Below are positions 1 through 64,000 of a stretch of DNA of 64,000 nucleotides, piece after piece. Under the pieces are notes generated by a model, which was not told the origin of the DNA, did no database searches, and saw only the letters and a list, made by a program, of their open reading frames with translations. The translations under genes and the position numbers were made by a program. Source of the DNA: Hydromonas duriensis (GTDB lineage Bacteria > Pseudomonadota > Gammaproteobacteria > Burkholderiales > Burkholderiaceae); the NCBI RefSeq assembly GCF_004363775.1, contig NZ_SNZE01000003.1, positions 1 to 64,000 on the forward strand, given 5' to 3'. Every line of letters begins with the position of its first letter. Positions within the stretch are counted from its first letter, which is position 1.

Positions 1-106
1 TGATGCCGTCGCTGCCTTCGAGCTCACGGAATAGAATGAGGTGCGTGCCCATCGCAGTGACCGGGAGCTTCGGGCCTGTGAGGGTGATGGTGCGGCTGCT
101 TGACAT
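1..106 (-). CDS. N-terminal fragment, VgrG-like (partial)
   Basis: An ATG at 106 on the minus strand opens a frame that runs off the left edge, so only about 35 residues are visible. A good Shine-Dalgarno (GGGAGAA) precedes the start. The residues run from SSSRTITLTGP to LILFRELEGSDGI. The pattern of a short beta-strand start followed by a leucine-rich strand and a G-x-(D/E)-G segment resembles the N-terminus of type VI secretion VgrG spike proteins. That is a resemblance by eye only, and a phage tail-spike relative would look similar. The 281 bases between this start and the next gene hold the promoter region, in which I saw no clear motif. Confidence 0.4.
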   Translation of the reverse strand, partial: MSSSRTITLTGPKLPVTAMGTHLILFRELEGSDGI

Positions 107-387
107 GGGTTCTCCCTAGGGGTTCTTTTTTTTGGTGATTGACGGTGTATTTGTGCGCTGCCAATTTGAAGATGGGTGTTTAAGGCTTGTCGTATTCCAT
201 CCCTAGCCTGGACTCAGTTTTAACGGGCAGTTTAGCAGCGCATTTGAAAAATACGGACTTAAATTCTACATTACTTTTGTACACAAATTTTGAATGTTTG
301 CATTTGTTGTTGTATACACCTCAATAAATCAAAAATTTTCACTTCTGGCGTGTGCTGCTGATATAAAAGAATACGATAAATAAGCGC

Positions 388-1788
388 TCACACCTTGTAA
401 TGCTCGTTGAAAATAAAATCCTGTACGTCTTCAGGATTGACCGTGTCGATTTGAATTTCATGCAAGCCTTCGTGCGCTAAACGCTCGTCGTGAATTAAGG
501 CACGGGTGAAGTGTTCGGCGTAGTTCAAATCATAATTGGCTCTTGCGGCCAGACGATGCTGTTGCAAAACCTCCAGATAATTCATCTGTCGCAACGCTGC
601 AAATAACTCATCGGGATGCTTCCAGCGCAACGCATCGGTATAGACCGCAAAATCACCGCCCAGAATAAATCGAAACGGCCCCATACCCAAATGTGAAACA
701 ACAGGCGTGCCACTGCCCATGACTTCAATCGTCGCTTTATTACCACCCGTCGGGAATGAGGGTAAATACACATCCACGCCATAGGCACTCATTGCCTGCC
801 AAATCGACGGGACAACGGGCACATAAATCAGGCGTTCGCGTGGAATGCCGTGTTGAGCTAAATTGGACGCTATCTGCGCCAGCACTTCTGCGGGCAATTC
901 ACCAATGTGAACGTGACAGCCGTCGGTGGCACTGATGATGTGTGGAATTAAATCCGCGTAGCTGTAGGGGTAAGGCGATGTGTATTTATGATACGCGCCC
1001 GATGAGGCGGTGGTGAGACGACCGTTTTTATAAAAATCATCCGCAGTGCGCGCACCGTAATCGGTTGCAGATAACGGCCAGTACACTTGATTCGGCACTT
1101 TTAGCTTGTCTCGGCACAAGCATAAACCCGCAGCATGAAAATCAATATGGTTTAAATGAGCGGCTTGCACGCCCAGTGAAAATTTATAATCGGCATGATG
1201 TAAAAAATACCCCGTGCCGCGTGGTACAACGACGCTCGCTGCGAGCGCGACGCTATCGTAGTAATGGTTGAATAAAAATGTTTTGGCGGGATTCAGTGTG
1301 ACAATTTTTTCTTGCAACCAGCGCAGTTTGTCCAACACCCCGCCTGTCACGCTGATGTCCGCGCGGGCGCCAAGGCGTTTGACTTCATCGACATACAACT
1401 GCTCACGATGAACAACGGGGTCGCCGTTGCCTAAATTAGTCAACAAGACCACACACGGCCGCCCATTGGCCAGTTTGATGTAATCTTCCATCACCTTTGT
1501 ATGACCGCCTGCGGGGTACATGTATGTGGCGATAAAGAGCCACGGCCGCTCGGCTTCACTTAAGCTGCTCGTCGGTGGTTTGGGTGAAACCTGCGCCCAA
1601 GCCGCCTCACCCGCCTTGATGCACACATCGTCCAATATGTCTGATGAAAACACCCTAGACTGCGCACGAGGATGATTCAAAATCATTTCGGCAATTTGCA
1701 TGGTTTCAATCAATGGGGCTTCGTACTGCCCTGCGGCGATTTGGGCGCGTTTGTTTATACGGAAAGTTTCTAAGTCGATGAAATTCAT
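388..1788 (-). CDS. Glycosyltransferase-like protein (GT-B type)
   Basis: A 466-residue soluble protein that I can place only at fold level. Around residue 90 it has a TYMYPAGGHTKV segment like the N-terminal glycine-rich loop of GT-B glycosyltransferases. Near residues 335-365 it has a YLPSFPTGGNKATIEVMGSG stretch followed by TPVVSH, the pattern seen in the sugar-nucleotide-binding C-terminal half, where a Gly-rich loop and an acidic residue contact the donor. No signal peptide or membrane segment is apparent, so a cytoplasmic role on a lipid- or protein-linked acceptor is inferred. Acceptor and donor cannot be told. It is encoded alone, leftward, with a terminator-bearing gap separating it from the next gene. 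Confidence 0.55.
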   Translation of the reverse strand: MNFIDLETFRINKRAQIAAGQYEAPLIETMQIAEMILNHPRAQSRVFSSDILDDVCIKAGEAAWAQVSPKPPTSSLSEAERPWLFIATYMYPAGGHTKVMEDYIKLANGRPCVVLLTNLGNGDPVVHREQLYVDEVKRLGARADISVTGGVLDKLRWLQEKIVTLNPAKTFLFNHYYDSVALAASVVVPRGTGYFLHHADYKFSLGVQAAHLNHIDFHAAGLCLCRDKLKVPNQVYWPLSATDYGARTADDFYKNGRLTTASSGAYHKYTSPYPYSYADLIPHIISATDGCHVHIGELPAEVLAQIASNLAQHGIPRERLIYVPVVPSIWQAMSAYGVDVYLPSFPTGGNKATIEVMGSGTPVVSHLGMGPFRFILGGDFAVYTDALRWKHPDELFAALRQMNYLEVLQQHRLAARANYDLNYAEHFTRALIHDERLAHEGLHEIQIDTVNPEDVQDFIFNEHYKV

Positions 1789-1892
1789 GGTTTTCCCTTA
1801 AGCCTTGTCTGATGCGTCGCGTTGATGCCACCAGTGTAAAGAATGAATACCATCAACACAAGCGAACCCTTTTAAAATGAGCGCCTTCAAAA

Positions 1893-1924
1893 ACAAAAAG
1901 CCAAAGTAAACCTTGGCTTTTTGT
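1893..1924 (-). terminator. Rho-independent terminator after DUF2167 gene
   Basis: A 12-bp perfect stem (ACAAAAAGCCAA with TTGGCTTTTTGT) encloses an 8-nt loop. Read leftward it is followed by a T-rich stretch. It lies directly downstream of the gene at 1962-2966 and fits an intrinsic terminator for it. Confidence 0.75.
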
Positions 1925-1961
1925 TCTGACTTTAATTCACACGCGTTCATACGCTTGTGTT

Positions 1962-2966
1962 TTACATTTTGGTGCTGTCTTTCAACTCATCGGGTATTTG
2001 CTTGATTGAAACAGGTTCCATTGGTGCGCTTGATTTAGGTTCAGTTTCGCTTGCACTGACATCCGTTGTAGGCACTTGTGCTGTCGCCCCATCCGCATCT
2101 TTCTTTTTGAAAAAACGCTTTAAAAATGGAAACACGCCCAGCACGCCCACCAACGCGAGTTTGGCGAACTTGGCTAAAAAAGCCAAAATCAAGGCAAACA
2201 GCCCCAACTTTTTCGCCACCGCACCCGTAATCAAAGCCGCCAAACCGTATTCAGCCACTTTATCGCCTAAGCTGGCACTAAAGTCTTCGTAACGCTTGCC
2301 ATCTACAAAATGTAAGCCTGCGGTCAATTCATCCGTTTTCGCCTTACTCTCGGTTAAGTATTTAGGCTCCGCCAACAACGTCACGCTCAACACGCCTTCT
2401 CGTCCCAGCAACCGTGTTTGATAATTGACACTATCGTTTTCCGTCCCTGTCGCCCCTTTGTCATGAGCAACCATCGCCCAAGTTAAGCGGTGCAATTGTG
2501 CATCATAAACTGGTTTTTGCGCCCAACCAGAGACCTCTATCGCTTGAAAGCCTTGGGCCACGCGTTCTTTATTGCCTTGCTCAGTACCTTCTTTGTATTG
2601 CTCCAAAATCTCATCGGCTTTTAAATCCTTGGCTTCATCATCCTTGACGTAGCCATCGGCCACAAACTTAACAGTATAGATGCCATTATCATTGCTATCG
2701 GCGGGCACAATGATGCCGTACAGTTCGGGTGACTCGCCATTACCAAACGATTTCATTAAAGCCTGTGCTTCTTTTTGTGGCACAAAAAAATAGTTTTTGG
2801 GAATATTTAACTCTGCTTGACCCGCAACACGAGCGATAAACGGTCCTTTTTGGGCCACCTTATCCGCTGCTGCCCACGCCTCCTGAATCGCAGCATCATT
2901 GACTGCCCAAGTCACTTTACTCAAGCAGACCAGCGCCCAAAACATTCCCCATACAACCTTCTTCAT
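1962..2966 (-). CDS. DUF2167 family membrane protein
   Basis: A 334-residue exported protein of the DUF2167 family, whose function is unknown. The ATG at 2966 is chosen over upstream in-frame starts because GGAGAAA sits at good spacing before it and it opens a clean signal peptide (MKKVVWGMFWALVCLSKVTWA). The mature part contains the family's extracytoplasmic domain, with NIPKNYFFVPQKEAQALM early and YGIIVPADSNDNGIYTVKF after it. A hydrophobic pair of segments (AALITGAVAKKLGLF and ALILAFLAKFAKLALVG) then anchors it, followed by a basic cytoplasmic stretch and a Ser/Pro-rich tail. It lies 67 bases after the YqaA-type gene on the same strand, so the two may be cotranscribed. Confidence 0.8.
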   Translation of the reverse strand: MKKVVWGMFWALVCLSKVTWAVNDAAIQEAWAAADKVAQKGPFIARVAGQAELNIPKNYFFVPQKEAQALMKSFGNGESPELYGIIVPADSNDNGIYTVKFVADGYVKDDEAKDLKADEILEQYKEGTEQGNKERVAQGFQAIEVSGWAQKPVYDAQLHRLTWAMVAHDKGATGTENDSVNYQTRLLGREGVLSVTLLAEPKYLTESKAKTDELTAGLHFVDGKRYEDFSASLGDKVAEYGLAALITGAVAKKLGLFALILAFLAKFAKLALVGVLGVFPFLKRFFKKKDADGATAQVPTTDVSASETEPKSSAPMEPVSIKQIPDELKDSTKM

Positions 2967-3033
2967 CACTTTTTCTCCACAAAGCTCAAGATTATAGCTT
3001 TCCCCCCCTCCCTCAGGCATCAACTAATTTTGA

Positions 3034-3522
3034 TTAATTGATAATATTTTGTAAACTTTTCCACACCCCATCGGGAATCCACATCAAAACAGCCGTGGCG
3101 ACAGCGAAACGAATGAATTTACCCAAGCCCATCCACAACAACACCCCTCGCCACGGCAACTTCAACCACCCCGCCATTGCGCACAAGGCATCCCCAATCA
3201 GCGGCACCCACGACAGCAAGAGCACAGGAGCACCCAGCTGCTGCAACCAAATTAAATGCACAACGGGTTTTTGCTTGGCCAAAGCATTTTTAGCACCGCG
3301 CCCCATCCAGTAAGTCACCATACCGCCAGCCGTGTTGCCAATCGTCGCAATCACAATAGCCAACCAAAATTGGTCGGGGTTCAGCTTGACATAGCCAAAC
3401 AGCACGGGTTCAGTTGCCATAGGCAGCAAAGTCGCCGAGACAAAGGCCACGATGAAGACGGCAGGCAGACCGACATCAGGCAAAGCAAAATACGTCAACA
3501 AGGTATTTAACCATTCAGGCAT
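3034..3522 (-). CDS. yqaA: YqaA-type VTT-domain membrane protein
   Basis: A 162-residue inner-membrane protein of the YqaA / VTT (DedA-like) superfamily. About four hydrophobic segments are visible. The family-typical stretch IATIGNTAGGMVTYWMGRGAK lies near residues 59-79, and SWVPLIGDALCAMAGWL near 103-119 matches the conserved re-entrant motif with its glycine and proline. These proteins are linked to lipid scrambling and membrane homeostasis in related families, but the role of YqaA itself is not established. It diverges from ilvA, and its ATG overlaps the first codon of a small open frame reading toward ilvA. Confidence 0.8.
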   Translation of the reverse strand: MPEWLNTLLTYFALPDVGLPAVFIVAFVSATLLPMATEPVLFGYVKLNPDQFWLAIVIATIGNTAGGMVTYWMGRGAKNALAKQKPVVHLIWLQQLGAPVLLLSWVPLIGDALCAMAGWLKLPWRGVLLWMGLGKFIRFAVATAVLMWIPDGVWKSLQNIIN

Positions 3523-3720
3523 GGATATCTTTCTTAATCAAATGCGATTGTTTTTAAATCATCTATGGCTTGCGTTAAGAGTACTTTTTAGAGCACAAGA
3601 CAGAAGCCAGTTTTTACATATTTCATTGATTCTTGGGGTTGTCGCGCTCTCACGAACCTGTTACCCTTGTGGATTATAAACAAGGGCAATTCCGAGTCCT
3701 CCTCACTCAAGAGCACCATT
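3523..3720 (+). promoter_or_regulatory. ilvA / yqaA divergent control region with hairpin
   Basis: This 198-base gap must carry the promoters of both divergent genes. An inverted repeat, CCCTTGT (3664-3670) with ACAAGGG (3680-3686), lies about 35 bases before ilvA and has no T-tract, so it is more like an operator or leader hairpin than a terminator. A 52-codon open frame (3521-3679), rich in Leu, Ile and Val, ends inside the hairpin loop. A branched-chain leader peptide is conceivable but has no Shine-Dalgarno support. Confidence 0.3.
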
Positions 3721-5247
3721 ATGCCGCAAATTGACTATTTAAAGAAAATCCTAACCGCTCGCGTGTACGACGTGACCAACGAAACCCCGTTGGAGCTTGC
3801 GCCGCAACTCTCGAAGAAAATTCATAACCACGTCTTTTTAAAACGCGAAGATGCGCACGCGGTGTTTTCTTACAAAATTCGCGGCGCTTACAACCGCATG
3901 GCGCAGCTCACGCCCGCGCAGCTTAAGCAAGGCGTGATTACCGCCTCAGCAGGCAATCACGCGCAAGGCGTGGCTTTTTCAGCCGCTAAACTCAAATGCA
4001 AAGCCACCATCGTTGTGCCCGAAACTTCCCCGCAGATTAAAATCGAGGCCATTAAACGCTTCGGAGGCTCGTATGTTGAAGTGGTGCAACACGGCGGCTC
4101 ATACACCGACGCTTACAACCACGCCATCGAGTTAGAAAAAAAATACAAGCTCAACTTCGCCCATCCCTTTGATGACCCTGATGTCATCGCAGGTCAAGGC
4201 ACGATGGCAATGGAAATTTTGCGTCAGCATCCTGAGCCGATTGATGCGATTTTTGTGCCGATTGGCGGCGGCGGTGCTATTGCGGGCATCGCGGCGTATG
4301 TCAAAGCGGTTCGTCCTGAAATTAAAATCATTGGTGTGCAGAGCATTGATTCCGATGCCATGTTGCAATCTGTCAGAGCCAATAAGCGCGTGACTTTAAA
4401 AGACGTGGGAATTTTTGCCGATGGTACGGCGGTGAAACTGGTCGGTAAAGAAACCTTTCGCTTGGCTAAGCTGTATGTTGACGATTATGTGTGTGTCAGT
4501 ACCGATGACATCAGCACGGCGATTAAAGACGTGTTTCAAGACACGCGCTCGATTTTGGAACCGTCGGGCGCAATGGCCATTGCGGGCTTAAAAGCTTACA
4601 CCGAGCTGCACAAATGGAAAGACAAGCATGTGGTTGCCATCGCTTCGGGCGCGAATACAAATTTTGACCGTTTGCGTTACGTTGCGGATCGCGCCGATGC
4701 GGGGCAAGCGCGTGAAGCGTTATTTGCCGTCACCATCCCCGAAGAGCGCGGCTCGTTTAAACGCCTGTGTGAGCTGCTCGGCGGACAACGCAGTGTGACC
4801 GAATTTAACTACCGCATGAACGATGCGCAACGCGCGCACCTCATGGTCGGCGTCGCCATCAGCCATCATGGCGAATCTGAAAAACTGTCTGAAAAATTCG
4901 CCAAACATAATTTCGCCAACACGGATTTGTCGCACAACGACCTTGCTAAACAACACGTGCGCAATATGATTGGCGGCGCGTGCGCAGGTGCGACCAATGA
5001 GTTGATTTATCGCTTTGAGTTTCCTGAACGCGCGGGTGTGTTGATGGGGTTTTTAACCTCAGTATCACCCCATTGGAATATTTCGTTATTCCAATACCGC
5101 AACCAAGGCGGTGATTTTGGCAGCGTGCTGGTCGGCATTCAAGTTCCTCCTGCTGAACGCGCCTCTTTCAAAAAGTTCCTGCCGACGCTTGGTTATCGCT
5201 ACTGGGATGAAACCGACAACCCCGTGTATACATTGTTTTTAAAATAG
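3721..5247 (+). CDS. ilvA: Threonine deaminase (L-threonine ammonia-lyase), biosynthetic
   Basis: A 508-residue PLP enzyme that converts L-threonine to 2-oxobutanoate and ammonia, the first committed step of isoleucine synthesis. The PLP lysine is K52 in FSYKIRGAYN, SAGNHAQGVA follows, and the phosphate-binding glycine loop is PIGGGGAIAGI. After about residue 320 come two ACT-like regulatory repeats (RGSFKRLCELLGG and ERAGVLMGFL), typical of the biosynthetic, isoleucine-inhibited enzyme and absent from the short catabolic TdcB form. Length matches E. coli IlvA (514). I chose the ATG at 3721, where the conserved sequence begins (MPQIDYLKKIL), rather than an in-frame start 54 bases upstream. 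The MBL-fold gene follows after 15 bases. Confidence 0.95.
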   Translation: MPQIDYLKKILTARVYDVTNETPLELAPQLSKKIHNHVFLKREDAHAVFSYKIRGAYNRMAQLTPAQLKQGVITASAGNHAQGVAFSAAKLKCKATIVVPETSPQIKIEAIKRFGGSYVEVVQHGGSYTDAYNHAIELEKKYKLNFAHPFDDPDVIAGQGTMAMEILRQHPEPIDAIFVPIGGGGAIAGIAAYVKAVRPEIKIIGVQSIDSDAMLQSVRANKRVTLKDVGIFADGTAVKLVGKETFRLAKLYVDDYVCVSTDDISTAIKDVFQDTRSILEPSGAMAIAGLKAYTELHKWKDKHVVAIASGANTNFDRLRYVADRADAGQAREALFAVTIPEERGSFKRLCELLGGQRSVTEFNYRMNDAQRAHLMVGVAISHHGESEKLSEKFAKHNFANTDLSHNDLAKQHVRNMIGGACAGATNELIYRFEFPERAGVLMGFLTSVSPHWNISLFQYRNQGGDFGSVLVGIQVPPAERASFKKFLPTLGYRYWDETDNPVYTLFLK

Positions 5248-5262
5248 GTTGGTTAAAACGCC

Positions 5263-5898
5263 ATGCAAGTTTTTATTATCCCCGTCACGCCGTTTCAACA
5301 AAATTGCTCACTCATCGTCTGCGACCGCACAAAGGAAGCCGCCGTGGTTGACCCTGGTGGTGACATTGAGCAAATTTTGGCGCAGATTAAACAAGCGGGC
5401 GCAACGGTCACCCAAATTCTGCTCACCCACGGGCATCTTGACCATGCCGCGGGCGCCCCCGAGCTGGCGAGCGCACTGGGCGACGTGCCAATTATTGGCC
5501 CGCACATTGATGACACATTTTGGCTGGACAGCTTAACGGAACAATCGGCACGTTTTGGATTCGGTCATGCCAAGGCTTTCGCGCCAACAGTCTGGCTGAA
5601 CGACAACGATACGGTGCAAGTTGGGGACTATACATTATCGGTTATTCTGTGCCCAGGGCATACACCAGGTCATGTGGTGTTTTATTCGGCGGACTTAAAA
5701 CTGGCGTGGGTCGGTGATGTGTTGTTCAAAGACTCGATTGGTCGAACTGATTTTCCACGCGGCAACCATGCGGATTTGATTCACAGCATTAAAAATAAAT
5801 TGTTGCCCTTAGGGGACGATGTGCAATTTATACCTGGGCACGGCCCAACCTCGACGTTTGGACGCGAGCGCGTGCATAATCCGTATCTAATTGGTTAG
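5263..5898 (+). CDS. MBL-fold metallohydrolase, YcbL/GloB-like
   Basis: A 211-residue metallo-beta-lactamase-fold hydrolase of the glyoxalase II family. The metal-binding THGHLDH motif is at residues 55-61, with further ligand regions at CPGHTPGHVVF, WVGDVLF and the C-terminal FIPGHGPTS. It is shorter than true GloB (about 250 residues) and lacks its C-terminal substrate-binding helices, which fits the YcbL type, described as a type II glyoxalase hydrolysing S-lactoylglutathione. The exact substrate here is inferred. It starts 15 bases after ilvA and is probably cotranscribed with it. Confidence 0.8.
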   Translation: MQVFIIPVTPFQQNCSLIVCDRTKEAAVVDPGGDIEQILAQIKQAGATVTQILLTHGHLDHAAGAPELASALGDVPIIGPHIDDTFWLDSLTEQSARFGFGHAKAFAPTVWLNDNDTVQVGDYTLSVILCPGHTPGHVVFYSADLKLAWVGDVLFKDSIGRTDFPRGNHADLIHSIKNKLLPLGDDVQFIPGHGPTSTFGRERVHNPYLIG

Positions 5899-6010
5899 AC
5901 TGGGTAAAACGTATTTTTTGACGCTTTGTAATTATTTATCAACTATTTATCATCTGTTGTTCACAAGAAATTTGATGCACCCCATATTAACAGCCCATAA
6001 GAGACACATC

Positions 6011-8278
6011 ATGAAATTCAATTTTCCCATCATCATTGTTGATAAAGATTATCACTCCGATAACATTGCAGGCACGGGCATGCGTGCTCTGGGCGAAGCC
6101 TTTGAGTCGCTTGGCACAGAGGTCGTTGCCATGACTCACGCGCGTGATTTTGTTGGCTTGGCGCAGCAAGCTGCGCGTGCGTGTGCATTTGTGGTGTCGA
6201 TTGATGAACCTGAAAATGGCGAACAGCAACTTGCCGATATGGCGACGCAAACCATCAGCGATTTGCGCAATTTAGTTAAAGAAATTCGCTATCGCAATCA
6301 TGATATTCCAATTTTTTTGTACGGTCGCACCCACACCGCGCGTCACTTGCCAATTGACATCACGCGCGAGATGCACGGTTTCATTCACATGTTTGAAGAC
6401 ACCAACGAGTTCATGGCGCGTCATATCTTGCGTGAAGCGCATATTTATCTGGATGGCTTATTCACGCCTTTCTTTAAACGTTTGGTCAACTACGCGCAAA
6501 ACTCATCTTACTCTTGGCACGCCCCTGGTCACTCAGGCGGTGTGGCCTTCTTAAAAAGCCCTGTCGGTCAAATTTTTCATCAGTTTTTTGGTGAAAACAT
6601 GCTGCGCGCCGATGTATGCAACTCAGTAGAAGAACTGGGACAACCGTTGCAACACACAGGCCCTTTGCGTGAATCAGAAGACAATGCCGCGCGAATTTTT
6701 AAAGCAGACCACTGCTTTTTTGTCACCAACGGCACGTCTACGTCTAACAAAATGGTATGGCACGCCAACGTCGCCCCTGGCGACATTGTCATTGTTGACC
6801 GCAATTGTCACAAATCAAGCCTGCACGCCATCATCATGACGGGCGCGATTCCTGTTTTTCTCACGCCAACGCGCAATAAATTCGGCATCATCGGGCCGAT
6901 TCCAAAATCTGAATTTTCGATGGAGACCATCCAGCGCAAAATCAATGAACACCCGTTTATCAAAGACAAAACGCAGCAACCTAAATTTTTTGTACTGACC
7001 CAATGCACTTACGATGGCGTGATGTACAACGCTCAAACCATCAAACAGATGTTAGATGGCAAAATACAAACCTTGATGTTTGACGAAGCATGGATGCCGC
7101 ATGCGTATTTTCACCCGTTTTATGACAACTATTATTCGATTAATGGAGATAAAGGTCGAACACAAAAATCCACTGTATTCGCCACCCAATCGACGCACAA
7201 GCTGCTCGCGGCACTGTCGCAAGCCTCTCAAATTTTGGTGCAAGACGCTGTGGAGCAGCCGCTTGACCGCCACCGTTTTAATGAAGCCTATTTGATGCAT
7301 GCTTCGACCAGCCCGCAATATTCAATTATTGCTTCATGCGACGTGGCAGCAGCGATGATGGAGGGTGAAGGCGGCCATGCGTTGACCAACGACAGCTTGA
7401 TTGAAGCCATGGATTTTCGCCATGCCATGCACAAGGCGGATGAAGAATACGCGGATTCGTGGTGGTTTAAAGTCTGGGGCCCTGATGCGCTGCCTGAACA
7501 AGGGGTCGGTCGTCAATCTGACTGGGCCATTGCCCCCAACGATCGCTGGCACGGCTTTTCAGGCATTGAAAAAGACATGAACATCCTCGACCCGATTAAA
7601 ACCACCATTTTGATGCCTGGTTTTAATATTGACGGAGAGTACGGCGAAACAGGGATTCCCGCAGCATTGGTCGCGAATTACTTGGCGGACTACGGCATCA
7701 TCATTGAAAAAGTCGGTTTGTACTCGATTTTCTTGATTTTCAATATTGGCATCACAAAAGGCAAGTGGAACACACTGCTCACGGAATTGCAGCAGTTTAA
7801 AGACATCTACGATGACAACAAACCTTTGGTCAAAATTTTCCCAGAGTTTGTGAAAGAAAATCCATGCTATGCAAAACTCGGCATGAAAGATTTGTGTCAA
7901 GCCATCCATGAAGCGTATAAAAAACACGACATCGCGCGCATTCAGCACGACATGTACATTGCCCCCGTTATTCCTGCGATGCGTCCTTCCGACGCGTGGG
8001 CAAAAATGGCACGTCGCGAATACACGCGCGTCAATGTCCTTGATTTAACCACCGACCACGTCACAGGCTCGTTGGTGACGCCTTATCCGCCAGGCATCCC
8101 TTTGCTGGTTCCAGGTGAGCATTTCAATCAAATGACGATTGATTATTTGCACTTTACACTCGAATTCAACCAGCAATTCCCTGGTTTTGAGCAAGATGTG
8201 CATGGGTTGATTAAGACTGAAGTGGATGGCAAAATGTGCTATTTCGTTGACTGTGTGAACACGTCATCAAACGACTAA
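6011..8278 (+). CDS. Arginine/lysine/ornithine decarboxylase (fold type I PLP)
   Basis: A 755-residue PLP-dependent basic amino-acid decarboxylase of the AdiA/CadA/SpeC family. It has an N-terminal response-regulator-like wing domain (FPIIIVDKDYHSDNIAGTG), a PLP domain with HAPGHSGGVAF and FVTNGTSTSNKM, and the Schiff-base lysine K397 in ATQSTHKLLAALSQ. The C-terminal domain ends the chain. Length equals that of E. coli arginine decarboxylase AdiA (755-756), so arginine to agmatine is the favoured reaction, but lysine or ornithine cannot be excluded by eye. The ATG at 6011 is preceded by AAGAGA; longer in-frame starts overlap the MBL gene and lack conserved sequence. A candidate promoter -35 (TTGACG, 5918-5923) lies upstream. 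Confidence 0.85.
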   Translation: MKFNFPIIIVDKDYHSDNIAGTGMRALGEAFESLGTEVVAMTHARDFVGLAQQAARACAFVVSIDEPENGEQQLADMATQTISDLRNLVKEIRYRNHDIPIFLYGRTHTARHLPIDITREMHGFIHMFEDTNEFMARHILREAHIYLDGLFTPFFKRLVNYAQNSSYSWHAPGHSGGVAFLKSPVGQIFHQFFGENMLRADVCNSVEELGQPLQHTGPLRESEDNAARIFKADHCFFVTNGTSTSNKMVWHANVAPGDIVIVDRNCHKSSLHAIIMTGAIPVFLTPTRNKFGIIGPIPKSEFSMETIQRKINEHPFIKDKTQQPKFFVLTQCTYDGVMYNAQTIKQMLDGKIQTLMFDEAWMPHAYFHPFYDNYYSINGDKGRTQKSTVFATQSTHKLLAALSQASQILVQDAVEQPLDRHRFNEAYLMHASTSPQYSIIASCDVAAAMMEGEGGHALTNDSLIEAMDFRHAMHKADEEYADSWWFKVWGPDALPEQGVGRQSDWAIAPNDRWHGFSGIEKDMNILDPIKTTILMPGFNIDGEYGETGIPAALVANYLADYGIIIEKVGLYSIFLIFNIGITKGKWNTLLTELQQFKDIYDDNKPLVKIFPEFVKENPCYAKLGMKDLCQAIHEAYKKHDIARIQHDMYIAPVIPAMRPSDAWAKMARREYTRVNVLDLTTDHVTGSLVTPYPPGIPLLVPGEHFNQMTIDYLHFTLEFNQQFPGFEQDVHGLIKTEVDGKMCYFVDCVNTSSND

Positions 8279-8331
8279 ACATTACCTCCCGTTGATTGAG
8301 AGGCGTTTAGACATCATTTTAGATGTTGACC

Positions 8332-8368
8332 GTACAAAAGCCTGACTTATAAAGTCAGGCTTTTGTAC
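8332..8368. terminator. Bidirectional terminator, 17-bp perfect stem
   Basis: GTACAAAAGCCTGACTT (8332-8348) pairs perfectly with AAGTCAGGCTTTTGTAC (8352-8368) around a 3-nt loop. It sits between two converging genes, and its A/T-rich arms give a T-run on both strands, so it should stop transcription from either side. Confidence 0.85.
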
Positions 8369-8393
8369 AACAACGTCAACAATCCCGATGAAC

Positions 8394-9275
8394 CTACCAA
8401 GTGTAGCGACGCACCTTGCCCTCACGCGACATCGGCACCATCAATAATTTTTTCTGCGCAGAATAAAACACATCGCCTGCACCTTGAGGCAAACTCAATA
8501 ATTGAGTCACGACGCCCACAGGCGTAATGCTGTAGACCGCGGCTTTTTTCCAATCAGAAACAATAAAGTTACCTTTACCATCAAGTTGTAAGCCGTCTAA
8601 ATTGCCCAAGGCTTGGGCTGTGACTGGGGTGATGACTTTCGTTTTCGGATTGACTTTTAACAACCGACCTTGAGTTGCATTTAGAGGCTTACCATCGGTA
8701 AAACGCCCCCAAGCGGCAACATATAAATCGCCTTTGACAAACAATAATCCATTTGGATTTTCCAATTCTGCGCTTTGCATCCAAAGGGTCACTTTTCCAT
8801 GTTCTAAGCGATAAATAGCTGACGTGAACATATCTGATACATAAATCCGTCCTTGGCTGTCGGCGACCGTGTCATTGAGGAACTGCGCGCCTTCTGGCGA
8901 ATGTTTGGTCACAACGCCCGTTGTCAAATCAACCTGCACCAACTGGCTTAAGTCACCCACATACAGTTGGTTACCTACAATAGTAATGCCCTTCGGGTCA
9001 TTTAAGCCAGTGGCGACAGTTTTGATGACTTTTTTAGCATCCGCTGAAATCATCACGATTGAACCATCGCCAACGGTTGAGCCTGCTTGTAAGCTGGCAA
9101 AATAAGCATTGCTTTTTTTATCAAAGACTATCGACTCTACGCCAGGCAAATCGGAAATATCTCCCTGAATAACGGGCATGTGCATTTGAGGCGCAGTTGC
9201 TTCTTTGGCAAAACCAACACCACTGCTCCACATGAATGACGCGGTCAATACGGCCAACATTAAATTTTTTTTCAT
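8394..9275 (-). CDS. Secreted SMP-30/NHL-type beta-propeller protein
   Basis: A 293-residue exported protein. The second of two nearby ATGs (9275) is chosen because the strong Shine-Dalgarno AAGGAGA overlaps the first one. Residues 1-24 form a signal peptide ending GFA-K. The rest has repeating strand motifs typical of SMP-30/gluconolactonase-like six-bladed propellers, with LNDPKGITIVGNQLYVGD, FLNDTVADSQGRIYVSD, ENPNGLLFVKGDLYVA and GNLDGLQLDGKGNFIVSDW. These carry the Asn and Asp residues that bind a divalent metal in this fold. A periplasmic lactonase-like or ligand-binding role is inferred and no substrate can be named. It is convergent with the decarboxylase gene and may be transcribed with the upstream SDR gene. 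Confidence 0.7.
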   Translation of the reverse strand: MKKNLMLAVLTASFMWSSGVGFAKEATAPQMHMPVIQGDISDLPGVESIVFDKKSNAYFASLQAGSTVGDGSIVMISADAKKVIKTVATGLNDPKGITIVGNQLYVGDLSQLVQVDLTTGVVTKHSPEGAQFLNDTVADSQGRIYVSDMFTSAIYRLEHGKVTLWMQSAELENPNGLLFVKGDLYVAAWGRFTDGKPLNATQGRLLKVNPKTKVITPVTAQALGNLDGLQLDGKGNFIVSDWKKAAVYSITPVGVVTQLLSLPQGAGDVFYSAQKKLLMVPMSREGKVRRYTW

Positions 9276-9317
9276 ACCCATCTCCTTTGTGTTAGTACTT
9301 AGATCACGACTTGAATA

Positions 9318-10043
9318 TTAAGCATCTTGTCGCGTTGCTGAAATCACCAATTCGCGGATAGACACTTCTTGTGGCAGTTCATACATAAAACGAACCGAGC
9401 TGGCAATGTATTTGGGGTCTAACGATTTACCACCCATGGTTTCTTTCCACTCATTGTAGCCATCAATAATCTCTTGAGAGGTCGTGTGGCTCAACAGCTC
9501 TGTTTCTGCGGCACCAGGGGCAATGGTCAAAACACGCACGTTGCTCAAAGCCACTTCTTGGCGCACGGTTTCGGTCAAGGCATGTACAGCGAATTTTGTG
9601 CCACAATAAGCGGCGTGGTTCGGGAATGTTTTACGACCTGCGATTGAAGAGACGTTGACAATCGTGCCTGTATTGGCAGCCACCATGTTTTTAATCACCA
9701 GTTGAATGCCATTTAAAACGCCCATCACGTTGACATTTAACATCGACTGCCATTCATCTGGGTTTTGGTCGAGCAAGCTGCCCAACAGCATAATGCCCGC
9801 GTTATTTACCAGCAAATCCGTTTTGCCATATAATGCCTCGGCTTCAGCAATCGCGGCTTGGAACGACGTGTAATCCGTCACATCAACTGATTTAATCAAT
9901 GTGTTTTTAAAATTGTATGCTTGTAAGCCATCAATTCGACGCGCCAAAAGCAACATCGGATAGCCTTGAGCGGCAAACTCTTTTGCTAACTCTAAGCCAA
10001 AGCCACTGCTGGCCCCTGTAATCACAACTAATTTTTTAGACAT
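9318..10043 (-). CDS. Short-chain dehydrogenase/reductase (SDR)
   Basis: A 241-residue classical SDR. The NAD(P)-binding motif TGASSGFG is at residues 9-16, NNAG follows near residue 80, the catalytic serine is in VNVSSIAGR, and the YxxxK pair is in AAYCGTK near residue 150. The C-terminal part resembles the YdfG/YP_ serine-type SDRs that act on 3-hydroxy acids or small alcohols. The ATG at 10043 is preferred because AAGGTG precedes it and the Rossmann motif begins directly after; a longer reading adds 15 non-conserved residues. It diverges from an HxlR-type regulator gene, a common arrangement in which the regulator controls the reductase in response to electrophiles. Substrate unknown. Confidence 0.85.
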   Translation of the reverse strand: MSKKLVVITGASSGFGLELAKEFAAQGYPMLLLARRIDGLQAYNFKNTLIKSVDVTDYTSFQAAIAEAEALYGKTDLLVNNAGIMLLGSLLDQNPDEWQSMLNVNVMGVLNGIQLVIKNMVAANTGTIVNVSSIAGRKTFPNHAAYCGTKFAVHALTETVRQEVALSNVRVLTIAPGAAETELLSHTTSQEIIDGYNEWKETMGGKSLDPKYIASSVRFMYELPQEVSIRELVISATRQDA

Positions 10044-10189
10044 ATTGACACCTTCATTATTAAAAAATTGACAGCTCATGCTGTCCATTGGGTGCGCACA
10101 TCATAAATCGATTTGTTTAGAAAAAATACTATCAATATTGCGAGTGTTTTTTGCAGTTGTTTAATAAATTATGAAATTAGGGAAACGTC

Positions 10190-10507
10190 ATGAATGAGAT
10201 TAATCGCTCAGAAAGTTGCAACATCAATCAATGTGACTTGAGCACAGGCATTGACCAACTGAAATCAAGATGGATGGGCGGCGTTATTCTAAGCCTGCAT
10301 GAATCGGATAAACGATTCAGCTCTCTTGAAAACAACTTTCCCTTTATGACCTCAGGTCAACTGAACCGAACCTTGCGTCAGGCCATCGACAACCGTTTGA
10401 TTGAAAAAAAGGAATTGGCCTATACGCTGACGGCGAAAGGGCAAGCGGCTGCGCAATTGTATATGGCCATTGAACAATGGGTCATGACTTTTGATGCCCA
10501 GCCATGA
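10190..10507 (+). CDS. HxlR-family transcriptional regulator
   Basis: A 105-residue winged-helix DNA-binding protein of the HxlR/YodB/HypR family. The order is characteristic: an N-terminal cysteine-containing segment (SESCNINQCD), then GIDQLKSRWMGGVILSL, a recognition region with FMTSGQLNRTLRQAIDNRLIEKK, and the wing ending YTLTAKGQAA. Several family members sense thiol-reactive compounds through an N-terminal cysteine, so C9 or C14 are candidate sensor residues. AGGGA precedes the ATG. The divergent SDR across a 146-base gap is the most likely target. Confidence 0.8.
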   Translation: MNEINRSESCNINQCDLSTGIDQLKSRWMGGVILSLHESDKRFSSLENNFPFMTSGQLNRTLRQAIDNRLIEKKELAYTLTAKGQAAAQLYMAIEQWVMTFDAQP

Positions 10508-10545
10508 CCATGGTTCATGGCACGTAAAAATGATATATCTTAAAG

Positions 10546-11439
10546 TTAAACTTTTTGACCGACTAACGCAATCCATCCATCATCTGCACGCCACAATGCC
10601 ATTTTCATATACGGCGAGTAGGCTTCGATAAGCTCTTCCGTTTGACGCTCTAAAATACCCGACAGCACCAAATGCCCGCCCTCAGCCACATAATTCACCA
10701 AGGCAGGTGCAAGTAATTTCAAAGGATTCGAGAGAATGTTCGCCACCACAACTTGATACGTTGAACCGCTGACCATGCCGTCGGGCAATACAAAACGGGC
10801 CTGCGTATCGTTCGCCGAGGCGTTATCAATGGCACTTTGTACCGCTTGTGGGTCAATATCGGTGCCAATCACATCGCCTGCACCCAGTTTTTTAGCGGCA
10901 ATGGCTAAAATACCACTGCCACAACCGTAATCGAGTACGGTCACGCCTTTGGGCATCTCCGCCGCCAGCCATTGCAAGCACAAACGCGTGGTTGGGTGGC
11001 TGCCCGTACCAAAAGCAAGACCAGGGTCAAGGCGCAGATTGATTCGCTCGGCTTCGTCTTCCGCGTTGTGCCACGTTGGTACGATCCACAAATTGCGCGT
11101 GATTTCAATTGGCTCAAACTGGCTTTGCGTGAGGCGCACCCAGTCTTGAGCTTCAACTTTGCGTGTGATGTACGCAGGCACAGGCAAATCCAACGCATCA
11201 AACGCAACCGCGAGCATGTCTTCAATATCGGCCTCAGGCTCAACAAGAACGACCAAGCGCGATTGTTGCCACGCGTGTGTGGTCGGCTCCATACCTGGTT
11301 CGCCGTATAAAGGCACTTCAGCATCCGTGTCGGCATTTTCATCCTCGACCGAGACGGACAACGCCCCCGCTTCCATCAACGCGTCCGATAAGTCTTCGGC
11401 ATGAGCTTCGTCAATGCTAATTAATACTTCTGTCCACAT
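10546..11439 (-). CDS. prmA: Ribosomal protein L11 methyltransferase
   Basis: A 297-residue SAM-dependent methyltransferase that trimethylates ribosomal protein L11. The N-terminal substrate-recognition domain (MWTEVLISIDEAHAEDLSDA) is followed by the linker sequence FGTGSHPTTRLCLQWL and by the SAM loop VLDYGCGSGILAIAA. Motif IV is VVANILSNPL, the family's NPPY-like site. Length is normal (E. coli 293). It is the last gene of the leftward aroQ-accB-accC-prmA run. The hairpin at 11471-11500 between accC and prmA implies that prmA transcription is partly independent. Confidence 0.95.
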   Translation of the reverse strand: MWTEVLISIDEAHAEDLSDALMEAGALSVSVEDENADTDAEVPLYGEPGMEPTTHAWQQSRLVVLVEPEADIEDMLAVAFDALDLPVPAYITRKVEAQDWVRLTQSQFEPIEITRNLWIVPTWHNAEDEAERINLRLDPGLAFGTGSHPTTRLCLQWLAAEMPKGVTVLDYGCGSGILAIAAKKLGAGDVIGTDIDPQAVQSAIDNASANDTQARFVLPDGMVSGSTYQVVVANILSNPLKLLAPALVNYVAEGGHLVLSGILERQTEELIEAYSPYMKMALWRADDGWIALVGQKV

Positions 11440-11470
11440 GGATCATGTCGCCTTTTAATAAAAAACAAAA

Positions 11471-11500
11471 GACGGGAAAAGCGTCTGTTTACTTTTCCCG
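11471..11500 (-). terminator. Intrinsic terminator after accC
   Basis: ACGGGAAAAG (11471-11480) pairs with CTTTTCCCGT (11491-11500). Read leftward, the stem is followed by CTTTTGTTTTTTATT. It lies between the accC stop and the prmA start. Confidence 0.75.
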
Positions 11501-11540
11501 TGGTGTATGTGTTTGATAGATTGAATAATCGCCAATCCGC

Positions 11541-12890
11541 TTATTTGGCGCGGCCTTCAAGTTTATGCTCAAGATAGTGAATATTAAAACCACCCTCTTG
11601 GAACGCCTTGTCTTCCATCATTTCACGATGCAAAGGAATGTTGGTTGACACGCCTTCGACCAGCATCTCAGACAACGCCGTGCGCATACGGCCAATGGCC
11701 TGCTCGCGCGTGTCGCCGTAGGCAATCAACTTGCCAATCATTGAATCGTAATGCGGTGGCACAAAATAATTGGTATATGCATGTGAGTCAACGCGAATAC
11801 CGGGGCCGCCCGCCGCATGCCACATTGTGATGCGTCCTGGGCTTGGGGTGAACTTGAACGGGTCTTCGGCATTGATGCGGCACTCAATTGAGTGACCTTT
11901 AATCACGATGTCTTTTTGCTTGTAGCGCAAGACTTCGCCCGCAGCGATGCGAATTTGCTCTTGTACAATGTCCACGCCTGTAATCAATTCGGTGACAGGA
12001 TGCTCCACTTGAACGCGGGTATTCATTTCGATGAAATAAAACTCGCCGTCTTCGTACAAAAATTCAAATGTCCCCGCGCCGCGATAACCAATTTTTTTAC
12101 ACGCCTGCGCACAACGCGCACCAATTTTATCAATCAACTTGCGTGGAATACCTGGCGCAGGGGCTTCTTCAATGACTTTTTGATGACGACGTTGCAAAGA
12201 GCAATCCCGCTCGCCCAGATAAATGGCGTTTTTATGCGTGTCGGCCAAAATTTGAATTTCAACGTGGCGTGGGTTTTGTAGGAATTTTTCCATGTACACA
12301 TTGCCATTGCCAAACGCGGCTTCCGCCTCAGCTTTGGTCATCGCAACCGCATTCAGTAAAGCGGCTTCTGTGTGGACAACGCGCATGCCTCGACCACCGC
12401 CACCGCCCGCAGCCTTGATGATGACGGGGTATTTAATGTCCCGCGCCATGCGAATGATTTCTTTGGGGTCGTCACCCAACGCTTCTGGTGAGCCGGGAAC
12501 CGTGGGCACGCCTGAGGCAATCATGGCTTGTTTGGCCGCCACTTTATCGCCCATGATGCGAATGGATTCAGCCGTTGGCCCGATGAATGCAAAACCTGAT
12601 TCTTCTACGCGCTCCGAAAAATTGGCATTTTCTGATAAAAAGCCATAACCAGGATGAATCGCCTGAGCGTCGGTCACTTCAGCCGCGGCAATGATGGCGG
12701 TCATGTTGAGATAACTTTGTGCAGATTGCGCGGGGCCAATGCACACGGCCTCATCGGCGAGCTTGACATATTTGGCCTCGCGGTCGGCTTCTGAATAAAC
12801 CATGACGGTTTTGATGCCCATTTCGCGGCAGGCACGTTGAATACGCAAGGCGATTTCGCCACGATTGGCGATAAGAATTTTTTCAAACAT
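11541..12890 (-). CDS. accC: Acetyl-CoA carboxylase, biotin carboxylase subunit
   Basis: A 449-residue ATP-dependent biotin carboxylase that carboxylates the biotin of AccB to begin fatty acid synthesis. The length equals that of E. coli AccC. Seen in order are the N-terminal [17 protein letters not shown], the ATP-grasp glycine-rich loop [14 protein letters not shown], the catalytic region [15 protein letters not shown], and [14 protein letters not shown] with the metal and bicarbonate residues. I chose the ATG at 12890, which matches the conserved N-terminus. A start six codons upstream is possible but adds nothing conserved. It is 119 bases downstream of accB on the same strand. Confidence 0.97.
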
Positions 12891-13009
12891 AATGGTGCTC
12901 TCTTTCATGCACGCTGCACGGTCAGACTTATGTTTTTTTAGAACACGAGCAGCGTCGAAGGATTAAAGCGATACCTCCTAAAGCATGTTCAGGAGGCAAA
13001 GTGCTGAGA

Positions 13010-13456
13010 TTAACCGATGATGAATAAAGGTTGACCGAACTCAACAGGCTGACCATTTTCAACCAAAACCTGTTTAATCACGCCATCCGCATCCGCTTCG
13101 ATTTCATTGAGCAACTTCATGGCTTCAATGATACAGACCGTTTGACCTTTTTTAACCGATGTACCGACTTCAACAAACGCAGGTGAACCTGGTGAAGAGG
13201 ATGTGTAAAAAGTGCCAACCATGGGCGATTTAACCGTATGGCCTGATTCAGCGGCGGGCGCAGCAGCAGCTTCAGTTACTACGGGTGCGGCTGGCGCAGC
13301 GGCGGGTGCAGTGGCATACTGAGGTGCTGCGGCCATGACTACGGGCGCGCCCCCTTTAACGATACGGACTTTACCCTCAGCTTCGGTGATTTCAAGTTCT
13401 GAAATATCTGAGTCAGACACCAAATCAATGAGGGTTTTTAGTTTGCGTAAATCCAT
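13010..13456 (-). CDS. accB: Biotin carboxyl carrier protein
   Basis: A 148-residue carrier subunit of acetyl-CoA carboxylase. The N-terminal [18 protein letters not shown] helix is followed by an Ala/Pro-rich flexible linker (about residues 43-70) and the biotinyl domain. Biotin is attached at K114 in IEAMKLLN. Length is close to E. coli AccB (156). GGAGTGA precedes the ATG. The 230-base gap upstream, after aroQ, is the likely site of the accBC promoter; AccB autoregulates this operon in E. coli, but nothing in the sequence proves it here. Confidence 0.97.
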
Positions 13457-13686
13457 GGAAAATCACTCCTTCTAAGTGATGGCGCGCAATGTTTTTTGTA
13501 AAATGACGCGCCACCAATGTCGTTTCAACGCAACTCAAACATGACCGTTGCCATGTTTTAAATTGTGCGGGATAACGATTATATCGCTTATCTGTTATTA
13601 AGTGTGCTTTAATTTCGCCGAATTTTCGTTAAAAGAAATAAAATAGCACGCGCGTTCAGTGAAAATTTTGTGGCAAAGCGTTCTAA

Positions 13687-14124
13687 TTACAACGGCTTTT
13701 GCAGCAAAAACCGTAAAGCGGCTTCGTAGCCATATGTCCCTAAACCACAAATCACACCAACGGCAATGTCGGACATAAAGGAATGGTGACGAAATGCTTC
13801 GCGCTGATGCACATTTGAAATATGCACTTCCACAAACGGTATCGCCACACCCGCCAACGCATCTCGTAACGCCACGCTGGTGTGCGTGTAGGCGGCGGGA
13901 TTGATGATGATGGCGTCGTACTGGCCTCGCGCTGCGTGAATGATGTTAATCAACTCACCTTCAACATTGTGTTGCACCGCATCAAGTTGTGCGCCTAAAT
14001 GATGGGCAACTTCTTTTAAATTACGGTTAATGTCTTCTAAGGTGCTCGAACCATACACCTCTGGCTCTCGCGTGCCTAACAAATTTAAATTTGGGCCATG
14101 AATAACCAAAATACGTGATGACAT
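13687..14124 (-). CDS. aroQ: Type II 3-dehydroquinate dehydratase
   Basis: A 145-residue enzyme of the shikimate pathway that dehydrates 3-dehydroquinate to 3-dehydroshikimate. The N-terminal [16 protein letters not shown] contains the catalytic arginine and tyrosine of the mobile lid. [18 protein letters not shown] and [18 protein letters not shown] carry the substrate-binding Asn and the catalytic His. The ATG at 14124 follows AAGGAAA and matches the family N-terminus. The usual betaproteobacterial order aroQ-accB-accC-prmA is kept. Confidence 0.95.
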
Positions 14125-14217
14125 GATTTTCCTTTGCAATAAACGATGTTGCCTTCACTTTAAGCCATTTTGCGCGAACGAAGTGAAGTTGCAGGTGCGT
14201 TCTGTATAAATTTAAAC

Positions 14218-15858
14218 TCATGGTTGCGTCAAGCTTAAAGCAACCGCCTCCGCGACTTTAATGCCGTCCACACCCGCGGACAAAATCCCGCCTGCGTAAC
14301 CCGCCCCCTCACCTGCGGGGTATAGGCCTTTGACATTTAAACTTTGCATGTCATCGCCGCGCGTGATGCGCAGCGGTGATGAGGTGCGGGTTTCTACCCC
14401 AGTCAACACCGCATCGTGCATGAAATAGCCTTTAATTTGGCGGTCAAATGCGGGGAGCGCTTCACGTATGGCTTCAATCGCATAACTCGGTAAGCTGCTG
14501 TCCAAGCTGCCTAGCTTAGTGCCTGGCTTGTAGGAAGGCTGCACTCTACCAAACTCGCTGGAGGCACGACCTGACACAAAATCGCCGACGAGCTGTGCGG
14601 GTGCGCTGTAATCTTCGCCACCCAAGACAAACGCGCGGCTTTCCCAAAATCGTTGAAATTCGATGCCCGCGAGCGCAAGGTCTGTCGGTGCAGTTTCAGG
14701 GTAATCGGCGGGCGTGATGTTCACCACAATCCCCGAGTTGGCGTTGCGCTCGTTGCGCGAATATTGGCTCATGCCATTGGTCACCACGCGATTCGGTTCT
14801 GATGTGGCCGCGACCACCGTTCCGCCAGGGCACATGCAAAAACTATACACAGCGCGCCCATTCGCTGCGTGATGCACGAGTTTATAATCCGCCGCACCGA
14901 GAATCGGATGCCCAGCGTACTTACCAAACCTCGCTTTGTCTATCAATGATTGCGGGTGTTCGATGCGAAAACCAACGGCAAAAGGCTTGGGTTCCATAAA
15001 AACCCGTCGCTTGTGCAACATTTCAAACGTATCTCGCGCGCTGTGGCCTAAAGCAATGACCACATGGTTGGACTCAATGATGTCGCCATCGGCGAGCTGG
15101 ACGCCTTGAATCTGACCATTTTCAATTAACACATCGGTCACTTTTGCACCAAAGCGAATCTCTGCACCCAGCGCAATCATTTCTGCCCGCATTTTTTCAA
15201 CCATGCTCACCAGACGAAACGTGCCGATGTGCGGTTTACTGACATACATGATTTCTTCAGGCGCGCCCGCTTTGACAAACTCCGTCAATACCTTACGTCC
15301 ATAAAACTTTGGGTCTTTGATTTGACTGTACAGCTTGCCATCTGAAAACGTACCTGCGCCGCCCTCGCCAAACTGTACGTTTGACTCAGGGTTAAGAATT
15401 TTTTTGCGCCACAAACCCCATGTGTCCTGCGTGCGTTGACGCACCGCTTGGCCACGTTCGACAACAATTGGTTTTAGACCCATCTGCGCCAGAACCAAGG
15501 CGACAAAAATTCCGCATGGTCCAAAACCCACCACAACGGGGCGTTTTTTTTGTGCCGACAACGCATTGGCGTGCCCCACAAAGTGATAGCGCGTATCGGG
15601 CGTTGCGCTGATGTTTTTATCGCCAGCGAACCGCTTCAACATCTGAGCGGCATCATCCACCTGCACGTCAACAATGTAACTCAACAAAATCTGAGTCGAC
15701 TTGCCGCGTGCGTCGTAACTGCGTTTAAAAACCGTGTACACCAACGATGGACTGTGTTTCAAATCCAATCGTTTGGCAATGGCTTCAGCCAAGGCTTCAG
15801 GCGAGTGGTCTATCGGTAAGCGCAGTTCAGTGATGCGAATAGAAGAGGTGTGAGGCAT
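14218..15858 (-). CDS. COG2509-type FAD-dependent dehydrogenase
   Basis: A 546-residue flavoprotein of the uncharacterised COG2509 group. The N-terminal small domain (RITELRLPIDHSPEALAEAI, then YTVFKRSYDAR) is followed by the FAD-binding Rossmann motif VVVGFGPCGIFVALVLAQMG, VQFGEGGAGTFSDGKL and FVSGRASSEFGRVQPSYKPG. The closing GLYPAGEGAGYAGGILSAGVDG is the second FAD contact. The ATG at 15858 opens the conserved region; an in-frame GTG ten codons earlier has no better ribosome site. Reaction unknown, probably a cytosolic oxidoreductase. It diverges from the EamA transporter gene. Confidence 0.85.
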   Translation of the reverse strand: MPHTSSIRITELRLPIDHSPEALAEAIAKRLDLKHSPSLVYTVFKRSYDARGKSTQILLSYIVDVQVDDAAQMLKRFAGDKNISATPDTRYHFVGHANALSAQKKRPVVVGFGPCGIFVALVLAQMGLKPIVVERGQAVRQRTQDTWGLWRKKILNPESNVQFGEGGAGTFSDGKLYSQIKDPKFYGRKVLTEFVKAGAPEEIMYVSKPHIGTFRLVSMVEKMRAEMIALGAEIRFGAKVTDVLIENGQIQGVQLADGDIIESNHVVIALGHSARDTFEMLHKRRVFMEPKPFAVGFRIEHPQSLIDKARFGKYAGHPILGAADYKLVHHAANGRAVYSFCMCPGGTVVAATSEPNRVVTNGMSQYSRNERNANSGIVVNITPADYPETAPTDLALAGIEFQRFWESRAFVLGGEDYSAPAQLVGDFVSGRASSEFGRVQPSYKPGTKLGSLDSSLPSYAIEAIREALPAFDRQIKGYFMHDAVLTGVETRTSSPLRITRGDDMQSLNVKGLYPAGEGAGYAGGILSAGVDGIKVAEAVALSLTQP

Positions 15859-16012
15859 AACATTCAAACAAAAATATCGTAAACCCACATTGTATAGGGG
15901 TTCATCACAACCGTATAGTTGTTCATTTGAGACATTCTATTTTATAAATATTTACCTTATTTTTTACGCTACACTGTTGGCTTTTCTCTCGGCTCTTGCC
16001 CACCCCTATCCA

Positions 16013-16912
16013 ATGAACACCCAGCCCTCATACTTTTCGGTTTATCTCAAACTCATCGTCGCCACCCTGCTGTGGGGCGGTACTTGGGTGGCCGCACATA
16101 TTTTAGTCGAAGAAGCCCCGCCATTTACAGGCGCATTCACTCGGCTGATTGTTGCGGTGGCAATTTTGGCTTGGATGGTGTGGCGACAAGAAGGCGGCTT
16201 TCCACCGTTGAATTGGCATAGTGGCCGCACGGTCTTTTGGATGGGCTTTACGGGCTTTTTCTTATACAGCTTTTTCTTTCTTACGGGCTTGCAGCACATC
16301 AGCGCGGGGCACGGGGCACTCATCATTGCACTTAACCCCGTACTTATCGCTTTGGTCGCGTGGTTGTGGTTTAAAGAGCCAATGACGGCACTCAAGGGGG
16401 CAGGCATCCTCACTGCGCTCGCAGGCTGTATTTTGGTCATTTCCAATGGTCACCCTGAAAAATTCTTGCAAGGCGATATCGGGGTTGGCGAACTGCTCAT
16501 CCTCGGTTGCGTGGCTTCATGGGCGGCCTACACATTCATCGGCCAACGCGCGACCAAAACCTTATCGCCATTGGTCGCAACCTTTTACGCCAGCGCAGTG
16601 GGTCTGATTTTGCTCGGCTTCGCTTCATTTAGCGAAAAACCTTGGCTGCTGATTCCGCAGTTTTCACTCATGACATGGTTGTGTTTGCTGTATTTGGGGT
16701 TGTTTGGCACGGCAATTGCCTACACCCTATTTACAGACAGCGTCAAAATTATAGGAGCGGCGCGCGCCGCGCCATTCATCAATCTCACGCCAATTTTTGG
16801 CGTGTTGTTCAGCGCATTGTTGTTGAACGAGCGATTGCACATCATGGTGTTGATTGGCGGATTGGTAACGATTACGGGGGTGATGATGACGGTGTGGCAA
16901 CGAGCAAAATAG
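16013..16912 (+). CDS. EamA/DMT-family transporter
   Basis: A 299-residue inner-membrane protein with ten predicted hydrophobic segments arranged as two EamA repeats (for example LIVATLLWGGTWVAA in the first and LLILGCVASWAAYTFIGQRA opening the second). Drug/metabolite transporters of this type mostly export amino acids or metabolites; the substrate cannot be read here. The ATG at 16013 is taken because it starts just before the first membrane helix. Longer in-frame starts extend into the promoter region shared with the divergent flavoprotein gene. Confidence 0.85.
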   Translation: MNTQPSYFSVYLKLIVATLLWGGTWVAAHILVEEAPPFTGAFTRLIVAVAILAWMVWRQEGGFPPLNWHSGRTVFWMGFTGFFLYSFFFLTGLQHISAGHGALIIALNPVLIALVAWLWFKEPMTALKGAGILTALAGCILVISNGHPEKFLQGDIGVGELLILGCVASWAAYTFIGQRATKTLSPLVATFYASAVGLILLGFASFSEKPWLLIPQFSLMTWLCLLYLGLFGTAIAYTLFTDSVKIIGAARAAPFINLTPIFGVLFSALLLNERLHIMVLIGGLVTITGVMMTVWQRAK

Positions 16913-16979
16913 GGCTATTTTGCTCAGGTTTAATTCAAATCGCCTGTGAATTGAATTGATGGGTCCCCCAAAAAAAAGA

Positions 16980-17423
16980 CTAGGCTAAATGTGCCGCCAC
17001 CTTGGTTTTATCACGAGTCAACCAGTACATTAAGAACACCATCGAATATAAAGTCACCAAGCTGTCATGGAAAAAAATCATTTTCCAGCCCCAGAACCAT
17101 TCTTGCTGCTCGCCCCATACATGGGTCACAAAAAAATAAACAAAACATGCTTTTTCAAGACCACTGAAAGCCATCGCCATTAAACGCAGTTCTTTATGCT
17201 TGATTGAAATCAGTAATTGCAAGCCAACGCCAGCAACCATAATCCCCCAATGCTGGTAAATGACTTTCCAATACTCAAAACCCTGCAACATTTCTGGGCT
17301 GTATCCGTATTGTCCTGATAAGGTCTGTATGGGCCAAAAAGCAACGGACAACACAGTGAACGTTAGAAAACCCGTTATGATTAAATACCATCGAATGGTT
17401 TTTGCAAAAAAATGTTCTAACAT
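16980..17423 (-). CDS. Small four-helix membrane protein, function unknown
   Basis: A 147-residue protein I do not recognise. It has four hydrophobic stretches (WYLIITGFLTFTVLSVAFW, HWGIMVAGVGLQLLISI, MAMAFSGLEKACFVYFFVTH and SLVTLYSMVFLMYWLT), giving a compact helical bundle with a tryptophan-rich loop (WGEQQEWFWGWKM). The ATG at 17423 is chosen over one two codons earlier because AAAGGA lies at proper spacing from it. It stands between the EamA gene (convergent) and the ABC exporter gene, with a 105-base gap from the latter. Confidence 0.6.
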   Translation of the reverse strand: MLEHFFAKTIRWYLIITGFLTFTVLSVAFWPIQTLSGQYGYSPEMLQGFEYWKVIYQHWGIMVAGVGLQLLISIKHKELRLMAMAFSGLEKACFVYFFVTHVWGEQQEWFWGWKMIFFHDSLVTLYSMVFLMYWLTRDKTKVAAHLA

Positions 17424-17535
17424 AATCATCCTTTAAAAATCAGCCGACTGGAGCTAAGTTGTTTGTCAATCACTGTAAACGAATTGCCATTAAAACAAAT
17501 ATGGGTCATTTACGAATACTGAAGTGCAATAATTT

Positions 17536-19371
17536 TTAATCGTCGCCCAAAAAACCACCGCTTTGATGCGCCCACAAGCGCGCGTACAGTCCGTTATGCG
17601 CGAGCAACTCTGCATGCGTGCCCTGCTCGATGATTTTGCCATTATCCAAAACAATCAGCCGATCCATTGCGGCAATCGTAGACAGTCGGTGGGCAATGGC
17701 GATGACAGTTTTGCCTTCCATCAATTCGTACAGACTGGCTTGAATCGCCGCTTCGACTTCGGAATCGAGTGCGCTGGTTGCTTCATCGAGCAATAAAATC
17801 GGGGCATCTTTGAGCATGACTCGGGCAATGGCGATGCGCTGGCGTTGTCCGCCTGACAGTTTGACGCCTCGCTCACCAACATGCGCATCAAAGCCTTGCC
17901 GACCGTTCGCGTCGGATAATGTTTCAATAAAATCAATCGCTTCTGCTCGTTCGGCGGCAAGACGCATATCGGCTTCGCTCGCATCGGGTCGTCCATACAT
18001 GATGTTGTCTCGTACGGCTCGATGCAATAACGAGGTGTCTTGCGTGACCATGCCGATGTGGGCGCGTAAGGAGTTTTGAGTCACTTGTTTGATGTCTTGA
18101 CCGTCAATCAAAATCTGCCCTGATTGCACGTCATAAAATCGCAACAATAAATTCACAATCGTACTTTTACCTGCGCCCGAGCGACCAACCAAACCGATTT
18201 TTTCACCTGCACGAATGTTTAAATTGAAATTGTCAAGCAAGTGTTTGCCCGCTTCGTATTCAAAATGGAGGTCTTTAAATTCGATTTGCCCTGTTTTGAC
18301 GGTCAATTGCTTGGCGGTGGGTTCGTCAACAATGGAATGGGGACGCGACAGCGTGCTCATGCCGTCTTGTACCGTGCCTATATTTTCCAATAACGAAGCG
18401 GATTCCCACATAATCCAGTGTGATAAGCCATTTAAACGCAAGACCATTGCTGTGGCGGCGGCAACTGCACCGACGCCGACTTGACCCGTCGACCATAACC
18501 ATAACGACAAACCGACTGTGCCCGAAATCAACATCATGCTCAGGGCATGGTTTGTGGTTTCCAACTGCGTGACCAAGCGCATTTGGCTGTGCACGGTAAC
18601 CATGAACTCGCGCATGGCGGCTTGCGCATAAGCCGATTCGCGGCGGCCATGCGAAAAAAGTTTGACGGTGGCGATGTTGGCGTATGCATCTGTGATGCGC
18701 CCTGTCATCAATGAGCGTGCATCGGCCTGTCTTTGTGCTGTTTTGCCCAATCGCGGCATGAAATACAACACGGAGCCAAAAAAGCCGACAAGCCACAAAG
18801 CAAAGGGTAAAACCAACCACGCATCAAAGCCGCTTAAAATGGCGGCACTGGTGAGTAAATAAATCGAGACATAAACCACCATATCGCCGATGTTCATCAC
18901 GGTGTCTCTGACCGCAAGGGCTGTTTGCATGACCTTAGCCGATACGCGCCCCGCAAACTCGCCTTGATAAAAACTCATACTTTGGTCCAGCATGAGGCGA
19001 TGAAAATTCCAACGCAAGCGCATCGGAAAAGCACCTTGTAGCGCCTGAAGTTTAATCATGGACTGTGTGAGTACGACCAGCGGGCTGAACGCAATGAGCG
19101 ACAACATCACGATAATTTCGGTGCGGTGGTTCGCCCATAGCTCGGAGGGTGAGGTGTGTCCAAGCCAATCAACGACTTTACCCATCATGCTAAACAAATA
19201 GGCCTCAAACCCACCAATCAATGCGGTTAATATAATCATCATCAACATCCAGCCGCGCATGCCGTCTAAGCACGCCCAAATGAAAGGCAACAAGCCTTTG
19301 CGAGGCGGCTGCATGATGGTATCTGGATAGGGGTCGATGCGATTTTCAAACCATTGGAAAATTGTATTCAT
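17536..19371 (-). CDS. ABC transporter, fused permease and ATPase
   Basis: A 611-residue half-transporter of the multidrug/lipid exporter class, acting as a dimer in the inner membrane. The first 340 residues hold six membrane segments, and the rest is the nucleotide-binding domain. Visible there are Walker A GLVGRSGAGKST, the Q-loop in IGMVTQDTSLL, the signature LSGGQRQRIAIAR, Walker B ILLLDEATSALD and the switch histidine in AIAHRLSTI. The substrate cannot be inferred. It diverges from the M16 protease gene across 62 bases. Confidence 0.9.
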   Translation of the reverse strand: MNTIFQWFENRIDPYPDTIMQPPRKGLLPFIWACLDGMRGWMLMMIILTALIGGFEAYLFSMMGKVVDWLGHTSPSELWANHRTEIIVMLSLIAFSPLVVLTQSMIKLQALQGAFPMRLRWNFHRLMLDQSMSFYQGEFAGRVSAKVMQTALAVRDTVMNIGDMVVYVSIYLLTSAAILSGFDAWLVLPFALWLVGFFGSVLYFMPRLGKTAQRQADARSLMTGRITDAYANIATVKLFSHGRRESAYAQAAMREFMVTVHSQMRLVTQLETTNHALSMMLISGTVGLSLWLWSTGQVGVGAVAAATAMVLRLNGLSHWIMWESASLLENIGTVQDGMSTLSRPHSIVDEPTAKQLTVKTGQIEFKDLHFEYEAGKHLLDNFNLNIRAGEKIGLVGRSGAGKSTIVNLLLRFYDVQSGQILIDGQDIKQVTQNSLRAHIGMVTQDTSLLHRAVRDNIMYGRPDASEADMRLAAERAEAIDFIETLSDANGRQGFDAHVGERGVKLSGGQRQRIAIARVMLKDAPILLLDEATSALDSEVEAAIQASLYELMEGKTVIAIAHRLSTIAAMDRLIVLDNGKIIEQGTHAELLAHNGLYARLWAHQSGGFLGDD

Positions 19372-19433
19372 ATTGTTTTTTCTTTGTGTTTTTTTCTTTA
19401 TGTTGATAAGGTGTTTTTCGTTGGTGGGTTACA

Positions 19434-22319
19434 ATGCAACGGCTTTTTGCCAACCATTTTATCAGTCAACGGATGACCATGCGACCGAATCATTTTAAAT
19501 ATCTTATTTCTGCCACTCTGATATTGAGCGCTTCTTTTTTAAGTATCAATATCCATGCCCGTGCGCCATTACCTGAATCTTCCTTGCTCTCTCCAATCCC
19601 TGTTGATGAGCGCCTCACAAAAGGACAACTGGCCAATGGATTAAATTACTACATCTTGCCCAACAGCACGCCTGAAAAAAAAGTTGAGTTGCGCCTCATC
19701 GTTAAAACAGGCTCACTCAATGAACGCGATGATGAACAAGGCTTGGCTCATTTCATGGAGCACATGGCTTTCAATGGTACGACGAATTTTCCTAAGCATG
19801 AGTTGGTCAACCAACTGGAAAAAATGGGTGTTCAATTCGGTGCGGATTTGAATGCCTACACTGGTTTTAATGAAACCGTATACATCCTACCCATTCCCAC
19901 AGCAGACCCAAATAACTTGGCCAAAGGGATGCAAATTTTAGAAGACTGGGCTTTTAACGCCACACTCGCTGATTCAGACATTGAACAAGAACGCAACGTC
20001 ATCTTAGAAGAATGGCGCGCAAGCACTCAAAATCCGCAAGCCCGTATCCAAGAACAAAGTCTGGCGGTGCTGACCAAAGATTCTTTGTATGCCAAACGAT
20101 TACCCATTGGCAAAACAGACATCATTGAACATGCGCCACCGAGCACTTTACGCGCATTTTACAAACGTTGGTATCGCCCAAACTTGATGGCGGTGGTTAT
20201 GGTTGGCGATGTCACGGTCGCGCAAGGCAAAGCCTTAATTCAGCAGCATTTTGCCAAATACAACAATCCAACTGAAGCCATCACCTTGCCAGAAGTAAAG
20301 TTGCACAATAATCCCAAGCCCATGATTGCGGTATTTGAAGACAAAGACTTACCAAGCAACACCATCTCGTGGCTACAAAAAGAACGCCAAGATAAGATGC
20401 TCACACAAACCACTGCGGATTATATTCAGGTTCTCAAATATACATTGCTTTCACAAATGTTGAACAGTCGTTTCAATGAGCTGCTTGACTCTGCACAGCC
20501 TCCGTTTGTCAGCGCATCGGCTTATATTGGCAGTGTTGCGGGCATTGTGCGCAGCAAATCGGCATTGCACCTTACTGCCGATGCCGCGCCTGAACAGCAA
20601 AAATCCGCCCTGACTGCCTTGCAACGTGAAGTACAACGCATTGTGCAGCATGGTTTCACGCAGGCTGAGTTGAGCCGTGCCAAAGCACAAATGCTGTCGC
20701 TGACTCTGAATCAGTTTAACAATCGAAATAAAATTGAATCGGCTGATAAAGCCGCCGAGTACATTCGCGGCGAAACAGAAGGCGAATATTTACCAAGCCT
20801 TGCATGGGAAGCATCGAGCCAACGTGCTTATTTACCCTACATTGAGCTAAAAGACATTGATGCCCTAGCACGCAGTTATTTTACGCCCGACAATCGCATT
20901 GTTTTAGTCAGCAGCCATGATGGTGACAAGGCTTTGTCATTAAACGACATCGAGCAGATTTTGGCTCAAAATTCAAAGGTCGAAGCTTATGCCGAAAAGA
21001 CCAAGCCCACCTCTTTACTCAACAACCTACCCAAGGCGGGCCAAATCATTGCCACTTCGTATGATAAATCTCTTAACTTAACCACTTGGACGTTATCCAA
21101 TGGCGTCAAAGTAAGTTTTAAACCAACTGATTTTAATCAGGATGAAGTGCAATTCATCGGCCACCAAGCTGGCGGCTTTTCGCAACTATCGGATGAAGTG
21201 TGGCGTAAGACGCATTGGGCATTTGATGCCTTGACCGAAGCTGGGGTCAATGGTTTATCTAAAACCCAGTTGTCTCATTTGCTCGCCGATAAAATTGTAA
21301 AAATCACCCTGTCATCCGATGAAACCCATCAGGGCGTCAGTGGCAGTTTTGCCCCCAAAGACATCGAAACGGCGATGCAAATGATTTACAGCCTTATCAC
21401 GGGTTTAAATCACAACCCTGATAGTTTCAAAGGTTATTTAGAACGCGCCGTTGCCGCTACTGCCAACCTCAGCAACGACCGCATGGCCGCATTTCAGGAC
21501 ACCGTTGAGCGCAACTTAAATCGTCACAACCCTCGTTTTCATGGGGCCTACCCAAGCGCAACCGATTGGCAAGCGACCGATTACGATTTGGCCTATCAAT
21601 CCATGCGTCAGGCGATGGATAACGCCAATGGCATGCACTTTACCTTTGTGGGTCAAATCAATCCAAAAACCTTACAACGTCTGAGCGAATTGTATTTGGG
21701 CAGTTTACCAAGCAATCTTGATGCAACGCCTTCTTTTAAAGACAATGGTTACCGACCTGATTTTTCTAAACGCACCATTGAAGTTGCTAAGGGCAAAGAA
21801 CCACTCAGCCTTGTTCACATCGCTTGGGGCGGCGAAACTACCTATGACCGCTCAGAACGTTTGGCTTTGGACGCCATTGGCCACATCATGACCATGCGTT
21901 TAACTGATCAATTGCGCGAAGAGCAAGGCGGTGTTTATAGCATTCAAGCACAAGGTGATGTCGATAGGCTGCCTTATGCACACTTTAGCTTTTCAATTGA
22001 TTTTCCCTGTAAACCCGAAAACAGCGAGACGTTGATACAAAGCGCATTGTCCGTTCTGCAACAACTTATCGATAAAGGTCCAACGGCTCAAGAATTAGAA
22101 AAGTTTCAAAAAGCCCGTGCGGTTGGTTATCGAGAGCAACTAAAGAACAATTCTTTTTGGCTCAATCAATTACAAGCGACCCAAAAAAATGGTGTGTCTG
22201 CGCAAGACATTTTGACTTATGAACAACGTTTGAATGCGTTGAATGTATCTGATATTCAAAACACCGCTCGTAAATATTTATCCAGCGATGGGGTGACTGC
22301 AGTTTTAAAACCAGAGTGA
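19434..22319 (+). CDS. M16-family zinc metalloprotease (pitrilysin type)
   Basis: A 961-residue exported metallopeptidase. An N-terminal signal region (YLISATLILSASFLSINIHARA) precedes the active M16 domain, which bears the inverted zinc motif HFMEH at residues 106-110 and the downstream Glu ligand region ERNVILEEW near 183-190. A second, inactive M16 repeat follows in the C-terminal half (SLVHIAWGGETTYDRSERLALDAI). Length matches full two-domain pitrilysin-like periplasmic proteases. Starts at 19434, 19473 and 19479 are all possible; the last two shorten the cytoplasmic lead before the signal. A role in clearing periplasmic peptides is inferred from the family. Confidence 0.9.
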   Translation: MQRLFANHFISQRMTMRPNHFKYLISATLILSASFLSINIHARAPLPESSLLSPIPVDERLTKGQLANGLNYYILPNSTPEKKVELRLIVKTGSLNERDDEQGLAHFMEHMAFNGTTNFPKHELVNQLEKMGVQFGADLNAYTGFNETVYILPIPTADPNNLAKGMQILEDWAFNATLADSDIEQERNVILEEWRASTQNPQARIQEQSLAVLTKDSLYAKRLPIGKTDIIEHAPPSTLRAFYKRWYRPNLMAVVMVGDVTVAQGKALIQQHFAKYNNPTEAITLPEVKLHNNPKPMIAVFEDKDLPSNTISWLQKERQDKMLTQTTADYIQVLKYTLLSQMLNSRFNELLDSAQPPFVSASAYIGSVAGIVRSKSALHLTADAAPEQQKSALTALQREVQRIVQHGFTQAELSRAKAQMLSLTLNQFNNRNKIESADKAAEYIRGETEGEYLPSLAWEASSQRAYLPYIELKDIDALARSYFTPDNRIVLVSSHDGDKALSLNDIEQILAQNSKVEAYAEKTKPTSLLNNLPKAGQIIATSYDKSLNLTTWTLSNGVKVSFKPTDFNQDEVQFIGHQAGGFSQLSDEVWRKTHWAFDALTEAGVNGLSKTQLSHLLADKIVKITLSSDETHQGVSGSFAPKDIETAMQMIYSLITGLNHNPDSFKGYLERAVAATANLSNDRMAAFQDTVERNLNRHNPRFHGAYPSATDWQATDYDLAYQSMRQAMDNANGMHFTFVGQINPKTLQRLSELYLGSLPSNLDATPSFKDNGYRPDFSKRTIEVAKGKEPLSLVHIAWGGETTYDRSERLALDAIGHIMTMRLTDQLREEQGGVYSIQAQGDVDRLPYAHFSFSIDFPCKPENSETLIQSALSVLQQLIDKGPTAQELEKFQKARAVGYREQLKNNSFWLNQLQATQKNGVSAQDILTYEQRLNALNVSDIQNTARKYLSSDGVTAVLKPE

Positions 22320-22352
22320 TGCTTCGCTTACCGCCCACACTCCACACTATCC

Positions 22353-22685
22353 ATGAGTGCTTCAGATTTTAGAAGCGACAATCATAATCGGCAACCATTT
22401 TTTAACTGTTGGTTTTTAAGCCTGCCCCAGTTGATGCTATTGTTGGATGATGTTCACACGCCCGATGATTTTAAAGTGCAACTTTGGCGAACACGTACCA
22501 TAATGCACGCTTCTCAAGATTTTTATTATGAATACCATTTAATGCAACGCTGGCTGCATCAATCAAAAATGAGTCACTACACTGTTGAGCTATTAATAAC
22601 CCGCGTTAGCCAAAGATTGTGCGGCAGCCTGTCTAAGCACTGGGATATTCGCTCCATCCCCATAACCGTTTGCCCAGCCGACTAA
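22353..22685 (+). CDS. Doubtful small open frame
   Basis: An open frame of 110 codons in the otherwise empty gap after the M16 gene. Its first 240 bases read like protein (LSLPQLMLLLDD and DFYYEYHLMQRWLHQ), but there is no Shine-Dalgarno before the ATG. Its last 93 bases lie antisense to the end of the TPR lipoprotein gene. It may be a degraded gene tail or chance. No family recognised. Confidence 0.2.
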   Translation: MSASDFRSDNHNRQPFFNCWFLSLPQLMLLLDDVHTPDDFKVQLWRTRTIMHASQDFYYEYHLMQRWLHQSKMSHYTVELLITRVSQRLCGSLSKHWDIRSIPITVCPAD

Positions 22686-23543
22686 CTGCTCAACTGCTGC
22701 GTTCTTGCGACTGGAGAAATACAGATATTTATCCAATGCTTCAACTGCACCATTCAAGTCACCACGCACCGAGCGAAGTTGACCCATCAAAATCCACGAT
22801 GCGCCACGCTTAGGTTTGATACTCAACGCACGATAAAGTACCTGCTCTGACGCTTCATAATGCCCCTGTTGATAATGACTATAAGCAAGATTGCCCAAAA
22901 TTTCACCATCGTTTGGGTTTAATTGTGCCGCTCGCTCAAAGGCTAATAACGCTTGCTCGATGTTGCCTTGTTTGCTTAAACGAATACCATCAGCATTTAA
23001 TGAGCGAGCATCAACAGAATTTAATGGTGCAGTTTCTTGCTGTATCAACGGCTCAGGTGTGCTTGATGCGGGTGCTATAGGAATATATTCAGGTGTTGAC
23101 TTGAAGTTTTCAGCAGGCGTATTGTTAACCATTGAGGGATTGCTCTTATTATTAAATGCATATGCAGGGGGTGTTGAAAGTCTACAGTCAAAATTTGATT
23201 TGATATTTTTGCCGTAAAATCTTCCCATTGAATCAGCTTCACGCCAATTTGAAATAATGTTACTCGGCACGCCACAATAATGATAATACTCATTTTGTAA
23301 AAGTACCACCGTATACCTTTCAATCGCGTCATAACAAAGACGGTTGATAAATGAACTGCGTGTAATAGTCTCACATTGCATACGTGATACATCAACCATG
23401 CCCTGATATTTCACAAAAACGAGCTCTGATGTTTTACCTGCCGTGCTGGGTGGTTTGTTTTCAGTTTTACCACAACCCAAAAGGGCGGCAACTAAAAAAA
23501 TAATTAGCGTGACATTTTTCAAGCCGCTATTTTTTACCTGCAT
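22593..23543 (-). CDS. TPR-repeat lipoprotein
   Basis: A 316-residue predicted lipoprotein. The signal peptide ends in the lipobox ALLGC, with the lipidated cysteine at C24. A Pro/Ser-rich linker leads to TPR helices in the C-terminal half (GIRLSKQGNIEQALLAFERA, GNLAYSHYQQGHYEASEQVL and GASWILMGQLRSVRGDLNGA). These would form a protein-binding scaffold at the outer membrane or periplasm. The ATG at 23543 lies inside the 3' end of the preceding gene, a 10-base overlap that suggests translational coupling. It is the last gene of a four-gene exported-protein operon. Partner unknown. Confidence 0.7.
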   Translation of the reverse strand: MQVKNSGLKNVTLIIFLVAALLGCGKTENKPPSTAGKTSELVFVKYQGMVDVSRMQCETITRSSFINRLCYDAIERYTVVLLQNEYYHYCGVPSNIISNWREADSMGRFYGKNIKSNFDCRLSTPPAYAFNNKSNPSMVNNTPAENFKSTPEYIPIAPASSTPEPLIQQETAPLNSVDARSLNADGIRLSKQGNIEQALLAFERAAQLNPNDGEILGNLAYSHYQQGHYEASEQVLYRALSIKPKRGASWILMGQLRSVRGDLNGAVEALDKYLYFSSRKNAAVEQLVGWANGYGDGANIPVLRQAAAQSLANAGY

Positions 23544-23980
23544 CGTGCATCCATTTCGCAATAATCAGGAATTTCTCTTGTGTCTTCTTCGTAAGTGTCA
23601 TTGCTCATTTCAGATTCTCGTTCGGATACATACAGCAAGCACCCTTTCGTAAATGATGGATTACGCCCATCACAGGCTGTGTCTTTTGATACTCCAAGTC
23701 GGTCAGCCCAATAATAACCCGCTTGAAGTTCCGCACAATTTTTTGTGCAAATTTCACCCTTGAAAAAAAAATCGCCTGTTTTGGGTGATTGCACCAATGG
23801 TGTTTTATCCGAAAGCGATTGAATTTTTGTGTCTACATTTTGACAATCACGACTTACCAAGCAAGCCGCCTCTTTAGCCTCTTTTTCTTGTTTGCGTTGG
23901 GCTACTTTGTGGTCGTCATAGATCGCCCATGCGATAAAGGCAACCCCAAAAAACAACCATATTTTTAATTTATCACTCAC
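23534..23980 (-). CDS. Membrane-anchored cysteine-rich protein, unknown
   Basis: A 148-residue protein I do not recognise. One N-terminal membrane helix (IWLFFGVAFIAWAIYDD, about residues 6-22) anchors it with the rest facing the periplasm. A basic/acidic charged stretch (KVAQRKQEKEAKEA) follows the helix. The body contains eight cysteines, enough for four disulfides, and an acidic stretch (DTYEEDTREIPDYCEMD). The likely start is GTG at 23980, which overlaps the TGA of the preceding gene as GTGA. The same junction type is seen one gene earlier. A TTG further upstream would add twelve residues overlapping that gene. Confidence 0.55.
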   Translation of the reverse strand: MSDKLKIWLFFGVAFIAWAIYDDHKVAQRKQEKEAKEAACLVSRDCQNVDTKIQSLSDKTPLVQSPKTGDFFFKGEICTKNCAELQAGYYWADRLGVSKDTACDGRNPSFTKGCLLYVSERESEMSNDTYEEDTREIPDYCEMDARCR

Positions 23981-24399
23981 GGTACAACTCGTTGTAAATA
24001 GGCTTTGTGTGTACAAGCGGCTTTATATCCCATCTCACCCACCGAATTTGGGTTAGTTGCTACAAATTGTATCGGCGTTTGAACACGACTAATTGCCTTG
24101 CCAAACCTATCAAAAGCAATTATGTTTGTGACTGCAGAAAGGAGATTTGAACAATCAATGATTTGACGCGTTTGAGTATAGCCTTTTGAGCTTGCAGGAA
24201 TATATTTGAACCAAGCATAAACCAAGTTTGGATTTATGGCGTCAAATTGAATGCTGGGGTAATGGATAAAAAAATTATTTCCAGTGTTATCACTTGCTGT
24301 CCAAGTATAACCATCCTCCATTTGCGTAGCATAAACAGCTGTTATGTTTGAACAAAAAACACAAGCAAGTGAAATAAATGATTTCTTATATTTGCTCAT
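23977..24399 (-). CDS. Exported protein resembling surface-adhesin E
   Basis: A 140-residue exported protein. The signal peptide ends NITAVYA-T. The mature part follows the pattern of small surface-adhesin E-like domains: a strand with LVYAWFKY, a central IIDCSNLLSA, an AFDRFGK turn, then PNSVGEMGYKAAC. The two mature cysteines are placed as in that family and could form one disulfide. The assignment is by eye and is weak. AAGGTG lies before the ATG. It begins 4 bases after the previous gene ends and overlaps the next by GTGA, so it is clearly part of one operon. Confidence 0.5.
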   Translation of the reverse strand: MSKYKKSFISLACVFCSNITAVYATQMEDGYTWTASDNTGNNFFIHYPSIQFDAINPNLVYAWFKYIPASSKGYTQTRQIIDCSNLLSAVTNIIAFDRFGKAISRVQTPIQFVATNPNSVGEMGYKAACTHKAYLQRVVP

Positions 24400-24403
24400 G
24401 ATT

Positions 24404-24874
24404 TTACACCTTGTTCTTTTTTATTTTTGAACAAAAAAAATCGACTTTTTGATTTAAAACATGGTTTTTAAAAACGGCTTTCCCTGTATGGCGATTCAAA
24501 TAAAACTCGACACCATCACCACCTGCAAGTACCCCTGATGCAGAAAAAAGAATACCTGCTTCATTCTTCCAAAAATAAGTTAGAGTATCACCATCACTTG
24601 CATCTTGCCAACTCTTTACAAAGGAAAATAGGATACCTGAATTAGCATGCAAAGCATAGTAACCATTCGCCGAACAACTGTTCCCATCAACAGCCCATAA
24701 ATCGCCGCTGATACAGCTTATAGTTTTTCCTTTAAGCTTACCAGTATCAAGATAAAGCATCATCTCATCAAGAGTTTTAGATTGGCAAACAATGGTTTCT
24801 TTTGCAAAACAGGCACTGCTAATTGTTAAACCTAACAACAAAAGACTTTTCTTTAAATTAGTTGATTTTTTCAC
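24404..24874 (-). CDS. Exported hypothetical protein
   Basis: A 156-residue secreted protein, not recognised. A signal peptide (SLLLLGLTISSACFA-K) is followed by a mature domain with four cysteines at IVCQSK, TISCISG, NSCSANG and FFCSKI, and aromatic strands (LTYFWKNEAGILFS, VEFYLNRHTGKAVF). A small disulfide-bonded beta domain is inferred. The start is a GTG at 24874 that overlaps the TGA of an upstream, now broken, reading frame. Its own upstream region carries no evident promoter. It is the first intact gene of the four-gene operon. Confidence 0.55.
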   Translation of the reverse strand: MKKSTNLKKSLLLLGLTISSACFAKETIVCQSKTLDEMMLYLDTGKLKGKTISCISGDLWAVDGNSCSANGYYALHANSGILFSFVKSWQDASDGDTLTYFWKNEAGILFSASGVLAGGDGVEFYLNRHTGKAVFKNHVLNQKVDFFCSKIKKNKV

Positions 24875-25126
24875 TTACCCGCCTTTAAATCTCGATGCCG
24901 AAGGGCATTTTTACATTGGTTATTTGCAGCAGCAAAACGCATATCACTTGAGTTAATTTCAAAATTAGGAACTTGCATTCCTATCCGTGAAAACCCCATT
25001 TCTACATTGAGACTGCTCACCTCTCTGTCATTTAAGAGCCACGCTTCTTGTATCTATTGACCAATCATCGCCTGCAAAATACCCGTATGGTTTGAATTTG
25101 CCCGTCCCACTCAAATGTCTCGCAGT
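24871..25126 (-). pseudogene. Frameshifted 3' remnant of unknown gene
   Basis: Two abutting minus-strand frames read like one protein broken by a frameshift near 25030. The upstream piece (25126-25028) contains HLSGTGKFKPYGYFAGDDW and ends SIDTRSVALK. The downstream piece (25053-24871) contains REVSSLNVEMGFSRIGMQ, PNFEINSSDMRFAAANNQ and ends in TGA overlapping the GTG of the next gene. There is no start codon context, and a stop lies directly before the first piece, so the 5' part is missing. The GTGA junction shows that it once belonged to the exported-protein operon. Family not recognised. Confidence 0.4.
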
Positions 25127-25153
25127 TTAACTTGCGCCACCACACACAAATGA

Positions 25154-25372
25154 TTAACCGCTCAAGCTATACCTTCAGTTGACAAAATCGAAACTCTAGC
25201 TAATTGGCTGGGTGTTTCGAGTGTGTGGTTAAAAACTGGTCACGAACCTACAAAAAATATAGAACGCGAGTATACAGAATTACAAAAAATGATGATTAAA
25301 AAGTTTGCTTTGCTGCCTATACGACAACAACAATACATTTTTGAGTTGGTGAATGACTTACAGAAGAGATAG
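25154..25372 (+). pseudogene. Truncated HTH (XRE-type) regulator, C-terminal remnant
   Basis: The open frame between a TGA (25151) and the TAG at 25370 encodes AIPSVDKIETLANWLGVS, then SVWLKTGHEP and a helical tail ending FELVNDLQKR. This matches the last helices of phage-repressor-like helix-turn-helix regulators, whose core normally runs P-S-x-D/E-K-x-x-x-L-A followed by a W-L-x-x-G turn. The DNA-recognition helices that should come first are absent and no usable start codon precedes it, so it is a decayed fragment. It points away from the neighbouring minus-strand remnant. Confidence 0.6.
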
Positions 25373-25483
25373 CCCTAAAAATTTCAGTTCTATATCTCAC
25401 GCATTACCCCCATACTTATAATTCTCCCCAGCCCCAAACTCCTTTTTCCCAATAGCGAGATGTAATTCAATATGACGAGCAAA

Positions 25484-25509
25484 AAAAAATGCCCGTTAGG
25501 GCATTTTTT
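25484..25509. terminator. Terminator after gyrB
   Basis: An 11-bp stem (AAAAAATGCCC with GGGCATTTTTT) around the loop GTTA, with T-runs on both strands. It lies 23 bases past the gyrB stop and serves leftward gyrB transcription. Confidence 0.85.
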
Positions 25510-25532
25510 ATTTGAGACAAATCCGATACATA

Positions 25533-28010
<2,478 letters not shown>

Positions 28011-28104
28011 CTATTTATTCGTATCAAATTCAACAGCGTTTAAAAATCTAAATAAATCAAATGGTTGAACCATTATTAGCTTAAAAATCGCCTTTAATTT
28101 TTTA

Positions 28105-29220
28105 TTAAATACGCATTGGCATCACAACATATTTAAATGTGTCATCTTCGGTTACGGTGATTAAAACACTTTGATTTGCGCTGTTACCCAAGTTCAAAAT
28201 AATGTTTTCAGTTTTTTGGTTACTGAGTACATCAAGTAAATAATGAACATTAAAACCAATGTCTAAAGGTTCACCTGAGTATTCAACGTCCAGTTCTTCC
28301 AATGCATTTTCTTGGTCGGTGTTTGTTGAGCTGACTTTAATCGTATTTGCTTCAACTAAACAACGAACGCCTTTGAATTTTTCATTGCTCAAAATGGCAA
28401 CACGTTGCAAGGCCTGTTGTAGAACTTGTCGATTGATTTGTACAGCTTTGGTGTAATCTTTTGGAATCACTTTTTGATAGTCAGGGAACTTACCTTCAAC
28501 TAACTTTGACGTTAATTCAATGTCATTAAAAGTAAAACGAATTTGATTGTTCGACAATTCAATTACAACGTCTTCATCATTGTCTTTTAATAAGCGTTGC
28601 AACTCTAAAACTGTTTTACGAGGCAAGATGAATTCTTTCTTTTCACCTAAATCTTGGTCTGTTGACGTCTGTGCATACGCTAAACGATGTCCGTCCGTTG
28701 CAACAACGACCAATTCATTGCCTTGAACCATCATTAACATGCCATTGAGATAGTAACGAATGTCTTGCACAGCCATTGCAAAATGAGCTTTGTTGAGTAA
28801 TTCAGTCAGGCTTTTTTGTTTTATGGTGATTTTATGAGTAAATTCACCTGTCTTTGCCATTTCTGGAAAATCATTGGCTGGCAATGTTTGTAAGTTGAAT
28901 TTACTTTTGCCTGAGCTGATGGCCACTTTGTTGTCTTTTAAATTTAAGGCTACATCTTTACCTTCTGGCAATGATTTTAAAATATCCAGTAATTTTTTAG
29001 CATTAACCGTGGTGTTGACATCATTTGCTTCACCATCTTCGACAGACAATTGGGTTTTAATTTGAATTTCAATGTCCGTACTGGTTAATGTCAAGGTGTT
29101 TGCACTCTTTTTGAATAACACATTGGCCAATACAGGCAGTGTATGACGGCGTTCGACAATGCCACATACCACCTGGAGTGGGTTTAATAATGTGTCTTTA
29201 CTGCATTTCACCAATTCCAT
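28105..29220 (-). CDS. dnaN: DNA polymerase III beta sliding clamp
   Basis: A 371-residue clamp (E. coli 366) made of three similar domains. The first opens MELVKCSKDTLLNPLQVVCG and the last ends in the typical YVVMPMRI. The central GMLMMVQGNELVVVATDGHR is a conserved strand pair. AAGGA precedes the ATG. It lies between the candidate origin region and gyrB, leftward, 127 bases before gyrB. Confidence 0.97.
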   Translation of the reverse strand: MELVKCSKDTLLNPLQVVCGIVERRHTLPVLANVLFKKSANTLTLTSTDIEIQIKTQLSVEDGEANDVNTTVNAKKLLDILKSLPEGKDVALNLKDNKVAISSGKSKFNLQTLPANDFPEMAKTGEFTHKITIKQKSLTELLNKAHFAMAVQDIRYYLNGMLMMVQGNELVVVATDGHRLAYAQTSTDQDLGEKKEFILPRKTVLELQRLLKDNDEDVVIELSNNQIRFTFNDIELTSKLVEGKFPDYQKVIPKDYTKAVQINRQVLQQALQRVAILSNEKFKGVRCLVEANTIKVSSTNTDQENALEELDVEYSGEPLDIGFNVHYLLDVLSNQKTENIILNLGNSANQSVLITVTEDDTFKYVVMPMRI

Positions 29221-29458
29221 AATAAAAATCCTTTTATTAAACTATATTTATTTACTCACACTTTTTCTGTGGATAAAGCTAAAAAAACAATCAATACAAC
29301 ATTTTACAGTAGTTTTTATCTTGTGGATGCCTTGTTGATAAAACCTTGAAAAAGACAGAATTTAATTGGCTTTTAAAAGTTATCCTTTTTTATTAAAACT
29401 TATTCACAGCTTACCCACAACTTATTCAAAATTTTAAAAAATACCCTATTAAATAGAG
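29221..29458. other. Candidate replication origin (oriC), dnaA-dnaN gap
   Basis: A very AT-rich 238-base gap with DnaA-box sequences. Perfect consensus boxes are TGTGGATAA at 29267-29275 (minus orientation) and TTATTCACA at 29400-29408. One-mismatch boxes are TGTTGATAA at 29333-29341, TTACCCACA at 29411-29419 and TTATTCAAA at 29422-29430. AT-rich runs between them could be the unwinding element. Experimental position is unknown, and a second candidate lies upstream of dnaA. Confidence 0.6.
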
Positions 29459-30877
29459 TCATCCTTTTAGAATTTGTTCTAATAAATGTATTTCGTGATT
29501 TAATTTACTGTCAACGCGTCTGTCCTCAGTGATTTTTCGTACTGCGTGCAGAACAGTGGTATGGTCTCGCCCACCAAACGCTGCGCCAATTTCAGGTAAA
29601 CTTTTTTGGGTCAACTCTTTCACAAGAAACATGGCAATTTGTCGAGGAAAGGCAATATTTTTTGGTCTTTTCTTAGAATGCATGTCAACGAGGCTGATTT
29701 TATAAAAGTCAGCAACTGCTTTTTGAATGGATTCGATGGAAATCTGGTCTTGGTTGTTGTTGAGCAAATCTTTAAGTGCGCTTTTTGTGCTTTCAACCGT
29801 TATATCTTGTTTGTGAAAACGAGAGTATGCAATCACTTTTCTTAGTGCACCCTCAAGTTCTCGTACATTTGCACGCAGAAGTTTGGCTATGAAAAAAGCC
29901 ACATCTTCTGACAAAGCAATGCCTTCATGAGCTGCTTTTTTTAACAAAATGCCTACCCGCATTTCTAATTCAGGTGGTTCAATTTCAATGCTGATGCCCG
30001 ACTCAAATCGTGAGCGCAGTCGTTCTTGAATGCCTTCAAGTGCTTTTGGGTAACGATCGCTGGTAATAATAATTTGCTTGTTGTCACGAATTAAAGATTC
30101 GAATAATTCAAAAAACGCAAACTGTGTGCCTTCTTTTTTACCATCGCCAAAAAATTGGATGTCATCAATTAATAACATGTCTAAACTTTGATAGTACTGT
30201 TTAAACTCGTCAAATTTATTATTTTGATAAGCCTTTACGATTTCACTCACGTAAGTGTTGGCAAATAAATAGCGAACTTTTTTACTTGGGTTTTGCTCAA
30301 GAACCGCATTTCCAATGGCATGCATTAAGTGAGTTTTACCCACACCTACACCACCGTAAATAAAAAATGGATTGTATTTTCGACCCGGTTGCTCAACCAC
30401 TTCATAGGCAATCATTTTGGCCAATTGATTCGCTTTACCCGTGACCAAACTATCAAAAGTTAGCTCTGCTTCAAGGTTAGAATCTTTGAATAACTTTTCG
30501 TTTGCTTCATCTGTTTTTTCGGTAGAGGCTTTTTTGTCTTGAATTTCAGATGAGTGAGTATTAACTTCTTTTTTATTGGGTACAGCTGTTTCTGTTGCGA
30601 CGGTTGTCTTTGTAACGGCTCTTTTGGCAGATACAGTAAACGTGATTTGAACGGGATGCCCCCAGTATTCTTGAGCCAAAGCTTGCAATCGTTCACCAAA
30701 TTGACGTGCGCATGCATCGGCTTTGATGCGGCTGGGCGCGCTGATGGTTAATACCGCGTTGTCATTGTTATTGTCGTTGTAATCAACAGGAGCCAAGGGC
30801 GTAATCCACGCTTTAAACTGTTGAGGCGTCAGCTCTTTTTTTAGTTGATTTAAACAGGCTTGCCAAAATACCAGCAT
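29459..30877 (-). CDS. dnaA: Chromosomal replication initiator DnaA
   Basis: A 472-residue initiator. Domain I opens FWQACLNQLKKELTPQQFKAW and a low-complexity Lys/Thr/Glu-rich linker forms domain II (about residues 100-145). The AAA+ domain has Walker A IYGGVGVGKTHLMHAIG, Walker B MLLIDDIQFF and the arginine-finger region RLRSRFESG. Domain IV ends with GGRDHTTVLHAVRKI, the box-binding motif. The start ATG at 30877 has only a weak ribosome site. It diverges from rpmH across 385 bases. Confidence 0.97.
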   Translation of the reverse strand: MLVFWQACLNQLKKELTPQQFKAWITPLAPVDYNDNNNDNAVLTISAPSRIKADACARQFGERLQALAQEYWGHPVQITFTVSAKRAVTKTTVATETAVPNKKEVNTHSSEIQDKKASTEKTDEANEKLFKDSNLEAELTFDSLVTGKANQLAKMIAYEVVEQPGRKYNPFFIYGGVGVGKTHLMHAIGNAVLEQNPSKKVRYLFANTYVSEIVKAYQNNKFDEFKQYYQSLDMLLIDDIQFFGDGKKEGTQFAFFELFESLIRDNKQIIITSDRYPKALEGIQERLRSRFESGISIEIEPPELEMRVGILLKKAAHEGIALSEDVAFFIAKLLRANVRELEGALRKVIAYSRFHKQDITVESTKSALKDLLNNNQDQISIESIQKAVADFYKISLVDMHSKKRPKNIAFPRQIAMFLVKELTQKSLPEIGAAFGGRDHTTVLHAVRKITEDRRVDSKLNHEIHLLEQILKG

Positions 30878-31262
30878 ATATACACTCGAAAATAGATGAT
30901 TAACCCATTTGAGTCTGAACTCAAAAAAGCAAATTCGTTTTATTGGGGGGATAAAACTGCGCCATCAGCCAACATCGGTTTTACTTTTAAAAGTCAAATG
31001 ATGGATAGTTCTGATTTAGAGTTTTTAAGATGTGGCTATTTTACACTTTTTAAGCATCAACAGGCAAAGTTATCCACAGTTTTATATGTAAAAGCGTTAA
31101 ATTTATGAGAATACATCAGTAAACTATTGCAATTATTAGAGAAATCGGGTTTAATGCTTGATTCGTGAAAGCGCAAAGTGCATCCAAGATTGATGTGCAA
31201 CACAGCGTTGCTTTCGGAAGAATTTTTTGCAACTGTGCAATTTTTGTTTGGGTAGAGATAAT
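30878..31262. promoter_or_regulatory. dnaA-rpmH intergenic region with DnaA box
   Basis: The gap holds the divergent dnaA and rpmH promoters. A perfect DnaA box TTATCCACA is at 31070-31078, about 190 bases before dnaA, suitable for autoregulation or as part of the origin. An rpmH promoter fits TTGCAA (31127-31132), a 17-base spacer and TTTAAT (31150-31155), giving a leader of about 100 bases. Short open frames here look like chance. Confidence 0.55.
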
Positions 31263-31397
31263 ATGAAACGTACTTTTCAACCTTCAGTGGTTCGTCGTAA
31301 ACGCACTCACGGTTTCCGTGCTCGTATGAAAACTCGTGGTGGTCGTGCTGTTTTGAGCGCTCGTCGCGCTAAAGGCCGTACACGTTTGGCAGTTTAA
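31263..31397 (+). CDS. rpmH: 50S ribosomal protein L34
   Basis: A 44-residue, extremely basic ribosomal protein, starting [18 protein letters not shown] and ending AKGRTRLAV. Size and sequence are canonical. It heads the rpmH-rnpA-yidD-yidC run transcribed away from dnaA. Confidence 0.98.
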
Positions 31398-31443
31398 TTT
31401 AGTCGTATGGCTGGTTTAGCCGATAGATGTTTTGGTTGATGCC

Positions 31444-31899
31444 ATGGTGCGACCTAATTTAGGCTTGCCTCGTACACGTAAAATACTCAAAGCGGATGCG
31501 TATGCATCCGCTTTGCGCATGAAAACGTGTGCTCAAACAGAATGTTTTGCTTTGCATTTTTGTGCGCACTCCCCCCAAACTTCAGGTACAAAAACAACTT
31601 CTGTAACCGAGCCTTGGTCAAAAATTGGCATCGTGGTACCCAAAAAGTTAGCAAAGCATGCAATACGTCGGAACACGGTTAAGCGGTTAACGCGTGAGTA
31701 TTTTCGTTTGCATGCTGCCGATTTGTCTGATGGTTTATGGGTGGTGCGATTAAAGAGCAAGGTGAATCATTTGCCCTTGTCGTCAGCTTTAAAACGTGAA
31801 TGGGCTGCTCAGTTGTTTGACTTATTTGCTCAAGGCATGGTTTTTGCAACGCAGCTTAAAACCCGAAAAGGTTCGCGTGACGAAGGCACTTCGCTATGA
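31444..31899 (+). CDS. rnpA: Ribonuclease P protein component
   Basis: The protein subunit of RNase P, which processes tRNA 5' ends, 151 residues from the ATG at 31444. The diagnostic RNR-type motif is RRNTVKRLTREYFRLH, and IGIVVPKKLAKHA precedes it. The start is uncertain: a TTG four codons earlier is in frame, and neither has a good Shine-Dalgarno. A basic Ser/Thr-rich extension of about 35 residues precedes the conserved core, longer than in E. coli RnpA (119). It overlaps yidD by the four bases ATGA. Confidence 0.9.
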   Translation: MVRPNLGLPRTRKILKADAYASALRMKTCAQTECFALHFCAHSPQTSGTKTTSVTEPWSKIGIVVPKKLAKHAIRRNTVKRLTREYFRLHAADLSDGLWVVRLKSKVNHLPLSSALKREWAAQLFDLFAQGMVFATQLKTRKGSRDEGTSL

Positions 31900-32147
31900 A
31901 AAGCATATTTATTGCTTTGGTGCGTGCGTACCAGTTGTTGATTAGCCCTTTGACAGCGAATCATTGCCGTTATTATCCAACGTGTTCGCGTTATGCCATT
32001 ATTGCGATTGAACGACATGGTGCATGGCGCGGTGGTTGGTTGGCGGTGAAACGCATTGCAAGGTGTCGTCCCGGTTATCCAGGTGGTATCGATGAGGTAC
32101 CGACGGTCGAAGCGTTAAATCAAAGCTGCGGTTGTCGCAGGAGTTGA
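31896..32147 (+). CDS. yidD: Membrane protein insertion efficiency factor YidD
   Basis: An 83-residue membrane-associated protein that assists YidC-dependent insertion. The family signature HCRYYPTCSRYAIIAI is at residues 23-38, and RCRPGYPGGIDEVP follows. The ATG overlaps the rnpA stop, so translation is probably coupled. Confidence 0.95.
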   Translation: MKSIFIALVRAYQLLISPLTANHCRYYPTCSRYAIIAIERHGAWRGGWLAVKRIARCRPGYPGGIDEVPTVEALNQSCGCRRS

Positions 32148-32259
32148 TATAATAACCAGCTTGTTGTGCGTGTTTGATGAGGTGTTTTAGTAAGTGTACT
32201 TACTTTAGCAAATGCGGGCGGGTCCTAATTGTTTGATTTAATTGTTTAGAGAAAAAATA

Positions 32260-33933
32260 ATGAAGAATTTTTCACCACGTACCCTATTGTGGTTGGTCTT
32301 TGCAGGTTCTTTGCTGTTGTTATGGAATAACTGGCAGTTACAGCACATGCCAGCGCCAACGGCATCAACTGCTGCTGTTGAATCTAAAACCAGTGGTGCG
32401 GTTACGCCTGCTTCTGCATCGTCTACATCGAGCGATGCTAAACCAAGTAACAGCGCAGAAGGTTTTCAGCTCAAGGGTCAAGCTTTGCTGTTAGAAAATG
32501 ATGTGTTGCGTCTGAAAATCAACACCGAAGGCGGTGTGGTGCAATTGGCTCAATTGAAGCAGTTTAAAAACAACCACGACGATTCTTTAAATACAGTGTT
32601 GTTTAATAGCGCGTCCAGCGACCCTGAGGTTAAAAATCCAAATCAAGTGTATTTCGCTCGCAGTGGTTTAGCCAATGCAGAGTTGGGTTTAAATCACAAA
32701 ACCATTTTTACTGCGAGCGCGCCTGAAAGCGTAATGAAAGACGGTCAAGATGCGGTGAGCATCACTTTGACTGCGCAGAACAATGGCGTGACTTTGCGTA
32801 AAATTTACACGTTAAAACGTGGCAGTTACCTTGTTGATGTCAAACACGAAATTGATAATGCCAGTGCCAACGCGTTTGTACCCCGCTTGTACTTGGATCT
32901 TGCGCGTGACACATCGGATATAGGTGACTCGCGTTTTTATGTGACCTACACGGGTCCTGTGGTGTATAACGAAGAAAATAAATTTAAAAAAGTTCCGTTT
33001 GCAGACATTGCAAAAGGCAAAGTTGATTACACCACCAAGGCTGACAATGGTTGGGTCGGTATGGTGCAGCACTACTTCGTTTCGGCATGGGTGATGCCTG
33101 AAAAAGTTGAGCGCACTTTTTACACGGATACGATTCAGAGCCGCCCTTTCGCCGCGTATAACGTTGGTGAAATCACGAGTTTGCCTGAAGTTGCGCCTGC
33201 AGGTCAAACCAGTTTTGACGCTCAACTGTATGTGGGACCGCAAGACCAAAAAACTTTGGCGGCCATTGCACCAGGTTTAGAATTGACCGTTGATTATGGT
33301 TGGTTGACGATTATTGCCAAGCCTGTGCATTGGTTTATGGGTTTTTTGCATGCATTCATCGGCAACTGGGGTTGGACAATTATTGCTTTGACAATTTTAA
33401 TGAAATTGGCATTCTTCCCCTTAACGGCGGCGAGTTATAAATCCATGGCGAAAATGAAAGCCCTTGCGCCTAAATTAAAGGTTTTACAAGAGCAGTACGG
33501 TGAAGACCGCATGAAGCTGAATCAAGCTACTATGGAGTTGTACAAAGCAGAAAAAGTAAACCCAGCAGGTGGTTGTTTGCCAATGTTGGTGCAAATGCCA
33601 ATCTTCATCGCTTTGTTTTATGTGTTGCAAGCCGCAGTTGAAATGCGCGGCGCGCCGTGGATGGGTTGGATTAAGGATTTATCCGTGCCTGACCCGCTTT
33701 GGATTTTGCCCGTGTTGTACATGATTACCATGTTCATTCAAACCAAATTGAACCCAACACCAGCCGATCCGATGCAAGCACGTATGATGCTGATGATGCC
33801 TTTGATTTTTGGTGTGACCTTTTTCTTCTTTCCATCGGGTCTTGTTTTGTACTGGGTTGTCAGCAATATTTTCTCTATTGCGCAACAGTGGTACATCACC
33901 AAGCACATTATGGATCCAGCACCTAAGCCTTAA
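32260..33933 (+). CDS. yidC: Membrane insertase YidC
   Basis: A 557-residue inner-membrane insertase. The first membrane helix (TLLWLVFAGSLLLLW) is followed by a large periplasmic beta-sandwich domain to about residue 345. The conserved membrane core follows, including WFMGFLHAFIGNWGWTII, the coiled KSMAKMKALAPKLKVLQEQY loop and PAGGCLPMLVQMPIFIALF. The ATG at 32260 is preferred over an in-frame TTG upstream because AGAGAAA precedes it and it opens the first helix. A strong terminator follows. mnmE, often next in this cluster, is instead at 54.8 kb. Confidence 0.97.
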   Translation: MKNFSPRTLLWLVFAGSLLLLWNNWQLQHMPAPTASTAAVESKTSGAVTPASASSTSSDAKPSNSAEGFQLKGQALLLENDVLRLKINTEGGVVQLAQLKQFKNNHDDSLNTVLFNSASSDPEVKNPNQVYFARSGLANAELGLNHKTIFTASAPESVMKDGQDAVSITLTAQNNGVTLRKIYTLKRGSYLVDVKHEIDNASANAFVPRLYLDLARDTSDIGDSRFYVTYTGPVVYNEENKFKKVPFADIAKGKVDYTTKADNGWVGMVQHYFVSAWVMPEKVERTFYTDTIQSRPFAAYNVGEITSLPEVAPAGQTSFDAQLYVGPQDQKTLAAIAPGLELTVDYGWLTIIAKPVHWFMGFLHAFIGNWGWTIIALTILMKLAFFPLTAASYKSMAKMKALAPKLKVLQEQYGEDRMKLNQATMELYKAEKVNPAGGCLPMLVQMPIFIALFYVLQAAVEMRGAPWMGWIKDLSVPDPLWILPVLYMITMFIQTKLNPTPADPMQARMMLMMPLIFGVTFFFFPSGLVLYWVVSNIFSIAQQWYITKHIMDPAPKP

Positions 33934-33961
33934 TCTAAAGTATACGGTGCAGTCTTAGACT

Positions 33962-33996
33962 AAAAAAAACGGCGATGTTATATCGCCGTTTTTTTT
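33962..33996. terminator. Bidirectional terminator after yidC
   Basis: AAAAAAAACGGCGAT (33962-33976) pairs with ATCGCCGTTTTTTTT (33982-33996) around the loop GTTAT. It serves yidC and the converging exonuclease-like gene. Confidence 0.9.
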
Positions 33997-34008
33997 TATG
34001 TATTTGAA

Positions 34009-34608
34009 TTAATTTGAGTCAATCTGTTGTTCGTCGTGCTGTGCGCGCCAGACCTTGAGCATCTGGCTGAACAAATGACCTTGTTCGAGCGCATCATCCA
34101 AAGCGATATGGGTATGAGGCAAATCTTCGGGCAGCCATTCTTTTGGCAAACGCGGCTTGATGGCTTGTTTAAAAGGCAATCCCGTTATGGCCATGGCAAA
34201 GGTTTTCATGTCCAAAGCAGACCATGAAAACGGCGATTCGCCCGTGAATTTGATTAAATACCAAAATATAAATGTAAAATCAAATCCAGCAGGATAGCCA
34301 ACAAACACGGGGCTGTTGCTGTTGCCGCAGGTCTGTCGAATCCATTTCACAAAATCTTTCATGGCCGTTTCTGGAGGAACTGGATTGAGGCGACACGCTG
34401 ACCACGCCTCTGGTTCTCCAGCCCAAAATTTCATGGTAAACGGATGACCGCTCGCGCCTTCGAGCATTTCTAAATTTGTGCTGAATGTGCCAAGCAGCTC
34501 ACCCGCAGCAGAATACGCTGCGCTGGCAAACGACAGCATGGAGTGAGGCCCTGGGATGGGGCCGTCGGTTTCAATGTCGGTGACAAAATAAATTTCTGAT
34601 TTGGCCAT
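34009..34608 (-). CDS. DEDDh-type 3'-5' exonuclease-like protein
   Basis: A 199-residue protein with the three acidic exonuclease motifs: FVTDIETDG near residue 8 (Exo I), FVGYPAGFDFTFIF (Exo II) and HIALDDALEQG (Exo III, with the histidine of the DEDDh class). These would bind two metal ions for hydrolysis of DNA or RNA from the 3' end. Length is that of a stand-alone domain with no polymerase or oligoribonuclease-type extension, so the substrate is open. The start at 34608 gives the conserved region; an in-frame GTG seven codons earlier is possible, and neither has a good ribosome site. Confidence 0.7.
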   Translation of the reverse strand: MAKSEIYFVTDIETDGPIPGPHSMLSFASAAYSAAGELLGTFSTNLEMLEGASGHPFTMKFWAGEPEAWSACRLNPVPPETAMKDFVKWIRQTCGNSNSPVFVGYPAGFDFTFIFWYLIKFTGESPFSWSALDMKTFAMAITGLPFKQAIKPRLPKEWLPEDLPHTHIALDDALEQGHLFSQMLKVWRAQHDEQQIDSN

Positions 34609-34735
34609 AAAAAAGGTGTTTGTAATCACGCTTCTATTGGAAGCTGATTGGGTGGGGTGAATGGTGAATTAGGGATGATAGCGTGTTTATGGCTGAATGG
34701 AATGAGTTGAATGATGAGGTTTGAAGGATATTGAT

Positions 34736-34760
34736 AAACATGCCGACGGACGGCATGTTT
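34736..34760. terminator. Hairpin after parB
   Basis: AAACATGCCG (34736-34745) pairs with CGGCATGTTT (34751-34760) around a 5-nt loop. The T-run is long on the + strand and only three bases on the - strand, so it is a weak terminator for leftward parB. Confidence 0.55.
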
Positions 34761-34768
34761 TTTTGACT

Positions 34769-35659
34769 TTATTGAGGCGTGCCCAGTTTTGCCATAATCC
34801 CATCCAATACGTCCAAATTGGCAAATTCAATGACCATCTTGCCTTGATTTTTTTTGCCCATTTTGAGTGAGACTGCTGCGCCTAAACAATCTGACAATTG
34901 CTGTTCGAGGCGAATGATGTCGCCAGAGACGACGCGCATTTTTTCTTTCTTGTCGCCCTCGCCTTTTAAAATTGCTTGCACGCGTTTTTCAGTGTCGCGT
35001 ACGGATAGGCGACGGGCGTTAATTTCTTGTGCGAGCATCACTTGTTGGGCGGATTCAAGACTAAGCAAGGCGCGTGCGTGCCCCATGTCAATATCGCCTG
35101 CAAGTAGCATGGTTTGCACGGCGGGGGCGAGGTTCAATAGACGCAATAAATTTGACACCGCACTGCGTGAACGGCCAATGGCGCTGGCGCAGGTGTCGTG
35201 TGTGTAATTGAATTCGGCGATGAGGCGTTGCAAGCCTTGTGCTTCTTCGAGTGGGTTAAGGTCTTCGCGTTGGATGTTTTCAATAAGGGCAAGCGAGAGC
35301 GCTTGCTTGTCATCCACATCAACGATAAGCACAGGTACTTCGGTTAGCCCAGCGATGCCTGCGGCTCGATAGCGGCGTTCACCTGCGATGATTTCGTAGA
35401 GGTCGTTGCCGATGGCGCGGACGGTGATGGGTTGCATCAAGCCATTGGAGGCGATGCTGCTGGCCAACTCGGTCAGTGCGGTTTCATCCATGTGGTTACG
35501 CGGTTGGTATTTACCCGCTTGCATTTTGTCGCGCGCGAGCATTTGCAAGTTGCCTGCAGGGTTTTCTGCGGCGTCATGTGCTTGTTGATTCATGCTGTTG
35601 GATGCGCCGAGTAACGATTCAAGTCCGCGTCCAAGCCCTTTTTTTTGTTTAGTCACCAT
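34769..35659 (-). CDS. parB: Chromosome partitioning protein ParB
   Basis: A 296-residue CTP-dependent DNA-sliding clamp that loads at parS. The N-terminal KKGLGRGLESLLG contains the ParA-stimulating region. The CTP-binding motif is in IAGERRYRAAGIAGL, followed by NIQREDLNPLEEAQGLQRL and the HTH region (ACASAIGRSRSAVSNLLRLL). The C-terminal dimerisation domain closes the protein. It sits 8 bases after parA. Three parS sites lie 3.5-5 kb away. Confidence 0.95.
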   Translation of the reverse strand: MVTKQKKGLGRGLESLLGASNSMNQQAHDAAENPAGNLQMLARDKMQAGKYQPRNHMDETALTELASSIASNGLMQPITVRAIGNDLYEIIAGERRYRAAGIAGLTEVPVLIVDVDDKQALSLALIENIQREDLNPLEEAQGLQRLIAEFNYTHDTCASAIGRSRSAVSNLLRLLNLAPAVQTMLLAGDIDMGHARALLSLESAQQVMLAQEINARRLSVRDTEKRVQAILKGEGDKKEKMRVVSGDIIRLEQQLSDCLGAAVSLKMGKKNQGKMVIEFANLDVLDGIMAKLGTPQ

Positions 35660-35667
35660 GTCTTGTC

Positions 35668-36432
35668 CTAATAGTTGCGTGTCAGTAGTTCTTCGGCAAA
35701 TTCAATATAGGCATTTGCACCGCGTGATGAGGGGTCGTATATGACGCCTGGCAAGCCGTAGCTGGGTGCTTCGGCTAGGCGTACATTGCGTGGAATGACA
35801 CTGTTGAATACTTTGTCGCCAAAATGTGCTTTGAGTTGATCAGAGACCTGTTGTTGCAGTGTGATGCGCATGTCAAACATGACGCGCAATAGGCAAATCA
35901 CTTCTAAATCAGGATTGAGGTTGGCGTGCAAACTGCGAATGGTGTTGACCAAGTCGCTCAAGCCTTCCAAGGCGAAATATTCGCATTGCATGGGAATAAT
36001 CACACCTTGCGCGCTGCACAAGCCGTTTAGTGTCAACATCGACAGCGAGGGTGGGCAATCAATCAACACATAATCGTAGTGTGTTTGCACTTGCGCAAGC
36101 GCTTCTTTTAAACGGTATTCGCGTCGTTCTAAATCAACCAGTTCAATCTCAGCCCCAGCCAAGTCACGGTTTGCGGCGAGCAGTGAGTATCCGACTTCGG
36201 GCGGTTTCACAATGGCACTCTGGATGCTTTTTAGTCCGAGCAACACGTGGTATACCGTTGAGGGCAAACTGTGTTTGTCGACCCCGCTGCCCATGGTGGC
36301 GTTGCCTTGTGGGTCAAGGTCAACCAAGAGCACCCGTTGTCCAAGTTTGGCGAGTGCGGCGGCTAGGTTAACAGTGGTGGTGGTTTTACCGACCCCGCCT
36401 TTTTGATTGGCAATGCAGAATATTTTTGTCAT
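35668..36432 (-). CDS. parA: Chromosome partitioning ATPase ParA
   Basis: A 254-residue ParA/Soj-type ATPase that drives origin segregation with ParB. The deviant Walker A is NQKGGVGKTTTTVNLAAAL, and the Walker B strand is YVLIDCPPSLSML. No N-terminal DNA-binding extension is present, so it is the short chromosomal type. AAGG precedes the ATG. It follows rsmG by 13 bases in the mnmG-rsmG-parA-parB operon. Confidence 0.95.
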   Translation of the reverse strand: MTKIFCIANQKGGVGKTTTTVNLAAALAKLGQRVLLVDLDPQGNATMGSGVDKHSLPSTVYHVLLGLKSIQSAIVKPPEVGYSLLAANRDLAGAEIELVDLERREYRLKEALAQVQTHYDYVLIDCPPSLSMLTLNGLCSAQGVIIPMQCEYFALEGLSDLVNTIRSLHANLNPDLEVICLLRVMFDMRITLQQQVSDQLKAHFGDKVFNSVIPRNVRLAEAPSYGLPGVIYDPSSRGANAYIEFAEELLTRNY

Positions 36433-36445
36433 GTATTGGCCTTTT

Positions 36446-37138
36446 TTAACTGCGTTTTAGTTGTATCAAATGTCGTTGTGCATCCAATTGGGGGACGTGC
36501 AGTTCAACCGAAGTGGCGTTCCATTTTCCTATGAATGCTCGATGAAGCTCTGCCATTTCATCTTCGGGAAAGACCCCTTTCATCGCAGCAAAGAAGCCGT
36601 TGTCGGCAAGCGCCTTTTCTGACAATTGCACAAAATCAATGACACTGGCGAAAGCGCGGCTGGTGATGATGTTGTGACTTTGACTTGTCGGTAAGTCTTC
36701 CACTTTCCCTGTAATCACATTTAAGTTGGTGAGTGCTAGCTGTCCCTTAACTTGTTGTAAAAACGCTGTTTTTTTATGGACAGGGTCAATTAAAGTGAGT
36801 TGCCAATTTGGACGCATGATGGCTAATACCACACCAGGCAAACCACCGCCCGTACCGACATCGAGTACGGAAATGGCGTGTTCACTCATATTCAAATCAG
36901 TTATCCACTCTTCTAAAATGGGCAATATGACAAGGCTATCCAGCAGGTGATGACTGACCATTTTGTCTGCATCGCGGATGGCGGATAGGTTGTAGACATG
37001 GTTCCATTTTGCCATGAGACTGAGGTATTCAACGAGCTGGCTGCGTTGCTCAAGGCTGACTTCAAGGGCAGTCTGTGCTAAGCCTGCGTCAAGTTGGGCG
37101 CGAACGTGAATTGGGTTGAAAGCGGTGATACGAGTCAT
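36446..37138 (-). CDS. rsmG: 16S rRNA (guanine-N7) methyltransferase RsmG
   Basis: A 230-residue SAM-dependent methyltransferase modifying a guanine of the 16S rRNA 530 loop (G527 in E. coli), whose loss gives low-level streptomycin resistance. Visible are [23 protein letters not shown], the SAM loop [16 protein letters not shown] and [13 protein letters not shown]. Its ATG overlaps the mnmG stop codon as ATGA, indicating translational coupling. Confidence 0.95.
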
Positions 37139-39069
37139 GCGCCCTGCTCCATTTTTTTCGCATGGGCTTGGTTGGTGCGTTTGATGTGCACCAGCAGCAG
37201 CGAAATGGCGGCGGGCGTGATGCCTGATATACGTGCGGCTTGTCCAACGGTTTCGGGTGCATTTTTAGCGAGCTTTTGTCGCACTTCGATGGATAAGCCT
37301 TTGACATCCATATAGTCTAAGTCACTTGGGATGCGCGTGCTCTCGTGATTGGCGTGTTTACTGATTTCGTCTTTTTGTCGCTCAATGTAGCCCGCGTATT
37401 TAATAGCTATTTCAACCTGCTCTTTGACAATCTGCTCGTCAATCGGGTTGTCAGCCAATGAAACGCTCGGCGCAAAACGTGCATTGTCGGCCGTGATGAG
37501 TTTGTCATACGTCACTTCAGGGCGGCGAAGCAAATCAGCGAGGCTGTATTCGCGCTCGATGTTTTTGCCTAGTAATGCGGTCGCGCTTTCTGTGGAAAAG
37601 TTGTTTGGATTGACCCAAGTGGACTTGAGACGTTCTTGCTCACGCGCAACGGCTTCCATTTTGCGTTCAAAGTAATGCCATTGCGCATCACCAACCAAGC
37701 CCAACTCACGACCAATCGCGGTTAAACGCGCGTCTGCATTGTCCTCGCGGAGCGATAAGCGATATTCTGCGCGGCTGGTGAACATGCGGTAAGGCTCGCT
37801 GACCCCTTTTGTGATGAGGTCGTCCACCAATACGCCGAGATACGAGTCGTGTCGTGCGGGTCGCCATTCTTCTTTGTTTTGTGCGCGTCTGCCCGCATTT
37901 GCACCTGCGAGCAGACCTTGCGCAGCGGCTTCTTCGTAGCCTGTGGTGCCGTTGATTTGCCCTGCAAAATACAAGTTGGCGATGGCTTTGGTTTCAAAAG
38001 TGGCTTTTAACCCGCGAGGGTCAAAGTAATCGTACTCAATGGCGTATCCAGGGCGCAAAATATGCGCATTTTCCAAGCCGACCATGGAGCGCACAAGGTC
38101 AATTTGCACATCAAATGGGAGGCTGGTTGAAATGCCGTTTGGGTAAAATTCGTGCGTGCTTAAGCCCTCTGGCTCTAAGAAAATTTGATGTTGTTCCTTA
38201 TCGGCAAACCGATGAATTTTGTCTTCAATTGATGGGCAATAGCGCGGCCCCACGCCTTCAATCACGCCCGTGTACATGGGCGAGCGTGATAGGCCGTTGC
38301 GAATAATCTCGTGCGTGCGTGCGTTGGTGTGGGTAATCCAGCACGGGACTTGGCGCGGGTGTTGTTCGGCTCGACCCATGAATGAAAAAACGGGGACAGG
38401 GTCTAGGTCGCCAGGTTGTTCAGTGATTCGGCTGTAATCAATGGTGCGTCCGTCAATTCGTGGCGGTGTGCCTGTTTTTAGCCGTCCTTGTCCAAGGTTG
38501 AGTTCTTTTAGCCGATCCGATAGGCGCAGCGCCGCTGGGTCACCTGCCCTGCCGCCCGTTGTGTTGTTTAGGCCGACATGGATTTTTCCACCTAAAAAAG
38601 TGCCTGCTGTCAACACCACGCAAGTGCCATTGAATTGAATGCCGATTTCAGTGATAACGCCTGTCACTTTGTCGCCTTCAACAATCAAGTCGTCAACCGC
38701 TTGTTGGAATAAATCAAGGTTTTCTTGGTTTTCTAATGCGTGACGTACCGCAGCCTTGTACAGCACTCGGTCGGCTTGCGCGCGTGTGGCACGAACAGCG
38801 GGACCTTTACTTGAATTTAAAATACGAAACTGAATCCCGCCTAAATCGGCTGCTCGCGCCATAACCCCGCCAAGCGCATCCACTTCCTTAACCAAATGTC
38901 CCTTGCCAATCCCGCCGATAGATGGGTTGCAACTCATTTGCCCTAAAGTTTCAATATTGTGCGTCAGCAAAAGTGTTTGGCAGCCCATGCGTGCCGAGGC
39001 GAGCGCAGCTTCTGTACCTGCGTGTCCACCGCCAATGATAATCACGTCGTAATTTTTTTGGTAAATCAT
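37135..39069 (-). CDS. mnmG: tRNA uridine modification enzyme MnmG (GidA)
   Basis: A 644-residue FAD-dependent enzyme that, with MnmE, puts the carboxymethylaminomethyl group on U34 of tRNAs. The N-terminal FAD motif is [20 protein letters not shown]. The family marker [15 protein letters not shown] and the region [18 protein letters not shown] follow. The C-terminal MnmE-binding helical domain ends the chain. It heads the operon with rsmG, parA and parB, and two parS palindromes lie just upstream of its start. Confidence 0.97.
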
Positions 39070-39129
39070 GTTTAAACAGCTTTCTTAAAGTAGCCATAAT
39101 TATACCGTAGTTGTTCTTTTCTTCATTTG

Positions 39130-39145
39130 TGTTTCACGTGAAACA
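39130..39145. promoter_or_regulatory. parS site 1
   Basis: TGTTTCACGTGAAACA, a perfect 16-base palindrome identical to the classical parS consensus bound by ParB. It lies 61 bases upstream of mnmG. Confidence 0.95.
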
Positions 39146-39205
39146 TACAAATGAGTTGTTTTTTTGAACCTAATCCATCGGGTTTGATAACTAGAAAAGC
39201 GATTA

Positions 39206-39221
39206 TGTTTCACGTGAAACA
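39206..39221. promoter_or_regulatory. parS site 2
   Basis: A second perfect TGTTTCACGTGAAACA palindrome, 76 bases from site 1 (start to start). It abuts the terminator hairpin of the TSUP permease gene. Confidence 0.95.
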
Positions 39222-39222
39222 A

Positions 39223-39248
39223 AAAATGCGCAGTGAACTGCGCATTTT
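39223..39248 (-). terminator. Terminator after TSUP permease
   Basis: AAAATGCGCAG pairs with CTGCGCATTTT around TGAA. Read leftward it ends in a run of T, and it follows the stop of the gene at 39270-40052. Its T-run abuts parS site 2. Confidence 0.8.
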
Positions 39249-39269
39249 CATGAGAATATGTATGGTGTT

Positions 39270-40052
39270 TTAAAGAAAAACCTTGATGGTGTCGTAAGTG
39301 AATTTAACAATCGTGACTGACAGAATGACGATAAAAACTTTGCGAATAAAAGGCGTTCCGTATTTTGTAACGACATGTGTGCCACACAATGCGCCCAATA
39401 TATTGCTCATTCCCATCAGTGCGCCAGTGAGCCAAAGAACATGCCCTTGCAATCCGAATAGTGCAAGCGCACCAAAATTGGCGGCAAGGTTTAAGATTTT
39501 TGAATGTGCAGTGGCTTTCAAAAAATCGTGACCAAATAGTTTAACAAATACAAAAGCTAAAATAGAACCAGTCCCTGGCCCAAAAAAACCATCATACAGG
39601 CCTATACCTACCCCTACCGCTAAACCACGCTTTTTTTCTTGGTTCGTGCTTAGTTTTAAATCAATGTGCATTTGACCCAAATCTTTTTTCAAAAAAGTAT
39701 AGGTGACCATCAAAAGCAAAAGAACCAGCATGATGGGGCGTAAATACTGGACGGGTAACAAAACGGCGGCGTTTGCGCCAACAACCGAAAAAATGAGTGT
39801 GGCTATAATTGCGCCTTTGAGCATGTTCCAATTGAGCTGGACGCGCTTGGCGTATTGTTTGGCTGCGATGGCTGTTCCGCAAATGCTTGATAATTTGTTC
39901 GTACCCAATAGGGTTGCTGGTGTTTGTTGAGGCAGGATGCCGAATAGACCAGGCACTTGAATTAAGCCGCCACCGCCAACGGCGGAGTCAATCAAGCCCG
40001 CGACGAATGCGAGTGGTAATAGTAATAATAGTTCGGGTGTTAAAAAGTCCAT
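39270..40052 (-). CDS. TSUP-family permease (TauE/SafE)
   Basis: A 260-residue inner-membrane protein of the TauE/SafE (TSUP) family. Hydrophobic segments number about eight, with the paired family motifs FVAGLIDSAVGGGGLIQVPG near the N-terminus and GIGLYDGFFGPGTGSILAFV in the second half. Members move sulfite, sulfoacetate, taurine-derived or other organic anions; the substrate here is not readable. AAGAGA precedes the ATG. It begins 27 bases after the asparaginase gene and is probably cotranscribed with it. Confidence 0.85.
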   Translation of the reverse strand: MDFLTPELLLLLPLAFVAGLIDSAVGGGGLIQVPGLFGILPQQTPATLLGTNKLSSICGTAIAAKQYAKRVQLNWNMLKGAIIATLIFSVVGANAAVLLPVQYLRPIMLVLLLLMVTYTFLKKDLGQMHIDLKLSTNQEKKRGLAVGVGIGLYDGFFGPGTGSILAFVFVKLFGHDFLKATAHSKILNLAANFGALALFGLQGHVLWLTGALMGMSNILGALCGTHVVTKYGTPFIRKVFIVILSVTIVKFTYDTIKVFL

Positions 40053-40079
40053 GGTTGTCTCTTTTGTTGTTGAATAATA

Positions 40080-41108
40080 TTAGTGAGGCAGTTTGAGTTG
40101 TTGAAAACCTTTTTGGATGTGGTCGATGGCATCATCGTTGTTGTGCTGGGAGCGCGATAACAAAAGCTGTGTATAGAGGCGCGCTTTGTGTGCGGGCAAG
40201 TCATGTGCAAAACATGTGCCCAGTTCAGCTAAGGTTTGCCCTCCCCCTTTGTAGCCATAAACAGGTTCGCATAATCCCAAAGGTGAGCGGGAGGCTATCA
40301 CAACAGCAACTCCTTGTTCGATGGCTTGCACGATGCCATCGTACAACTCGAGGTTGACACTGCTCGCGCCAACAGCTTGCACCACAATGGCTTGTGCCCC
40401 GAGCTTGATGCTGGCGTGAAGCAGGCTTGCGTCTGCACCTGCATACATGTTGATGATGTCTACGCGCGGGAGTTCGGATGTTTCACGTGAAACATCAATG
40501 TGAGGGGTGAAACGTTGGGCGGGCACAAGATATTGAACGGTCTGATTGTGTGAGATGCGTCCCAGAGCGGTGAACTGAGGCGAGCAAAAAGTGTGTAAGC
40601 TGCTGGTATCCATTTTGCGCACATATCTAGCACTATGAATTTCTTGATTCAAGCAAACCATGACGCCGCGCTTGAGAGAGTCATCATCGGAGGTCACGCG
40701 CACTGCAGCCAGCAAGTTTGCCATTCCATCGCTGGACAGTTGATCATTGCTGCGCATTGCGCCAGTGAGGACGACGGGCTTGTTGTGGAGCTGATTGTCT
40801 CCAAGCGATGCATCCAATAAAAAGGCGGTTTCTTCTAAGGTATCTGTGCCGTGAACAATGACGATGCCCGCAATGGATTCATCCGTTAGTGTGTCTATGA
40901 TGTGTTGGCGCAGTTCTAGTGTTTTATTGGGTGACATTTGTGCCGAGGGTAAGTTAGATACTTGAGTGCTGCTAATTTCTGCAATTTCCTTTAATGCGGG
41001 AATGGAGGCTGTTAATTCGTCTCCAGAAACGGCTGGAACAAGTAAACCTTCGGCATTTGTGCGCATGGCAATGGTGCCGCCTGTAAAAAAAACATGTATT
41101 TTTTTCAT
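40080..41108 (-). CDS. L-asparaginase, cytosolic type
   Basis: A 342-residue amidohydrolase converting asparagine to aspartate and ammonia. The first catalytic threonine is in FFTGGTIAMRTNAEG and the second in IVIVHGTDTLEETAF, followed by VVLTGAMRSNDQLSSDG with the catalytic lysine-bearing region usual in the family. There is no signal peptide, so it is not the periplasmic high-affinity form. parS site 3 is embedded in its coding sequence, where it encodes VSRET between two domains. It heads a two-gene unit with the TSUP permease. Confidence 0.85.
   Translation of the reverse strand: MKKIHVFFTGGTIAMRTNAEGLLVPAVSGDELTASIPALKEIAEISSTQVSNLPSAQMSPNKTLELRQHIIDTLTDESIAGIVIVHGTDTLEETAFLLDASLGDNQLHNKPVVLTGAMRSNDQLSSDGMANLLAAVRVTSDDDSLKRGVMVCLNQEIHSARYVRKMDTSSLHTFCSPQFTALGRISHNQTVQYLVPAQRFTPHIDVSRETSELPRVDIINMYAGADASLLHASIKLGAQAIVVQAVGASSVNLELYDGIVQAIEQGVAVVIASRSPLGLCEPVYGYKGGGQTLAELGTCFAHDLPAHKARLYTQLLLSRSQHNNDDAIDHIQKGFQQLKLPH
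40479..40494. promoter_or_regulatory. parS site 3, inside asparaginase gene
   Basis: A third perfect TGTTTCACGTGAAACA palindrome, within the asparaginase coding sequence. Intragenic parS sites are common in other genomes and are read as codons here without disturbing the frame. Confidence 0.95.
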
Positions 41109-41529
41109 ATTGTAGAAAATGAAAGCCGACTATTGATTGTCGGTGAGTGTTGAATCTTTTTAAAAAGCGCTGAGGTTTGCCATTGTTTTGTAATATTGCA
41201 ACAGATGTTGCTTTGATTGGAGCTGCTTGACAACAATCTAAGCTATTGTAGCTGAGTTCGTGTATGTATAGGTAAAGGTGTTTATGGGTAAGCTCAATAT
41301 CGTTGTTGTCCAATGTTTCAACTATATTTTTAGCGCGTTGCAGTACAGCTCTGGTTGTGCCTTACTGCAATTGTGGCAAAGCGACACAGAATGTGGACAT
41401 AGTGTGGCAATTTCAAATCGAATTGCATTTGAATGTGGCTTAACCATTTATTTATTATGGTTTTAAGATTACAATAGAGGTATTCATTGAACCGCACGGC
41501 TTTACGGCCTCACGCTACAGGAACTTAAA
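41109..41529 (+). promoter_or_regulatory. Cytochrome c upstream region with phased TGTGG repeats
   Basis: A 421-base gap between the divergent asparaginase and cytochrome genes. A -10 element TACAAT (41470-41475) has only a poor -35 (TTTATT). Upstream stand four same-strand copies of TGTGG followed by C or A at 41372, 41392, 41403 and 41434. Their spacings (20, 11 and 31) are close to whole helical turns, and the last copy is centred near -45. This arrangement suggests an activator-dependent promoter. Short open frames here are not convincing genes. Confidence 0.35.
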
Positions 41530-42081
41530 ATGACACAGTCGCAACAGCCCCTTCACACCCCACATGACGAAACTGAACAACTCGACGCTAAGAGTGCTTT
41601 AAGCGTCGCTGGCGTTGCTTTTGGCTTGGCCGCTGCCCCATTGGTTTTATTGTATTTACTGGCGCAAGCGATTAACCCATCTACGGCAACGACAGGCGAA
41701 AATATGAGTGCCGCGGCTATTGCAGACCGCTTGCGTCCTGTTGCTGGTTTTGAGCTGGTTCCAGCGGTTAAGGGTCCGCAGACAGGCCAACAGGTTTTTG
41801 AAGGTTTGTGCACAAGCTGTCACACAGCGGGTACAAATGGCGCGCCTAAAATTGGTGCCAACGGTGATTGGGCGCCTCGCATTGGTAAGGGTTATGACAT
41901 GTTGTTTCAACATGCGGTGCAGGGTTTTAACCAAATGCCTGCTCGAGGAGGTAACCCTAAGTTATCAGACCTTGAGATTGGTCGAGCCATTGTGTACATG
42001 ACGGGCAAATCAGGCGGTCATTTCCCTGAGCCTGTTGATCCAGCTGCTAAAGGTGCAGCGGCTGACGCAACTAAGAAATGA
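41530..42081 (+). CDS. Membrane-anchored cytochrome c5-type protein
   Basis: A 183-residue c-type cytochrome. One N-terminal membrane helix (about residues 24-46) anchors it in the inner membrane with the haem domain in the periplasm. Haem is bound at CTSCH (94-98), and the likely axial methionine is M136 in NQMPARGG. A second conserved stretch, IGRAIVYMTGKSGG, closes the domain. This fits the c5/class I family that passes electrons from quinol oxidation to oxidases. The C-terminus is an Ala/Pro-rich tail. AGGAA precedes the ATG. Confidence 0.85.
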   Translation: MTQSQQPLHTPHDETEQLDAKSALSVAGVAFGLAAAPLVLLYLLAQAINPSTATTGENMSAAAIADRLRPVAGFELVPAVKGPQTGQQVFEGLCTSCHTAGTNGAPKIGANGDWAPRIGKGYDMLFQHAVQGFNQMPARGGNPKLSDLEIGRAIVYMTGKSGGHFPEPVDPAAKGAAADATKK

Positions 42082-42212
42082 TTTTTTACTTTATTTGCCT
42101 AACTAGGTAAAAATAACCATGCTTAAAGCGCAAATAAGTTGGATGAAAAACACAAATCTCTAAGTATTTTCCACAAAGCACTTGTTTTTTTTATCCATTT
42201 GTATTACATTAT

Positions 42213-42304
42213 GACCTAGGCGCAAGCCTCCCCCGCTTTTCCTCCCTAAGCGGGGTGGTCAGAAATGACGTTTAGCCTCAAGTTTTTAACTTGAGGCTTT
42301 TTTT
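42213..42304 (+). ncRNA. Candidate small RNA with CCUCC loop and terminator
   Basis: About 90 bases fold into three successive perfect hairpins. AGGC-GCAA-GCCT (42218-42229) has a GNRA tetraloop. CCCCGCTT pairs with AAGCGGGG (42231-42255) around the 9-nt loop TTCCTCCCT, which is complementary to Shine-Dalgarno sequences. AGCCTCAAGTT pairs with AACTTGAGGCT (42274-42298) and is followed by seven T, an intrinsic terminator. A promoter fits TTGTTT at 42182-42187, a 17-base spacer and TACATT at 42205-42210. The element lies after the cytochrome gene and before marR. It does not code for protein. Confidence 0.65.
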
Positions 42305-42405
42305 ATTTCAAAATGCACCATTGGTATTTGCATCAGTGACAAAGTCTCCTCGTGTCGCATTTTTGATTGGGCGAGGGTTAAAGAATAGACTAAGGTTTAT
42401 ATTAA

Positions 42406-42440
42406 TTGACAAAATAAAATAATCAGGTAAACTGATTATT
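42406..42440 (+). promoter_or_regulatory. marR promoter and operator
   Basis: A perfect -35 TTGACA (42406-42411) is followed by the inverted repeat AATAATCAG (42418-42426) and CTGATTATT (42432-42440) with a 5-base spacer. The repeat covers the spacer and the -10 region, so a bound MarR dimer would block the promoter of its own operon. Confidence 0.6.
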
Positions 42441-42472
42441 AAAATAAATGATTAAATATTTACAAAGTTTTT

Positions 42473-43000
42473 ATGAACTCTAAAACCGAGAAAAAAGACT
42501 GTGTTTTTTCAGCCATCCCTAACGAGATGAAACCAGTGATTGCACTAATCAACCGAGCAGCACATGGCTGTACGGATTTGTTTAATAAACATTTGGCGCG
42601 AGTTAATTTGACTGTAAAAGGTTTTTTGATTTTGTGTGCCGCTTATAAAAATACGTCTTTTTCACAGTTAGATATCGCCAAAGGCCTATTGATTGACCGT
42701 AGTACAATGGTTAGTCTGGTAGACGCGTTAGAACAGCGTGGCTTGGTTGAGCGGGTGCGGCATGTAGAAGATAGGCGCCAATACCGTGTCGTGCTGACGC
42801 TAGAAGGTGAGCGTCTGTTTAAAGAGGCGCGCGAAATTGCGTATCAAACCGAAGATGAGTATTTGGCGGTGTTGTCGGACAAACAAAAATCTGATTTGAA
42901 GGCATCGCTGTTGTTGGTTTTGAATGCTCAAGCCGAAAAAGAGTCGCAACTCTCTCAAACAGCACCTTTATTGCTTGCTACTCAAACAACTGCTGAATAA
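42473..43000 (+). CDS. MarR-family repressor of efflux operon
   Basis: A 175-residue winged-helix regulator. The recognition region is FSQLDIAKGLLIDRSTMVSLVDALEQRGLV, written here as the helix FSQLDIAKGLLIDRS plus TMVSLVDALEQRG. The wing contains the MarR hallmark DRRQYRVVLT, and flanking helices form the dimer interface. As in EmrR/MarR systems, ligand binding would release it from the operator at 42418-42440. It is followed after 70 bases by the efflux genes, so it probably represses all of them. Confidence 0.85.
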   Translation: MNSKTEKKDCVFSAIPNEMKPVIALINRAAHGCTDLFNKHLARVNLTVKGFLILCAAYKNTSFSQLDIAKGLLIDRSTMVSLVDALEQRGLVERVRHVEDRRQYRVVLTLEGERLFKEAREIAYQTEDEYLAVLSDKQKSDLKASLLLVLNAQAEKESQLSQTAPLLLATQTTAE

Positions 43001-43070
43001 TCAAAATAAATGAGTGGTGCAAGTTTGTGTCCGATTAGGTGAATGGGTAACCCCTCCGTAAATTGAGTAA

Positions 43071-44552
43071 ATGATGGAAAAACAAAAAACAGGGCTAAAG
43101 CCGATTGTGAACAGTATCAGCCGAGCAGGCTTGATTGTGACGCTGACGGCACTCGGTTCGGGCTGTGCCATTGTCAGCGGTACGCATGAACCGCTCAAAC
43201 AAGTGTCTTTGAGTGAGCTCAAACTGCCAGAAGCCAGCGCGCAGGCGCGTGCGAATTGGCCGAAAAATGGCTGGTGGCGGCAATATCAAGATGAGCAGCT
43301 CAATGCCCTAATTGAGCAGGCGTTTGCAGGTTCGCCGAACTTACAGGTGCTCGCAACTCGAGTGGAAAGCGCACAAGTTGCGGCCGATGCGGTTAAAAAA
43401 CTGTCGTATCCATCGGGCGGTATTCGATTGGCGCCGATGGGGCAAACCTATTCTGAAAATTATATTTACCCACCCGCTTTAGGTGGCGAGTGGAAATATT
43501 CAGGTGTGGTGGCCGCCTCATTGTCGTGGGACTTGGACTTGTGGGGGCGCAAGCGTTCGCAATATCGCGCGGCATTGGGTCAAGCCGCTGCGGCCGACCT
43601 CGAATACGAGGCGGCGCGACAAACCATCGCTGCAAATATTATTGGATTGCATGCGCAACTGGCGGCGCTTGATGGTCGCTTAAAATTGTTGTCCTCGCAA
43701 ATTGACTTACAAAACACCAATAAAATGCGCTGGTCTGAACGTGAGCGAGCTGGCTTGCAGCCTGTGCAAGCCAGTGTGCAAATTGACAGCGTGATTGCTC
43801 AACTTGAACAACTGCGCGGCACATTTGTCGCGCAACGAGAAATTTTAATGGCACAACTGGCCGCTTTAGTTGGTACAACCCCTGCTCAATTGCCTCATGT
43901 CGCAATGCCGAATCGCTGGCTTGGGTTAAGTCTACCCAATGAGCTGCCTGCCGACATTTTGGGTGCGCGCCCAGACATCGCCGCTGCGCGTCATTACATC
44001 ATCGCCGCCAGTGAGAATGTTGATGCCGTACGAAAAGAGTTTTATCCGAACATTAATTTGAGCGTATCAGCGGGTTTTCAGGCGATTGGGTTAAATAATT
44101 TATTTAAAGCGGGCAGTCGTTTTGATACGGTAGAGCCAGCCATTACGCTGCCGATTTTTAGTGGTGCGGCTTTAAATGCAAAATTGCGAAACCAGCAGGC
44201 CGTGCTGGACTCAACCATCGCGCAATATAATCAGACGGTATACCAAGCGATTTCGGATGCAGGGCAACAATTGGCGAGTTATCGCAATACAGCCACGCAA
44301 ATCACGCAGCAGATACGCCTCGTAAACGATAACGAACACTTGGCGCAGTTGTCACAGTCGCGCTACGCACAAGGCATTGCGCCACAAATGGAAAGCCTCG
44401 TGGCGCAAGCCAGCGTGCTGAGTGCGCAAGACACATTGATTGCCCAATATGCCGCTCGTCGCGCCCAAGAGGCCAAGCTCGCCGTTAGTCTTGGCACAGG
44501 GTTTGAAGGCTTGTGGGGCGAAAGCAAGCAGAGCGTAACGCCGCAACAATAA
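43071..44552 (+). CDS. Outer-membrane efflux factor (NodT/OprM type)
   Basis: A 493-residue TolC-like lipoprotein forming the outer-membrane channel of a tripartite pump. The signal region ends ALGSGC, a lipobox-like site with C32. The paired OEP domains show WWRQYQDEQLNALIEQA, LSWDLDLWGRKRSQYRAA and, in the second repeat, LGARPDIAAARHYIIAASEN with FYPNINLSVSAGF. Long coiled helices lie between the beta strands. It is the first structural gene after marR. Confidence 0.9.
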   Translation: MMEKQKTGLKPIVNSISRAGLIVTLTALGSGCAIVSGTHEPLKQVSLSELKLPEASAQARANWPKNGWWRQYQDEQLNALIEQAFAGSPNLQVLATRVESAQVAADAVKKLSYPSGGIRLAPMGQTYSENYIYPPALGGEWKYSGVVAASLSWDLDLWGRKRSQYRAALGQAAAADLEYEAARQTIAANIIGLHAQLAALDGRLKLLSSQIDLQNTNKMRWSERERAGLQPVQASVQIDSVIAQLEQLRGTFVAQREILMAQLAALVGTTPAQLPHVAMPNRWLGLSLPNELPADILGARPDIAAARHYIIAASENVDAVRKEFYPNINLSVSAGFQAIGLNNLFKAGSRFDTVEPAITLPIFSGAALNAKLRNQQAVLDSTIAQYNQTVYQAISDAGQQLASYRNTATQITQQIRLVNDNEHLAQLSQSRYAQGIAPQMESLVAQASVLSAQDTLIAQYAARRAQEAKLAVSLGTGFEGLWGESKQSVTPQQ

Positions 44553-44603
44553 CGAATCGTTTAAACATTTGAAGTTAAAGACACAGATTAAACAAGGAAC
44601 ATC

Positions 44604-45836
44604 ATGAGTACAGAGCACAATAATGATGCTGCGCAGACAGAAGTGACCCAACCTGCAACCGTCAGCGTGATACCGAAAGACCAAAACACCGACAATAGCG
44701 AGAATGAGCGCACGCGCAAACGCAAAATGTTGCTCATCGGCGGCTTGTTTTTGCTGGCGGGTTTAGCTTGGTTGGCGTATTACTTTGTTGTCTTGCGTTA
44801 TGAAGAAGAAACAGACAACGCGTATGTGAACGGAAATATCGTTGCCATCAATGCCCAAACAGGCGGCACGGTTGAAGCGATTTTAGCCGATGAAAATCAA
44901 GAGGTGCATGCAGGCCAGCCGCTGGTCAAGTTAAGCCCAACCGATGCAGAAGTGGCGTTATCACAAGCGCGCGCTCAGTTGTCGCAAACGGTGCGCCAAA
45001 TTCAACAAAGCTTTAATAACGCCAATGTCGCTGATGCTCAATTATTCCAAGCGCGTGTGAATTTAAAAACAGCACAAGATGCCGTCAACCGCCGTGCGCC
45101 GCTGGTCAAAACGGGTGCGGTGAGCAAAGAAGAATTTGCTCAAGCGCAAGATACCCTAGCTCGAGCGCAAGCCGCTCTCGGCGTGGCGCAGGCCCAACGC
45201 AGTACAGCCGTGGCGCAGGTTGCAGGCACAACCATTGCCAATCATCCCGTGATTGAAGCGGCTAAAGCCAGCTTCCGCACCGCCTACATCAACAACAAGC
45301 GACTTGCGGTGCTGGCGCCCATGGATGGTTTTGTCGCCAAACGCTATGTGCAAGTCGGGCAACAAATTTCACCAGGCACGCCACTCATGAACCTTGTTGC
45401 GGCGAATCAAGTCTGGGTCGATGCCAACTTTAAAGAAACGCAATTGGCCAATTTGCGCGTCGGTCAGCCTGTGACCATCAAATCGGACATGTATGGCAGC
45501 CGAGTGACTTTTGACGGTGAAGTGCAAGGCATCGCAATTGGCACTGGCTCTGCATTCTCAGTGTTGCCCGCACAAAACGCCACGGGCAACTGGATTAAGA
45601 TTGTGCAGCGAGTACCTGTGCGCATATTGCTCAAATCAGAGCAGTTGGCAAAAACGCCTTTGCGGGTAGGCATGTCAATGATTGCTCGTGTGGATACGCA
45701 TAAACGCGATGGTGCGGTTTTGGGCGCGGTGAATGGCATGGCCGCTCCTGAAAATCTGCAAACCACGGTGTACCAGTCAGACGAAGTGGAAGCCAATGCA
45801 GAAGCGGACAAAATTATTAAGAGCAATTTGCATTAA
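44604..45836 (+). CDS. emrA: Periplasmic adaptor, EmrA/HlyD family
   Basis: A 410-residue membrane-fusion protein. One N-terminal membrane helix (about 42-63) is followed by the lipoyl half YVNGNIVAINAQTGGTVEAI, a coiled-coil hairpin of about 90 residues, and the second lipoyl half LAPMDGFVAKRYVQVGQQIS. The C-terminal beta-barrel region carries ANFKETQLANLRVGQPV. It would bridge the MFS pump and the outer-membrane channel. AAGGAA precedes the ATG. Confidence 0.9.
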   Translation: MSTEHNNDAAQTEVTQPATVSVIPKDQNTDNSENERTRKRKMLLIGGLFLLAGLAWLAYYFVVLRYEEETDNAYVNGNIVAINAQTGGTVEAILADENQEVHAGQPLVKLSPTDAEVALSQARAQLSQTVRQIQQSFNNANVADAQLFQARVNLKTAQDAVNRRAPLVKTGAVSKEEFAQAQDTLARAQAALGVAQAQRSTAVAQVAGTTIANHPVIEAAKASFRTAYINNKRLAVLAPMDGFVAKRYVQVGQQISPGTPLMNLVAANQVWVDANFKETQLANLRVGQPVTIKSDMYGSRVTFDGEVQGIAIGTGSAFSVLPAQNATGNWIKIVQRVPVRILLKSEQLAKTPLRVGMSMIARVDTHKRDGAVLGAVNGMAAPENLQTTVYQSDEVEANAEADKIIKSNLH

Positions 45837-45911
45837 GTTGCTTTAAGGCGAGCCAACACGGATTGATATGAATGCAGGTCAACCCACTGTTTGAACAAAA
45901 AAGAATAGCGT

Positions 45912-46574
45912 ATGTCGATAAAACCACAAAAAGTAGCTTTGATTGTAGGCGCCACAGGCTTGGTTGGGCGACTCTTGCTCAACCGTCTGCTTGAATCGGA
46001 CACTTATGGGCAAGTCATTGTACTAACCCGACGTGAGCTGGGGCGCACACACCCCAAGCTGATAGAATTTAAAGTGGATTTTGACGCTTTACCCACGTTG
46101 GGCATACCTGTTGACGACGTGTTCTGTAGCTTGGGTACAACGATTAAGGCGGCGGGTTCACAAGAGGCTTTTTATCAAGTGGACTGCGTGTATCCGCATG
46201 CTGTGGCTAAGTGGGCACAAAAACACGGCGCTCGGCAGGTTCTGATGGTGACTGCGCTGGGTGCGTCGGTCACATCGAATGTGTTTTACAACCGCGTCAA
46301 AGGTGAAGTTGAACGAAAAGTGATTGCGCTCAAACTCCCAACCACAGTCATCGTCCGACCCTCGTTGATTTTGGGCGAGCGACAAGAGCGTCGGGTCATG
46401 GAGCGTTTAGCACAATCGCTCGCGCCATTGCTCAATCGCTTCTTGATTGGCCCGCTCAAAAAATATCAAGCCATACACGCGGAGCAAGTGGCGCGTGCTT
46501 TAGTGTCTTTGGCGCAAAAAAATTATTATGGCGTGCGCATCGTTGAATCCGATGTGCTGCGCATCCTTAAATAA
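45912..46574 (+). CDS. NAD(P)-binding Rossmann oxidoreductase (TIP30-like)
   Basis: A 220-residue atypical SDR. The dinucleotide-binding GATGLVG is at residues 13-19 and FCSLGTTIKAAGSQEAFYQV and ALGASVTSNVFYNRVKGEVE follow, the latter with the Y-x-x-x-K pair. This resembles the bacterial relatives of TIP30/HTATIP2. Its placement between emrA and emrB, with gaps of 75 and 8 bases, is unusual for an efflux operon and suggests that it may modify or reduce the exported compound; this is inference only. Confidence 0.75.
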   Translation: MSIKPQKVALIVGATGLVGRLLLNRLLESDTYGQVIVLTRRELGRTHPKLIEFKVDFDALPTLGIPVDDVFCSLGTTIKAAGSQEAFYQVDCVYPHAVAKWAQKHGARQVLMVTALGASVTSNVFYNRVKGEVERKVIALKLPTTVIVRPSLILGERQERRVMERLAQSLAPLLNRFLIGPLKKYQAIHAEQVARALVSLAQKNYYGVRIVESDVLRILK

Positions 46575-46582
46575 AGAAAAAA

Positions 46583-48169
46583 ATGAGTTCTGTCACCACG
46601 GTCGATTCGATTGAGTCAAACGGCACTGAAAGCAAGGAGCGCGTCGAGCTTCCTCCACTCAAAGGCGCGGCGCTTGCCATGCTCACGGTTGCCACAGCAT
46701 TGGCGACTTTTATGGAGGTGTTGGACACCACGATTGCCAATGTCGCCGTCCCAACGATAGCGGGTTCGATGGGGGTTTCTGCCAATGAAGGCACGTCCAT
46801 TATCAGCTCGTATTCGCTTGCTGCGGCAATCGCGGTGCCATTGACGGGCTGGTTGTCGCGTCGCGTTGGCGAAGTGCGCTTGTTAATCTTGTCGGTTACT
46901 TTATTTACGCTGTTCTCGGTATTGTGCGGTTTGGCGACGAATTACAATATGCTGGTCGCTTTTCGACTGATGCAAGGCTTGGTGTCAGGCCCAATGGTTC
47001 CGCTGGGTCAGGCCATTATGATGAACAGCTATCCACCCGCCAAGCGTGGAATGGCAATGGCATTTTGGGCCATGACGGTGGTCATTGCGCCTGTGGTCGG
47101 CCCCGTGATGGGCGGGTACATCACCGAGAATTTCTCGTGGCCGTGGATTTTTTACATCAACGTCCCGATTGGCGCATTTTGTGTGTATAGCATATCCACC
47201 CTGCTCAAGGGGCGTGACACGGAAGTGTCATACGAACCGATTGATGCCTTGGGCTTGGTCTTTCTGGTGCTGGGTGTTGGCTCGTTGCAATACATGCTTG
47301 AGCATGCGAACGACTTGGGTTGGTTTCAGTCCAATGAGGTTGTGACCTTAAGCATCATCGCTGTGATTGGATTGACTTTTCTTGTGGTTTGGGAATGGTA
47401 CGATAAGCATCCTGTGGTGGATGTGCGGCTGATTAAAAACCGTAATTTCGCCATCGGCACAGCCTTGCAAACCATTGGTTTTACTGTGTTTTTCGGCAAT
47501 ATGGTGGTGATGCCGCTGTGGTTGCAAACGGTCATGGGCTACGACTCTTTTCACTCAGGCTTGGCGGTGTCGCCTGTGGCGATGTTCTCGATATTTTTCT
47601 CGCCCGTGATTGGCATGAATATGCATAAGGTGGATTTACGCTACTTGGTGCTGACAGGGTTTGGTTTGTTTGCATTTGGCGCGTGGTACAGCAGCTTGTT
47701 GACGCCCGATGCCTCCATGAATCAAATCATGCTGGGACGCTTCTTGTTCGGTTTGGGAATCCCCTTCTTCTTCATCCCTTTGTCAGGCATCATCATGCAA
47801 GGCTTGGAAGGCGAGGCCATCACGGCGGCCGCAGGTTTTTCAAATTTCTTGCGCACCTTGGGTGGGGCGATTGGTACGGCGGTATTCGTGACGCTGTGGT
47901 CACGTCGCACCACCTTTCACCATGCGCGGTTGGTTGAGGATTTGCATCCAGGCAACCCGATGTACGACCAATACATGCTGCAGTTGACGCAGCGCGGTTT
48001 AAACGAGGCGCAAAGGTATAACGCACTCAATGGCATTGTCAATCAACAAGCGGGCACCATGGCGACTTTAGATGTGTTGTACCTCACCGCAGGCCTATTT
48101 GTCATGCTCATGTTCTGTGTGTTTTTGGCGAAACCCGTGAAAGGCGCGGTAGCGTCAGGCGGTCATTAA
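46583..48169 (+). CDS. emrB: MFS drug efflux pump, EmrB/DHA2 family
   Basis: A 528-residue inner-membrane transporter with 14 hydrophobic segments. The DHA2 motif is FMEVLDTTIANVAVPTIAG in the first helix, and the loop 2-3 motif is GWLSRRVGEVRLL. Motif C lies near PVVGPVMGGYITENFSWPW, written here as the segment APVVGPVMGGYITE. It exports drugs or hydrophobic acids using the proton gradient through EmrA and the outer-membrane factor. It starts 8 bases after the oxidoreductase gene. Confidence 0.92.
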   Translation: MSSVTTVDSIESNGTESKERVELPPLKGAALAMLTVATALATFMEVLDTTIANVAVPTIAGSMGVSANEGTSIISSYSLAAAIAVPLTGWLSRRVGEVRLLILSVTLFTLFSVLCGLATNYNMLVAFRLMQGLVSGPMVPLGQAIMMNSYPPAKRGMAMAFWAMTVVIAPVVGPVMGGYITENFSWPWIFYINVPIGAFCVYSISTLLKGRDTEVSYEPIDALGLVFLVLGVGSLQYMLEHANDLGWFQSNEVVTLSIIAVIGLTFLVVWEWYDKHPVVDVRLIKNRNFAIGTALQTIGFTVFFGNMVVMPLWLQTVMGYDSFHSGLAVSPVAMFSIFFSPVIGMNMHKVDLRYLVLTGFGLFAFGAWYSSLLTPDASMNQIMLGRFLFGLGIPFFFIPLSGIIMQGLEGEAITAAAGFSNFLRTLGGAIGTAVFVTLWSRRTTFHHARLVEDLHPGNPMYDQYMLQLTQRGLNEAQRYNALNGIVNQQAGTMATLDVLYLTAGLFVMLMFCVFLAKPVKGAVASGGH

Positions 48170-48261
48170 AGGCAGCGGTTTGTTTCTGATTTGAGATAAA
48201 ATGGCGCGATAATTGTCGTGCCATTTGTATACAAGAGAACCGAAGAGAACGAAAGAGAAAC

Positions 48262-48513
48262 ATGAAACCCGCTCATATTATCCGCTTTGAAAAACTGCTG
48301 GCAAAAGGACGGTTGGTTTACATCCTCAGCACGGCGATGCTGGTTGCGGTGCTCATTACCTTCATACAATATTTAGGCGATCGGGCCATCTCGTGGCAAG
48401 GCGTGGGGCTGTACGCTTTTATGGGGGCGGTCATTGCACAGATTGACTGGCTGATTTTAGCTAAACGCTACGAAGCTTTTAACAATCCACCCGATGTCAA
48501 TCGTAAAAAATGA
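48262..48513 (+). CDS. Small two-helix membrane protein
   Basis: An 83-residue protein with two hydrophobic helices (VYILSTAMLVAVLITFIQYL and GVGLYAFMGAVIAQIDWLIL) and charged ends. I do not recognise a family. A Shine-Dalgarno-like GAGA lies before the ATG and a strong bidirectional terminator follows the stop, which supports a real gene. It may be a separate unit from the efflux operon, being 92 bases after emrB. Confidence 0.55.
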   Translation: MKPAHIIRFEKLLAKGRLVYILSTAMLVAVLITFIQYLGDRAISWQGVGLYAFMGAVIAQIDWLILAKRYEAFNNPPDVNRKK

Positions 48514-48515
48514 AT

Positions 48516-48545
48516 AAAAAAGCGCGGATAGAACCGCGCTTTTTT
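48516..48545. terminator. Bidirectional terminator, 48.5 kb
   Basis: AAAAAAGCGCGG pairs with CCGCGCTTTTTT around ATAGAA. It separates the small membrane gene from leftward htpX. Confidence 0.9.
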
Positions 48546-48551
48546 TAAATA

Positions 48552-49418
48552 TTAAACAGGATAGACCCCCGTTCGCGCCATTTCTTGCAAGCGCGCAATG
48601 CGCTCCTCAGTCGCGGGATGGGTTGAAAACATTTTGGAAACGCCACCGAATAAAGGGTTGATAATCATCATCTGCGCAGTGGCGGGATGGCCTTCCGCCG
48701 CTTCGAAGGGAATACCTTGGGCGTATTTTTGAATTTTGTCCAAGGCAGAGGCCAAAGCCAAAGGCTCTCCTGCAATTTCGGCACCGCCACGGTCAGCCTC
48801 ATACTCGCGCGAACGAGAAATCGCCATTTGAATCAAACTGGCGGCTAAAGGCGCGAGTATCATCATGGCAAGGGTGGTGAATATATTTGAGCTACCGCCC
48901 TCTTCATCATCGTTGCCACGTCCACCAAAGAACAAAGCCATATTCGCCAATGACGAAATCGCACCTGCCATGGTCGCAGCAATGGTGGAAATTAAAATGT
49001 CACGGTGCTTGACGTGCGCCAACTCGTGCGCCATCACGCCGCGCAATTCACGCGGAGACAAGGCGCGTAGAATGCCTGTGGTCGCCGCCACGGCCGCATG
49101 GTTTGGATTACGCCCTGTGGCGAAGGCATTGGGCGCATCCTCGTTGATAAGATAAACCTTGGGCATGGGCAGCTCAGCGCGAGTGGCGAGCTCTCTGACC
49201 ATGCTGTAAAACTCAGGCGCGGACTGCGCGTCGACTTCGCGTGCGTTGTACATTTTCAAGACCATTTTGTCTGAAAACCAGTATGAGAAAAAGTTCATCG
49301 CCAGAGATAAAACAACAGCAAAAATCATACCCGTCTGGCCGCCAATGGCTTGACCGAGCGCAACGAACAGCGCGGTAATCGCCGCCATTAACATGAAGGT
49401 TTTGGTCATATTCCACAT
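48552..49418 (-). CDS. htpX: Membrane zinc metalloprotease HtpX
   Basis: A 288-residue heat-shock-associated membrane protease that degrades misfolded membrane proteins. Two N-terminal membrane helices precede the catalytic HELAH motif at residues 131-135. A further helix pair and the third-ligand Glu region [10 protein letters not shown] follow. The ATG at 49418 is chosen because AGGAA precedes it and it matches the family N-terminus; a longer reading adds 11 residues. It is the last gene of the def-fmt-htpX unit. Confidence 0.92.
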
Positions 49419-49482
49419 GGTTGTGTTCCTATAAAAAAGTTGGAAGCGCACAATGCTTCAAAAACAGATTCAGGACTTAAGC

Positions 49483-50448
49483 TTAACACACTAGCCGCAT
49501 GCCTGCAGTCAAGGAGCAGCTGTCTAAAAACTGCGCCACAGGCAGGCGTTTTCCACCTGCCCGCTGTGCTTCGGTGATGCGTAAAGTACCGCTCCCGCAT
49601 GCCACGTCAATGCCTTGCTTGCTGACATTGATAATCGTACCCGCTGGTAGTGATGAGGCGTCATGGCTTAGAACCTGTGCCGCCCATACTTTGAAGGACT
49701 GTGCATCATCGACTTTAGCCGCGCATCCTGGAGCAGGGTCAAACGCCCGAATTTTATGTTCTAAAATGGAGGCATCTTGCGTCCAATTCAAGAGCGACTC
49801 GGCTTTGTCTATTTTTTGCGCGTAAGTGATGCCTTCGGCGGGTTGAGGGGTTGCGCTGGGCGGGTTGCCGTTTTGCAACGCCTGTAAGTACTCAACCACC
49901 ATGTTTGCCCCCATTGTGGCCAAGGTGTCGTGGAGTGTCGCGGTGGTTGTGTTGGCAGCAATGTCGCAAGATTGAATTGCCAGCATATCGCCCGTGTCCA
50001 GCCCCACATCCATTTGCATCAAGGTGATGCCTGTTTGAGCATCGCCCGCTTCAATTGCACGATGAATCGGAGCTGCGCCCCGCCAACGTGGGAGCAGTGA
50101 GGCATGAATATTGATGCAGCCATGTTTGGGCATGGTCAAAACGTCCGCAGGCAGTATCAGACCATATGCCGCTACCACCATGATGTCCGCTTCAACCGCC
50201 GCCAAAGTTACCCGCGCTTCGGCTGCTTCTAGCGGGTATTTGCCATCCAGTTTGAGCGAAGTCGGTTGTGCAACCGCGATATTGTGGCTCAGGGCGACTT
50301 GTTTAACTGGGCTGGCGGTCAGCTTCATGCCACGACCGCTGGGGCGGTCAGGTTGAGTCAAGACCAGCGGCACATTAAAGCCCGCGTCAATAATGGCTTG
50401 TAGGGCTTGCGCTGCAAAAACAGGCGTGCCTGCGAAAACGATATTCAT
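49483..50448 (-). CDS. fmt: Methionyl-tRNA formyltransferase
   Basis: A 321-residue enzyme that formylates initiator Met-tRNA using 10-formyltetrahydrofolate. The N-terminal [19 protein letters not shown] and the lid region [20 protein letters not shown] are followed by the catalytic [20 protein letters not shown] (Asn, His) and [20 protein letters not shown]. The C-terminal tRNA-binding OB domain ends the chain. It is paired with def, the usual formylation/deformylation couple, 66 bases downstream of it. Confidence 0.96.
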
Positions 50449-50514
50449 ATCCGTCCGAAAAAATCAGAGCCGATGGCTCAAGGTGGGGCTACTTTAATGG
50501 TGCGGTTGTAAAAA

Positions 50515-51018
50515 TTACTCAGCACGCGCTTGTTTTTTAAGTTTCGATTTAATGCGAGTTTGCTTTAAATTTGATAAATGTTGCACAAACACCTTGCCAT
50601 TCAAGTGGTCGATTTCGTGCTGTAAACACACGGCCAGTAGCTCATCACAGTCCAGCTCAAACCAGTTGCCATCGAGGTTCATTGCGCGCACGCGCACGCG
50701 GTCGGGACGGGTGACGATGTCGTACACTTCTGGCACAGACAAGCAGCCCTCTTCCCATTCTTTTTTTTCCAAACTCTGAGCAATGATTTCTGGGTTGATA
50801 AACACTTGCAACTGGTCACGCTCCTCGGACACATCCACCACCACAATGCGCTCGTGAATATCCACCTGTGTGGCGGCCAAGCCCACACCATTGGCGTCAT
50901 ACATGGTGTCGGCCATATCCGCAACGAGTTGACGCACGCGCTCGTCCACAGCGGTCACGGGTTTAGCCACCTTGTGTAAACGCGGATCTGGGAATTTTAA
51001 AATAGATAAAATGGCCAT
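50515..51018 (-). CDS. def: Peptide deformylase
   Basis: A 167-residue metalloenzyme removing the formyl group from nascent proteins. The three motifs are [20 protein letters not shown] and QHEIDHLNG, giving the Cys and two His metal ligands plus the catalytic Glu. The ATG at 51018 starts the conserved [14 protein letters not shown] segment. There is no Shine-Dalgarno; a perfect -10 box ends only 5 bases upstream, suggesting leaderless translation. Confidence 0.96.
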
Positions 51019-51022
51019 AAAA

Positions 51023-51028
51023 ATTATA
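51023..51028 (-). promoter_or_regulatory. def promoter -10 (TATAAT), leaderless
   Basis: A consensus TATAAT on the minus strand is separated from the def ATG by only TTTT. The transcription start should fall at or within a base or two of the ATG, leaving no room for a ribosome site. No good -35 was found. Confidence 0.5.
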
Positions 51029-51094
51029 CTCAACTATTCATTTAGACTATCATGCCACATTGACTTTCTTTGATTTTAACCAGCGAAAACCAGC

Positions 51095-51997
51095 ATGAGC
51101 ACACGTAACGAGCGGTATTTTACCACAGCCCTACGCCCTTTCATCGCGGGTGTTTTGATGATGAGCTCGCTGGCATGGGCGCACAAACAAGCGCAATTGA
51201 TGGGCGTGAGCTGTACCACAGATTTGGGCATGGCGGCGCATGTGGTTTTGGAGCAAACGCAGATGCAAAAGAGCTGGTTTGTGCCCATAGATGAAGGGGC
51301 TCAAACAGATTTAGATGCACAGTTTCTACCCTTTATGGCTGCTGATGGACGAGCGTTGCTTCAAAAAAACGATGTAATTTTTGTGCAGTTGCCCGCGCGT
51401 TTAGAGGTTGAGGACAAAAATGTTGAGGCAGGTGACATCAAACCCGATGTTGTTCGCATCGTGCGCAGCCGCACAATTAAGGATGGTGTTGACAACAAAA
51501 CACTGGGGCTGTTTATTGAAACGGTCGGCTGGGCGCAAGTTTCTGCGCAATCAAGTGTTGTGTCGACCGCAAGCGCCAATACACCCAAAGATTTTAGAAC
51601 CCTTCCCTTACGCATTAGCCGTACTTACAGTGAAGTGGTCTCCACCGACCGCTTACTGCCTGTTGGGTGTGATGAACAGTCAACAATCGCTATTGAGCAA
51701 GCCTCTGTCGACAACCGTTCAGCTAAAATTGAAGGCTTTGCGCGTATTTTGGCTTTGCTGAATGCCGAGCGCATTGGCGGGTCATCTGCATTGATTGTGA
51801 TTGATAAGGGCCGTACTCAAGGCGTGGCGTTGAATCAACAATGGCGTTTGCTAAAAGAAGTGAAGCCAAATTTAGATATGGCTCAAGCGTTTGGTGAGGC
51901 GGTTGTGGCACAGGTTTTTGATAAGATGAGCGTTTTAAAGGTGCGCCACAGTGCGCACGAAGTGCAGGTTGGTGATGGGTTGCAATACGAAAAATAA
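51095..51997 (+). CDS. Exported protein at LysM-protein locus, no LysM domain
   Basis: A 300-residue protein with an N-terminal hydrophobic signal (PFIAGVLMMSSLAWA). The C-terminal third (VIDKGRTQGVALNQQWRLLK and FDKMSVLKVRHSAHEVQVGD) resembles the tail of the LysM-domain proteins that usually precede dprA in Betaproteobacteria. The usual LysM repeat is not visible near the N-terminus, where a different Cys-containing segment (GVSCTTDLGMAA) occurs. A cell-wall-linked role is inferred only from position. It lies 5 bases before dprA. Confidence 0.6.
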   Translation: MSTRNERYFTTALRPFIAGVLMMSSLAWAHKQAQLMGVSCTTDLGMAAHVVLEQTQMQKSWFVPIDEGAQTDLDAQFLPFMAADGRALLQKNDVIFVQLPARLEVEDKNVEAGDIKPDVVRIVRSRTIKDGVDNKTLGLFIETVGWAQVSAQSSVVSTASANTPKDFRTLPLRISRTYSEVVSTDRLLPVGCDEQSTIAIEQASVDNRSAKIEGFARILALLNAERIGGSSALIVIDKGRTQGVALNQQWRLLKEVKPNLDMAQAFGEAVVAQVFDKMSVLKVRHSAHEVQVGDGLQYEK

Positions 51998-52002
51998 CGG
52001 CT

Positions 52003-53148
52003 ATGGATAACAATGACTTTTTAACGGATGATGAACTGGCCGCGTGGTTGCGGTTGATGGCAACCAGCGGTGTGGGCGATATGACTGCGCATGTGTTGCT
52101 CAAAGCGTTCGGCTTGCCGCAATCGGTATTTGCACAAAGTTATTTGAGCTTAACCAAAGTGGTGAGTGAGCGGGTCGCCAATGCCCTTTTGTCCGAGCCT
52201 AGCGAGGCGTTGAAGCGACAGATTGATGAGACGCTGATGTGGCGCGGGCAGCCTGAAAATCATGTGGTGTCGTTGTCTTGTCGCCAATATCCTCAACACT
52301 TATTGACCACCGCCGACCCGCCCGCGGTGTTGTACGTCAAAGGGCGTTTATCGCTGCTTAATCACAATGCCAACCTTGCCGTTGTTGGCAGCCGTCATGC
52401 AACGGCACAGGGCGTTAGCAATGCCGAACAGTTTGCCCAACAACTCGCAGCGGGCGGTATGAATATCATTTCAGGCTTGGCTTTGGGCATTGATGCGGCG
52501 GCGCATCGCGGCGCACTGGCTGCTTTCAAGGCAAATGCGCACGCAGGTTCTACAATCGCAGTGATTGGCACGGGGTGCGACATCATTTATCCCGCTCGCA
52601 ATCGCGATTTGGCGCATCAAGTGGCACGAGACGGCGTCATTGTCAGTGAATTTCCGCTCGGCACAAAAGCCATGGCGAGCAACTTTCCTCGGCGCAATCG
52701 GATTATTTCAGGGCTGTCACAAGGGGTTTTGGTGGTTGAGGCCGCGTTGAAATCGGGTTCTCTCATCACTGCGAGGCAGGCGGCGGAACAAAACCGAGAG
52801 GTTTTTGCCATTCCTGGTTCGATACATTCACCCTTGGCGCGTGGTTGCCACGCCTTGATTCGCCAAGGGGCAAAATTGGTCGAGACCGCGCAGGATGTTT
52901 TAGAAGAGTTGCAGATTGTGCCGAATGAAGCCTTAATGCCAGTCACAGCCAATTCCAAAGCGCTCGCGCCCGCATCGGATGTGCAAACACAAATCCTGAC
53001 GGCTTTGGGGTTTGACCCTTGCGATTTAGACACGTTGGCCGCGCGAACCAAGTTGTCGATAGCGGAGCTCTCGAGCGAGTTGATGTTGCTGGAACTCGAT
53101 GGACGGATTGAAAAAAGACCAGGAAATGTGTATAACCAACGTTCTTAA
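52003..53148 (+). CDS. dprA: DNA-processing protein DprA
   Basis: A 381-residue single-stranded DNA-binding protein that loads RecA on incoming DNA in natural transformation. An N-terminal SAM-like helical domain is followed by the Rossmann core with AVVGSRHATAQGVSNAEQF, ISGLALGIDAAAHRGAL and VIGTGCDIIYPARNRDL, then PRRNRIISGLSQGVLVVEA. A C-terminal winged-helix (DLDTLAARTKLSIAELSSEL) completes the long form. It starts 5 bases after the preceding gene. Confidence 0.95.
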   Translation: MDNNDFLTDDELAAWLRLMATSGVGDMTAHVLLKAFGLPQSVFAQSYLSLTKVVSERVANALLSEPSEALKRQIDETLMWRGQPENHVVSLSCRQYPQHLLTTADPPAVLYVKGRLSLLNHNANLAVVGSRHATAQGVSNAEQFAQQLAAGGMNIISGLALGIDAAAHRGALAAFKANAHAGSTIAVIGTGCDIIYPARNRDLAHQVARDGVIVSEFPLGTKAMASNFPRRNRIISGLSQGVLVVEAALKSGSLITARQAAEQNREVFAIPGSIHSPLARGCHALIRQGAKLVETAQDVLEELQIVPNEALMPVTANSKALAPASDVQTQILTALGFDPCDLDTLAARTKLSIAELSSELMLLELDGRIEKRPGNVYNQRS

Positions 53149-53183
53149 AAAATGTAACCAAAACATGCAACCCATGGCGAGCG

Positions 53184-54131
53184 ATGGCTGAACCTAATGG
53201 GGCTGAAAGTAAAACACACATGAACTCACACACTGTAAAAAAGAAAAAAGTTAGGTCAAGGGTGCTCACGGTGGGCAGTCGCCAAGTGGTCATTCACGGC
53301 AACAAAACCCCACTGTGGCATGACCTGTATCACTACGCCCTGTCAGCCACTTGGACGCAGTTTTTCACCGTATTTACGCTTCTTTTTGTTTTGATTAATT
53401 TGGGGTTTGCCGCTTTATACATGCGTCAACCAGATGGAATCGCCAATTTATTGCCTCAAAATCTCTTGGGTGCGTTTTTCTTCAGTGTCGAAACCTTGGC
53501 CACCGTGGGCTATGGTGACATGCACCCTGTTTCAACATATGCTCATATCATTGCCACCACTGAAATGTTTGTTGGGACGGTGAACGTCGCTGTATTCACG
53601 GGGCTGATTTTTGCACGCTTTTCAAAACCAAGGTCGCGCATTATGTTTGCCAACTCACCTTTGATTTCGGTCGTCAACGGTCAGCCGACTTTGTTGATTC
53701 GCACCGCGAACGCGCGCCATAACTTCATCGTGGATGTTCAAGCCAAATTGTCCGTGTTGTATGTAGAAACCAGTGTTGAGGGCACGGTATTTAGACGCAT
53801 TCACGATTTGAAGCTCATTCGTAACGACCAGCCCATGTTTTTTCTCGGCTGGACGGTGATGCATGTCATTGACGAAACCAGCCCTTTATATGGCATGACT
53901 GCAGACGACTTGGCCAAAATGGATTTGGATATGGTGCTGATTTTACAGGGGCTTGATGAGTCAACCACACAGCAAATGCAAGCCCGACAAGTGTACAGCC
54001 ACAGGGATATTAAATGGAATCATCGTTATATTGATTCGATTTACATTGATGCCGATGGGGTGTCGCATGTGGACAACAGTTTGTTTCATGAAACCGAAGC
54101 CATTTCCCCCGTTGAAACCAGCAAATCGTGA
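53184..54131 (+). CDS. Inward-rectifier-type potassium channel (KirBac-like)
   Basis: A 315-residue ion channel. An N-terminal slide-helix region (PLWHDLYHYALSATWTQ) is followed by the outer helix (FFTVFTLLFVLINLGFAALY), the pore helix and the selectivity filter TVGYGD (107-112), and the inner helix (IIATTEMFVGTVNVAVFTG). The rest forms the cytoplasmic beta-sandwich typical of Kir channels (SRIMFANSPLISVVNGQPTL). The family is tetrameric and passes K+. Start 53184 is taken; 53220 is an alternative. It stands between dprA and smg, which are usually adjacent. Confidence 0.88.
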   Translation: MAEPNGAESKTHMNSHTVKKKKVRSRVLTVGSRQVVIHGNKTPLWHDLYHYALSATWTQFFTVFTLLFVLINLGFAALYMRQPDGIANLLPQNLLGAFFFSVETLATVGYGDMHPVSTYAHIIATTEMFVGTVNVAVFTGLIFARFSKPRSRIMFANSPLISVVNGQPTLLIRTANARHNFIVDVQAKLSVLYVETSVEGTVFRRIHDLKLIRNDQPMFFLGWTVMHVIDETSPLYGMTADDLAKMDLDMVLILQGLDESTTQQMQARQVYSHRDIKWNHRYIDSIYIDADGVSHVDNSLFHETEAISPVETSKS

Positions 54132-54221
54132 AAACAATGCGTTTTTGACGTAAAATAGCAACACAGAGCGGCGTACATTTGGAAAATGGGTGCGCCGCTA
54201 TCTTTTTTTATGGAATGTTCA

Positions 54222-54680
54222 GTGGTCGATATTTTCTTTTATTTGTTTGAAAACTATGGCGGCATTGCCCAATGCCCAGATGCGCTCACCCTTGCTCGTC
54301 GTTTGGCGAACGAAGGTTTTGAGGAGCAAGAGGTTCGCTCCGCCATTTTATGGGTTGAGCAGTTGCGCACACCTTTAAATATTGTGCAGGTTGCGGGTAT
54401 GGCTGCGTTTAGTCAAAGGATTTATCATGTCAGTGAACGTTCACAAATTGGTGACGCCAACTTGGCGATGCTAGATAGCCTTGTGCATGCAGGCAGCATT
54501 GATGAAAAACAACGTGAAATCATCATTGAGCGTTGCTTGATGTTGCCTATTCAAGCGATGGGTCAGCCCGAGAGTTTCAAAGCCTTGTTGCTCACGATTT
54601 TGTGGGCCGACAATCAAGAGATCAATGATGTGCTGTTGCATGGCTTGATGGATGAGGTTGAGGGCGAGACGCAACATTAG
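54222..54680 (+). CDS. smg: Smg / DUF494 family protein
   Basis: A 152-residue small helical protein of the Smg (DUF494) family, function unknown but consistently near dprA and topoisomerase genes. The conserved N-terminus VVDIFFYLFENYGG and the later ERCLMLPIQ match the family. The GTG at 54222 is chosen over ATGs upstream because GGAA lies six bases before it and the family's first residues (here M-V-D-I-F) start exactly there. Confidence 0.85.
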   Translation: MVDIFFYLFENYGGIAQCPDALTLARRLANEGFEEQEVRSAILWVEQLRTPLNIVQVAGMAAFSQRIYHVSERSQIGDANLAMLDSLVHAGSIDEKQREIIIERCLMLPIQAMGQPESFKALLLTILWADNQEINDVLLHGLMDEVEGETQH

Positions 54681-54730
54681 CAACAATTAAAAAATGGGCG
54701 AAGGCTTAAGCGGCCTGCCCTGCTAGAACC

Positions 54731-54751
54731 AGCCCTTCTTTTAGAAGGGCT
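54731..54751. terminator. Terminator after smg
   Basis: AGCCCTTCT pairs with AGAAGGGCT around TTT, followed by TTTT on the + strand. It separates smg from converging mnmE. Confidence 0.8.
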
Positions 54752-54769
54752 TTTTGTTGCCCAATGCCC

Positions 54770-56155
54770 TTATTTTCCGATACAAAAACTTGAAAAAATA
54801 ACACCCAGTAAATCATCGGACGTAAACGCGCCCGTGATTTGATTGAGCTGTTCCTGAGCCAAACGCAGTTCCTCTGCGAATAAATCTAATTTTTGGTCCT
54901 GTGTTAGCGCGTGCGCGTATGCGGTTTGGATGTGTTCGTCGGCATGGCGCAATGCGGTTAAGTGGCGTTCACGGGCGATGAATACGTCACTGGCAGTTTT
55001 TTCAAAGCCGACGATGAAAAGCAAGCGGGCACGTAACGGGTCCAGACCTTCGCCTGTTTTTGCGCTGATGTACATTCGAGAGTCATCATTGACGGCGGAT
55101 TGTTCAAGCAAGTCGGATTTGTTAATCAGCGTCAAACGGGGTGCGCCCGATGGAATTTTCTCATCAAGCGCCTTGAGCAGCGAGGTGTCACCGAGGCGTT
55201 CTTGTTCGGCTTGGGTGGCGTCAATCAAATGCAAGACAACATCCGCTTTTTCGACAGCGGCCCATGTACGCTCAATGCCGATTTTTTCAACCACATCATC
55301 CGTGTCGCGTAGCCCTGCGGTATCAATGATGTTTAGCGGCACCCCGTCGATTTGTACGCTTTGGGTGACCGTGTCGCGGGTGGTGCCTGCAATGGGCGTT
55401 ACAATGGCGACATCTTGCCCTGACAGCGCATTGAGCAAGGAGGATTTGCCAACGTTGGGCTGTCCAACCAAAACCACGTTGACGCCGTCCCGCAGTAATG
55501 CGCCCTGCTTTGCCGTGCTCAATACGCCCGCAAGTTCAGCTTGAATGCGGTCGAGTTGGCCAAACGCATCGGCCTTTTGTAAAAAATCAATTTCCTCTTC
55601 GGGAAAGTCTAACGTGGCCTCGACCAACATGCGCAAGTGCACCACTTTATCAACCAATGTGTGAATGCGCGACGAAAACTCGCCAGAAAGTGAGCGAACA
55701 GCACTTTTCGCCGCTGCTTCGGTTGAGGCTTCGATGAGGTCAGCGATCGCTTCTGCTTGTGCCAAGTCAATTTTATCATTCAAAAAAGCACGTTCGGTAA
55801 ACTCGCCTGCCGCCGCCAAACGCATGCCGTGCGCAGCGCCCACTGAGAGGCAGCGGCGTAAGAGCAATTGCATGACCACGGGGCCACCGTGCCCTTGTAA
55901 TTCAAGGACATGTTCGCCCGTATACGAATGAGGTGCGTTGAAATACAAAGCCAAGCCGTGGTCAATTGGCTGATGATGCTCATCCAAAAAAGCACCATAA
56001 TGTGCATGGCGAGGCGTGAGTGTGCGCCCACATATGGCTTGTGCCAAAGCATCAATGGCTGCAAACGAGCCTGAAGCGCGCACGACGCCGACCCCGCCTC
56101 GACCTGTGGCAGTGGCAATGGCAACAATCGGGGGGCTGGTTGGGTGGTTGGGCAT
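54770..56155 (-). CDS. mnmE: tRNA modification GTPase MnmE
   Basis: A 461-residue GTPase, partner of MnmG in making modified U34 of tRNAs. The N-terminal folate-binding domain ([20 protein letters not shown]) is followed by helices and the inserted G domain with [20 protein letters not shown], the switch and [10 protein letters not shown], and TLINKSDL. The chain ends with the catalytic C-x-G-K (FSSFCIGK). It is a single gene far from mnmG and from yidC, next to which it often lies. Confidence 0.96.
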
Positions 56156-56524
56156 AAAAGAACCGTCAAAAGGATGGGTGATTTTTCGGCGAATTGTAGC
56201 ATTTTTGCTGGCCCAATTGAGCCGAATCCAAACGCATGACGAGATGGTGGCGTTTGAGGGTAAGTGTTGCGTTGGGCTTCTGTTTAAAAAGTAAGTGGTT
56301 AATCAGCGCAAATAAATTTCATTTTTTGAGCATTGTCCTTGGTTTTTTAAAGCATGAAGCGCACGTGCAACCACAAGCATCGGCAAGAATTTGTGCGTTG
56401 TGTTCGCAAGCAGGCTCGGCATAACGGTCAAAATTCTTATCTTTTTTAATAATTCAGATAGGTTCAGAAAACAGCGAAAGCGGCAGAAAAACCTTGTTTG
56501 AAAAATGGTTTTAACTCGCTTCGC
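56156..56524. other. Gap between mnmE and topB
   Basis: About 370 bases with no gene I can support. A 31-codon basic open frame (56354-56449) has no ribosome site. It should hold the mnmE promoter near its left end. No tRNA or repeat seen. Confidence 0.3.
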
Positions 56525-56671
56525 TTGCATAAATTACCTGCTTGCGCGTATGATAGCCCGAAAATCAACCTTAACCATTGCTCGTATTTAAATGCGGGAC
56601 AATGTCAACGGTCTGTTTTGCACTTACCTTTATTTTAAAACCTGCGCAAATTGTCAATTGTCGCAGGTTTT
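56525..56671 (+). promoter_or_regulatory. topB promoter and leader hairpin
   Basis: A promoter fits TTGCAT (56525-56530), 18 bases, TATGAT (56549-56554), giving a leader of about 140 bases. Near its end AAAACCTGCG (56637-56646) pairs with CGCAGGTTTT (56662-56671) around a 15-nt loop, a terminator-like hairpin 28 bases before the ATG. It may be an attenuator for topB or end a short independent RNA. Confidence 0.45.
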
Positions 56672-56698
56672 CCAACTTAGCACATAGACAGGCACACC

Positions 56699-59254
56699 AT
56701 GAGCAAAACCCTCATCATCGCCGAGAAGCCCTCGGTCTCTAACGACATCGCCAAAGCCATCGGCGGATGCACCAAAAAAGATGATTTTCACGAAAATGAA
56801 GACTACGTGATTGCGGCGGCAGTCGGTCATTTACTTGAATTGGTCGTGCCTGAAGAATATGACATTAAACGCGGCAAATGGAGTTTTACTCACTTGCCGC
56901 ACATCCCGCCCCATTTTGACTTGCGCCCTATTGCCAAGTCAGAGGCGAAACTAAAGACGTTGACCAAGCTGCTCAAACGCAAAGACATCACCAACGTCAT
57001 TAATGCCTGTGACGCGGGGCGAGAAGGCGAATTGATTTTCCGCTACATCATGCAATACACCAAGGCCAAGCAACCATCGCAACGCCTCTGGTTACAAAGC
57101 ATGACGCCAACAGCAATTCGTGACGGCTTGGCGCACTTGCGCAGTGATGCACAAATGCTCAACCTTGCCGATGCGGCACGCTCACGCTCGGAGGCGGATT
57201 GGCTGGTTGGCATCAATGGCACGCGTGCGATGACCGCTTTTAACTCAAAAGACGGTGGGTTCTTTTTGACCACAGTGGGTCGCGTACAAACACCGACTTT
57301 GGCGGTGGTCGTTGAGCGCGAGGAAGCGATTCGTGCCTTTAAACCGCGAGATTATTGGGAAGTGCATGCTGAATTTGTGTGCGCCCAAGGCGTATACAAA
57401 GGTCGCTGGTTTGATCCCAAGTTCAAAAAAGACGAAACAGACCCCGAGCGCAGAGACTCGCGCTTGTGGAGCAAAATGGCGGCGCAAACCGTCGTTATGG
57501 CATGTGAAGGGCAAACAGGCACGGTCACAGAAGAAGCCAAGCCCAGTACACAAATTGCCCCTGCTTTATTTGACCTCACCAGCTTGCAGCGCGAAGCCAA
57601 TGCACGTTTTGGCTTCTCTGCAAAAAACACCCTCGGCCTTGCGCAAGCCTTATACGAAAAACACAAAGTGTTAACATACCCGCGTACGGACTCCAAAGCC
57701 CTGCCCGAAGACTATATCGGCACGGTCAAGCAAACGATAGGCATGCTCAAAGAGCAAAACAACTACACCCGTTTTGCTCAACAAATTGAAAAAAATGGTT
57801 GGGTCAAACCAAACAAGCGGGTTTTTGACAACAGCAAAGTGTCCGATCACTTCGCCATCATTCCGACCTTACAAGCACCTAAAAGTCTGTCTGAGCCAGA
57901 ACAAAAACTATACGACCTCGTGGTGAAACGCTTCATGGCTGTATTCTTCCCAGCGGCCGAATACATGGTCACAACCCGCATCACCCAAGTCTTAAGCCAT
58001 CACTTTAAAACAGAAGGCCGCGTCATGGTCAACGCAGGTTGGCAGGCTATCTATGGTCGCGACCAGCAAAAAGAAGACGATACGCTCGTCGCCGTAGCAG
58101 CCGATGAAAAAGTCAAAACAGACCTCATCGACTTAATTGGACTGGCCACTCGCCCGCCCGCACGCTACTCAGAGGCGACCTTGTTGTCGGCGATGGAAGG
58201 CGCAGGAAAACTCTTAGACGACGAGTTGCGCGAAGCCATGAGCGGCAAAGGGTTGGGCACGCCAGCAACACGCGCCTCAATTATTGAAGGCTTGTTATTT
58301 GAAAAATACCTCGTGCGTGAAGGCCGCGAGCTCATCCCCACCGCCAAGGCCTTTCAACTGTTGACTTTATTGCGAGGTTTAGGTGTTGAAGAGCTAACGT
58401 CCGCAGAGCTTACAGGTGACTGGGAGCATAAATTGGCCCAAATGGAGCGCGGCGAAATTAAGCGCGATGCCTTCATGCGCGATGTACAGCAAATGACGCA
58501 AATCATTGTTAAGCGCGCCAAAGAATTCAATGCCGACACCATTCCAGGGGACTACGCCACGCTAAAAACGCCTTGTCCGAATTGCGGTGGCGAAATGAAA
58601 GAAAACTACCGCCGTTTTGCGTGTACCCAATGCGAATTTTCGATGTCAAAAACACCAGGTGGTCGCACTTTCGAGTTGCAAGAAGTAGAGGACTTACTTG
58701 CCACTCGAGAAACACCTCTGTTGCAAGGCTTCCGCAGCAAAATGGGTCGGCCATTTGCAGCAATATTACGCATCGTCGAAGACAAAGAGTCGCCCGCTCG
58801 TTACAAAATGGAGTTCGATTTTGGACAAAGCAGCGACGAAGAAGAAATGCCCGATTTTTCAGCACAAACCCCTGTGGGCGCATGCCCAAAATGCGGAGGC
58901 AAGGTTTACGACGCAGGCACACGTTATGCGTGTGAACACAGCTTTGGTGCTGATAAAAAATGTGACTTCCGTTCGGGCAAAGTGATTTTGCAACAAGAAA
59001 TTGCTCGAGAGCAAATGGAAAAACTGCTCAGTACAGGCCGCACGGACTTGCTCACGAGTTTCAAGTCTGCCCGTACGGGGCGCATGTTCAAAGCGTTTTT
59101 GGTCAACACCAACGGAAAAATCGGCTTTGAGTTTGAAGCCAAAGCACCAAAAGCTGAAAAAGGCACAAGCAAGTTGGCAAAAGCAGTGGATGAGGCGGAC
59201 AAACCCGTGAAAAAAACGACAACTAAAAAAACGGCGGCAAAGAAAAGCAGCTAA
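56699..59254 (+). CDS. topB: DNA topoisomerase III
   Basis: An 851-residue type IA topoisomerase. The TOPRIM domain opens LIIAEKPSVSNDIAKAIGG and has NACDAGREGELIFRYI. The catalytic tyrosine is in VLTYPRTDSKALP. After about residue 620 are two C-terminal zinc-ribbon-like segments (CPNCGGEMKENYRRFACTQC and CPKCGGKVYDAGTRYACEH), then a Lys/Thr-rich basic tail. It is longer than E. coli TopB (653) because of this C-terminal region, as in other Burkholderiales. It decatenates DNA and resolves recombination intermediates. Confidence 0.95.
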   Translation: MSKTLIIAEKPSVSNDIAKAIGGCTKKDDFHENEDYVIAAAVGHLLELVVPEEYDIKRGKWSFTHLPHIPPHFDLRPIAKSEAKLKTLTKLLKRKDITNVINACDAGREGELIFRYIMQYTKAKQPSQRLWLQSMTPTAIRDGLAHLRSDAQMLNLADAARSRSEADWLVGINGTRAMTAFNSKDGGFFLTTVGRVQTPTLAVVVEREEAIRAFKPRDYWEVHAEFVCAQGVYKGRWFDPKFKKDETDPERRDSRLWSKMAAQTVVMACEGQTGTVTEEAKPSTQIAPALFDLTSLQREANARFGFSAKNTLGLAQALYEKHKVLTYPRTDSKALPEDYIGTVKQTIGMLKEQNNYTRFAQQIEKNGWVKPNKRVFDNSKVSDHFAIIPTLQAPKSLSEPEQKLYDLVVKRFMAVFFPAAEYMVTTRITQVLSHHFKTEGRVMVNAGWQAIYGRDQQKEDDTLVAVAADEKVKTDLIDLIGLATRPPARYSEATLLSAMEGAGKLLDDELREAMSGKGLGTPATRASIIEGLLFEKYLVREGRELIPTAKAFQLLTLLRGLGVEELTSAELTGDWEHKLAQMERGEIKRDAFMRDVQQMTQIIVKRAKEFNADTIPGDYATLKTPCPNCGGEMKENYRRFACTQCEFSMSKTPGGRTFELQEVEDLLATRETPLLQGFRSKMGRPFAAILRIVEDKESPARYKMEFDFGQSSDEEEMPDFSAQTPVGACPKCGGKVYDAGTRYACEHSFGADKKCDFRSGKVILQQEIAREQMEKLLSTGRTDLLTSFKSARTGRMFKAFLVNTNGKIGFEFEAKAPKAEKGTSKLAKAVDEADKPVKKTTTKKTAAKKSS

Positions 59255-59276
59255 ATGCAGATATAAGGAGTTCGGT

Positions 59277-59900
59277 ATGCTGAAAATTTATGGAAAGGCC
59301 TCATCCATAAATGTACGTAAAGTCTTGTGGACTTGCGCAGAACTCAATCTTAACTACACACGTGAAGATTATGGTACGGGCTTTGCGCCAACCACTACGC
59401 CAGAGTTTTTGTCAATGAATCCGAATGGAATGGTGCCTGTGATTCGCGATGAAGAGTTGGTTTTGTGGGAGTCAAATACGATATGCAGGTACTTGGTGCA
59501 TCGTCACAAGCGTTTCGATTTGTTGCCAATTGATGCGGAGCAAAAGGCAAGGGTTGAGCAATGGATGGATTGGCAGGCGACTGAACTCAATAATTCATGG
59601 CGTTATGCTTTTATGAGTTTGGCTCGTCAACATGTGGATTATCAGGACGAACAAAAAACGAATGCTGGTGTGGCGCTTTGGAACAGTCAGATGAGCATCC
59701 TTAATCAGCAATTGGCACGTACAGGTGCTTTTGTCACGGGGCAAGCCTTTACTTTGGCAGATGTTGTACTTGGTTTATCGGTCAATCGTTGGGTGATGAC
59801 GCCAATGGCGCATGCGGACTTGCCATTTGTGATGGGGTACTATGAGCGATTGAGTCAGAGGCCCGCTTTTATGGTGCATGGGCGGAACGGTTTGGTTTAG
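59277..59900 (+). CDS. Glutathione S-transferase
   Basis: A 207-residue cytosolic transferase. The thioredoxin-like N-terminal domain shows LKIYGKASSINVRKVLWTCA with the candidate catalytic Ser near residue 9-10, the cis-proline in GMVPVIRD, and the glutathione-binding LWESNTICRYLV. The all-helical C-terminal domain has FTLADVVLGLSVNRW. Substrate class not assignable. AAGGAG precedes the ATG. It lies 22 bases after topB. Confidence 0.9.
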   Translation: MLKIYGKASSINVRKVLWTCAELNLNYTREDYGTGFAPTTTPEFLSMNPNGMVPVIRDEELVLWESNTICRYLVHRHKRFDLLPIDAEQKARVEQWMDWQATELNNSWRYAFMSLARQHVDYQDEQKTNAGVALWNSQMSILNQQLARTGAFVTGQAFTLADVVLGLSVNRWVMTPMAHADLPFVMGYYERLSQRPAFMVHGRNGLV

Positions 59901-59969
59901 TTTATGGCGTCAGTTGTGGTGGCCGCAGCAACTGCGGTCAGACTGGTGCCATTGCTTTAATTGCTGGTT

Positions 59970-60785
59970 TTATTGCGCAAGTAAAAGCTGATTTTTGAGC
60001 GGTTGGAGCACGACAGCGTTGGCGTTAAGAAGTTCTACGAAACGCGAAGACGCAAAGAACTTGTATTCAACCACACGCTGTTTGCTGATGGAGTCGCTTT
60101 CATCCTCGCCTTGGCTTGGATGGCACATGATGAGTGTTTGGTTGTCGGCGCGCTTGAGCCACAACTCAAAAATTCGGTCATATTCTAAAATATCAAACCC
60201 GTATACGCCTAAAAAACCATGGTTGGTGGGGATGCCTGCTGTGGTCAGCCGTCGTTGTAATGAACGACCGCCAAGGTGCTTTAAAACCAGCTCTTTGAAG
60301 TTGAAGTTCGCGGTGCTGGGGACGGTATTGCGCACCCAAACCTTGTGGTTGTTGTAACGCGATTTAAGCACTTTCAATAATGTTTTCTGAATTTGAGGGA
60401 ATTGATGGGCGTGTTGATGACCGTCAATAAAGTCGGGCTGTGCGTTTAACCCGTGCTCAAAAGCATCCAACTGGGCGTGAATGCGCTTCTCTATGGTCGT
60501 TTGGTCAAGCTGGCCTAAATAATTTTTGATAATCAATGTGTTAAGCGGCATCGCCGCTTCAAGCGGGAATGGCTCAGTCCAGTTCAAATGCACCCCTTTT
60601 TCAAAATTACCCTGTTGTTGTCGCAGCAAAGGCGCGGAGTCCGTGAGCCAGCGTGGGGAGCGGGTCATGCAACTGACAGTGCTGAGGCGACCTTTTTGCA
60701 ACAACGAGACGATGCCGAGGTCAATGTTTTCGCTTAAGCCATAGTCGTCGGCACACAATGCCAAGTGAATGTGTTTAGTTGCCAT
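59970..60785 (-). CDS. ChbG/HpnK-family deacetylase
   Basis: A 271-residue carbohydrate deacetylase-like protein of the YdjC/ChbG/HpnK family. The metal-binding motif is LCADDYGLSENID near the N-terminus, and DGHQHAHQFPQI supplies His ligands. HpnK deacetylates N-acetylglucosaminyl hopanoids and ChbG acts on chito-oligosaccharides. Here the neighbouring lipid-linked glycosyltransferases make a sugar-lipid substrate likely. The ATG at 60785 lies inside the end of the gtrA-like gene, an 11-base overlap that suggests coupling. Confidence 0.8.
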   Translation of the reverse strand: MATKHIHLALCADDYGLSENIDLGIVSLLQKGRLSTVSCMTRSPRWLTDSAPLLRQQQGNFEKGVHLNWTEPFPLEAAMPLNTLIIKNYLGQLDQTTIEKRIHAQLDAFEHGLNAQPDFIDGHQHAHQFPQIQKTLLKVLKSRYNNHKVWVRNTVPSTANFNFKELVLKHLGGRSLQRRLTTAGIPTNHGFLGVYGFDILEYDRIFELWLKRADNQTLIMCHPSQGEDESDSISKQRVVEYKFFASSRFVELLNANAVVLQPLKNQLLLAQ

Positions 60786-61170
60786 GATGTCGAAAGACCC
60801 AAGTTGAGCTGATGATATACACAAAGCAGGCGGAGCCTGCGATGGCCAGTAGCAATGCCAACGGGTACGGCAGATTGATATACAGAGCCATGTATAAAAA
60901 AACGGTGTTGATACCGAAGCCCGTCAGTGAGGTTAAAAAATAACGGGGCAACGCATGTTGACGTGGTGTGTTTTTGTCTGCAAACGTCCACAAGGACTGC
61001 CCTAAATAACTCACACTGAACGCCACAAGAAAGCCTATCACATTGGCTGCGTATTCGTTTTGAGCCAACACATACACGCACAGCATCGCAGTGGCATAGT
61101 GAGTCAGTGCCGCTGCGCCGCCAACCAATGCAAATTGCATCAAGCGTTTAATGGGTAGATGGGTCTTCAT
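60775..61170 (-). CDS. GtrA-family membrane protein
   Basis: A 131-residue protein with four hydrophobic helices (VGGAAALTHYATAMLCVYVL, VIGFLVAFSVSYLGQSLWTF and two more), the GtrA flippase-like family that helps move polyprenyl-linked sugars across the inner membrane. It overlaps both flanking genes by 11 and 23 bases, so it is in one operon with them. Confidence 0.85.
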   Translation of the reverse strand: MKTHLPIKRLMQFALVGGAAALTHYATAMLCVYVLAQNEYAANVIGFLVAFSVSYLGQSLWTFADKNTPRQHALPRYFLTSLTGFGINTVFLYMALYINLPYPLALLLAIAGSACFVYIISSTWVFRHHGN

Positions 61171-62137
61171 TTGCTTGTGATGGGGTGTTGGTCAGCATGG
61201 GGCTGGCTTGGTTTTTGTCAATCAGGTACAGCGGTCGTTTTTTGACTTCTTCATAAATTTGACCGACATATTCACCCAGCACGCCAATCAAAATCAGTTG
61301 CACGCCTGAAAAAAACATCATGCCAACCGTTAAGGTTGCCCAGCCAGGCACTTCATTACCAAACACAAGGGTTTGCCATGCAATATATAAAGCGTAGATA
61401 AACGCAGCTAAAGAAATGACGATGCCTGCTACGCCGCTCACCCGCAAAGGCAGGGATGAAAATGAGGTGATGCCTGTCACCGCCAAGCCAAAAAGTCGTT
61501 TGGCATTGAAACTCGATTCGCCACCTGCGCGGGGTGCGGGTCGGAACGGCAGCGCGGCTGATTTGTAGCCGACCCAAGCATACAAACCTTTCATAAAGCG
61601 ATTGCGCTCAGGTAGCTGTTGCAAGGCCTCCACTACTTTTCGATCCATGAGCCGAAAATCGCCTGCATTGCGTGGAATTGAGAATTTACTGTTTTTCGCA
61701 TCGAGCAGTTTGTACAGCACATTGCTGCCCCAACGTTTCAGTGTGGATTCGTCAGAGCGGTCGTTGATGACGCCATACGCCATATCAAAACCAGAACGCC
61801 ACAGCGCAAACATCTCGGGCACCAGCTCCAGCGGGTGTTGAAAATCAGCGTCAATCAGCAGTGTGACGTCACCATCCGCAAATGCAATGCCTGCGGACAA
61901 AGCCGCTTCCTTGCCAAAATTACGCGACAAAGACAAATAGCGAATCGGATAGTGATGTAACAATTTTTGCACAATCGCTTCGGTGTTGTCGGTGCTGCCA
62001 TCATTGACAACGATGATTTCAACATGAGGGCTTTCAGCGCTCAATGTTTGCGTCAACGCGGCAATGAACGCTTCGATGTGTGACGACTCGTTGTGTGCGG
62101 GAACGATACAGCTAATTTTAAAAGGCGTATTGGGCAT
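61148..62137 (-). CDS. GT2 glycosyltransferase, polyprenyl-phosphate sugar synthase type
   Basis: A 329-residue glycosyltransferase. The GT-A core has ISCIVPAHNES, VNDGSTDNTEAI and the nucleotide-sugar motif LLIDADFQHPLELV. Two C-terminal membrane helices (VAGIVISLAAFIYALYIAW and TLTVGMMFFSGVQLILIGVL) are typical of ArnC/GtrB-like enzymes that charge undecaprenyl phosphate with a sugar. The ATG at 62137 matches the family start; a longer reading would overlap the upstream gene. Confidence 0.88.
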   Translation of the reverse strand: MPNTPFKISCIVPAHNESSHIEAFIAALTQTLSAESPHVEIIVVNDGSTDNTEAIVQKLLHHYPIRYLSLSRNFGKEAALSAGIAFADGDVTLLIDADFQHPLELVPEMFALWRSGFDMAYGVINDRSDESTLKRWGSNVLYKLLDAKNSKFSIPRNAGDFRLMDRKVVEALQQLPERNRFMKGLYAWVGYKSAALPFRPAPRAGGESSFNAKRLFGLAVTGITSFSSLPLRVSGVAGIVISLAAFIYALYIAWQTLVFGNEVPGWATLTVGMMFFSGVQLILIGVLGEYVGQIYEEVKKRPLYLIDKNQASPMLTNTPSQANEDPSTH

Positions 62138-62154
62138 GGCGGCTTTACTATTCG

Positions 62155-63762
62155 TTATTGAGCGTGGTAATAGTATACCGTTGCGGTTAATGTCGCAACA
62201 CTTGTGCCGAACCATGCGGGCGCAGGCACATTGAATGTTTTTTTGTCAATATTGCTTTGATGGGCTTGCAACCAAGTTTCGGTATTGCTTTTACATGCCA
62301 GATAATCCGCAGGCGCGGCATACTTAGCTGGCAACAAAACACAGACGATCAGCCCATTCATGTGCTGCCAATCTTTCAGAGGGTTCAGCAAAGCATCTTT
62401 AGAATCGGGCGTTGTTGGTAAAGCCCTTGGATGGTTGGCATTTTTCGCATCCATAAAATAAGCCAGCGATGCCGCTTCTTGCCACATGCCGCTCACCCAG
62501 CCAATGTGCTGTGTGTTGGGGTCTTGCGCAATGGCGTTGGCGAGGGTTTCTCGAGGAATGCTGATTTGACCATACGGGGTGTTGACCAACACGCCTCGCC
62601 CCGCGCCAACCAACGCAACCAATGTCCAAATACACAGCATCACGCGCCACAATTGAGCTAATGTGATGCTGTCCATCGGGCGTTGCCTTTTGGCAATGGC
62701 TAAAATAGGCAGTGCGTACCAAATAGGAATGGCCCAGTGCGCCGTCAGTTCAACAAAACCCGTGATGGCAAAGGCAATCGAAATCAACATGGGCAACAAC
62801 GCAAACGCTAGACACAAGAGACCATCGGACGCTCGTGGGAATGTTGTTTTAAAAAACATCGACACAGACTTGGTTATATTGGCTATAGACTGCTTAGAGT
62901 TGTGCTCAGAATCAGGTCGTAACAAGCAAATAAAAGCCGCCAGCCATAACAACACCGCATAATAGTAATAACTTGCCGCAAAGCTAATCAGGTGCTTAAT
63001 CGACACATGCCCATCACCCTGCTCTTCGGCGTATTTAAACGTGATGTAATCGTGTGCTTTAACCCATTGAAGATGAGGCATTAAGAAAATCAAAAAAAGC
63101 ACAAGCGACACGTAAGGCTTACTGCTTCGATACCAACGGCGTCCAACGGGATGAAGGAGCGAGGCTATAAAAAAACCAAACAACAATACCCCCGTGTAAT
63201 ACTTGCCGAGCATGCCCAGCGCAGCAAACAGAGCCAAAGCCACCGTGCTCAAAATACCTCGCCAGCCCTTTTCAAGCCAACTTTTCAATAAAAATACCGT
63301 GGCCCAAACCCAAAAAGGCAGCAACACAGCATTCGCATTGTACTTTGAGGCCAACGTGCTCAAAGGAAACAGCAGGCTGCCGAAAGCAACCGCAGTCCAC
63401 TGTATATCTGCGACCGTTTCATTGCTGCGCAAAGGCGAGTTGGATAATGAGGCATTCAGAGCGAATATTTTGGCAAGTGCCGCAATGCCCCATAAGGTCA
63501 ATCCGACATTGAGCCAAGCGAGTAAGTAATAACTCCATACCGTTGTTGGCATCCACATAAACCATGCGTGCACAATCCAAGCCACCAAAGGCGGGTGTTT
63601 GAAAGTCCCCCAATCCATGCTTTGTGCCCACGCATAGTTTTCAACCATGTCGCCGTAATTGTCCAAGCCTCGATTGAATAAGGATGTGACCAGCCACCAC
63701 AACAAAACGTGGATTAAAATTAAGTACGGCCAAGTTGGTCGGCGAGGAACTAGGTTGTTCAT
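62155..63762 (-). CDS. GT39-type (ArnT-like) membrane glycosyltransferase
   Basis: A 535-residue integral membrane protein with about 10-12 hydrophobic helices. An early luminal-loop acidic pair (GDMVENYAWAQSM) and a following FKHPPLVAWIVHAWF fit the C-GT fold (GT39/PMT-2). Such enzymes transfer a sugar from a polyprenyl carrier to lipid A or protein on the outer side. Acceptor unknown. It is the first gene of the leftward GT39-GT2-GtrA-deacetylase cluster, 17 bases before the GT2 start. Confidence 0.82.
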   Translation of the reverse strand: MNNLVPRRPTWPYLILIHVLLWWLVTSLFNRGLDNYGDMVENYAWAQSMDWGTFKHPPLVAWIVHAWFMWMPTTVWSYYLLAWLNVGLTLWGIAALAKIFALNASLSNSPLRSNETVADIQWTAVAFGSLLFPLSTLASKYNANAVLLPFWVWATVFLLKSWLEKGWRGILSTVALALFAALGMLGKYYTGVLLFGFFIASLLHPVGRRWYRSSKPYVSLVLFLIFLMPHLQWVKAHDYITFKYAEEQGDGHVSIKHLISFAASYYYYAVLLWLAAFICLLRPDSEHNSKQSIANITKSVSMFFKTTFPRASDGLLCLAFALLPMLISIAFAITGFVELTAHWAIPIWYALPILAIAKRQRPMDSITLAQLWRVMLCIWTLVALVGAGRGVLVNTPYGQISIPRETLANAIAQDPNTQHIGWVSGMWQEAASLAYFMDAKNANHPRALPTTPDSKDALLNPLKDWQHMNGLIVCVLLPAKYAAPADYLACKSNTETWLQAHQSNIDKKTFNVPAPAWFGTSVATLTATVYYYHAQ

Positions 63763-63875
63763 TATTTGAGTTGTGTTCGCTACAAGTTGAGATGAAATGC
63801 GCTTTATTGCTCGCTATTTGAGCAACCCGTTATTAAAGCATATTTCGACAGTCAGCCAAAGGCTATGGTAAAAAT

Positions 63876-63894
63876 AAGCCATTCATAATGGCTT
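63876..63894 (-). terminator. Terminator for the right-edge gene
   Basis: AAGCCATT pairs with AATGGCTT around CAT. Read leftward it is followed by ATTTTTA. It lies 32 bases past the stop of the right-edge gene. Confidence 0.65.
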
Positions 63895-63926
63895 GACCCT
63901 TGGTTCATTTGCTTCGCTGAAGGGGG

Positions 63927-64000
63927 TTATTTTTGAATGTCTTTGTATAGTTTAAACACGGCCAAGCTGCCACGCGCATTGGGTGCAAACCGAATCACTT
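63927..64000 (-). CDS. C-terminal fragment of an unidentified gene
   Basis: The last 23 codons of a leftward gene that continues past the right edge, ending NARGSLAVFKLYKDIQK and TAA. The good terminator after it supports a real gene. Too little to identify. Confidence 0.6.
   Translation of the reverse strand, partial: VIRFAPNARGSLAVFKLYKDIQK

Follow-up and report, generated by a model that had tools for sequence, protein, structure and literature searches.

The closest described relatives of the RNA analyzed here belong to the anti-hemB family (Rfam RF02837), whose member in Burkholderia cenocepacia, ncS04, is described as a 105-nt RNA detected by Northern blot (PMC5688073). This RNA is reported to have co-purified with Hfq in B. 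cenocepacia (PMC4603805; likewise PMC5688073), and the available part of the latter report describes no significant change by qPCR across seven conditions, so a stress role in B. cenocepacia is not supported. The accessible text of a review gives hemB as a predicted target of Bc7, an RNA from an Hfq co-purification set (PMC6321483). Judging from the Rfam description 'Burkholderia RNA 7 (anti-hemB)', Bc7 is probably anti-hemB itself. We found neither a function for RF02837 nor its accession in the literature searched, which omits most subscription journals.

Other small RNAs offer partial likenesses. RybB and MicA, which are sigma-E-dependent RNAs of enteric bacteria, pair by their single-stranded 5' ends. 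SmelA075 and SmelA099 of the Rhizobiales are what we take to be the 'cuckoo RNAs'. The accessible text of their report describes the anti-Shine-Dalgarno sequence CCUCCUCCC in hairpin loops over variable stems (PMC3927594). The 'toxic' double-hairpin RNAs of RF02278 (ncS27 and ncS03) and S17 of Bordetella pertussis resemble our RNA in their C/U-rich unpaired stretches. Those of the RF02278 RNAs are predicted to cover ribosome-binding sites (excerpts of PMC5688073). For S17, the available text reports single-stranded sites, one target directly repressed according to a reporter, and matching sites in 70 of the 92 up-regulated genes (PMC11722255). By analogy, S17 is the nearest experimental parallel to the RNA described here.

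We analyzed a stretch of 64,000 nt from Hydromonas duriensis (contig NZ_SNZE01000003.1, positions 1 to 64,000 of the forward strand), hereafter the window. It contains an RNA that matches RF02837 over the full length of the model (cmscan, 52.2 bits for a cut-off of 49.5; E = 2.6e-9 for the 64-kb window) and that shares with ncS04, and probably Bc7, the anti-Shine-Dalgarno loop and the terminator. The CUCC-loop hairpin, the second hairpin and the intrinsic terminator of the family are all present. RF02837 is the sole family above cut-off in the window, and this copy is the only one above cut-off in its genome. The original prediction had proposed that the RNA is structured and carries an anti-Shine-Dalgarno loop, and the structure, the family match and the conservation all support this; it had also considered the RNA impossible to assign to a named family, which is wrong given the RF02837 match. 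The locus is a conserved and probably functional small RNA in a known but functionally blank family.

The RF02278 model is shorter than that of RF02837 (64 and 81 positions, respectively), and the RNA is not among the three RF02278 matches of its genome at E ≤ 0.1 (cut-off of 50 bits). The anti-hemB copies of its congeners score at most 28.4 bits against the same model and cut-off. A separate member of RF02278 is present in the genome (G000:C4:88172-88235, + strand; 57.2 bits for a cut-off of 50); this double-hairpin RNA (L070, about 1173-1236) holds CUCCUCCACCCUCC and the downstream ORF reads like ribosomal protein L13. Eight copies of RF02278 over cut-off were found in another genome (G043). 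The CCUCCUCCC-loop RNAs of Rhizobiales carry three or four such loops whereas the RNA of the window has a single UUCCUCCCU loop, and it falls outside that group as defined in the accessible text of PMC3927594.

RF02837 was found over cut-off in 41 of 61 genomes (the window's own included) and in 112 of 160 genomes drawn from the order. No match above cut-off was found in 14 control genomes, of which 11 and 6 gave weak matches at laxer thresholds. The locus counts given below leave out the weaker matches L051-L056 as well as the under-cut-off matches of the order-level scan, except L049. The order and family labels (Burkholderiales and Burkholderiaceae) follow the NCBI lineage of Formosimonas and may misfit the grouping in some genomes. 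We took the genus of the window as Hydromonas/Formosimonas, and the seven copies from this genus and one sister genus are referred to as genus/sister copies. Two genomes (G112 and G068) present three RF02837 copies over cut-off each, two of them in tandem. The features of the locus are the following:

41530-42081, + strand: c-type cytochrome gene, conserved upstream neighbour (Pfam Cytochrome_CBB3 and Cytochrom_C)
42182-42187, + strand: putative -35 box TTGTTT (sequence; boxes at the same place in 7/7 genus/sister copies, the best being TTGACA)
42205-42210, + strand: putative -10 box TACATT after a 17-nt spacer (sequence and relatives)
42218-42304, + strand: predicted transcript of about 87 nt (promoter position, terminator and fold)
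42218-42229, + strand: hairpin 1, AGGC-GCAA-GCCT, outside the Rfam model (fold and structural conservation in relatives)
42229-42304, + strand: Rfam RF02837 (anti-hemB) match, model positions 1-81 of 81
42231-42255, + strand: hairpin 2 with the 9-nt loop UUCCUCCCU at 42239-42247 (fold, Rfam match and 7-copy alignment)
42258-42269, + strand: hairpin 3, GTCA-GAAA-TGAC (as RNA GUCA-GAAA-UGAC), second stem of RF02837 (fold and 7-copy alignment)
42274-42304, + strand: intrinsic terminator with an 11-bp stem (42274-42298), a 3-nt loop and seven T (42298-42304)
42473-43000, + strand: MarR-family regulator gene, downstream neighbour (Pfam MarR)

Fold and conservation of the hairpins

The sequence 42218-42304 folds into exactly four hairpins, the MFE and centroid structures being the same (-38.8 kcal/mol), and none of 200 shuffled sequences was equally stable (z = -5.3). 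Hairpin 2 is CCCCGCTT-TTCCTCCCT-AAGCGGGG as DNA, an 8-bp stem with a 9-nt loop, and CCCCGCUU-UUCCUCCCU-AAGCGGGG as RNA. Three hairpins had been described originally, one with a GCAA tetraloop, one with a 9-nt loop and one forming a terminator with seven T. All three were found in the sequence and in the fold, and a fourth at 42258-42269 had been overlooked. The longer stretch delimited at that time was also folded (z = -7.4; 0/200 shuffles) and gains an outer helix of the GACCU/GGUC type. We dropped this helix because the predicted +1 falls downstream of its 5' strand; the fold from +1 gives hairpin 3 instead. As to coding potential, six ORFs of at least 20 aa overlap 42170-42320: four of them (21-43 aa) reach an end of the transcript, and not one of the six covers its whole length.

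The Rfam match begins at 42229, where hairpin 1 ends; relative to the model, the RNA of the window is therefore preceded by an additional 5' hairpin, and its relatives have this hairpin too. Hairpin 1 varies in length and MAFFT sets it out of register, as does a second alignment; for this reason we used an alignment-free stability test and an ungapped subset of copies. From the MAFFT alignment, which held all 43 loci of the first genome scans but L034, thus 42 loci, RNAalifold recovered stem 2 only, with five pairs.

The stability test covered 127 of 138 loci, which comprise 43 loci from the first genome scans and 95 from the order-level scan, some genomes contributing more than one; eight loci lacked the anchor motif and three were duplicates or too close to an end. 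A 25-nt stretch whose last position is the first base of hairpin 2 folded more stably than its shuffles (≤ 0.05) in 73/127 loci, against 7/127 for a control stretch of equal length located 26 nt further upstream (P = 3e-19; Wilcoxon test, which is no true probability because the sequences are related). This difference was also observed outside the window's family (66/104 and 4/104, respectively) and in the genus and its sister genus (3/7 and 0/7). In the remainder of the window's family, hairpin 1 was barely above the control (4/16 and 3/16). An earlier run on 43 loci had given 19 and 2.

In the ungapped subset (22 copies, 20 distinct), all six pairs of hairpin 1 changed on both sides and 98.3% of the cells were paired, a value that leans towards structure because the rows were picked by a called hairpin 1 of one span (L046 was left out of 23); the 127-locus stability test is the unselected one. 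The joint covariation score of hairpins 1 and 2 in the 22 copies was 0.506, relative to 0.254 when shuffled, and none of 500 shuffles reached it. Among the seven genus/sister copies, three pairs of stem 2 show two-sided changes, under a loop UUCCUCCCU that does not vary. Pairing in these copies reaches 100% for stems 2 and 3, 92.6% for hairpin 1 and 84.1% for the terminator. Four measures computed on this alignment exceeded all 500 shuffles, and a further one, the number of further pair types, did not (13 for a shuffled mean of 15.0; reached by 497/500 shuffles).

The original prediction staked itself on stems conserved in relatives, and the stems are kept. The part of the RNA that does the conserved work seems to be hairpin 2, and hairpin 1 looks conserved mainly as a shape. 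These results suggest that the RF02837 model is cut short and leaves out a conserved 5' hairpin; the structural conservation of this hairpin, compensatory changes included, is a new fact. A second C/U-rich stretch (UCCCC) was seen in the terminator loop of several copies outside the window's family (L013, L015, L017, L021, L024-L027 and L038-L040); the rows of the window's family in the 42-locus alignment do not present it.

Genomic location and promoters

We further analyzed the neighbourhood of the RNA in 43 loci, corresponding to all 41 genomes over cut-off plus the weaker matches L049 and L050. Outside the genus/sister group, the RNA is beside ysxC in 35/36 loci, and in 30/36 hemB flanks its other side, with the RNA on the opposite strand. 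This location next to hemB is usual for RF02837, without being part of the model, and the RNA of the window departs from it: hemB is on the same contig, but at a distance of about 81 kb. No hemB match was found in the 64-kb window or in the RNA-bearing stretches (8-10 kb) of four congeners. The ysxC gene of the window's genome lies on a different contig, where it still has a cytochrome c4-like gene as a neighbour. In all seven genus/sister copies, a cytochrome c gene lies upstream of the RNA on the same strand; from a reading of its sequence, the one in the window (41530-42081) may be called cytochrome c5-like. The MarR gene is an inconstant neighbour, found beside the RNA in 3/7 of these copies (L001, L045 and L046). 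In the window, it is followed on the + strand by genes resembling an outer-membrane efflux channel, a membrane-fusion protein and an EmrB-like transporter (42473-48169 in total), all but MarR being read from ORFs.

The promoter of the window (TTGTTT-17-TACATT) presents 7/12 matches, which alone is no better than chance (P = 0.64), and it does not appear in our consensus scan list (threshold of 9/12). Sigma-70-like boxes stand 6-7 nt upstream of hairpin 1 in all seven genus/sister copies (12, 10, 9, 9, 7, 7 and 7 of 12), with a combined P of 9e-6, the three weakest, the window's included, being singly at chance level. For the shuffles as for the real sequences, the search considered boxes at 4-11 nt upstream of hairpin 1. 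On its own, the plausible promoter claimed originally is indistinguishable from chance; its support comes from relatives whose boxes at this position are better.

The 90 nt upstream of the RNA contain the expression.GAACT[AT]-N15-17-TC in 79/115 loci outside the window's family (88/115 in a relaxed form), against 11/6337 control windows of the same loci (29/6337 when relaxed). It was also found upstream of 14/16 rpoE genes examined outside the window's family; because we wrote it after viewing GGAACTT-like boxes before both the RNA and rpoE, these two sets are not independent and the fit is not blind; the control windows are blind. Sigma-E autoregulation is known for E. coli, and the motif before rpoE is as expected. 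The motif had first been scored on the RNA loci and rpoE regions with a sigma-E consensus, and this stricter scan of 14 rpoE regions recovered 5/10 outside the window's family and 0/4 inside. The expression was detected before the RNA in none of the seven genus/sister copies and in 1/16 other copies of the window's family, where it is off-spacing. These other copies present TATGAT/TATCAT-like -10 regions, some of them preceded by a GAACTTT-like stretch.

In 74 loci, a sigma-E-type box is present and a hairpin 1 was called; the end of the five-base box stands 5-6 nt before the first paired base of the hairpin in 72 of them, and this base is A or G in 73. Such spacing probably places +1 on the first base of hairpin 1 or immediately beside it. 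Judging from these motifs, sigma-E, a sigma factor of envelope stress, seems to drive the RNA in the majority of the copies sampled outside the window's family, whereas the RNA of the window has a sigma-70-like promoter. The relatives outside the family thereby share with RybB and MicA a sigma-E-type promoter at the right distance. In contrast to RybB and MicA, the RNA of the window lacks such a promoter and would pair by a stem-loop, not by a single-stranded 5' end.

Distribution of rpoE and of the RNA

The gene rpoE was found over cut-off in 43 of the 61 genomes and in 35 of the 41 genomes with the RNA over cut-off. The six RNA-bearing genomes without rpoE (G000, G001, G002, G003, G005 and G026) are exactly those in which the RNA has moved. 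Another genome of the genus, G004, whose RNA is under cut-off, likewise has no rpoE, and rpoE was over cut-off in none of the seven genus/sister genomes. An assembly gap is unlikely to explain this absence since G005 consists of one contig with 100% completeness. RseB is also absent from the seven genomes, which is weaker evidence because it is absent from 6/13 other genomes searched. Eight of the 20 genomes without an over-cut-off RNA have rpoE (G009, G011, G012, G020, G032, G037, G039 and G054), indicating that sigma-E does not imply the RNA. Ten genomes present neither rpoE nor the RNA over cut-off (G008, G010, G013, G015, G017, G019, G031, G033, G045 and G055); they fit a link between the two, although several are strongly reduced.

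The loss of rpoE, the move of the RNA and the change of promoter were probably one evolutionary event; their coincidence is suggestive, not proven. The window's family otherwise keeps rpoE and mostly lacks the sigma-E-type box, so that the promoter change may predate the loss of rpoE. Both the move of the RNA and the sigma-E-type promoter of its relatives are new relative to what is known, and we found no report of either in the literature searched, most subscription journals being outside it.

Proposed mechanism and competing explanations

Given the observed family, anatomy, conservation, synteny, promoter motifs and absence of rpoE matches, we consider it likely that the locus encodes a small RNA of the anti-hemB family (RF02837) that is transcribed on its own and acts in trans. 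Its transcription would begin on the first base of hairpin 1 or beside it; standing at the 5' end, this hairpin would leave the RNA without a single-stranded 5' tail and would probably protect it. By pairing of its invariant C/U-rich loop, hairpin 2 would cover the Shine-Dalgarno region of mRNAs and prevent them from being translated. Hairpin 3 would serve as a spacer and the fourth hairpin would terminate transcription. Hfq, whose gene is present in the window's genome, would presumably be held by the U-tail of the terminator. Most sampled copies outside the window's family would be driven by sigma-E and those of the genus, apart from hemB, by a sigma-70-like promoter.

CCUCC is the core of the 16S anti-Shine-Dalgarno sequence; with this core in its loop, the RNA can compete for ribosome-binding sites. 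We searched for strict sites of the form GGGAGGA-N3-9-ATG and found 11 in the window's genome, relative to 2 for a reversed-pattern control. The same search in four congeners (G001, G002, G003 and G005) yielded 6, 13, 0 and 9 sites (controls: 3, 0, 1 and 4, respectively). Among the downstream ORFs of at least 40 aa, no target at these strict sites was common to the window's genome and these congeners; one protein pair (L241/L249) recurs between two congeners and is not found in the window's genome.

The lack of a conserved target among strict sites is what one would expect if the hairpins were only a stable transcription terminator region with no function in trans. We regard this as quite improbable: the loop is unchanged above covarying stems, the RNA occurs in many families of the order, and the available text on B. 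cenocepacia describes a free-standing expressed transcript (PMC5688073). The RNA could also arise by processing from the 3' UTR of the cytochrome c mRNA, instead of being an independent gene, and act on respiration, considering that it follows this gene on the same strand in all seven genus/sister copies and that no terminator-like site was found between the two in the window. However, the sigma-70-like boxes stand just before hairpin 1 in the same seven copies, and the cytochrome gene was not matched beside the RNA in the 36 loci outside the genus/sister group, which makes this origin unlikely, if less so than a bare terminator.

The family name hints at a third possibility, a cis antisense to hemB, which agrees with the opposite-strand position of the RNA between hemB and ysxC in most loci outside the genus/sister group and with the prediction of hemB as a target of Bc7 in the accessible text of the review (PMC6321483). 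In the window's genome, however, there is no over-cut-off RNA copy at hemB, some 81 kb off on the same contig, and hemB was unmatched in the window and in the RNA-bearing stretches of the four congeners. A role in cis at hemB is already refuted for the genus Hydromonas/Formosimonas, and we consider antisense to hemB highly improbable as an account of this RNA. Since the RNA persists away from hemB, a purely cis-antisense role is unlikely to be its conserved job.

A fuller version of the trans-acting reading is more tentative, and we rate it somewhat below even. The anti-hemB RNA may be the sigma-E small RNA of Betaproteobacteria, made under envelope stress and silencing ribosome-binding sites through its CCUCC loop. 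Hydromonas/Formosimonas may have lost sigma-E (rpoE and rseB) and re-homed the RNA behind a cytochrome c gene under a housekeeping promoter, where a silencer once induced by stress would now be constitutive or linked to respiration.

The sigma-E-type promoter found in most copies outside the window's family provides a testable role for the functionally blank family RF02837. The genus of the window constitutes a natural experiment in which the RNA survives without hemB as its neighbour and without sigma-E. This survival indicates that the conserved work of the RNA should be carried out in trans and should be separable from both.
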